Notes under the pieces: model-generated
What the model saw: the letters and a program-made list of their open reading frames with translations, nothing else
What the model was told of the DNA's origin: nothing
The model's database searches: none
Part shown: positions 1 through 31,603 of the stretch, in pieces
Layout of the letters: every line of letters begins with the position of its first letter
How positions within the stretch are numbered: the stretch's first letter is position 1
Virus record (IMG/VR): IMGVR_UViG_3300028388_001758
Location: 1 to 31,603 of that record
Source of the DNA: a virus
Direction: 5' to 3' (one strand)
DNA: 31,603 bases
Position numbers and translations under genes: made by a program

Positions 1-745
1 TCTCACTGCACATATTACTTGCATAAATGTGTTTGTCCTTGTACACCTCAGGTTTGTTGTTGTTCACATTATCTGAGAACAGGATGTAAGGGAAGCCGAT
101 TTCACTTCTTCGCTTTAAGACCTTCGCCCAAAGCTTTCGAGCTTCCTTGTCGCCATTGACGACACGCTTGATAAACTCGCTAGACACCGTAATACCAGTA
201 GTGAGCCCTTGGATAGGATTTCCCTCCGTACCGATGTCTAGGAACTCATCTGCATCAGGGTGTTCAATGTTTAGGTAAGCACTAAAGTAACCCCGTCTGA
301 CATTACCTTGTGAAATCACATTGGCAAGTGTGTCAAACATTTGCATAAAGTGTACCGAACCATTTGATTCACCGCTATTTTTAATAGGCGTACCTCTACC
401 TCTGAGAGCTCCGAAGTACCCAGAAGTTCCACCTCCACCTTTCATAAGCATACCGTTCTCGGCGTGCGTGTAAAGAATGGAACCAATGTCATCTTCGATG
501 TAAGAGCCGAAGCAAGAGACGGGTAATCCCCTCTCTAAGCCGTAATTCGCCCATACAGGTGAGGAAAGGGAGAAGTACCCCTTACTCATATAATTATAAA
601 ACTTGTCTGCGTATCCTTCGATACCTAAATATTGTTGAGCTTTTTCTGCAATTTCTCGTATTCTATCTTCTGGCGTTTGCCCCTCTAATAGATAACCTCT
701 TGACAGAAATCTTCTAGACTCTTCGTTTAACCATTCGAATGCCAT
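1..745 (-). CDS. nrdA: Ribonucleotide reductase class I, large (alpha) subunit, 5' part only
   Basis: Reduces ribonucleoside diphosphates to deoxyribonucleotides, supplying dNTPs for phage replication together with the beta subunit encoded just upstream. The first 248 residues are in the window; the rest lies past the left edge. I read VSCFGS, whose Cys78 fits the first redox-active cysteine, a glycine-rich KGGGGTSGYFG segment, and near the end SNMCSE, with N244, C246 and E248 in the catalytic Asn-x-Cys-x-Glu arrangement of class I enzymes. The N-terminus starts directly with the catalytic-domain helices, so there is no ATP-cone and probably no overall-activity allosteric control in this chain. 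The start at 745 has GGAGG seven bases upstream and follows the nrdB stop by nine bases, so the two subunits are co-transcribed. The class I assignment is firm; whether it should be named NrdA or NrdE is not settled. Confidence 0.93.
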   Translation of the reverse strand, partial: MAFEWLNEESRRFLSRGYLLEGQTPEDRIREIAEKAQQYLGIEGYADKFYNYMSKGYFSLSSPVWANYGLERGLPVSCFGSYIEDDIGSILYTHAENGMLMKGGGGTSGYFGALRGRGTPIKNSGESNGSVHFMQMFDTLANVISQGNVRRGYFSAYLNIEHPDADEFLDIGTEGNPIQGLTTGITVSSEFIKRVVNGDKEARKLWAKVLKRRSEIGFPYILFSDNVNNNKPEVYKDKHIYASNMCSE

Positions 746-754
746 AATACCTCC

Positions 755-1723
755 CTAGAATAAATCATCTTCGGTAAACGACTTGGTCTTTTTAGAATAA
801 GAGACTGAACGCTTCACGAAGAAGTCAATGTTTTTTGTACTTAGTGTTTCTTCTACAAACCAAGCGGTCTGCTTAATTTTTTCTATATCGATATCGAACA
901 TATGTTCTAACCCAATCGCCTTGAGAGACTGATTGAATCTATCTTTGACGAACTCTTTAACAACTTCCTTAGGTAGAAAGTCAAGGTCTGAATCATTATA
1001 AATCCAGTCGATGATACCCATCTCAGCTTCGTATGCTTCCTGTGTGTCTGCATATAACTGAGCCTGTACATCACGGGTCCACCAGTCAGGGTGTTCCTTT
1101 TTAATCATATTGACAATCTCAAAGCCAAAGCGAGCGTGGATATCTTCCTCTTTAGAAGTTGCCTCCACGGCATTAGAAATACCTTTGAGCGCATTCTTAT
1201 GCTTATTAAAAGACATCATAATAAGAAACTGCGAGAAGAGTGATACATTCTCAATGAACATCGAGAAGAGCACGACCTTTCTAAAGAAGTCTTCCTCGTC
1301 TTTGATGACTCTATCCATCTTGTTGAAGTATTCTATGCGTCTTGCAATTGCAGGATGTTCTAGTAATTTTTCGAACTCGTCGTTCAGTCCTACTAACTCA
1401 AGTAAGTTAGAATACGCGTCTGCGTGGCGAACTTCTGACTCTGCAAATGTGACACCAACTGCCTGGAACTCAGGCTTTGGGAACCACTTATATAAACTAC
1501 CCCAGAAGGTCTTGACAGAAACTTCAATCTGTGCAATGGCAAGCATTGCTTTCTTGACAATCGCTGCTTCTTCGCTCGATAAGTTTATTTTTAAATCCTG
1601 TATGTCAGCAGAGTAGTTAAACTCTGTATGTACCCAGTACGAATGTCTGACAGCATCCACATACTCTAGTATTTCTGGGTACTCGTAAGGTTTTAGATTA
1701 ACCCTTTTTTTAAATAAGTCCAT
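755..1723 (-). CDS. nrdB: Ribonucleotide reductase class I, radical-generating (beta) subunit
   Basis: The ferritin-like beta subunit (322 aa) makes and stores the oxidant used by the alpha subunit. Metal ligands read from the sequence are E67, E97 and H100 (ESEVRH), E158, and E193 and H196 (EEDIH). A tyrosine, Y104, sits four residues after H100, where class Ia/Ib enzymes carry the radical. The first ligand appears to be Glu instead of the usual Asp, and a Lys (K71) follows four residues later; I recall this pair from descriptions of the manganese-dependent subclass Id, so subclass Id is possible. The C-terminal tail (FTEDDLF) is the kind that docks into alpha. The start at 1723 has AGGAGG at good spacing. 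The gene lies between the helicase gene (nine bases upstream) and nrdA. Confidence 0.93.
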   Translation of the reverse strand: MDLFKKRVNLKPYEYPEILEYVDAVRHSYWVHTEFNYSADIQDLKINLSSEEAAIVKKAMLAIAQIEVSVKTFWGSLYKWFPKPEFQAVGVTFAESEVRHADAYSNLLELVGLNDEFEKLLEHPAIARRIEYFNKMDRVIKDEEDFFRKVVLFSMFIENVSLFSQFLIMMSFNKHKNALKGISNAVEATSKEEDIHARFGFEIVNMIKKEHPDWWTRDVQAQLYADTQEAYEAEMGIIDWIYNDSDLDFLPKEVVKEFVKDRFNQSLKAIGLEHMFDIDIEKIKQTAWFVEETLSTKNIDFFVKRSVSYSKKTKSFTEDDLF

Positions 1724-1732
1724 TGTGACCTC

Positions 1733-3082
1733 CTAAATCTTTAGTTTATCGAGCGTCTCTTCCGAGAACTCTATTTTTTGTTCTATTAAATCGTAAATAC
1801 TTTCGTCTATTGTTTTCTCCATAACTAGGTAGTAATACATCGGTACTTTTGTTTGCCCAATTCTGTCAATTCTACCTAGTGCTTGCTTGTATGTTAAACT
1901 TGATTCAGGTAATGAGTACATTACCATAATGTGTGACTTGTGTTGTAAGCCATCGAGACTCTCACTCATTGCTTGGTATTGGCCAACTGCAACATCGTAA
2001 GTCTTGTTATTAATCTCACTGTATTTATCTTCCGTGTCTCCGTTAATCAGCACATAACTTTTTCCGATGGAATGTAATAACTCTAGGATTAAATCCTTTT
2101 CTACATTGTACTGGTAAAAGATAGTTACTGTCTCATCGGTGTCTTCTAGAAACTCTTTTAGCCAATCGATTTTTTTTGTGTTGTCATCAAAATGAAAGCG
2201 CTCTCCGAACTCGTTCATACCAATGATGCGTCCACCTGTTAATGTTTTTAAACCGATACGCTTTCTAGCTGAGTTATCAAGTAGTATATCTTTGTAAACC
2301 ATCTCTCTCGTTGTTCTTGCATAGCTTTTTGCTTTATCAATATTTACTTTAATATGCTCAGGAGGAAAGTCTCCTAACTTCGGTGAGTAATAAAAGCAAG
2401 TAAGTGAAAGCATACGCTCCAGCTCTTGTGTGTTTTTATACCCTGCAATTACTTTAATAGGGTACGGCCTACCACGAATCATCTTGTCTTCTTCAACAAC
2501 AAATTGTTTCTTAAAGTCTGAGTAACTCATATCAAGATAACCAAGGAAGTGTAGCTGTGTGTAGAAGTCTATAAAACCACCGTAATTTGCCTGTGTAGGC
2601 GTCGCAGTAAGTATCATCTTATAAGGAGTCGAGTAAGATAATCTAAGCGCTGTACGCGTCTGTTTTACAGGGCTTCTTTTATTGCCGTAGGCTTTGATTC
2701 TGTGACTTTCATCGATGATAATTGTCCAAGACTCATTGACAACATTAAATAATGCATCAAGCTTGTAAAGTATCTCAAAGTTTACAACGACAACATCGAA
2801 GGCATCTGCTTGCTCTAATATAAATCGATTCTTTTGCTCTGAGTTCTTTGCAGATTTTGGAAACTCCATTACTTTATACTCTGGATAATGTGTGTTGATA
2901 ACACCCACCCATTGGGTGGTAACACTCTTAGGGCAGATGACCAACAACTTAGGAGTAGGATTTAATTTAAATCTTTCTAGACTTGTGATTGTTTTACCTG
3001 TACCAGTACCCATAAATAATCCTAGTGCAGGTAAATGTTTGGACTTATTGATTATTTCTTTCTGGTACGGTCTTAGTATCAT
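1733..3082 (-). CDS. SNF2-type superfamily 2 helicase/translocase
   Basis: ATP-dependent DNA translocase or helicase of 449 aa, shorter than cellular SNF2 proteins but typical of phage versions. Motifs in order: Walker A GTGTGKT (about residues 25-31), VICPKS motif Ia (about 48-53), Walker B/DExH as DESH (124-127), motif III LTATPTQ (about 158-164), and motif VI QALGRIDRIGQ in the last 50 residues, the form characteristic of the SNF2 family. No extra domains are visible. Its start codon overlaps the end of the VRR-NUC gene by 4 bp (ATGA), so the two are translationally coupled and may act together on branched or damaged DNA. A role in recombination-dependent replication, repair or fork remodelling is inferred from context next to polymerase, primase and annealing protein. 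Confidence 0.9.
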   Translation of the reverse strand: MILRPYQKEIINKSKHLPALGLFMGTGTGKTITSLERFKLNPTPKLLVICPKSVTTQWVGVINTHYPEYKVMEFPKSAKNSEQKNRFILEQADAFDVVVVNFEILYKLDALFNVVNESWTIIIDESHRIKAYGNKRSPVKQTRTALRLSYSTPYKMILTATPTQANYGGFIDFYTQLHFLGYLDMSYSDFKKQFVVEEDKMIRGRPYPIKVIAGYKNTQELERMLSLTCFYYSPKLGDFPPEHIKVNIDKAKSYARTTREMVYKDILLDNSARKRIGLKTLTGGRIIGMNEFGERFHFDDNTKKIDWLKEFLEDTDETVTIFYQYNVEKDLILELLHSIGKSYVLINGDTEDKYSEINNKTYDVAVGQYQAMSESLDGLQHKSHIMVMYSLPESSLTYKQALGRIDRIGQTKVPMYYYLVMEKTIDESIYDLIEQKIEFSEETLDKLKI

Positions 3083-3375
3083 CTTTTTAAAGAGTCTTCT
3101 ATCTCGATAAGTTTGAGAAGTTTAATGACATCCTTTACACTGGTAGGGAATATACCATATCCGCCAGCTTCAATGATGCTTTTTATTTTTCTCTCTTGTA
3201 ACTCTGTTGCTCTTCCTGTTTCCGTTTTAACCTCTAGTCCAACCAAATATCCTTTGTAACACGCCATCAAATCAGGCATCCCAGAATGTGTCGTGTCTGA
3301 GTTTCTCCAATTAAGTATTTTATTATTGTTTAAAAACTTTTGTATGTCTCTCTGTATCTTCGTCTCAGCGTTCAT
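3079..3375 (-). CDS. VRR-NUC domain nuclease
   Basis: Stand-alone VRR-NUC (PD-(D/E)xK superfamily) protein of 98 aa. Visible motifs are GMPDL with catalytic D35, GLEVK with E48 and K50, and a conserved TELQER segment with Q60, followed by GGYGIF, the usual family order. Such small VRR-NUC proteins act as structure-selective nucleases, for example on Holliday junctions, and are common beside phage helicases. It overlaps the upstream small gene by 11 bp and the downstream helicase by 4 bp. The start at 3375 follows GGAGG at a spacing of seven bases. Function is well supported by family; the exact substrate is inferred. Confidence 0.88.
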   Translation of the reverse strand: MNAETKIQRDIQKFLNNNKILNWRNSDTTHSGMPDLMACYKGYLVGLEVKTETGRATELQERKIKSIIEAGGYGIFPTSVKDVIKLLKLIEIEDSLKR

Positions 3376-3655
3376 CTAAATCCTCCATTATCCCTTCGTA
3401 GAATATCCCGTCCCTGTAAGTGCAGAAACCATCTTCACACACCCATTTGTCTTTATCTTCCAATTCTTGTAAGTCTTTTGTTCCGACTTTTGCCATATGG
3501 TTTAACATATGTTGTTTCTCTGTTCCCAAGCCATCATCAATGTGAACTCGGTGTATGCTTTTAACTAATCCCTCTAATACCTGAACGGCTTCTAGGTTTT
3601 GGTCTGTCTTTGCTAATTGTGTTTTAATGAGCCATAAGGCTTCGTGTGCTGTCAT
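3365..3655 (-). CDS. Hypothetical protein, 96 aa
   Basis: I do not recognise this protein. The N-terminal 40 residues look helical (TAHEALWLIKTQL, then a VLEGLVKSI helix); the C-terminal part is acidic with two cysteines (VCEDGFCTY), perhaps a small fold with one Cys pair. It is a real gene: AAGGAGG lies eight bases before the start at 3655, and the 3' end overlaps VRR-NUC by 11 bp inside a tightly packed replication operon. It sits between the polymerase and nuclease genes, so a helper role in replication or nuclease control is possible but unproven. Confidence 0.8.
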   Translation of the reverse strand: MTAHEALWLIKTQLAKTDQNLEAVQVLEGLVKSIHRVHIDDGLGTEKQHMLNHMAKVGTKDLQELEDKDKWVCEDGFCTYRDGIFYEGIMEDLDER

Positions 3656-3687
3656 ATTTTCCTCCTTAAAATTTTATTTAATCCAAG

Positions 3688-5742
3688 TTAGTGGAGCAAA
3701 TCAACTTTATCTGCCCAGCTGGTATGTGTGATTTCTACATCACAAGTCATAGGTATCGTCGGCATCACATCTTCTACTGATTCCATTATTCTTTTTATCT
3801 CCGTTACAAGATGCTCCTCGCCGTCTGCGATTGAAATTTGTATCTCATCGTGAATTGGTAGTAACATTCTAGACTTGTAAGGTTTTAAAAACTCGTAGAC
3901 TTGTATTTCTTTTGCCTTCACCATATCGGCGCATCCGCCTTGAATAATATAGTTGTAAGCTTTGTAGTAATAGTTACTGCTTTTTAAATAATATCTTCTA
4001 CCATAAATATTTTCTACGAATCCATACTGTGTTAAATTATCTTCTACCCACTTTTGGTAATCCAGAACTTTAGGAAAGGCACTGTAATAACCTTTGTTAA
4101 GTTTGACTGCAATCTCGTCATTGTCAATAATCTGGGATTTGATTGCATCCACACCACCACCATAGTTCTTAAGAAAGTTACACATCTTACCTAGTTTACG
4201 GTAATGACTGAACTCTGGATGGTCTTTACTACCAAGTTCGGGGAAAGCCTCGAGGGTTGTGACACTGTGTAAGTCAGTAGGTGTCCACGGGTTACCGTGC
4301 TCATCTATCCACTCTCCAGAATCCCAATCCTTGCTACTTAGAGGATAAGTCTCTCCAGTAAATATACTTTGACAATCAAAAGGTATGAATGCACGACACA
4401 AGTTTTTATCGCCACCTGATATATCTACGGTGTACTGTGCCTGAACGCGTAGTTCCATTTGTGAGTAGTCAAAGTAATAAGTTTTATATCCTTCGTCGTT
4501 GATGACAACGCGTCTAGGATGGAATAATTCGTTACCTTCCGCATCTAACAGGGGTTCCTTCGGCTCTTGCTGTAAGTCTGATGATACTCTGCCTGTAATC
4601 GTACCTGCATTGTTGATACTTGTGTGGATTCTCCCATTGATAACTTTGTTAAGCTTACCTTCAATGTAAGTCGATAGCCATTTGTCAATTGTTCTTAGCT
4701 CAAGGATGAGCGAAGCAATATTAACAACTTCTTTATTACTAGACTTAGTTAGAATCTCAAGTGCTTTGATGTCTGTCTTTTCTAACTCGATATTAAACTT
4801 ATCTTTGAACAAGTCTCTAATAATTTTGTGTTGTCCCACAGAAAACTCAATCCCTGTTATCTGTTTTAGTAAATCGTATTTTACTGATTTATAATTCAGT
4901 ACACGCTCTCGGCTTTCTAGTAAGTAATTAATATCGACTCTAAGTCCTGTGCGCTCCATTTCTGCAACGATACGGATGAGTGCATTTTCTTGCTGGTAGA
5001 TGTCTAAGTTCTTACCAGTTTTGTGAATGACAGGTAAAGCTTTGTTGTAAAACTCTCTAGTAATCACCAAGTCATCCTTTAGATAACTAATCATAAGATT
5101 TGGGTTATCTTTGTAACTATCTTCATAGGTTGGTGCACTATAATTATCATCTATAAAACTAAACCAATCGTCCCAAGGATGTTTAACAAACTGAACACGA
5201 TTACGATACGCTTCGATGATAGGCATCAACTTGTCTGGAAGTTTGTGTGTTTTTAATTTATCTTTTACTTCCTTCAGTCTCTGCTTATTCAATTCATTTA
5301 TATGATTTTTAATAACTTTACCAGCGAACTTAGAATCTTCGTCTACATACTTAGCACCTATGGCTTCTAGACCAATACTTTCTCTGTCGTCTGCGTATTG
5401 TGTTAATCTTGCGAGGGTTAGCGTATCTTCTAGCTTGATGCGCTCAGGAATCATTTGTCCTAAGTTTGCAAGCATATGGTAATCGTACTTAGCGTTGTGC
5501 GCGATGAGTGTGTAATCGAATGGAAGGTTATATAACATTTCGAAAAACTCATCCGTTGGTTCAGTAATATAAATGTACTTATTAAACTCGATGCCAATCA
5601 AGAATGGTGTGTCGACCATATAGTTAAGTCCTGTGGTTTCTGTGTCGTAAACAATAGTGTCTGGTTGCTCGTCTCTTAGAAGCTGTTCTACTTCGCTGAG
5701 ATGCTTTACTGTTCTATAACTAAATTTTTGATGTAGAAACAT
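3688..5742 (-). CDS. DNA polymerase, family A (T7-like), with 3'-5' exonuclease
   Basis: Replicative DNA polymerase, 684 aa, close to T7 gp5 in length. Exonuclease motifs are intact: Exo I YDTETTG (D33, E35), Exo II AHNAKYD (D87), Exo III YLKDD (Y220, D224). Polymerase motifs: TGRVSS (about 384-388), motif A FDYSQMELR with catalytic D425, motif B RKLGKMCNFLKNYG (R515, K519, F523, Y527), and motif C IHDE (H631, D632, E633). The residue matching E. coli Pol I position 762 is Phe (F523), a state usually associated with lytic phages. There is no 5'-3' exonuclease domain. The gene overlaps the preceding unknown gene by 23 bp and works with the primase-helicase fusion, the ssDNA-binding candidate and the annealing protein in the same operon. 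Confidence 0.96.
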   Translation of the reverse strand: MFLHQKFSYRTVKHLSEVEQLLRDEQPDTIVYDTETTGLNYMVDTPFLIGIEFNKYIYITEPTDEFFEMLYNLPFDYTLIAHNAKYDYHMLANLGQMIPERIKLEDTLTLARLTQYADDRESIGLEAIGAKYVDEDSKFAGKVIKNHINELNKQRLKEVKDKLKTHKLPDKLMPIIEAYRNRVQFVKHPWDDWFSFIDDNYSAPTYEDSYKDNPNLMISYLKDDLVITREFYNKALPVIHKTGKNLDIYQQENALIRIVAEMERTGLRVDINYLLESRERVLNYKSVKYDLLKQITGIEFSVGQHKIIRDLFKDKFNIELEKTDIKALEILTKSSNKEVVNIASLILELRTIDKWLSTYIEGKLNKVINGRIHTSINNAGTITGRVSSDLQQEPKEPLLDAEGNELFHPRRVVINDEGYKTYYFDYSQMELRVQAQYTVDISGGDKNLCRAFIPFDCQSIFTGETYPLSSKDWDSGEWIDEHGNPWTPTDLHSVTTLEAFPELGSKDHPEFSHYRKLGKMCNFLKNYGGGVDAIKSQIIDNDEIAVKLNKGYYSAFPKVLDYQKWVEDNLTQYGFVENIYGRRYYLKSSNYYYKAYNYIIQGGCADMVKAKEIQVYEFLKPYKSRMLLPIHDEIQISIADGEEHLVTEIKRIMESVEDVMPTIPMTCDVEITHTSWADKVDLLH

Positions 5743-6208
5743 TTCCTAAGGTCTCCATAAATGTTGAGAATCCGTCTAAGAATCTTCTTGCTTCTAAAGC
5801 ATACTGTGGAATACCACATATTGCGACACTGTCATCTAGTTTTGATAACCACTCTTCTGATAAGAAGTCATCTGGATTTAATTTGGCATCTTTTCTATAC
5901 ATCGTAGCGGGGGAAACATTGAGGATATAGCGGGCAATAAAGTATCGAGATTCTCCGAAGATTAATCCCATAAAGACAAGTTCTTGTCTGAAGCGTCTTT
6001 TGTCTATGCGCTCTAGGTGTCGTATTTTTGGTATCTGATTAATCATTGCATTAATCTTTTGCCAATCCACTGCCATTATATAGCATAGATTTTTATAAAA
6101 CTCTGTCGCTTTGTTTGGTCCGTATTGTCTAGCAAGCATCGTATAATATAAGATGACTTTTAATTCTAGAACACGGGGATGGTTCTGATATTCTTTAAAT
6201 TGTTCCAT
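5720..6208 (-). CDS. Hypothetical replication-operon protein, 162 aa
   Basis: Unrecognised protein. I chose the start at 6208 (MEQFKEYQ) over an upstream one at 6235 because GGAGGAG, lying in the last codons of the primase gene, is at the right distance, and the ATG follows the primase stop TAG by one base. The protein is largely helical and basic around residues 70-85 (HLERIDKRRFRQEL). The segment YFIARYILNVSPATMYRK resembles a helix-turn-helix, so DNA binding is possible. Sitting between the primase-helicase and polymerase genes, it could be a loader or accessory factor, but this is inference. Confidence 0.8.
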   Translation of the reverse strand: MEQFKEYQNHPRVLELKVILYYTMLARQYGPNKATEFYKNLCYIMAVDWQKINAMINQIPKIRHLERIDKRRFRQELVFMGLIFGESRYFIARYILNVSPATMYRKDAKLNPDDFLSEEWLSKLDDSVAICGIPQYALEARRFLDGFSTFMETLGNVSTSKI

Positions 6209-6209
6209 A

Positions 6210-8978
6210 CTATTTCGTCTCCTCCAATGCCTCAATTAATGTTTCCGCGCTATCGTGTGTAATACTTTTATCTAAATTTCTATAACCTTTTCTAAACTTC
6301 TCTGTTGGTGTTACTGTCTCACCTGACAATCTAATGAACTTATGCTTAACAAGTTTGTTGAATACTCTACCGAACGCGTCGTTTTCCAATCCAGATACGA
6401 CTTGTAAGTTCTTACGAGATGTTTTACTTTCTTGTGACAATTGATTAAACATCGTAGAATTTTTGTCATAAAGTTTTTGTAACTCGACTTGTTCTTTTGC
6501 TGTGATGTTTGAGTATCCGTCTTGTTCAATCTTATAGTCTTTTAGTTTGAAGATGTCATTATCGTAGATATCTATAAAATATTCTACAACTTCATCCACA
6601 ATTTCTTTTGTGACTAAAACTTTCGAGTAGTCTGTAGTAGTCGATAAGATTAAACTTGCCATTGCCACACTGAATCTTGCGAGCTTGAGCGGTGTTGTTG
6701 TGTGAAACAATGTAAAACTTGACTCGAACATATCGTTTAGCTGTTGTGCCTTCTCCCAAATGTATGACTCGGTGTCTTCTGCAAACACGACATCCTCTGG
6801 TTTACGAGTGTATATCCACTTCACTTTATGATGGTATGCCTCTTCTGGGATAGGTTCCCCTTCGAGTTTGTATTTAAACGGGTTTATACGCTCCTTAGGT
6901 TTTTCAATGAGATAGAATCCGTCGTAACGAGTCACATCTTCTTGTGCTTTAACTAGTTCTTGTATCGGAACAATGCCATTCGGGAATGTCGCCAAGTTTC
7001 TAGGTGAGCCGTTCTCATCATTGATAGGGTTTGATATGGTTATCATACGAAGTCTACAAGGGATGTTAAGCTCTCCAGCCACACGGGTAATCCGTGCCTT
7101 ACCAGATGAACGGATATCCGTCATATCTGATATAAACTTGGGCTCCGCTCCTGAGAATTCTTCTAGGACAACGAGTCTCTTGTGTTGTCTAGGGATGGCA
7201 CCAATCTTAGTTACCATACCTCCGTCTTGCTGGTCCGAACCACCTATCAAACCTTTACGCGTGGATGTCTTCAAGGATAAAAAGTGTCCAAAATTATATA
7301 GGTCTACAAGTTTTTGACTTGTCTCTGACTTACCGACTTGGGTATCACCCAGGATAAACACATCTAGTGCGCCACGGATTCTATCACCGTAATCGAACTC
7401 TAGGATACTGTTGAATACTAAGTCTACTGTCAGCCATAAGTTAAAGCGTAAGTGTTTTGCAACATAATGTTTGGCGCTCTGGTATAACTTGTTTAGCTTT
7501 TCCTTGATTGTTCCTTCAGTCTTAAACATATTAAGTAGCTCAGGGTTTGGTACAAAATCTTCTTGAGGGTCGATGTCAATCACTTTGGTTGCAATTGCTA
7601 CAAGCTTTTGATGTTTGGTTGGATGCGGATAGATTTTATATTCTATCTCGTACTGCTTACCAACAATCATCGGCTCGAATGAATACAAGTCAAGTGATAG
7701 GTTGCTAGCCTCTGCCTCTCTATCAATAATAATTGTCTTGTAAATTGTTTTGTAATCTGATATCTGAGACTTGATGTAAGGTTCTTTGTTAGAAACACCT
7801 GCAAACTTTTTAAGACTGTTTACTACTTCATCTTGCTTGGCGCTTGCCTCGATAAGTTCTAGCACTTGATGGATATTATAATCCTGCAGGTACCAGTTCT
7901 TGACTTCGCCGATGAACATTTGTTCGTGCTTGAGTCCCGCCTCTTTTGTTTTCTCAAAGCTGGCAACAGCAGGGACTGCATAACTGTCTCTAAACTCAGC
8001 GCTGACTGTAATCTCTGTGATAAGTAAACGCTTGAGGATATTTTCTTTTAACGCTTTTTTAAGTGGTGTATATATTTTGTCATCTTTAACATCAACGAAG
8101 TCTCTCACTTCTAACGCGTAGAAGTCAAAGATATCTTTTTCATACTTCGTAATAAAGTCAAAGAAGTCTTCTTTTGTTTCTTTTACACCGTCTCCGATGT
8201 TGATATACTTAACAGACTTTGCGAGTCTCTTAATCGATAGGTATAACTTATCGGCTCCTTTTCTTCCCGCGTCATCGTTATCATAACAGATAATCACATC
8301 TCTGTCTTTAAACTGGTTGATAACATACTCGTTTGGTATTGTTGTACTAGCGCCTCCAGTTAGGGTAATTGCGTTCAAACCTAACTCTCTAGCTAGCATC
8401 ATATCTTTTTCACCTTCGAACACATAAGTTGTTTCTTCTTTATTAGATGTCCACAAGTCATAAGGAACAATAAAACCATTACCTGCTCCTCCCTCTGAAA
8501 GTGACTGTGCCATTATTTTAGGAACATTTGGATACTTAAGAAGATTATAACTTCTCACATCCATTAATGCACCGTTGTAGAAGACTGGGATACCTAGAAA
8601 CCTGTTGCCTTTTGCATCTCTTGTAATACCTAGTCTTAAGTCTTTGATGGTGTTATAAGATAAACCGATTAATTTTTCTATACTATCTAAAAACTCTGTG
8701 TCTGCGAATAGATTTGCCTCTTCTTCTATTTCCCATTTCGCAGTAGAATGTGTTAACTTATCTACAACAACAGATGCTTCTGTCATCGGGATGCCGTTAA
8801 CCTTTGCAACGAACTGCTTTTCGTTGTATCCGATATCACATACCCAGCAATGGAATAATTCTTTTTCTGTGTTTATAGATGCTGAAGGTTTAGTATCGGA
8901 ATGAAAAGGGCATCGAACTTTAACTTCTTCTGCCCCTTCAAAATTAACATCACTAAAGTAATGTTTAAAATATTCCAT
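6210..8978 (-). CDS. Primase (CHC2 + TOPRIM) fused to an MCM-like AAA+ helicase
   Basis: A 922-aa protein carrying primer synthesis and helicase motor in one chain. The N-terminus has a zinc finger (C23-x2-H26, C44-x2-C47) like DnaG or T7 gp4. A TOPRIM core follows: FEGEKD with E188, then CYDNDDAG with D233, D235, D236. A long linker region (about 250-500) has no motif I recognise. The C-terminal motor has Walker A GDTQVGKS (544-551), Walker B LVVLEEF (E606, E607), sensor 1 ITISNP (N650) and TRYDGF with R684, which fits the MCM arginine-finger SRFD motif; SGKARITRVAG resembles the MCM presensor hairpin. This differs from T7 gp4, whose motor is RecA/DnaB-like. Its start overlaps the upstream stop (TAATG). 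The primase assignment is firm, the MCM-type motor likely. Confidence 0.9.
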   Translation of the reverse strand: MEYFKHYFSDVNFEGAEEVKVRCPFHSDTKPSASINTEKELFHCWVCDIGYNEKQFVAKVNGIPMTEASVVVDKLTHSTAKWEIEEEANLFADTEFLDSIEKLIGLSYNTIKDLRLGITRDAKGNRFLGIPVFYNGALMDVRSYNLLKYPNVPKIMAQSLSEGGAGNGFIVPYDLWTSNKEETTYVFEGEKDMMLARELGLNAITLTGGASTTIPNEYVINQFKDRDVIICYDNDDAGRKGADKLYLSIKRLAKSVKYINIGDGVKETKEDFFDFITKYEKDIFDFYALEVRDFVDVKDDKIYTPLKKALKENILKRLLITEITVSAEFRDSYAVPAVASFEKTKEAGLKHEQMFIGEVKNWYLQDYNIHQVLELIEASAKQDEVVNSLKKFAGVSNKEPYIKSQISDYKTIYKTIIIDREAEASNLSLDLYSFEPMIVGKQYEIEYKIYPHPTKHQKLVAIATKVIDIDPQEDFVPNPELLNMFKTEGTIKEKLNKLYQSAKHYVAKHLRFNLWLTVDLVFNSILEFDYGDRIRGALDVFILGDTQVGKSETSQKLVDLYNFGHFLSLKTSTRKGLIGGSDQQDGGMVTKIGAIPRQHKRLVVLEEFSGAEPKFISDMTDIRSSGKARITRVAGELNIPCRLRMITISNPINDENGSPRNLATFPNGIVPIQELVKAQEDVTRYDGFYLIEKPKERINPFKYKLEGEPIPEEAYHHKVKWIYTRKPEDVVFAEDTESYIWEKAQQLNDMFESSFTLFHTTTPLKLARFSVAMASLILSTTTDYSKVLVTKEIVDEVVEYFIDIYDNDIFKLKDYKIEQDGYSNITAKEQVELQKLYDKNSTMFNQLSQESKTSRKNLQVVSGLENDAFGRVFNKLVKHKFIRLSGETVTPTEKFRKGYRNLDKSITHDSAETLIEALEETK

Positions 8979-9541
8979 TATATATCCATTTCACCTACTG
9001 CGGTTGGATTATTAGAAGGGCGTAAGTATTTTTTAACTCTTGTAGAATAACGGGTAATTTCTTCTTCCAGTCCTGTGTCTGGGTCCGTGACTTTTTTCGT
9101 GTAAGGGTCGTTAAATGTCTCTACTGCCAACACTTTGTCTACGCATTGTGATGGTATATCTCCGTAAGTCATTTTGTTCTCACCGATTGCGAATAAGAAT
9201 CCTTGTGTGATAAACTCTGCATTTGGATGTGTTGTCAAGCTTGTCCAGACACGGCGTCCTTGATGCTCGCCATCTGTAATTTCTAGAGTGATATCTACAT
9301 TATAGAATGTTAGGTTCTTATGTAATTCTTTTTGTATTTTCCCGTCTGTTCCTCTTACAATTCGCCCTGCTCCATCTCTCTTGTTTACCCAGACATCTTT
9401 TGTCATAGGTGTCCACTCTTTAATCTCTAAAACTTTTGTGTTGTATGTTCCTTCTGGAAGAAGTTCATAACTTTTTTTATCTTGTCTCGGTTGTGCCTCT
9501 TGTGGTCTAGCCTCTACTGATTTGTTCAATACATCTATCAT
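8978..9541 (-). CDS. Probable ssDNA-binding protein (DUF669-like)
   Basis: 187-aa protein with features of the DUF669-type phage proteins often found beside annealing proteins and primases: LLPEGTYNTKVLEIKEW early, then NLTFYNVDITLEITDGEHQGRRVW, a beta-rich core like an OB-type fold, then GFLFAIGENKM. The C-terminus is short and ends in an acidic/hydrophobic MDI, reminiscent of SSB tails. Genomic position between the annealing-protein module and the primase-helicase fits a ssDNA-coating role during replication. AAGGAG precedes the start at 9541; its stop overlaps the primase start. The family assignment comes from motif memory and is moderately sure; the ssDNA-binding role is inferred. Confidence 0.65.
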   Translation of the reverse strand: MIDVLNKSVEARPQEAQPRQDKKSYELLPEGTYNTKVLEIKEWTPMTKDVWVNKRDGAGRIVRGTDGKIQKELHKNLTFYNVDITLEITDGEHQGRRVWTSLTTHPNAEFITQGFLFAIGENKMTYGDIPSQCVDKVLAVETFNDPYTKKVTDPDTGLEEEITRYSTRVKKYLRPSNNPTAVGEMDI

Positions 9542-9542
9542 A

Positions 9543-10136
9543 TTATTTAGCTCCTTTTGTTATTTTATTTAATAAAGTTAGTACGATGTTTCTGTTGAGT
9601 GTGTGAAACTTAATGTCAATCACTTTTGCTGTTGAAGGTTTGCCTCCGAGTGTTGCCTCAATGATTCTGACAACGCCATTCTTATCTGTTCTCATCATCC
9701 ATTGCTTTCGCATATAAGTTCCGATAAGTTCAGTCGTAAGTAGCGTGTATCCTTCGTCCGCTAAGTTCTTGAGTGTTTCATTATGAATAGGTTTACGGTA
9801 ATCGAATCTGTGGCTACCTGTGTCAGCCTCTTCGATAATTTGTTTTAACTCATTCCTAACTTGTTTTACATCTAAGGTTTGGAAGTACTCTTCCTTTTCC
9901 ATTCCCTCTTGTTCTTGCTCTCCCGTCTTCTCTAACTTTAAAACTTGCGCTAAAGCATAAAGGATACTTGAATTTAGTGGTAGCATTTTAATTGCTGTCG
10001 TAAATTCTCCCTTCTTGAATAACTTCTTATAAGGTAGTACCGTTTCTACTGCTAGGAATGTTGTGTCTGATGTATCCAGTGTGTAGTAGTTATTTAGCTC
10101 CAGCTCGTAAAACTTTTGATAAGGTTTCTTTAACAT
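9543..10136 (-). CDS. Hypothetical protein, 197 aa
   Basis: Not recognised. The first half contains short beta-like stretches (TFLAVETVLPYKKLF) and a helix rich in Leu; the middle (about 70-105) is highly charged and probably coiled or disordered (KTGEQEQEGMEKEEYF), and the C-terminal third has mixed helices ending in NIVLTLLNKITKGAK. GAGGAG precedes the start at 10136. It lies 12 bases after the annealing-protein gene and one base before the ssDNA-binding candidate, so a recombination or replication accessory role is plausible but nothing in the sequence proves it. Confidence 0.75.
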   Translation of the reverse strand: MLKKPYQKFYELELNNYYTLDTSDTTFLAVETVLPYKKLFKKGEFTTAIKMLPLNSSILYALAQVLKLEKTGEQEQEGMEKEEYFQTLDVKQVRNELKQIIEEADTGSHRFDYRKPIHNETLKNLADEGYTLLTTELIGTYMRKQWMMRTDKNGVVRIIEATLGGKPSTAKVIDIKFHTLNRNIVLTLLNKITKGAK

Positions 10137-10148
10137 ATTATCTCCTCT

Positions 10149-10928
10149 CTATACTGGAAGTCCGCTTTGGACTTTCAATGTTCTTCCGAACACTGTTAAA
10201 TTATCTATCTTACCTAGCTTTTCCTCTAGGTCTGCATCTTCTCGGCTGATTGAGAATCCATACTTCTTGATGATTGCGCCGTTAATCTTTTGTAGTCCTA
10301 CATCGTAAGCCTCGTTTCCTTTGATTTCTTCAGCAAGTGTTTTTGCCTCGCTGTTTGTTTCTGGTGTTGGTGGCGGTGTAGATGTCATTGCTTTTTGAGG
10401 TTCTGGTGCAGGCTTCTTAGCGACTGGTGTTGTTTCTTCTTCTTCAAACTGTAAGTCGCCTGTTTCATATAATGTCAACGCAAGTCCTGTTGCACGCGAT
10501 GCAATCTTAGCTTTTGCTCTCTGGATTGCTTTGTTGACTAGGTTTGCATCAATCACTTTTGGCGATTTGTATGTGTTATCCTGAATCGGATACACTTCCT
10601 CGAAGGTCTTACCTAAGAATGTAAGTTCTAAGATAATCATATGTGCGATGCTTTGTGATTGTGTACTCACTTCTTTTGTGTCTGTCTTCTGGTGTGTTGT
10701 AATATCCATTGCAGAAGTCCATACAATCCCGCCGTCTGAATAATCACTCATTATCGGTCTTATTCTAAATTCTGCGTTAGGGTCCTGCTGGTACACCATA
10801 CGCTCCATTGTCGCCCACGGGATATAACTTGAACCGTTATAATTCTGTTTTAGAAACTGCGCTAGTTCCCAGGCCTCTGTGCTCCTTCCGTAATAATTCT
10901 CTGTGAATTGCTCTAACCATTTACTCAT
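10149..10928 (-). CDS. Single-strand annealing recombinase, Sak3/DUF1071-like
   Basis: 259-aa protein resembling the DUF1071 (Sak3) group of phage single-strand annealing proteins. Family-like segments: YIPWATMERMVYQQDPNAEF near residue 35, GGIVWTSAMDITTH about residue 70, a FEEVYPIQDNTYKSPK stretch, and VNKAIQRAKAKIASRATGLAL (about 130-150), matching the conserved NKAIQRAxxK helix. After this core comes a Pro/Thr/Glu-rich linker (about 165-200) and a small C-terminal domain. It would anneal complementary strands during recombination-dependent replication or concatemer formation. It is the first gene after the sigma-factor gene and sits 25-30 bases downstream of a candidate sigma-specific promoter, with AGGAGG before the start at 10928. 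Confidence 0.8.
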   Translation of the reverse strand: MSKWLEQFTENYYGRSTEAWELAQFLKQNYNGSSYIPWATMERMVYQQDPNAEFRIRPIMSDYSDGGIVWTSAMDITTHQKTDTKEVSTQSQSIAHMIILELTFLGKTFEEVYPIQDNTYKSPKVIDANLVNKAIQRAKAKIASRATGLALTLYETGDLQFEEEETTPVAKKPAPEPQKAMTSTPPPTPETNSEAKTLAEEIKGNEAYDVGLQKINGAIIKKYGFSISREDADLEEKLGKIDNLTVFGRTLKVQSGLPV

Positions 10929-10964
10929 AGTATCCTCCTAATATTTTTTTGGTGTCGCATATAT

Positions 10965-10993
10965 ATTATAGTCAATCCGCTGAAAAAATGGCA
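10965..10993 (-). promoter_or_regulatory. Candidate phage-sigma promoter for the recombination/replication block
   Basis: Minus strand reads TGCCAT, 17 bases, TATAAT followed by ATATA. It shares the -35 element TGCCA, the T-run after it, the ACTATAATATA core and the exact spacing with three other sites in the window. The -35 lies in the last codons of the sigma-factor gene; the expected start near 10958 leaves a short leader before the AGGAGG of the annealing-protein gene. Inferred to be read by the phage sigma factor. Confidence 0.72.
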
Positions 10994-11472
10994 CGAAGTT
11001 TTTGTAAATTTTTACGATTTACTTTGTTCACATAGGATTGACTCAACCTCAATTCTTCAGCAATCTCAATCTGGGTCTTACCTTCCAGATAAAACATCTT
11101 CGTGATGTTTCCGTACGGAAGTTTATCAAGCTCCTCAAGGATGTCCTGCTCCAGCGTCCACTCCTCTGGTGTTGGGTTGTAAGGGTCTTGAAGCATATCT
11201 AAAAAACTTGTTTCTTCGCCTACGAGGTCATCTAAGGCTTCAGCGTAGTTTCTGTTTTTTATTCTTAGTTCTTTGATTTTATAATGACACGATTTTGTCA
11301 AGTATGTGCTGAAGGCGATGCCTTTGTCTGCATCAAACTTATCCGCACAGTTGATTGCAACCATATAAAGCTCTTGCATTATATCATCGAATGTAAAATT
11401 GTTTATCTTTGTTTTGTGTGCTATTTTTCTAAGTAAGTTTTCGTAATCTAAAAGTATTGTCTCTCTATCCAT
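10972..11472 (-). CDS. Phage RNA polymerase sigma factor (sigma-70 family, regions 2 and 4)
   Basis: 166-aa sigma factor with only the two core domains. Region 2: DDIMQELYMVAINCADKFD (about 29-47), then GIAFSTYLTKSCHYKIKEL (about 51-69), the promoter-melting and -10-reading helices. A linker with PTPEEW follows, and region 4 has a clear helix-turn-helix, GKTQIEIAEELRLSQSYVNK (131-150), then NRKNLQKLRAI. It would redirect host RNA polymerase to phage promoters. Its natural targets are probably the four TGCCA-N17-TATAATATA sites in this window, one of which overlaps its own 3' end and another of which lies upstream of it. GGAGAC precedes the start at 11472. It closes the cassette of small early genes. 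Confidence 0.9.
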   Translation of the reverse strand: MDRETILLDYENLLRKIAHKTKINNFTFDDIMQELYMVAINCADKFDADKGIAFSTYLTKSCHYKIKELRIKNRNYAEALDDLVGEETSFLDMLQDPYNPTPEEWTLEQDILEELDKLPYGNITKMFYLEGKTQIEIAEELRLSQSYVNKVNRKNLQKLRAIFSAD

Positions 11473-11480
11473 ATTGTCTC

Positions 11481-11735
11481 CTAATTTAATATTTCAATAT
11501 CCAGTTCTGGGTATTCTATCTCTGTATCCTCTGGAATGTCGTCCAGCTGAATTTCACTCACGATTTGTAGTCCGCTGTATTGAAAGTCAACGGCTAAGAA
11601 TCTAAATTGTCTTATCTCTTCTCTTTGGTTCCATATCTCAATGATAGGATAATTCTCTATCTCTACGCCTAGCTCTCCAACATCTGCTTCAACGCGTATC
11701 GGACTCTTGTTGTCTGCTAATCTAAATTTTCTCAT
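11481..11735 (-). CDS. Hypothetical small acidic protein, 84 aa
   Basis: Unrecognised, mostly beta-type sequence with a strongly acidic C-terminal half (DDIPEDTEIEYPELDIEI). No cysteine, no membrane segment. AAGGAG lies seven bases before the start at 11735. Directly upstream of the sigma gene (eight-base gap), so the two are surely co-transcribed; it might modulate sigma or host polymerase, which is only a guess. Confidence 0.75.
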   Translation of the reverse strand: MRKFRLADNKSPIRVEADVGELGVEIENYPIIEIWNQREEIRQFRFLAVDFQYSGLQIVSEIQLDDIPEDTEIEYPELDIEILN

Positions 11736-11744
11736 ATGTTCTCC

Positions 11745-11966
11745 TTAATAATCATATTGTTCGATTTCCATTAATACCTCGCTGAGTGCGATATTATTTT
11801 CTTCTCTTGCTCTTTCAAGTATCGTGGATACTTTTGATAACAAACTTGAAAAGTGAAAGTCTTCTGAATATATCTCGTCTACCTTCATTATAGCTTCCCA
11901 GATAAGTTCGTCAAGTATTTCAATCTCTTCCTGTAATTCTTCTAACATTATCAATCGTTCTTTCAT
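11745..11966 (-). CDS. Hypothetical helical acidic protein, 73 aa
   Basis: Unrecognised. I chose the ATG at 11966 (MKERLIML) because GAGGTG lies six bases before it; an in-frame GTG at 11975 is part of that binding site. The sequence is almost entirely charged amphipathic helix (EELQEEIEILDELIWEAIMKV), likely a small helical bundle or coiled coil. Part of the early small-gene cassette. Confidence 0.75.
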   Translation of the reverse strand: MKERLIMLEELQEEIEILDELIWEAIMKVDEIYSEDFHFSSLLSKVSTILERAREENNIALSEVLMEIEQYDY

Positions 11967-11976
11967 TCTAATCACC

Positions 11977-12189
11977 TCACATATTTTCTTTTAATTTTTC
12001 TTTTGATAATTCTATTTCTTCTAATTCTTCGCATAGACTCTCGTACTCGTAGCTGTCATAAGCATCGAAGTCGCTGTGGATAATTTCTGGGTATATCTCA
12101 TAAACTTTTTCAGCGATTGCTTCCTGTGCTTCCTCTAGTGTGTAGTACACTTCGTCATCGAATAAATAAATTGTCATAAAGTCTTTCAT
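11977..12189 (-). CDS. Hypothetical acidic protein, 70 aa
   Basis: Unrecognised. Begins MKDFMTIYLFDDEVYYTLEEAQEAI, a form seen in many small phage proteins (short beta strands then an acidic helix), and is rich in Glu, Asp and Tyr, giving a very low predicted pI. The start at 12189 overlaps the stop of the tiny membrane gene upstream (ATGA). Highly acidic small early phage proteins are often DNA mimics or inhibitors; that idea is not testable from sequence alone. Confidence 0.75.
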   Translation of the reverse strand: MKDFMTIYLFDDEVYYTLEEAQEAIAEKVYEIYPEIIHSDFDAYDSYEYESLCEELEEIELSKEKLKENM

Positions 12190-12290
12190 TTTATCTTCTT
12201 CTCCTTCTCTACTTCTTCTTTAAATGTTTCTACAAATGCGGATATCCATATAAAACTGAAAAAGAACACCGCAAAGATAATCCATATCAT
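12186..12290 (-). CDS. Tiny membrane peptide, 34 aa
   Basis: A very short gene coding for MIWIIFAVFFFSFIWISAF, one strongly hydrophobic span, followed by a charged tail (VETFKEEVEKEKKIK). The start at 12290 overlaps the upstream stop by 4 bp (ATGA) and its own stop overlaps the next start in the same way, so it is embedded in an unbroken chain of coupled genes. GGTGAAGAA precedes it as a modest binding site. One membrane helix with a cytoplasmic charged tail is clear; the role (membrane anchoring, superinfection exclusion, host targeting) is unknown. Confidence 0.7.
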   Translation of the reverse strand: MIWIIFAVFFFSFIWISAFVETFKEEVEKEKKIK

Positions 12291-12781
12291 ATTTCTTCAC
12301 CTCTGATTATATTATAGTATCTTTTAATATCTTCTGGCACACTTAATTTTTCCGCTTCGTAATAAGCTCTGTAAGAATCCACTGGATTTGCTCTGTGATG
12401 TTCGGTGTTTGTGATTGCGATGCGAATCGGTGTACGCTTTTTAAGTGGTATATTTAAAGGTAAGTGGTACAATACCTCTTTAAGTTTAGTCTCTGTAAGA
12501 TGTACGCGGTGGTATCTGCGCGTGTATTCTTTGCATAATTCTAAAAAATGCTCGTATAACCACTCGTAATTTTCGTAGCTCTCACGCGTCCAGATTGTGC
12601 TCGGGTGGTTCTTGTGTGTCGGTTTATATAAAACATCCTTAAAAGGGCTAATTTCGCCGTCTAGGATATGGTGCGCACTTGAAAGAAGTTGCGCAGATTC
12701 TAATATCATCTTGACGATGTGCTTGTTGGTCATTGCTTGCGCTGATACGATAGGGCTTTTATCTAAAAAGAATATATTCAT
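12287..12781 (-). CDS. Conserved phage protein of unknown function, 164 aa
   Basis: Belongs to a family I recognise from many unrelated phages, recurring as MNIFFLDKSP, then TNKHIVKMILESAQLLSSAH, then KNHPSTIWTRESYENYEWLY, and a C-terminal segment with NTEHHRANPVDSYRAYY. Several invariant His residues (HIVKM, AHH, KNHPS, EHHR) suggest a metal-dependent or nucleic-acid enzyme, but no activity is established to my knowledge. The start at 12781 overlaps the stop of the 51-aa gene upstream (ATGA). A candidate phage-sigma promoter is buried near its 3' end. Confidence 0.82.
   Translation of the reverse strand: MNIFFLDKSPIVSAQAMTNKHIVKMILESAQLLSSAHHILDGEISPFKDVLYKPTHKNHPSTIWTRESYENYEWLYEHFLELCKEYTRRYHRVHLTETKLKEVLYHLPLNIPLKKRTPIRIAITNTEHHRANPVDSYRAYYEAEKLSVPEDIKRYYNIIRGEEI
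12311..12339 (-). promoter_or_regulatory. Candidate phage-sigma promoter upstream of the sigma-factor gene
   Basis: Minus strand reads TGCCAG, 17 bases, TATAAT followed by ATA, with AC before the -10. Same spacing and same elements as the other three TGCCA sites. It lies inside the 3' end of the 164-aa gene and faces the tiny membrane gene, three small genes and the sigma gene, so it could give positive autoregulation. The -35 T-run seen in the other copies is missing, so this is the weakest copy. Confidence 0.55.
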
Positions 12782-12933
12782 TTATCTAGCTCCTTTAAAT
12801 AGTCTCTTGTGTTCTTTTTTTCTTGATTCCGTTTGTATTGCTTCTTGCTTGAGACAACGCGCTCAACGGGCGCGTACTGCTCGCGTGTTTTGATTGTATG
12901 CTTGCGTCCGTTGATTGTGATATCTTTTTTCAT
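12778..12933 (-). CDS. Hypothetical basic protein, 51 aa
   Basis: Short gene coding for MKKDITINGRKHTIKTREQY and a lysine/arginine-rich remainder (SSKKQYKRNQEKKNTRDY). AAGGA precedes the start at 12933, and the stop overlaps the next start (ATGA), both signs of a real gene. Strong positive charge suggests nucleic-acid binding. Unrecognised otherwise. Confidence 0.7.
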   Translation of the reverse strand: MKKDITINGRKHTIKTREQYAPVERVVSSKKQYKRNQEKKNTRDYLKELDK

Positions 12934-12947
12934 AATCCTGTCCTTTC

Positions 12948-13220
12948 TTATCTCTCCTCTGGTAGTAGGAAGATGATTTCTTCTGGGTTTCCTTGATACG
13001 CATAAGTCGGATACACTTCTAAAAGTTTTTTCGCGCGGTCTGTGTAAAGTCCTGTACGCTCGTATGTCGATAGGTGCGGGCTGTGGTATTCTACTTTTAT
13101 GCCTGATTCTTTAGTTCCTGAATCAAAATAAATTTTATGGTCGAATCCGTTAAGCTGTACCGCTAGGATGCGGTGCTCTGGGTATAATTCCGCGAATCTG
13201 TTTTTTAGTTCTGTTTTCAT
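12948..13220 (-). CDS. Hypothetical protein, 90 aa
   Basis: Unrecognised mixed alpha/beta protein (MKTELKNRFAELYPEHRI, then ILAVQLNGFDHKIYFDSG). No motif or membrane segment. AAGGAG lies eight bases before the start at 13220, and an extended -10 promoter lies 31-60 bases upstream, so this gene likely heads a transcript of the second early block. Confidence 0.75.
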   Translation of the reverse strand: MKTELKNRFAELYPEHRILAVQLNGFDHKIYFDSGTKESGIKVEYHSPHLSTYERTGLYTDRAKKLLEVYPTYAYQGNPEEIIFLLPEER

Positions 13221-13250
13221 TTTATTTCTCCTTTGTTTTGGTATAATTCT

Positions 13251-13280
13251 ATTATAGCATATCGGTGTCGTTCTTGTCGA
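13251..13280 (-). promoter_or_regulatory. Early host-type promoter with extended -10
   Basis: Minus strand: TCGACA, 18 bases, TATAAT, with TATGC just before the -10 (TRTGn motif of Gram-positive promoters). It shares CCGATATG, the spacing and most of the spacer with the promoter at 14465-14494. The -10 overlaps the stop of the 58-aa gene. Drives the 90-aa gene and onward. Confidence 0.75.
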
Positions 13281-13428
13281 GCTCTGGGTGTTCTTCGATA
13301 TATCTTTTATACTTGTTGATAAGTTTTTTTATCTCTTTGATGTCTCCCTTGATTGCTCCGCTCCTGATGTGTTTGATGAATTCCTGTAGCTCTTCGATGC
13401 GTTTGATGTAGTTATCTTTTAATGTCAT
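13252..13428 (-). CDS. Hypothetical basic helical protein, 58 aa
   Basis: Short gene starting MTLKDNYIKRIEELQEFIKH, continuing with a lysine-rich helix (KGDIKEIKKLINKYKRYI). The ATG at 13428 overlaps the stop of the 55-aa gene (ATGA), so they are coupled. Almost all of it can form amphipathic helix. Unrecognised. Its 3' end carries the next early promoter. Confidence 0.68.
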   Translation of the reverse strand: MTLKDNYIKRIEELQEFIKHIRSGAIKGDIKEIKKLINKYKRYIEEHPELDKNDTDML

Positions 13429-13592
13429 TGTCTCACTCCGTCGTCTTGTATGACTTGCACTTGATAGCTTGCGTGTGGGTATTTTCTCGTGATGTATTTT
13501 ATCCAGTGCTCGATGTGTGCATCGTTGCCTTCTGTGAAGATTTGAAAGTCGTCCATTGAAGGCGTTTTAATGTATAGCGCGTAAGTTAACAT
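13425..13592 (-). CDS. Hypothetical protein, 55 aa
   Basis: Start chosen at 13592 (MLTYALYIKTPSMDDFQI) because AAGGAGA lies eight bases upstream; a longer reading to 13691 would run through the upstream gene and adds a meaningless Arg-rich stretch. The sequence looks like a small ferredoxin-like alpha/beta fold (YALYIKTP, EGNDAHIEHWIKYI, HASYQVQVIQ). Unrecognised. Confidence 0.72.
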   Translation of the reverse strand: MLTYALYIKTPSMDDFQIFTEGNDAHIEHWIKYITRKYPHASYQVQVIQDDGVRQ

Positions 13593-13594
13593 TT

Positions 13595-13801
13595 TTATAT
13601 CTCCTTTTCTGTGAAGCGCTCTGCGCCTTCTAAATATAGATACTCGTTGATGTTTTCGATTGCGTCGTTCATTGTGTCTGTATAATCCCATTTGCTGTTG
13701 TTTTTATAGATTGCGTAAACTAGTTCAAGCGCGATGCGTCTGAGGTCCTCTCTTGATAGGTTCATATATTCGTTCGCGAGTGTATCGTATAGGTCTCTCA
13801 T
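13595..13801 (-). CDS. Hypothetical helical protein, 68 aa
   Basis: Unrecognised, mostly helical (MRDLYDTLANEYMNLSREDL, then RRIALELVYAIYKN), acidic overall. AAAGGAGG lies before the start at 13801, which overlaps the upstream stop (TAATG). Part of a chain of coupled small early genes. Confidence 0.75.
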   Translation of the reverse strand: MRDLYDTLANEYMNLSREDLRRIALELVYAIYKNNSKWDYTDTMNDAIENINEYLYLEGAERFTEKEI

Positions 13802-14091
13802 TATTTTGTCGCCTCCTTTGGTTTGTTTGTCAATGTGATGATAAGATGCGTGTCTAGGTCTGTAGATAGATTGATGTTAAACATTCTTCCCAATCTTTGA
13901 ACGATGATGCCTGCGGTGTATCCGCTGTCAACGCTTCTGGATACCTCTAGCTCGATGCGTGTGTTTATTTTCATCGTTGCAATTATCCAGTTAATCATTG
14001 CGTCTTCTGCTTGTTGTTCCGTCGTAATTGCTTCCTCTGCGTTGTGATTGTAAAAGTAAAACATACTAAAGTCTTTGTATAGTGCTCTCAT
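13801..14091 (-). CDS. Hypothetical protein, 96 aa
   Basis: Unrecognised alpha/beta protein: an N-terminal helix pair (EEAITTEQQAEDAMINWIIATM) followed by strands with alternating hydrophobics (RIELEVSRSV, THLIITLTN). AAGGAG lies eight bases before the start at 14091. Its stop overlaps the start of the next gene. Confidence 0.75.
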   Translation of the reverse strand: MRALYKDFSMFYFYNHNAEEAITTEQQAEDAMINWIIATMKINTRIELEVSRSVDSGYTAGIIVQRLGRMFNINLSTDLDTHLIITLTNKPKEATK

Positions 14092-14104
14092 TTTTTTTCT
14101 CCTT

Positions 14105-14419
14105 CTATATACTTTGGTCTAGTGAATTGAATATCTTTTTTGCTGTGTTCTCGTAGATGTCTCCAGATGCTACGGCGTAGTTGAGTGCGCTTCTGTAAGT
14201 TGCTTCGCCTGTGTAGCGTTCCCAGGTTCTGTTGAGGTATGTGATTTTTGCGTCTGCGATGTAGTAGATGCCTTTTGTGATTCTTGCGAAGTGCGCGAAT
14301 CCGTCTCGTGTGTAGTAGGTGTATAATTCTGCTGTGTAAGTATCTCCGTCAATCTCGACGCTCTTAGTCGTCCATAAGCTCGCCTTCTTAGGTAGCTTTA
14401 ATAAGTGCTGTTTAGCCAT
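14105..14419 (-). CDS. Hypothetical protein, 104 aa
   Basis: Start chosen at 14419 (MAKQHLLKLPKKASLW) with AAGGAG at correct spacing; a reading from 14494 would begin inside the promoter. The sequence is beta-rich in the first 60 residues (SVEIDGDTYTAELYTYYTRD, FAHFARITKGIYYI) and helical at the end. Many Thr and Tyr, no motif I recognise. First gene after a strong early promoter, so probably highly expressed early. Confidence 0.75.
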   Translation of the reverse strand: MAKQHLLKLPKKASLWTTKSVEIDGDTYTAELYTYYTRDGFAHFARITKGIYYIADAKITYLNRTWERYTGEATYRSALNYAVASGDIYENTAKKIFNSLDQSI

Positions 14420-14464
14420 TTTGAATCTCCTTCTGCGTTTGTGTGGTTCGCCTCCACTGTTTTT

Positions 14465-14494
14465 ATTATACCATATCGGGGTCAATCCTGTCAA
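14465..14494 (-). promoter_or_regulatory. Strong early host-type promoter with extended -10
   Basis: Minus strand: perfect TTGACA, 18 bases, perfect TATAAT, with TATGG before the -10. Close copy of the promoter at 13251-13280, including CCGATATG. Located 45 bases before the start of the 104-aa gene. Expected to be read by the host housekeeping sigma factor right after infection. Confidence 0.85.
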
Positions 14495-14535
14495 GTACTT
14501 TTTTTTAACAATCGTACTTCAGGGCCTTGCTAGGC

Positions 14536-14898
14536 TTAGAAGTGGTTCGCGCCTGTTGCTTCGTTTCTGATGTAGGCGATGCGTATCGCTTTTGATATTG
14601 CTTCACTGTATCTGATGCATAAATCTTTATAATATCGTTTAATCTGCGCAGGGCGTCCGCTCATCGTTGTGATGTGTCTCGCTGTCTTTGTATTATATAC
14701 GCGGATGTATCCCTTACTGTCGACGATGTGAACCTCTGTGCCGTTCCTGTGGTTCTTGTCTACTTCGAACGCATCCAGCGGGGCGCCTTCGTTGTAGGCT
14801 TGTATGCGTGTGTGTCTATCCTCTAGATGCGCCGTGTGTTCTCCGCTCTCTGTGTAGCGTTTCGCCTCTTCTGGTGTTAATTTTCTTAATGTCTTCAT
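14536..14898 (-). CDS. Hypothetical protein, 120 aa
   Basis: Unrecognised. Charged N-terminal helix (MKTLRKLTPEEAKRYTESG), a central beta segment (TEVHIVDSKGYIRVYNTKTA) and a helical basic C-terminus (IKRYYKDLCIRYSEAISKAI). AGGAGG lies before the start at 14898, the best binding site of the early cassette. It is the first gene downstream of the hammerhead ribozyme, so its mRNA would have a processed 5' end after cleavage (leader of about 120 bases). Confidence 0.75.
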   Translation of the reverse strand: MKTLRKLTPEEAKRYTESGEHTAHLEDRHTRIQAYNEGAPLDAFEVDKNHRNGTEVHIVDSKGYIRVYNTKTARHITTMSGRPAQIKRYYKDLCIRYSEAISKAIRIAYIRNEATGANHF

Positions 14899-14921
14899 AG
14901 TGTTTTCACCTCCTCACTATT

Positions 14922-14961
14922 ATTGTACGCGATTTGTTTGTTTTTTACTAGTTTTTTACTT
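14922..14961 (-). promoter_or_regulatory. Weak promoter-like site with 11-bp tandem repeat
   Basis: On the plus strand GTTTTTTACTA and GTTTTTTACTT stand side by side (14940-14961). On the minus strand a TACAAT -10-like hexamer (14922-14927) follows, but no good -35 is present at 16-18 bases. It could be a weak promoter or an activator-dependent one for the 120-aa gene, or merely an A-rich ribosome-friendly leader. Confidence 0.35.
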
Positions 14962-14988
14962 GTACCGCTCGCGTTGCGGTGTTCGCCT

Positions 14989-15039
14989 GTCTCATCAGTA
15001 GCGGGGGGCTATCCGCTAGACGCCTCTCGGCGTTTCGAC
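14989..15039 (-). ncRNA. Hammerhead self-cleaving ribozyme, type II
   Basis: All invariant core bases of a hammerhead are present in correct cyclic order on the minus strand. GUC (15039-15037) is the 3' strand of stem II; GAA (15036-15034) is followed by stem III ACGCC/GGCGU (15033-15029 with 15024-15020, five perfect pairs, GAGA tetraloop); C17 is 15019, giving a GUC cleavage triplet, so the cut falls between 15019 and 15018; stem I is UAGCGG/CCGCUA (15018-15013 with 15004-14999, six perfect pairs, eight-base loop); CUGAUGA is 14998-14992; GAC (14991-14989) closes stem II. The RNA ends lie in stem II, so it is a type II permutation. Stem II has only three canonical pairs; loop I GCC (15009-15007) could pair with GGC at 14987-14985 as a stabilising contact. 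It begins two bases after a stop codon. Confidence 0.85.
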
Positions 15040-15041
15040 TT

Positions 15042-15365
15042 TTAGATGTTTAAGCTGGTGCCTGTCGCCCATTCGTAGACGGCTAGCTGATTTGACTTTT
15101 TCCCGATTGCTTGCGCTTCTTCGAATTCGTCGGTGTGTACGCTGTCGGTGTCTAAGTACCAGATGCCGTTATCATACCATAGGCCGTAGTTCTGAAGCTC
15201 CATAATGTCGATAAGTAGAATAAGTTCGTTAAGGTTTGTACTTTGTAGCTCTTTTGATTCTGGCGTTGATACTTGATAGCCATATGTGAAGCGTTGAGGT
15301 TCTCCGTTGAAAACTGTAATCCCGTGGTCTCTCTCGATGAAGTGCTTAAGGTTTAATGCTGTCAT
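15042..15365 (-). CDS. Hypothetical protein, 107 aa, directly upstream of the ribozyme
   Basis: Unrecognised. Start chosen at 15365 (MTALNLKHFIERDHGITVF); a G-run at the end of the preceding gene serves as binding site, and the longer reading to 15398 lies inside that gene. Sequence alternates short strands (ITVFNGEPQRFTYGYQV) with an acidic helix (TNLNELILLIDIMELQNYG) and a Trp-rich patch (GLWYDNGIWYLDTD). Its TAA at 15044-15042 is separated by two bases from the stem II strand of the hammerhead, so a ribosome at the stop would cover part of the ribozyme. Confidence 0.75.
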   Translation of the reverse strand: MTALNLKHFIERDHGITVFNGEPQRFTYGYQVSTPESKELQSTNLNELILLIDIMELQNYGLWYDNGIWYLDTDSVHTDEFEEAQAIGKKSNQLAVYEWATGTSLNI

Positions 15366-15369
15366 TTTT

Positions 15370-15564
15370 TTACGCCCCCCACTCTTGCACGATTTCAATT
15401 TTTCGCGGGTCTGTCGTGCTTACTGCTTCTATTCTTACGCCGTCATTAAATTTATTATCGTCAAGCTTTATTGCGATTTCTAAAGCCTCTTGATAAGTCT
15501 CACATACTGCACGAACCTTCGCGCCTTCATAGTCGTGTAATTCACTCACGATGTATATTGTCAT
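15370..15564 (-). CDS. Hypothetical small phage protein, 64 aa
   Basis: Resembles the widespread small phage and bacterial proteins that begin with a (V/I)YxVxxxHDYEG motif (here MTIYIVSELHDYEGAKVRAV) followed by a helix (TYQEALEIAIKL). Function of that group is not known to me. AAAGGAG lies before the start at 15564, which is 45 bases downstream of a good early promoter, so it heads an early transcript that also carries the 107-aa gene and the ribozyme. Confidence 0.78.
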   Translation of the reverse strand: MTIYIVSELHDYEGAKVRAVCETYQEALEIAIKLDDNKFNDGVRIEAVSTTDPRKIEIVQEWGA

Positions 15565-15608
15565 TTTTTTATCTCCTTTGCGGTAAGTCGCTACCTTGTT
15601 ATGATTCT

Positions 15609-15637
15609 ATTGTATAACGATTATATAAATTTGTCAA
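15609..15637 (-). promoter_or_regulatory. Early host-type promoter
   Basis: Minus strand: perfect TTGACA, 17 bases, TACAAT. The spacer is AT-rich. It stands 45 bases before the start of the 64-aa gene and has an A/T-rich run upstream that could serve as an UP element. Different in detail from the extended -10 pair at 13.25 and 14.47 kb. Confidence 0.8.
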
Positions 15638-15751
15638 GCTTTTTGATAACTTTTTTTTAAAAAATTTATTTCGGGGCTCTGTTAGCGCTATTTCTGGGGG
15701 TTTTTTGTTTTTTCTTCCTTGAAAACTGCGCCTCACCTCTCAAAATATTTT

Positions 15752-15812
15752 TGTTATATAATAATTGTTAACTATATATAATAAGTGTTAAAGTAATAGT
15801 TATTATATAACA
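15752..15812. repeat. AT-rich iteron-like and inverted repeats (candidate origin or operator)
   Basis: In the gene-free stretch 15,638-15,857 I see a perfect 13-bp inverted repeat, TGTTATATAATAA (15752-15764) and TTATTATATAACA (15800-15812), and a direct repeat TATATAATAA(T/G)TGTTAA at 15755-15771 and 15775-15791, exactly 20 bp apart with one mismatch. Twenty bp is close to two helical turns, so proteins bound to each would sit on one DNA face. The whole segment is almost free of G and C. It could be a replication origin with an unwinding element or an operator for the adjacent early promoter. No protein-coding potential is seen here. Confidence 0.6.
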
Positions 15813-15854
15813 TTTCATTTTTTAGGGGGGTAGCGCGATTTTGAGAGAGAGAAG

Positions 15855-15869
15855 GGCCTATAATAGGCC
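15855..15869 (-). terminator. Hairpin at the stop codon of the metallopeptidase gene
   Basis: GGCCTA, three-base loop, TAGGCC: a perfect six-pair hairpin that contains the TAG stop. It is followed on the minus strand by a CU-rich tract rather than a clean U-run, so it may be a weak terminator or simply protect the 3' end. Confidence 0.4.
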
Positions 15870-16367
15870 GATTCTACTCAATAAGGCTCTAACTTCTGGA
15901 AGAAGCTCTGCGATATCGCTTTTTAAGTGGTGCATAAGTGGCTCGGCATCCTGAAGATAGTTATTAACATATTCGGCGTTATCTATGATGTTGGCCTGCG
16001 TTGGATAACATAACATTCCGATGGTGTTTGCGACGACTTCATTAAATGCGACGCGTGCGGTGTTATTGCTTCCGCGTGTGTCTCTGTTATAGTATCCGCG
16101 TCTGGTCTGTAGTATGTGCGTGTACTCGTGTGCAAGTGTTTTGCGTGGGTCGTGTTGGCTTGTGTGTGTTGCGCCTGTTTTGTCTGTGTAATGGTGCTCG
16201 CTGTCTGTGATGTTTGAGACGGATATTATCACCGCCGTGCGTGTGTCTCTGATTCTTCTGATGTATCCATAGGCGCGCTTCTCAATGTATGGGATGACTT
16301 GCGCCTGTAAGCCTTGCGCCTGCATCTCTGACACGAACGCTTGCGCTTGCTGTTGTGTTAACTTCAT
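15858..16367 (-). CDS. HExxH zinc metallopeptidase-like early protein
   Basis: 169-aa protein with a zincin motif: H80-E81-Y-T-H84 in LAHEYTHILQ, and a likely third ligand E110 in FNEVVANTIGM about 26 residues on. The order HExxH then an E-V-V-A helix resembles the metallopeptidase domain of ArdC-type antirestriction proteins, though only that domain is present here. The N-terminal 35 residues are Gln/Ala-rich helix. The start at 16367 has AAGGAA upstream and a promoter 35-62 bases away; a reading to 16547 would run through that promoter. As first leftward gene it is likely among the earliest expressed, so inactivating a host protein or countering defence is a reasonable inference. The motif is firm, the target unknown. 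Confidence 0.75.
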   Translation of the reverse strand: MKLTQQQAQAFVSEMQAQGLQAQVIPYIEKRAYGYIRRIRDTRTAVIISVSNITDSEHHYTDKTGATHTSQHDPRKTLAHEYTHILQTRRGYYNRDTRGSNNTARVAFNEVVANTIGMLCYPTQANIIDNAEYVNNYLQDAEPLMHHLKSDIAELLPEVRALLSRIGLL

Positions 16368-16401
16368 AGGTTGATTCCTTCCTTTTCTTTTGTATGGTTC
16401 C

Positions 16402-16429
16402 ATTGTAGCACACTTGAAAATATAGTCAA
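16402..16429 (-). promoter_or_regulatory. Early host-type promoter for the metallopeptidase gene
   Basis: Minus strand: TTGACT, 16 bases, TACAAT with TG close to the -10. The spacing to the ATG at 16367 is suitable. First leftward promoter of the divergent region. Confidence 0.72.
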
Positions 16430-16676
16430 GTAAAGCATCAAAAAATACCGCATCAAAAGCAGGCCTAAAATTTGGGGGGTGGCCCTTAAAAGGAAAACAT
16501 GCGCGGGGTTCGGCTGGCTCGTCGTTATTATTAGCAAACACACACAAAATATCTCACCAAAAAAACACACCCCCCTACCCTTTAAACACTTTTTCACCAA
16601 AATATTACAAAACATCACAAAAATCGCGGCGTTTTTTTAATTTTACACAGATTTGCGGCAAAAAATTCGTTTTTTG
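16430..16676. other. Divergent intergenic region with a G-free strand
   Basis: No gene fits this stretch. It contains a direct repeat GCATCAAAA twice (about 16435-16460), a G-rich patch (GGGGGGTGG near 16475, CGCGGGG near 16503), and then 91 bases without any G on the plus strand (16535-16625), including runs of A and a CCCCCC block. It ends with a hairpin CAAAAAA-TTCG-TTTTTTG (16659-16676) that abuts the -35 of the rightward promoter. The compositional asymmetry could mark a replication start or a region kept free of RNA structure. Confidence 0.5.
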
Positions 16677-16705
16677 TGCCACTTTTAACAAAAAATCACT
16701 ATAAT
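16677..16705 (+). promoter_or_regulatory. Candidate phage-sigma promoter for the rightward arm
   Basis: TGCCAC, 17 bases, TATAAT followed by ATAGG. Together with the site at 22181 it shares GTGCCACTTTT, nine variable bases, and TCACTATAATATAGGT. It is the only promoter candidate before the first rightward gene (ATG at 16756), with an expected start near 16712. Confidence 0.82.
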
Positions 16706-16755
16706 ATAGGTAGTGGTAAAGATTTCCACAATAAAAAATAGAAAAGAGGTAAAAT

Positions 16756-17916
16756 ATGGCAGACCATATGATACAAGACCTTGTCCAAATCGTGGAAGAG
16801 GCAAGAAAGATTCGCAAACACAGCGGCGTGGAGTACATTGACTGGAAAGAAGTCAGCGAGAGAATGGCGGATAAGTACCCAGACGAGTACAATAGCAAAG
16901 AACGCTGGCGAAGTGCCTACCGTAGAGCAACGAGTGAAGAGTGGAGAGCACAGCACGATAGAGTAAACCAAAGAACAACCTTCAAGAGAGGCGGGGCAAC
17001 GAAGTTGCAGTCACAGTTGGCAGTGTACTTCAAGAACAGACGCTCACTCACAGACACGATGGATATGTTCGATATCGGAGAAGATGAAGTATTCAGTGAG
17101 ACGACAAAGATGCGACTCCTAGGATACGATGTGCACATTTGGCTAGAGAGCGGGACAACTTTCCTGCAGATATTTAAGAAAGTCAAAGACAACACTAAGA
17201 GCTTCGAGCGCTTGTACAAAGGGCGGGAGTTCAAAATTGCGGTTTTAAGTGATACCCATATGGGACACAAGAAGCACGACAATGAAGCATTACATACATT
17301 TTATAAGTATGCACATTCGATGGGCATTACTGATTTCTACCACGCAGGGGACATCGTCGATGGTTATTATAAGAATCGGGACTCTAGTATTTATGAACAA
17401 TACGCCGTAGGGTTCGACAACCAGTTAGAAGATGTGGTCAAAAATTATCCACGCATCGACGGTGTCACAACCTACTTTATTACAGGTAATCACGATGTGA
17501 CGCATATTAGAAACGGCGGCGCCAACATTGGTAAAGCCATCGCGGCACAGAGAGATGACTTAATCTACTTGGGACATAACTTCGCGAAAGTATGGCTCAC
17601 AGAAGAAACAGACTTAAACCTTATCCACCCAGGCGACGGGAGCGCGTACTCAGTATCACTCCGTGCACAAAAAATTATCGACGCCGCGGCGGGCAAGCGT
17701 CTATCGAAGATAATGGCGATTGGTCACTATCATAAGATGGACTGGATTTATTGGAAAGGTGTACACGCATTTACGATGCCTAGCTTTATTCACCAGACAG
17801 AATTTATGGAAACAATGAATCTTAAGAGTTATGTCGGTGCATATATCTTAACAATTAAAGTGGATGATGACGGACAACTCTTGTCAATCATACCAGAATT
17901 TGTGGAGTTAGGATAA
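16756..17916 (+). CDS. Calcineurin-like metallophosphoesterase
   Basis: 386-aa two-part protein. The C-terminal two thirds carry the full metallophosphoesterase motif set: SDTHMG (D166, H168), AGDIVDG (D199), GNHD (N245, H246, D247), NLIHPGDG and IGHYHKMD. These residues build the di-metal centre of phosphoesterases acting on nucleic acids or nucleotides. The first 140 residues form a separate helical domain, with a basic segment (RWRSAYRRATSEEW) and a likely helix-turn-helix around 85-125, suggesting DNA contact. Start at 16756 with AGAGGT upstream. It is the first gene of the packaging/structure arm, right before the terminase genes, so a nuclease-like role at packaging or concatemer processing is possible; an anti-defence phosphoesterase is an alternative. 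Confidence 0.9.
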   Translation: MADHMIQDLVQIVEEARKIRKHSGVEYIDWKEVSERMADKYPDEYNSKERWRSAYRRATSEEWRAQHDRVNQRTTFKRGGATKLQSQLAVYFKNRRSLTDTMDMFDIGEDEVFSETTKMRLLGYDVHIWLESGTTFLQIFKKVKDNTKSFERLYKGREFKIAVLSDTHMGHKKHDNEALHTFYKYAHSMGITDFYHAGDIVDGYYKNRDSSIYEQYAVGFDNQLEDVVKNYPRIDGVTTYFITGNHDVTHIRNGGANIGKAIAAQRDDLIYLGHNFAKVWLTEETDLNLIHPGDGSAYSVSLRAQKIIDAAAGKRLSKIMAIGHYHKMDWIYWKGVHAFTMPSFIHQTEFMETMNLKSYVGAYILTIKVDDDGQLLSIIPEFVELG

Positions 17917-18104
17917 TGTTAGTAGAATTAATTGCAGTGACTTTACTATTTGTTAGTATAGGATTGTATTTAAGATTAAAAGATTTAGAGAAAAGAATGC
18001 ACATTTTTGACAGATGGGCGGATTGGCTGGAAGAACAATTGTTCAATCAGCAAGAAGTCACACTGACACTAGAAGGTGAAGAGGATGGCGAAAGAAAAGA
18101 TTAG
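17916..18104 (+). CDS. Small membrane protein with one N-terminal span
   Basis: 62-aa protein: an N-terminal hydrophobic helix (LVELIAVTLLFVSIGLYL) followed by a charged helix (KDLEKRMHIFDRWADWLEEQ) and an acidic tail. Start overlaps the metallophosphoesterase stop (TAATG) and its 3' end overlaps the small terminase gene. It could be a holin- or i-spanin-like lysis protein or a membrane anchor, but no lysin gene lies beside it, so function is open. Confidence 0.75.
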   Translation: MLVELIAVTLLFVSIGLYLRLKDLEKRMHIFDRWADWLEEQLFNQQEVTLTLEGEEDGERKD

Positions 18105-18492
18105 TGAACTTGAGTCTTTAATTATTAACGACGGTAGTTTGAAAGAGGACAAAGAGAAACGGTTACTGTATAAATCTTATGCAGTAATGTTCTCTGAGGA
18201 TATGATAAATAATCTAGACCTCACATCAATTGAACTCGATGATAAATACAAAACTGAGAATCCAGTTAGCTGGAGAAAGTTTCTAAATCATCCTGCTATT
18301 AAAAAGTTTATTGATGGATTCCTAAACGAGCGTGCAGAAAAAGCTGCGATGAGACAAATCGGTGAAGGGTCCACAAGAGCAGTGGAAGCGTTGAAAATTA
18401 AAGAGATGGTTGACAGCAAACAAGATAAAGAAGACAACTCAAATGTTGTTGTCGTGTTCCTCCCTCAGAAGAGGTACAAGACCTATGAATAA
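18085..18492 (+). CDS. Probable terminase small subunit
   Basis: 135-aa helical, charged protein. I chose the ATG at 18085 (MAKEKISELESLIINDGSLK) with AAGGTG upstream; the GTG at 18076 is part of that binding site. Position immediately before, and overlapping by eight bases, the large terminase supports the assignment. A central helical region (WRKFLNHPAIKKFIDGFLNE) and the segment AAMRQIGEGSTRAVEALKIK resemble small terminases that bind packaging sites and form rings. Short C-terminal beta segment (NVVVVFLPQKR) may contact the large subunit. Based mostly on context. Confidence 0.65.
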   Translation: MAKEKISELESLIINDGSLKEDKEKRLLYKSYAVMFSEDMINNLDLTSIELDDKYKTENPVSWRKFLNHPAIKKFIDGFLNERAEKAAMRQIGEGSTRAVEALKIKEMVDSKQDKEDNSNVVVVFLPQKRYKTYE

Positions 18493-20041
18493 AAAAGTTG
18501 AGCTTAAAAAATACAACGAAGAAGGGCATCGTGTTTACGATTGCCCTATTTGTAGTACTGGGGAGGTTGTTGTAAAAGACAATTCATTCTATGGTAAGTG
18601 TGATAATTGTGAAGCAACCCTCATCGACTACACCCCATTACCCCACCAGGAAGCATTCCACTTATCGAATGCACAGTACAGATTGAATATTGGTGGATTT
18701 GGTAGTGGTAAAACTACGGCAGCTTGTGCGGAAATCGCAACACACGCACTTGACACGCCAAACGGGCGCTCACTGATTACGGCGCCTACCCTATCCCTAG
18801 TAAAGGATGCGGTAATACCAGAACTTAATAAGTTTCTGCCTACTTGGCACATAGAAACAAGTAGATTAAACCCTAGTCCGTACTACAAACTTAAGAATGG
18901 ACACGAAATTATTGTATATTCTGCAGCGGACCAGCAAAAACTGCGTTCACTTAACCTTACAGCGTTCTATATAGAGGAGGCAAGTGGGGTAGGATACGAG
19001 ATTTTTGACCAATTAATGACGCGTTTGCGTTCAAAAGCGGGTGTTATTAGGGATAAAGACGGAAAAGAAGTCGATTATAAGTATATGGGAATTGTGTCTA
19101 CAAACCCTGAAGATGGCTGGATTTTGGACAATTTTATGCTTATTTCGGACAAATTAGTGGCATCTCCATCGATTGATGTCCATATGTACGACAATTTTAT
19201 GAAGAATGAACTGAACAGACACTTCCATACCTTTATATCTAGTACAAGAGACAACGAACACATTCCTCACGAGTTTATCGAGCGTATGAGTGCAGGTAAA
19301 TCTGAGCGATGGATAAGGAAGTATGTTGATTGCTTTATCGATATTTCAGAAGATGCCGTGTATCCAGAATTTAGTGAATGTATGGTAGAACCATTTGATA
19401 TACCAAAGCATTGGAAACGCGTGGCTGGGTTTGACCCAGGGTACGCAGATGGTGTAGCGTTCTTAATGGGCGCAGTCAGACCAAGTGATGGTAGTGTGTA
19501 TATCTATTTAGATTATTATATAAAAGAAATGCCAGTGTCCTATCACGCGAATCAACTTGCAAGACTTGTGAAGGGCCAAGATTTCTTGTATCCAATACAA
19601 TCAGACCCATCCGTAAATAAAAGAAATGATAGGGACGGGTTATCATATAAAGATTATTTTTATAAATTGTCTGGCGTAGATTTAGTTCCAGGAAATAATG
19701 ATATTATGTATGGAATTGAAAAGGTGAGAGATTATATGGTTTCAGGAAAATTATTTTTCTTTAACAATATGGAAAATTTAAAGTATGAAATGAAGAATTA
19801 TCAATTTAACAAGAGTGAGAAAAGAAATTCAAATGATACACCAGTTGATAAACACAATCACTTGATGGATGCAATGCGATATATGGTAGCGAAGTTTCCA
19901 CAAGACCCAAATGATATGGTAGGTGTGTATGTGACTGAAAGATTTAATACACCAACAAGTGCATTTGTAGAAAGCTTTGGAGAATCAAAAGATAATGTTA
20001 CATACGGTAAGTCCATCTACCGTGGAATTAAAAAATTTTAA
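18485..20041 (+). CDS. terL: Terminase large subunit (packaging ATPase and nuclease)
   Basis: 518-aa DNA-packaging motor. I chose the start at 18485 (MNKKVELKKYNEEG), with GAGG ten bases before it. An N-terminal zinc ribbon (C20-x2-C23, C39-x2-C42) precedes the ATPase: Walker A GGFGSGKT (K76, T77), Walker B FYIEEAS (E164, E165), coupling motif STNP (about 205-208). The RNase H-like nuclease carries GFDPGYADG (D317), SDPS (D374) and HNHLMDAMRY (D462). It cuts concatemers and pumps DNA through the portal encoded downstream. The zinc ribbon is an extra not present in most large terminases I know and may touch DNA or the small subunit. Confidence 0.95.
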   Translation: MNKKVELKKYNEEGHRVYDCPICSTGEVVVKDNSFYGKCDNCEATLIDYTPLPHQEAFHLSNAQYRLNIGGFGSGKTTAACAEIATHALDTPNGRSLITAPTLSLVKDAVIPELNKFLPTWHIETSRLNPSPYYKLKNGHEIIVYSAADQQKLRSLNLTAFYIEEASGVGYEIFDQLMTRLRSKAGVIRDKDGKEVDYKYMGIVSTNPEDGWILDNFMLISDKLVASPSIDVHMYDNFMKNELNRHFHTFISSTRDNEHIPHEFIERMSAGKSERWIRKYVDCFIDISEDAVYPEFSECMVEPFDIPKHWKRVAGFDPGYADGVAFLMGAVRPSDGSVYIYLDYYIKEMPVSYHANQLARLVKGQDFLYPIQSDPSVNKRNDRDGLSYKDYFYKLSGVDLVPGNNDIMYGIEKVRDYMVSGKLFFFNNMENLKYEMKNYQFNKSEKRNSNDTPVDKHNHLMDAMRYMVAKFPQDPNDMVGVYVTERFNTPTSAFVESFGESKDNVTYGKSIYRGIKKF

Positions 20042-20052
20042 GAGGTGAAGGT

Positions 20053-20226
20053 ATGGAAGATAAGAAAATAGATTTAACAGAAATTTACTTAATGTTGCAG
20101 GACTTGGATAAACGAGTCAGTGAGTTAGAGGAATACAAAGAAAAAATAGAACCAGGGATTGTCACAGACGGCGCGCCTCAATTTGTAAAACAATACCTGA
20201 GTAAAATAAAAGAGGGGATTAAATAA
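20053..20226 (+). CDS. Hypothetical coiled-coil protein, 57 aa
   Basis: Short gene starting MEDKKIDLTEIYLMLQDLDK with a heptad-like helix (RVSELEEYKEKIE) and a C-terminal KQYLSKIKEGIK. GAGGTG lies before the start at 20053, and the stop overlaps the portal start (TAATG), so it is translated. Placed between terminase and portal; perhaps a small head or packaging accessory protein. Unrecognised. Confidence 0.75.
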   Translation: MEDKKIDLTEIYLMLQDLDKRVSELEEYKEKIEPGIVTDGAPQFVKQYLSKIKEGIK

Positions 20227-22175
20227 TGACAAAGAAGGCAGCTAAATATATTGAAATGTTTCGCAGAGCGCGTGACTTCGATACTGATAGATTTTATCAG
20301 TACCAAGAGAATCTAGCTTTCTACGAAGGACAACAACATCTATTAGATAGATATCTAACAGAGAAACCTTGGGTGGTAGATATTAACTCACCATACGCGA
20401 CAGATGCGATTAACAATCGTGTGTCATCTTTAATGGCGAATGAGTACATTGGACAATTAGAACCACTATCACCAGATGATGCAGAGATTATTACCACACT
20501 TAATGATGCATATGTTAATCAATGGAATGAGATGAATATCGACAACCTAGTCAACGAAGCAATTTTAAAGAGTGCAGTTAATCGAGAATCGTATGTGCAT
20601 ATTGTCTACGACCCTAATGTCGTAGTGGGCGGTACAAACAGATTACGCGAAGGTAAGCTAGAAGCATACTTCATTGATACTGAGTCAATGCTCATAGACC
20701 CTAACGCAAGAACCTTTAAAGATGCAGACTATGTAATTGTAGCAGAGCGCATCAGCCCAAACAAAGCAGACTTGCTTTACAAATACAAAAGAGACACAGG
20801 AAACGAAAATAATTATGGTTCAATGTTTACACCAGAAGACAGAGGGGAAATGTCTATTGATGTCGACTTTACTTCTGAACAACAAGAAGCATTAACTAAA
20901 TTAACTTTCTATGAGAAAACGAAAAAAGGAATTGTAAAAACAATCCTCATCGAAGACAAGATTGTAGAAAAACCAAAAGTGATTCCAATTAAAAATTATC
21001 CAATCGCACAATTAAGATGGGAGAAAAAACAAAAATCACCATATGGTATTTCATTAATGGATAGATTGTTACCATTACAAAAATCAGTAAACTCTATCGA
21101 GTCGGCAATTACAAACACAGCGTTATCATTCGCTGCACCATCATTTGTTGTCCGTAGAGATTCTGGTGTTGACCCACAAGCAGTCGCAAGTGTTGCGGGA
21201 GCGCCTGGTGTTGTATTCTCAGTAAACGGTGACCCAAACAATGCAATCCGTCCACTTATTAATAACGCAATCGACAATCAAATGATTTTAGTAAAAAGAG
21301 AAAACGAACAAACAATCTACAAACTTGCTGGTGTTAACGCACAGTTCCAAGGTGATATTGGTACAGCTGGTAACACTGCAGGCGGCGCAAGTGAAGCAGT
21401 AAGACGCGCGAAGATTATTGAACAACAATTTTTAAATAATTTAGAAGAGTTTGTTGAAGATTTAACGCGTATCGTTGTAGAGTATATTGTCAATGTATTC
21501 CAAGGCGAAACACTTTATACAAGAAGTGAGCGTCGTGCAGACGGTACATTTGAGTTTGGACAAATCGATATGCCAGACCAAGATATGACTGACTTAGAGT
21601 TTACCTTCTATGTTAATTTAGATGTTAAAACACCATTTAGTCGTGATAAGTCAAAAGCATTGATTCAAGAATTGTTCCAAATTGAGCGTCAATATGATGC
21701 ACCAGTTAAAACAATTAACATTCAAGACATTATTAATACTTATGACTTACCAAATAAACAAGAACTTGTCCAGCGTTACGAATATCTAGCCGCTAGAGAA
21801 GATGAAGGTACAGCTCAGATTATTACTCAGTTTGTTGCGAATGCATTACAAGGTGGTGTAGATGTACAAACAGTTACACAAGGTATCTTGGAATTACTTG
21901 CTAAGAAAGAAACACCAACAGTTGATGCAGTGTTACAACAAATGGAACAACAAATCGCACAACAAGAACAGCAAGCAATGCAACAACAACAGCAACAACA
22001 ACAAATGGCAGAAACACCTCAAGAAGGTGAAGAACAATTGGGTCAACTATTACAACAAGTTGAAGCTGCAATTGCTCAAGGAACACCAATGGACCAAATC
22101 GTATTACAATTAGAACAAGCAGGAATTCCAAACGAAGTTATCCAAGGAATTATGCAAGAAATTAATTTACAATAA
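20226..22175 (+). CDS. Portal protein
   Basis: 649-aa portal, forming the dodecameric DNA gate at one capsid vertex. The sequence pattern is typical: N-terminal RARDFDTDRFYQYQENLAFYEG, PYATDAINNRVSSLMANEY, a wing with beta strands (EAYFIDTESMLIDPNA, DADYVIVAERIS), LRWEKKQKSPYGISLMDRLLPL, then stem and crown helices (GNTAGGASEAVRRAKIIEQQ). The C-terminal 100 residues are a Gln-rich helical extension (see the repeat at 21935-22004), probably a crown or barrel facing the capsid interior. It is followed by the second phage-sigma promoter. Confidence 0.92.
   Translation: MTKKAAKYIEMFRRARDFDTDRFYQYQENLAFYEGQQHLLDRYLTEKPWVVDINSPYATDAINNRVSSLMANEYIGQLEPLSPDDAEIITTLNDAYVNQWNEMNIDNLVNEAILKSAVNRESYVHIVYDPNVVVGGTNRLREGKLEAYFIDTESMLIDPNARTFKDADYVIVAERISPNKADLLYKYKRDTGNENNYGSMFTPEDRGEMSIDVDFTSEQQEALTKLTFYEKTKKGIVKTILIEDKIVEKPKVIPIKNYPIAQLRWEKKQKSPYGISLMDRLLPLQKSVNSIESAITNTALSFAAPSFVVRRDSGVDPQAVASVAGAPGVVFSVNGDPNNAIRPLINNAIDNQMILVKRENEQTIYKLAGVNAQFQGDIGTAGNTAGGASEAVRRAKIIEQQFLNNLEEFVEDLTRIVVEYIVNVFQGETLYTRSERRADGTFEFGQIDMPDQDMTDLEFTFYVNLDVKTPFSRDKSKALIQELFQIERQYDAPVKTINIQDIINTYDLPNKQELVQRYEYLAAREDEGTAQIITQFVANALQGGVDVQTVTQGILELLAKKETPTVDAVLQQMEQQIAQQEQQAMQQQQQQQQMAETPQEGEEQLGQLLQQVEAAIAQGTPMDQIVLQLEQAGIPNEVIQGIMQEINLQ
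21935..22004 (+). repeat. CAA/CAG-rich low-complexity tract in portal gene
   Basis: About 23 codons, mostly Gln with scattered Met, Glu and Ala, including seven or more CAA/CAG codons in a row. Encodes a glutamine-rich helix in the portal crown/barrel region. Such tracts can change length by slippage. Confidence 0.8.
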
Positions 22176-22180
22176 AATAG

Positions 22181-22209
22181 TGCCACTTTTTTATTAAAGT
22201 CACTATAAT
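22181..22209 (+). promoter_or_regulatory. Candidate phage-sigma promoter for scaffold and capsid genes
   Basis: TGCCAC, 17 bases, TATAAT followed by ATAGG, sharing about 27 bases at fixed positions with the promoter at 16677. Placed just after the portal stop, it would add extra transcription of scaffold, capsid and tail genes. The predicted start is near 22216. Confidence 0.82.
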
Positions 22210-22223
22210 ATAGGTGAAAGGCA

Positions 22224-22301
22224 ATGTAAGTATTTTCATAGTGACCTCAGCACTTAAAACTGTTGTAAGGAAATGCTTACATCCATCCCACCTTAGGGGA
22301 T
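22224..22301 (+). promoter_or_regulatory. Structured 5' leader before the scaffold gene
   Basis: A 14-pair helix (two G-U pairs) can form between ATGTAAGTATTTTC (22224-22237) and GGAAATGCTTACAT (22269-22282). A second hairpin ATCCC/GGGAT follows (22285-22289 with 22297-22301). An alternative short hairpin TGTAAG/CTTACA (22264-22281) competes with the long helix. The leader ends before a GGAGAG binding site for the ATG at 22334. Could control stability or translation of the abundant capsid mRNA. Confidence 0.5.
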
Positions 22302-22333
22302 ATAAAAAATACTATTGAGATAGGAGAGATATT

Positions 22334-23146
22334 ATGCCTGATAAAACACTCGAACAAATCGACGCAGAATTAGAGAAAGAATTTTTCTCTGAAGCGGAGA
22401 ACGAGAATACTGAAACTGTAGAAACAGAAGCTCAGGAAGGAACTGCAGACCAACCTGTTGAAGAAGTAGACACGGCGGAAGACGATATTGAGTTAGTAGA
22501 AGTTGAAGATGAAGAAGAATCTGGTGAAAAAGTTAATAAACAAGAATACGCCTGGAAAGAACTTCGTACTAAAAATCAACAACTACAAAAAGAACTCGAA
22601 ACAAAAGAACAATATGTAAAACGCCTTGAAATGATGGCTCAAGGTCTTGGGTACTCAAATGCAGATGATTTACTTAAGAAATATGATGATGAACAAATCA
22701 GCAAAGAAGCCGAAACAAAAGGTGTTGACCCTAAATTCTATAAAGAGTTTAAGGAAATGCAAAGTGAATTACAAGTAACTAAAAAAGAAAAAGAAGAACA
22801 ATATCGTAATCTTCAAATTCAAAACTTTACTAATTCACTAGATACGCTAGCCACGGAAAATGGCTTAACAGAAACAGAAAAACAACAAATCGTAAATCAA
22901 TTAGAGAGTGACGGATACACCCTAGATGATATTATTAACATCAAGTCACCGAAACGATTGCTTACTGGATATATGGTCGACAAGATTGCCGAACGAAAAG
23001 TCCAGTCTAAATTGAAACAACAGAAGAAAGAGGTGTTTGCAGATGACAAACACAATAGTTCAGCTGAAGTTACAGAAGATGATTTAGAAAAAACAATTGC
23101 TGACGAAATGAAACAATACGCTAGGAGTAAAGGTTATAATCTCTAG
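22334..23146 (+). CDS. Capsid scaffolding protein
   Basis: 270-aa acidic protein with the features of phage scaffolds: an acidic, low-complexity N-terminal 65 residues (TETVETEAQEGTADQPVEEV), a long central coiled coil (ELRTKNQQLQKELETKEQYV and QSELQVTKKEKEEQYRNLQ), and a basic segment toward the C-terminus (AERKVQSKLKQQKKEVF), the kind that binds capsid protein in scaffolds. Position between portal and capsid genes agrees. It would direct prohead assembly and then leave or be degraded; no protease domain is seen in it. Confidence 0.85.
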   Translation: MPDKTLEQIDAELEKEFFSEAENENTETVETEAQEGTADQPVEEVDTAEDDIELVEVEDEEESGEKVNKQEYAWKELRTKNQQLQKELETKEQYVKRLEMMAQGLGYSNADDLLKKYDDEQISKEAETKGVDPKFYKEFKEMQSELQVTKKEKEEQYRNLQIQNFTNSLDTLATENGLTETEKQQIVNQLESDGYTLDDIINIKSPKRLLTGYMVDKIAERKVQSKLKQQKKEVFADDKHNSSAEVTEDDLEKTIADEMKQYARSKGYNL

Positions 23147-23176
23147 TTGATAATAAATCAATAGGAGGATTTAACA

Positions 23177-24295
23177 ATGGCATTAAACGCAAATGCAGTT
23201 AACTTGACAGTAGCTCAAGCTAACGATATTAAAATTGATGAGTATTTTGACAAAAGATTACTCGAAATGATTAAATTAGAAACATCACAATTTGTATTCT
23301 CAAACTTAGGACGCAAGGTAGAAATTCCTCGTAAAGAAGGAACTAAAACTATCCGTCTTCGTAGATACAACTCATTACCAGTAGACTTAACAGAAAATGG
23401 ACAAGGTTTAGCATTAACAGAAGGAACTGCACCTACTCCATTAAAAATTAGTGCTGTTAAAGTAGACGGTACAATCAACCAATACGGTGCATACATTGAA
23501 GAATCAGATGTAGCAAACGACATCCATATGGATGACATCAAATCAATTTACCAACCAGAACTTGCTCGTCACGCAGCAGAAGTTCTTGAAAGAGTAATTG
23601 TAGCAGCATTAGCAGACGCTTCAGAATACTTTGTAGGTGTTGCTGGTGCAGACCAAGCAAACGCAGCTGCAATTGGTGCACTTGCAGACTATGAAGCAGC
23701 TTACACTGCAGACACAGTATTAACTTTTGACGAAGTTCGTAAAGCTTGGTTATCAATGAAAGTTAACCGTCGTGGAGGACACACTCGTTTTGGTGGTAAA
23801 CCAGTATTAGTTGTGCATCCATCAGTTATGCAAGACTTACTAGACGACCAAGACTTAGTCGACAAATTATTAGTTCCAGGTAACGAAAACACACCTATCA
23901 AAAACGGAACATTACAACAATATATGGTACACGGTATGTACTTTGTAGAATCATTAATCTTAGACCCAGTAGCTTCTTCAGGAGACGCTGGTGCAGTTAA
24001 TGTTTACAAATCATTCTTACTTGGACAAGACCCATATGTCGTTATCGGATTATCTGGTGGCGGTGTGAAATTCTTAATGACAGGATTCACTGCTGACTCT
24101 GGTGACCCATTAGCTCAAAAACAAACATTTGGTTACAAAATGTGGGGTGGAGCTAAAGTTATCGACCCAATTGCAGTAACAGCAGTTTACTCAAGAAGTG
24201 GTTATGACACAGTTGCTGATTTCTCAGCTGACCCATTCGGTGCTCAAGCTCCAGTAGCTCAAGACCCAAATGACGATTTCGCAATCGCAACATAA
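23177..24295 (+). CDS. Major capsid protein, N4-gp56 family
   Basis: 372-aa HK97-fold major capsid protein. The stretch KTIRLRRYNSLPVDLTENGQ, followed by TPLKISAVKVDGTINQYGAY and IEESDVAND, then HAAEVLERVIVAALAD, is the signature order of the N4-gp56 capsid family. RGGHTRFGGKPVLVVHPSV and KMWGGAKVIDPIAVTAVYSR follow in the expected place. The N-terminus is short, with no prohead-protease cleavage region apparent. AGGAGG precedes the start. A hairpin follows the stop at 24318. Codons are strongly biased to A/T-ending forms, as expected for the most highly expressed gene. Confidence 0.93.
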   Translation: MALNANAVNLTVAQANDIKIDEYFDKRLLEMIKLETSQFVFSNLGRKVEIPRKEGTKTIRLRRYNSLPVDLTENGQGLALTEGTAPTPLKISAVKVDGTINQYGAYIEESDVANDIHMDDIKSIYQPELARHAAEVLERVIVAALADASEYFVGVAGADQANAAAIGALADYEAAYTADTVLTFDEVRKAWLSMKVNRRGGHTRFGGKPVLVVHPSVMQDLLDDQDLVDKLLVPGNENTPIKNGTLQQYMVHGMYFVESLILDPVASSGDAGAVNVYKSFLLGQDPYVVIGLSGGGVKFLMTGFTADSGDPLAQKQTFGYKMWGGAKVIDPIAVTAVYSRSGYDTVADFSADPFGAQAPVAQDPNDDFAIAT

Positions 24296-24317
24296 TTAAA
24301 TAATTAATAAGGCTTCG

Positions 24318-24338
24318 GAGGGTGAGCCAATCACCCTC
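24318..24338 (+). terminator. Hairpin after the major capsid gene
   Basis: GAGGGTGA, loop GCCAA, TCACCCTC: eight perfect pairs 22 bases after the capsid stop, followed by ACTATATTATAG instead of a U-run. Likely a partial terminator or a 3' stabiliser for capsid mRNA. The sequence after it resembles a -10 but no TGCCA or TTGACA lies at the right distance. Confidence 0.5.
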
Positions 24339-24366
24339 ACTATATTATAGAATGGAGAGATTTTAA

Positions 24367-24639
24367 ATGGCAACAGCAAAGAAACAAAAACTAACGCCAG
24401 AACAAGCTCGTATTCAAAAACTTAAAAATGAGCCACGAGTAAAAGTTTATGGAAACGAAATATTTCAAGACCAATTAGGGGAAACATATACTTTTTTATT
24501 AAACGGGTTACCTGTTTCAATTAATTTTGACGGAAGCTATCAGGAATACCCTGAGAGTGTTGCGAAAGTTATAGAAGCTAAACTATCACAAATAGCTAAA
24601 GCTAATACTCGTAAAAACATTAACACTCGCATTGGCTAA
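24367..24639 (+). CDS. Hypothetical head-region protein, 90 aa
   Basis: Unrecognised. Basic N-terminus (MATAKKQKLTPEQARIQKLK), then beta-type sequence (RVKVYGNEIFQDQLGETYTF, VSINFDGSYQEYP) and a helical, basic C-terminus (KVIEAKLSQIAKANTRK). Directly after the capsid gene with GGAGAG before the start, and closed by an intrinsic terminator. Probably a head decoration or head-completion protein, by position only. Confidence 0.72.
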   Translation: MATAKKQKLTPEQARIQKLKNEPRVKVYGNEIFQDQLGETYTFLLNGLPVSINFDGSYQEYPESVAKVIEAKLSQIAKANTRKNINTRIG

Positions 24640-24644
24640 ACAAG

Positions 24645-24675
24645 GGATAGGTTAGCGCCTATCCTATTTTTTATT
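24645..24675 (+). terminator. Rho-independent terminator in the head module
   Basis: GGATAGG, loop TTAGCG, CCTATCC: seven perfect pairs followed by TATTTTTTATT. It stands between the 90-aa gene and the adaptor gene with no promoter seen after it, so downstream tail genes depend on read-through. This would set a high capsid-to-tail ratio. Confidence 0.82.
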
Positions 24676-24689
24676 AAAGAGGTGAGACA

Positions 24690-25112
24690 ATGACAATAAA
24701 TCAAATAGCTTTACTAGCAAATGAGATGACAGATGAAAACTACGAACCATCAATGATTATGGGTTTTGTAAACAATGTTATCGCTAGAATAAATGTAACA
24801 ATCGATGCTACTTTACCAGTATTTACAGCAGTAGACGCTAACTACACAGCATTAAACGATAACTGGCAAAGACTTTTGTTTGTTTCTTACGCCTCTTATG
24901 CAATCAAAGCAAATGATGGAAGCTTAAACGAAGCAGATAGATTCAGAAATGAATTCGAAACTAGTTTTAGATTACTGGAAGAAAACAAATTTAAGGCAAT
25001 TGATGCAACTTATCAAGGAGATAACTTTGGTAATATGTATTATATGAAAGCTGATAATGGTATCAATGTTGGTTGGTTTACAACCAGAAATAAAGATGAC
25101 GGTGGGTTCTAA
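24690..25112 (+). CDS. Head-tail adaptor/connector protein
   Basis: 140-aa, mostly helical protein of the kind that forms the ring under the portal. Features: MTINQIALLANEMTDENYEP, a central helical region with NDNWQRLLFVSYASYAIKAN and EADRFRNEFETSFRLLEENK, resembling gp6-like/gp15-like adaptors. Start has GAGGTG upstream; its stop overlaps the next start (TAATG). Placement between capsid and nozzle genes matches adaptors in short-tailed phages. Confidence 0.7.
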   Translation: MTINQIALLANEMTDENYEPSMIMGFVNNVIARINVTIDATLPVFTAVDANYTALNDNWQRLLFVSYASYAIKANDGSLNEADRFRNEFETSFRLLEENKFKAIDATYQGDNFGNMYYMKADNGINVGWFTTRNKDDGGF

Positions 25113-27760
25113 TGGCGTATCGTCAACCATACCGTGGTAATCCAGAACTAAAACAATATCATTTGATAAACGATTTCTCAGGAGGATTAGACACAACTTC
25201 TCTAGACGAGAAAATGAGAGACAACGAATTCAGAGAAATGACAAATATTGAACTAGCAGTACAAGGCTCAATATCAAATAGAAAAGGATTCGGAGAACTA
25301 AAACATTTTAACCAGTGGCTAGAGGACAATTCAATTGTAACAGAAACTGGTAGAACAACATTTTTCAAAATATTAAAAAGCGACAAGCCCGTATTAAAAT
25401 GGGCAAACGATTATGTAGATGGGCCTGTAGGATATAATTTATTTGTGTCCAGAATGCAGTCTGAAACATACGAATTAAAAATAATAACAGCAACTCAGAT
25501 AGGTACATCAATTCAGTTTGATTTACTTACAGTTGCTAATACAGATGGTACAGCGGGTGGCGTTGCAGTTGATATGGACGACATCTTAGTAGTAACATCA
25601 GCAACATTAAAAGATAAATTAAATATTAAAACATTTCAATATGTACAAAAGATTTATTTCTTATCATATGATGTGTACGAAACAACAGTAGATAGTCAAA
25701 AAGGAATAATGGTGTTAGACTTAGACAACGAAACATTGACAACACTAACATCAGCAGACACTTATTTACCAACACCGTATGAAGTAGAATCATTCGGATT
25801 TAATGTGTTAAGAGAAAACCCACTCGGTGATGTTGCAGACCAAGGGTTTGGAGACTTTGCAATCACTGGTACTTACTTAACAGATGTTAACGGTAACTAC
25901 CTCGAAAAGATACCACCTTCAGGAAACTTTAATTTAAATGCTTTCCAGATTGGTGAGGATATGGAACCAAGAGATGTTGAATTAACTATTAAAAATCAAA
26001 ACAATACAGAAATAACAGCTTATGAATTAGGAACAGTTACAGACGAAGGAGGGTTTTTTAAATTCCCTATCACGAATCTAAAGTTAGATAATGTAACATC
26101 AGTAACATTTGAACTAGAGCCTACAACCTATGAAGGCTCAGCATCAACACTCATAGATGCTGTTCCCGTTGCAAATCTAGCTGCTTTAGCTGAAGATGGT
26201 TTAGTAGGGTTTGAACAAAATAGAAAAGTACTTTACGAGTACGACACAGGAAATAAATACTTACCAGCAAGTTATACACAAATTGATGTAGCAATATTTC
26301 AAACAATTGCAATTAGAGACGCTTTCGCAGGAACACCTGTAGACGGAGCTTACTCTTATGTAGAAGAGACAAATCTTTACTATAGATACGATGCTAATTC
26401 AAGTTCTTACTCATCAATAACAACACACGCAATTTATACAAACGAAGCATCATTATTTTTAGAACAAAATATAGTATATAGCACATACGATTTAGTAACA
26501 AAAACAACAACATTCTATGCGTATTTAGGAACAATAAACTATGATGCAACAGATTTTGAGTTACTTATTTTAAATGAGTTCTTACCTTTCGAATCTACTT
26601 ACTTCATTGGCTCCACAGAATCTGCGGAAGTTCCAATTGAGACACTTGATTTAGAAGGCGCAAGAATCACTCAGATACAAGATAGACTTGTTTTCTACAA
26701 AGGTAATTCAATTTACTTCAGTGAACAATTCCAATATGATTATGTACCTAACTTAAACTATGTGTTATTACCACTTAACTCAACAGATGAAATCACACAT
26801 ATTAATTTCTTCAGAGGTGCATACATTGTATTTACAAAAGAATCTATCTGGAGAATGTCTGGTACAATTTTTGGTCAAGATTTTGCAGTTGTTAAAGTGA
26901 ATGACTTTATAGGATGTATCGCACCAGACTCAGTAAGAGCAGTAAACAACAACTTATTATTCTTAAGTAGACAAGGACTTTATGTACTTACACAAAGTTA
27001 TTATCAAGAAGGATTAGAAAATGTTAAGAAGGTAGACGAAAGAATATCTGACATTATACCTTTTGATGAATCAGCTTACGGCGTGATGTACCAGGAGCAA
27101 TACTGGCTATTACTCCCAGAAGCAGAGTATGATACATTAAAGTATTACTATAACATTGGTAAAGTCAATGGTGGACATCCGTTCACGACAGACACTTACA
27201 CAGTATATCCAGAAAACTTAGAAGTATTTAACGGTGTTATCTATTCAATAAGAGATGGTAATTACTACAGATATGATAAAGATTACACAGACTTCTTACC
27301 TAGAAACGCAAACAGTTCAGTTGTCGAGGATTACTTGTACACTTACAGATTTACAACTAAGAACGATGACTTTGGTTACGCGACACACGATAAAAAAGTT
27401 AAATCAGTTTACTTTAAAATTAGAGCAAGTGTAGATGTATTAATAGGGGCGACAATATTTGTGAATGAACTTGCAGTTATTGACCCTAATAATTACGAAG
27501 CAACAATTAATGAATTCGGAGAAGTTATATATAACAAGACCTACGAAACTAATCTTGAAGTACCTATCGATGACCCACTCGGAACATTCGTACTAGGTAA
27601 AGATACATTAGGTGGAAGTGGTGTTAGAGTTCACAAATTTGTAATTGGTAAAAAAGGAAAAAACTTTGCGATTACTATCGAACAAAAGATAAATGGATTC
27701 TTCAACATTGAAGATATCGGATACTTGTTCAAATTAGGAAAAGTAAAGGAATCAAGGTAG
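25112..27760 (+). CDS. Large tail nozzle / head-tail structural protein
   Basis: 882-aa protein, beta-rich throughout. It starts with HLINDFSGGLDTTSLDEKM, then FREMTNIELAVQGSISNRKG, the type of N-terminus found in T7 gp12-like nozzle and P22 gp10-like stabilisation proteins (SGGL..., N(I/V)E...G.I..R.G). Later segments such as ITQIQDRLVFYKGNSIYFSE, KESIWRMSGTIFGQDFAVVK and FLSRQGLYVLTQSYYQEGLE look like beta-propeller blades. No tape measure or tail tube lies nearby, so it probably forms the short tail tube. The exact homology needs structure comparison. Confidence 0.65.
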   Translation: MAYRQPYRGNPELKQYHLINDFSGGLDTTSLDEKMRDNEFREMTNIELAVQGSISNRKGFGELKHFNQWLEDNSIVTETGRTTFFKILKSDKPVLKWANDYVDGPVGYNLFVSRMQSETYELKIITATQIGTSIQFDLLTVANTDGTAGGVAVDMDDILVVTSATLKDKLNIKTFQYVQKIYFLSYDVYETTVDSQKGIMVLDLDNETLTTLTSADTYLPTPYEVESFGFNVLRENPLGDVADQGFGDFAITGTYLTDVNGNYLEKIPPSGNFNLNAFQIGEDMEPRDVELTIKNQNNTEITAYELGTVTDEGGFFKFPITNLKLDNVTSVTFELEPTTYEGSASTLIDAVPVANLAALAEDGLVGFEQNRKVLYEYDTGNKYLPASYTQIDVAIFQTIAIRDAFAGTPVDGAYSYVEETNLYYRYDANSSSYSSITTHAIYTNEASLFLEQNIVYSTYDLVTKTTTFYAYLGTINYDATDFELLILNEFLPFESTYFIGSTESAEVPIETLDLEGARITQIQDRLVFYKGNSIYFSEQFQYDYVPNLNYVLLPLNSTDEITHINFFRGAYIVFTKESIWRMSGTIFGQDFAVVKVNDFIGCIAPDSVRAVNNNLLFLSRQGLYVLTQSYYQEGLENVKKVDERISDIIPFDESAYGVMYQEQYWLLLPEAEYDTLKYYYNIGKVNGGHPFTTDTYTVYPENLEVFNGVIYSIRDGNYYRYDKDYTDFLPRNANSSVVEDYLYTYRFTTKNDDFGYATHDKKVKSVYFKIRASVDVLIGATIFVNELAVIDPNNYEATINEFGEVIYNKTYETNLEVPIDDPLGTFVLGKDTLGGSGVRVHKFVIGKKGKNFAITIEQKINGFFNIEDIGYLFKLGKVKESR

Positions 27761-27769
27761 GTGATATAG

Positions 27770-28831
27770 ATGGCTAAAATTAGAATACCAACAACAACGA
27801 TTGATTCTACTTACTCAGACGGTGATATTCTTTACGGATACGATGTCAATAGAATTATCGATGTACTTAGAGAAGCGGCAAATGCAAACAAATTAGATAT
27901 TAATAAACTCTTAACTGGTACCGATTACTTCTATATCGCTGAAGACCTTACAGGACTAGACGAATTAGCAGATGAATCATTACCAGATGACGGACAAAAA
28001 GGATTTATATTTACAAGCGGGGCAAACACTTTACGCATTTACACATACGATAGCGCAGGCGCACAATGGGTTGAATTAGCAGATACTTCTCTACTAAACC
28101 CTTATGTAGAATCTGTCAACATCGGTGGTAAAGAACTTACTTGGAATGAAGTAGATGGTACAGTAGATGTTTCACTTAATGACGATGTTACTTTACAAGT
28201 AGGACAAGAACAATTATTCTATGGTAAAGCTTATCAACAGAACATATTAAATGGTCAACCTGTAATGTTTGCAGGCGTTGAAGGTAATCACTTTAGATTA
28301 AAAGTAGCGGACCCAAATGTTATTAATTTAAATCCTGAATACTTTATTGGTATTGCAACACAAGATATGGCAAGCGGTGAGTTTGGCTATGTCTCAGAAT
28401 TTGGGTTTGTAAGAGGCGTTAATGTGCCAGAAGCAACTTATAATTTAGGAGACATACTTTGGTTTGACTCACAAGGCACTGGTACAGATGGCTGGACAAA
28501 AATAAAACCAGACAGAGGTTACGCACAAATAAGAATGGCAGCAGTTGTCGAACAGAACAGAAATGTCAACCAGACTTACACAGGTAAAATATTTGTTAGA
28601 CCAAACATTCTAGAAGCAAGCGGAAGTATTACAACATTCCAACAAAGCACAGAGCCAACAGTATTTCTAGAAGGTGACTTATGGTTTGACACAACACCAT
28701 TAGCTTACGAGCTAATAACATTAACAGGTGGGTTGTTTACAACAACATCATTTGATACGATTTTAGATGGGGCTTCTTTTGATAAAGAAGAAGAAACATA
28801 CACATATACGACGGATGGAGGTAGCTTTTAA
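27770..28831 (+). CDS. Structural tail/fibre-base protein, 353 aa
   Basis: Unrecognised beta-rich protein that begins MAKIRIPTTTIDSTYSDGDI, with a short helical segment (YDVNRIIDVLREAANANK), then strands such as GKELTWNEVDGTVDVSLNDD and a domain with QNILNGQPVMFAGVEGNHFR. The section with YFIGIATQDMASGEFGYVSE and YNLGDILWFDSQGTG resembles small domains found in phage fibre and baseplate proteins (a capsule-like beta domain). It follows the nozzle gene by nine bases and overlaps the next fibre gene (TAATG). Likely a fibre attachment or tail tip protein. Confidence 0.7.
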   Translation: MAKIRIPTTTIDSTYSDGDILYGYDVNRIIDVLREAANANKLDINKLLTGTDYFYIAEDLTGLDELADESLPDDGQKGFIFTSGANTLRIYTYDSAGAQWVELADTSLLNPYVESVNIGGKELTWNEVDGTVDVSLNDDVTLQVGQEQLFYGKAYQQNILNGQPVMFAGVEGNHFRLKVADPNVINLNPEYFIGIATQDMASGEFGYVSEFGFVRGVNVPEATYNLGDILWFDSQGTGTDGWTKIKPDRGYAQIRMAAVVEQNRNVNQTYTGKIFVRPNILEASGSITTFQQSTEPTVFLEGDLWFDTTPLAYELITLTGGLFTTTSFDTILDGASFDKEEETYTYTTDGGSF

Positions 28832-29415
28832 TGGCAACAGAAATTAAAAAAATATTAGTAAGAAGAGGTTTACAATCCGAAACTCCTACTTTAACAGAAG
28901 GGGAACTAGGTTTACAAACTGATACTCAAAACCTTCTCGTCGGAACTAGCGCAGGCAATGTACAAGTATCTGGTATGAGAGAAGAAGCAATTACAGCAGG
29001 TTCTAACCCAGGTGGCTTTTACACAGACGGTGATACAATCGCAGTAAGTGCTTTCAACAATTATAGTAGAATTATGGCGACTTTATACCCAGACTTTACT
29101 GGAAGTTATTCAGAGGGTGATTATCAAGGAGAGACAATATCTGTCTACCCAGACTTACAGTTAACATACAACTCTAGAATAGCTCAATATCTTTGTTTTG
29201 ATGGAGAAGGTGGGATTATAGTAGGGCCTACAAGCGAAAATCAATGTACAATTGAAGGCGGAGACTGGTTACCAGATTACGATTATGGATACGGATTCGC
29301 AGCATTTGCAACGGGTGGTCAATTAGAAAGACATTCAGAAACAGAATACAGATTCGTAGCGCCTAACGCAGTTACTGGAATTACTTGGAAACTTGTAATC
29401 AAGGGGGTAAAATAA
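28831..29415 (+). CDS. Tail fibre/tropism protein with Mtd-like N-terminus, 194 aa
   Basis: The first 50 residues (KKILVRRGLQSETPTLTEGE, then LGLQTDTQNLLVGTSAGNVQ) match the N-terminal attachment domain pattern of major tropism determinant and other fibre proteins (short RG-x-x-x-x-x-P-x-L-x-x-GE-x-G motif). The C-terminal 130 residues, rich in Gly, Tyr and Asp, may be the receptor-binding part (CFDGEGGIIVGPTSENQC contains a Cys pair). No reverse transcriptase or variable repeat is seen, so it is not evidence of a diversity-generating element. Stop overlaps the start of the following 52-aa gene. Confidence 0.75.
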   Translation: MATEIKKILVRRGLQSETPTLTEGELGLQTDTQNLLVGTSAGNVQVSGMREEAITAGSNPGGFYTDGDTIAVSAFNNYSRIMATLYPDFTGSYSEGDYQGETISVYPDLQLTYNSRIAQYLCFDGEGGIIVGPTSENQCTIEGGDWLPDYDYGYGFAAFATGGQLERHSETEYRFVAPNAVTGITWKLVIKGVK

Positions 29416-29573
29416 TGATTAAGATATATGTATATTACCACGAAGGTAAAATTTATAAAGTATCAGGTCTTAACGAACCTAAAGAAGGATTAGAAATCCA
29501 AGAAATGACTTTTGAAAAAGTTCCGACAGAAAAAGAGATTATAACAAAATTTAAGCAAGAGAAAGGATTATAA
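29415..29573 (+). CDS. Hypothetical small protein in fibre module, 52 aa
   Basis: Start chosen at 29415 (MIKIYVYYHEGKIYKVSGLN) because it overlaps the upstream stop (TAATG) and a GGGGG run serves as binding site; a longer reading begins inside the fibre gene. Sequence: beta hairpin then a helical, charged tail (TEKEIITKFKQEKGL). Unrecognised; small proteins in this position are often fibre chaperones or accessory tips. Confidence 0.7.
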   Translation: MIKIYVYYHEGKIYKVSGLNEPKEGLEIQEMTFEKVPTEKEIITKFKQEKGL

Positions 29574-29576
29574 TAT

Positions 29577-29900
29577 ATGGATTATAACACATTAACAAAA
29601 GCTGAGCTAATCAAATTACTTGAAGAGCAGAAACATCTAGCTCAAGCTGTAGAAGCTAAAGACAAGGAAGTTGTAGAGGCAAACGCTAGAGTCGATGCAA
29701 TCCTAGAAGAATACAAAGGAAGTATGAAACAATCGCAAGTAGAAAAATTAACAAAAGAGTTAATCGAACAAAGAGACTATGCATTAGAAATTGCGAATCT
29801 CTATATGGCGGCCCATACTGACTTACTAAAACAAACACAACAAAACTTAGAAATGGCTGTCTTTACAGAAGGGCTTATTTCACAAAAATTAAAAAAATAA
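29577..29900 (+). CDS. Coiled-coil protein in fibre module, 107 aa
   Basis: Almost entirely helical and charged: KAELIKLLEEQKHLAQAVEA, KDKEVVEANARVDAILEEYK, then KLTKELIEQRDYALEIANLY. Strong heptad pattern in the first 60 residues. AAAGGA precedes the start. It lies between fibre genes and may be a fibre assembly chaperone or a structural trimeric stalk; unrecognised. Confidence 0.72.
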   Translation: MDYNTLTKAELIKLLEEQKHLAQAVEAKDKEVVEANARVDAILEEYKGSMKQSQVEKLTKELIEQRDYALEIANLYMAAHTDLLKQTQQNLEMAVFTEGLISQKLKK

Positions 29901-29913
29901 GAGGTGAACAATT

Positions 29914-30975
29914 ATGCCAAAAATTACGATTAAAAGAAAAACCGCAAGTGGCGTTGACTTATTGTATCCAACTACTACAGTAGACCAAATCATCTCAGAA
30001 GGTACGGGCGCAGGCGGAACAGATGAATCACTTAATGCTTACTTAGATAGCACATTCATACCTCTTTCACAGAGAGGAGTTGCAAACGGCGTCGCAACAC
30101 TGGACGAGAACGCACAACTTACATTAAGTCAATTACCAGTAGCAGTTGTCGGTGGGTTATCATTCCAAGGAACTATCGATTTATCGACAGCTAAAACAGT
30201 AGATAACATACTAGCTGCAATCGATGTTAACGCAGCTAATATTGAGATTGGGGATTACTTACAAGTATCAGCAACAGGTGATATCACACAAGGAACAACT
30301 TACACAGGTGGTGTTAACGCTCCTGGGGATGAAGGAGACTTCGATATCTCAGACGGTATTACACTAGAAGCTGGTGACTGGATTGTTATTAGTGACATTA
30401 ACACAACAAATCAAACAGTATCATTTGGTATTGTAAACAACACATACAGAAACGCAACAACAGCAGTTACAGGTATGGTAACATTATCAAACGCAACAGA
30501 TACAACTGGCGCAACTAATGATGTTATTACAGAAGCAGTTTTAGGAAATTTAATTGGTACTGATGCAAACAAAATTGCAGCAGGTAATCATTTACACACA
30601 GGCGTGTACGAACCAGTATTTACTAAAAATAGTGGTTTCAATAAAGACTTTGGTACAACTGCTGGAACAGTCGCAGAAGGTAACCACACGCACGCGGAGT
30701 ACTTAGAATTAGATGGTACAGACACAATGACAGGCGACTTAGTATTAGGTGCAGAAGGAACAGGAACTACTGAAAACTCATTATCTATTACACTTACAGC
30801 GCGTGCATTAAACACACCATTTACAAGAGAATTAAAAATGACAGACGCAGGCGTCTTAACATTCAACGATAAAAGAGTCTACACAATTGAAGACACTACA
30901 ATGGGTAGAGTTTTCTGGGATACAGAATCAGGTACAGTAGAGGGCGACTTTATATTTGACGAAGACGCAGCTTAA
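29914..30975 (+). CDS. Tail fibre with HxH metal-binding motifs, 353 aa
   Basis: Begins KITIKRKTASGVDLLYPTTT, a short attachment segment shared with the next gene. Middle part has GGLSFQGTIDLST and a domain ending GDEGDFDISDGITLEAGDWI. C-terminal half contains TGMVTLSNATDTTGATNDVI, AAGNHLHTGVYEPVFTKNSG and EGNHTHAEYLELDGTDTMTG. The two HxH motifs (HLH, HTH) resemble the iron/zinc-binding repeats of T4 gp37-like fibre tips, expected to form trimeric needles. GAGGTG lies before the start. Likely a receptor-binding fibre. Confidence 0.82.
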   Translation: MPKITIKRKTASGVDLLYPTTTVDQIISEGTGAGGTDESLNAYLDSTFIPLSQRGVANGVATLDENAQLTLSQLPVAVVGGLSFQGTIDLSTAKTVDNILAAIDVNAANIEIGDYLQVSATGDITQGTTYTGGVNAPGDEGDFDISDGITLEAGDWIVISDINTTNQTVSFGIVNNTYRNATTAVTGMVTLSNATDTTGATNDVITEAVLGNLIGTDANKIAAGNHLHTGVYEPVFTKNSGFNKDFGTTAGTVAEGNHTHAEYLELDGTDTMTGDLVLGAEGTGTTENSLSITLTARALNTPFTRELKMTDAGVLTFNDKRVYTIEDTTMGRVFWDTESGTVEGDFIFDEDAA

Positions 30976-30991
30976 GAAGGGGTGATGTCTT

Positions 30992-31603
30992 ATGGCAAAT
31001 AAAGATATAACATTAAAAAGAAAAACTGCATCGGGTACTGATAATTTAAATCCAACAACAACTTGGACTCAAGTTAACAATAAGCCCACAACTTTTGCCC
31101 CTACTGCACATACACACGATGTCGATGATATCAACGCTTCAGGTACAGCTAGCAACACTACTTATCTTAGGGGAGACGGCGCTTGGGTATCACTAAGCTC
31201 TAGTTCAGGTTTAACATTTGTCGGTACGATTGACTTATCAGTTATCGGCGGCGCAAATGGAGATGACCTCGCATCAGCGGGACTTACATCCCCAGGCGAT
31301 TACTTAATTGTTAGCGCAACTGGTGTTATCAACAATGATGGCTCCCCTCTAGTTACCCTATCGGTACAAACACCTGGGGATGAAGGAGACTCATCATTAC
31401 CAGTAACACTAGAGACTGGCGATTGGATTTTATATGAAAGTGCAAGTGGCACTACGGTAAACTTGACAATTATCAACAACAACAACGCAAGCAAAGCGCC
31501 ACTAGTGCATACACACGATGATAGATACTATACTGAAACAGAATCGGATTCTCGCTTTGTCAATGTGACAGGCGACACGATGACTGGAAACTTAACAATG
31601 GGT
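30992..31603 (+). CDS. Tail fibre paralogue, N-terminal part only
   Basis: First 204 codons of a gene cut by the right edge. Starts DITLKRKTASGTDNLNPTTT, clearly paralogous to the previous gene; SGLTFVGTIDLS and TPGDEGDSSLPVTLETGDWI also match. It has two HTH motifs, PTAHTHDVDDI and PLVHTHDDRYYTE, and the fibre-repeat phrase ESDSRFVNVTGDTMTGNLTM. At DNA level a 19-base block (CCTGGGGATGAAGGAGACT) is identical in both genes. GAAGGGGTG lies before the ATG at 30992. A second adhesin or a fibre variant. Confidence 0.85.
   Translation, partial: MANKDITLKRKTASGTDNLNPTTTWTQVNNKPTTFAPTAHTHDVDDINASGTASNTTYLRGDGAWVSLSSSSGLTFVGTIDLSVIGGANGDDLASAGLTSPGDYLIVSATGVINNDGSPLVTLSVQTPGDEGDSSLPVTLETGDWILYESASGTTVNLTIINNNNASKAPLVHTHDDRYYTETESDSRFVNVTGDTMTGNLTMG

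Follow-up and report, generated by a model that had tools for sequence, protein, structure and literature searches.

Does an intergenic gap near the start of a phage's leftward gene block encode a self-cleaving RNA, and if so, what would the cut do to the transcript that carries it? The window analyzed here is the whole 31,603-nt IMG/VR virus record (IMGVR_UViG_3300028388_001758), not the ribozyme alone. The first-pass annotation of this DNA had described a complete hammerhead core in permuted type II order on the minus strand, and a base-by-base reading found each of the coordinates it gave to be correct. From 15039 to 14985 the minus strand reads GUC-GAAA-CGCC-GAGA-GGCG-UC-UAGCGG-AUAGCCCC-CCGCUA-CUGAUGA-GAC-A-GGC, with all hammerhead core nucleotides present in type II order and a GUC cleavage triplet at 15021-15019 (Table 1). 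In hammerheads of types I and III, one of the two stems flanking the cut is open. Here loops close both stem I and stem III, and stem II is the open one, which is the type II permutation. The cleavage position put forward earlier, 15019/15018, agrees with the hammerhead alignment.

Table 1. Ribozyme parts and neighboring features, in window coordinates
Feature	Position	Strand	Basis or remark
Type II hammerhead ribozyme, from stem II through the candidate tail pseudoknot strand	14985..15039	-	Rfam RF02276; phage-derived model
Stem II 5' strand GUC	15037..15039	-	Pairs with 14991-14989; 3 bp: G15039-C14989, U15038-A14990, C15037-G14991
Core GAAA (G12 A13 A14 A15.1)	15033..15036	-	Base-by-base reading
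Stem III hairpin, 5 bp, loop GAGA	15020..15033	-	Base-by-base reading; 15033-15029 with 15024-15020 (A-U, C-G, G-C, C-G, C-G), loop 15028-15025
Predicted cut between C15019 (C17) and U15018	15018..15019	-	Inferred from hammerhead alignment
Stem I hairpin, 6 bp, 8-nt loop	14999..15018	-	Base-by-base reading; 15018-15013 with 15004-14999, loop AUAGCCCC at 15012-15005
Candidate loop I pseudoknot strand GCC	15007..15009	-	Position matches covarying pseudoknot of relatives
Core CUGAUGA (C3 to A9)	14992..14998	-	Base-by-base reading
Stem II 3' strand GAC	14989..14991	-	Base-by-base reading
Candidate 3' tail pseudoknot strand GGC	14985..14987	-	Tail offset same as in most relatives
Sigma-70-like promoter TTGACA-17-TACAAT ahead of operon	15609..15637	-	Consensus match only
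First operon gene, 64 aa, DUF7336	15370..15564	-	Family match
Upstream gene, 107 aa, no known family	15042..15365	-	Stop codon TAA ends 5 nt ahead of GAAA
Downstream gene, 120 aa, no known family	14536..14898	-	GGAGG ahead of gene
Consensus promoter TTGACA-18-TATAAT with TG, downstream of 120-aa gene	14465..14494	-	Consensus match only

The Rfam family for type II hammerheads, RF02276 (Hammerhead_II), scores 33.6 bits over 15040-14981, with E = 2.6e-5 for a 301-nt stretch searched with all 4227 Rfam families, E = 0.0027 for the whole window with all families, and E = 6.3e-7 for the record with RF02276 alone. It is the sole Rfam family matched in the window, and control genomes gave no RF02276 match at E 0.01. 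Two other families matched on the 301-nt stretch, RF_site9 and CRISPR-DR33, were at chance level and were set aside. A covariance scan of this kind had been named by the first-pass annotation as a check on its assignment; it recovers the family, but the score falls 3.4 bits short of the gathering cut-off of 37, and a default Rfam scan therefore reports nothing for the ribozyme. The gathering score is a curation threshold and corresponds to no defining structural feature.

A structural descriptor matched once in the window and in none of 400 dinucleotide shuffles, looser stems included, which together with the RF02276 E-values upholds the earlier judgment that a chance origin is very unlikely. 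The folding energy of the ribozyme region is itself unexceptional (z = −1.5), as it would be if a GC-rich pair of hairpins resembled a hammerhead by accident. Such an assembly by chance is hardly credible given the E-value on the record (6e-7), the lack of the motif in any shuffle, and the fact that strand, intergenic site and stop-codon spacing are all correct; the covariance-model score and the position refute it in practice.

To gather relatives, IMG/VR was searched with a pattern that comprised stem III and the core only, leaving stem I free. The pattern matched at least 120 stretches, and with duplicates removed, 133 of the matches listed, the window included, were examined. In 124 of these 133 listed matches the two core parts directly enclose a stem I with 4 or more pairs, which is strong evidence that they are real ribozymes because stem I was absent from the search pattern. 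Type II hammerheads are abundant in IMG/VR. Several contigs (L106, L188) carry 2 to 4 of them in series, and among the matches listed these serial copies usually have a stop codon on one side and a Shine-Dalgarno sequence on the other.

From the matches listed, 27 relatives chosen for a 3-bp stem II were aligned by MAFFT. Stems I and II and the pseudoknot covary in these relatives, with 12 of 18 pairs changing on both sides; 94% of cells are paired, compared with 25-41% in slid controls, and 98 cells are changed on both sides, where shuffles gave 27 and slid controls 5-23. Stem III is invariant among the 27 because it was included in the search pattern, and the pairing of stem II was a selection criterion, so that the independent evidence from covariation is that of stem I and the pseudoknot. 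A covariance model derived from the 27 phage relatives, with the window excluded, scores the ribozyme at 58.8 bits (E 2.7e-14) over 15042-14978, a score that is inflated because the pattern used to find the relatives had drawn on the window's stem III. Core, stems, RF02276 match and phage-derived model agree on the type II hammerhead identity proposed at the outset.

The three-pair stem II, regarded earlier as a weakness, proves to be ordinary: 3 bp is normal for the family and is the commonest length of an adjacent stem II among the viral matches listed, and type II hammerheads with a stem II as short as 2 bp have been described (Perreault 2011, PMC3088659). The first-pass annotation had also suggested a contact between GCC in loop I and GGC in the 3' tail. 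Contact between loop I and the tail is the standard, though not universal, pseudoknot of type II hammerheads (PMC3088659), and among the matches listed 78 of 133 have loop I/3'-tail complementarity of at least 4 bp, compared with about 26 when tails are dealt at random. In the ribozyme here, the complementarity is indeed present and in the family's usual register, but it amounts to 3 bp, which alone is not significant. The covarying pseudoknot of the relatives has 4 bp, and loop I here has 8 nt as compared with the usual 10. Cleavage became about 20-fold slower when one pseudoknot was cut back from 6 bp to 4 (Perreault 2011, PMC3088659).

The 3-bp pseudoknot, the loop I two nucleotides under the usual length and the Rfam score below cut-off would all suit an element that is a hammerhead by descent, too slow or too prone to misfolding to cut in the cell, and persisting as a relic or in a passive role, for instance as a 3'- or 5'-end hairpin. 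An alternative nested fold would suit it too, being slightly more stable than the hammerhead (the nested minimum-energy fold of the 60-mer is at −19.2 kcal/mol and the hammerhead fold without pseudoknot at −17.8 kcal/mol), but the nested calculation omits the stability added by the pseudoknot. Moreover, the core is unchanged and the stems are all perfect, whereas decay is expected to cost core bases, and we consider a slow or relic element quite improbable. Self-cleavage at this site is the expected outcome of the hammerhead fold, by established chemistry. Our preferred reading is that this is a type II hammerhead that cleaves its transcript, to which we give a probability of about 0.88.

The ribozyme is on the coding strand, between the stop codon (15042) and the start of the 120-aa gene (14898), near the start of the leftward gene block. 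Its neighbors are those claimed earlier, the 64-aa and 107-aa genes upstream and the 120-aa gene downstream. The leftward block encodes ribonucleotide reductase, polymerase A, a primase-helicase, a Sak-type annealing protein and a small sigma-like factor, and the rightward block contains terminase, portal and capsid genes. The 166-aa protein encoded at 10972-11472 (minus strand) carries sigma-70 regions 2 and 4, and this small phage-coded sigma factor may switch expression between both gene blocks. Between the divergent blocks, the stretch 15858-15600 (minus strand) is AT-rich with several A/T runs and promoter-like sites, and could hold an origin or control region. A small second hairpin (CCGC AACGCGA GCGG; 14980-14960, minus strand) lies directly after the ribozyme in the unusually long gap ahead of the 120-aa gene.

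The polymerase is closest to those of Paenibacillus larvae phages (about 38% identity), a likeness that, taken by itself, hints at a Firmicutes host. No relatives of either flanking protein were found in IMG/VR, and the record had no DNA similarity to 50,697 phage records. Closer relatives were sought via the metallophosphoesterase, the primase-helicase, the terminase and a Pyr_excise-like protein, and the contigs found through these four that were searched contained no type II hammerhead apart from weak matches (19.3 bits in L205 and 13 bits in L226). Near relatives in IMG/VR are short contigs, mostly without a syntenic stretch, and the nearest stop short of the gap.

In the mechanism that we propose, transcription would begin at the promoter near 15620 and proceed through a leftward, early-side phage operon with the ribozyme in an intergenic gap. 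The RNA would then fold and cut itself between 15019 and 15018, leaving the 64-aa and 107-aa genes on an upstream mRNA and the 120-aa gene, possibly with others, on a downstream one. The perfect promoter match at 14494-14465 implies that the RNA being cut may be a short three-gene transcript. This promoter match overlaps the TTG listed as the start of a 129-aa ORF, and the true start of that gene probably lies further downstream.

A 2',3'-cyclic phosphate on the stem III hairpin would terminate the upstream product, and the 5'-OH of the downstream product would lead into the stem I hairpin; both products would be sealed by hairpins at the cut because the type II permutation closes stems I and III. 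Both product ends should resist end-dependent RNases, and separate mRNA lifetimes for the genes on either side would therefore be a likely effect. Splitting of the early polycistronic RNA into two mRNAs, each with a hairpin at the cut, is the most likely outcome; that separate mRNA stability on both sides is the ribozyme's role is a more tentative suggestion, to which we give somewhat less than even odds.

The placement of the ribozyme after a stop codon follows a broader regularity. Of 124 distinct phage examples among the matches listed, window included, 106 have GAAA 2-12 nt after the end of an ORF of 50 codons or more; for random positions in these contigs the figure is 136 of 2340 (5.8%). 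The commonest distance from stop to GAAA in these listed matches is 2-3 nt, with the stop codon often overlapping stem II, and a Shine-Dalgarno sequence and start codon lie downstream in 103 of the 124, at a median of 56 nt after the cut. The opposite strand has little of either feature. The ribozyme here is typical in its stop spacing, and its cut-to-start distance, 120 nt, exceeds that of almost every relative listed. We found no statement of this stop-codon rule in the literature, in a search of incomplete coverage.

This spacing is compatible with a refinement of the preferred reading in which cleavage is coupled to translation: a ribosome terminating against stem II would mask GAAA and stem III, and the RNA would be cut only when no upstream termination takes place. 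In most of the phage examples listed, the end of the stop codon is 2-9 nt ahead of GAAA, in many cases within stem II; a ribosome engaged in termination occupies some 12-15 nt past the stop codon. The tight packing of compact phage genomes could, however, produce such spacing without any function, and the stop codon here is just outside stem II, and we regard a translation-coupled switch as unlikely. A similarly low probability attaches to the more general proposal that phage type II hammerheads, the window's included, are stop-codon-coupled mRNA separators in which termination gates cutting and both products are hairpin-sealed flush with the cut. The regularity itself, seen in more than 100 phage contigs, is that a type II hammerhead follows immediately on a stop codon in the coding strand and precedes a Shine-Dalgarno sequence by a short distance; it makes the role of bacterial hammerheads testable as a matter of how mRNAs are separated and how stable they are, with a possible link to translation.

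The ribozyme is a genuine further member of a large known family and presents no novelty as such. Active type II hammerheads located between the genes of phages have been on record since 2011 (PMC3088659); cleavage was demonstrated for several intergenic hammerheads in vitro, and in vivo for an Agrobacterium triple array, and the ribozymes were proposed to divide long phage transcripts into mRNAs the length of a gene or operon (Perreault 2011, PMC3088659). The ribozyme here shares with RF02276 the order stem II - GAAA - stem III - GUC - stem I - CUGAUGA - stem II, the short stem II and the location between genes in phage or prophage DNA, along with a candidate loop I/3'-tail pseudoknot (PMC3088659). 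It differs in the 3 bp of that candidate pseudoknot, where most members have 4 bp or more, in its 8-nt loop I, and in a score 3.4 bits under the gathering cut-off. The record has a single copy, whereas some phages have several type II hammerheads. The theta-ribozyme paper (PMC10879173) makes no mention of hammerheads. HRIMA-1 (type SGC; PMC10085705) has the same catalytic core parts in a non-circular order, whereas the ribozyme here has the ordinary circular type II (GSC) order. Like the multiple hammerheads that flank single genes such as ardA in Agrobacterium and other prophages, it lies between genes of one predicted transcript, and in both cases splitting of polycistronic phage RNA is proposed; unlike those ardA arrays, it is one ribozyme, and its neighbors are proteins without known function (PMC3088659).
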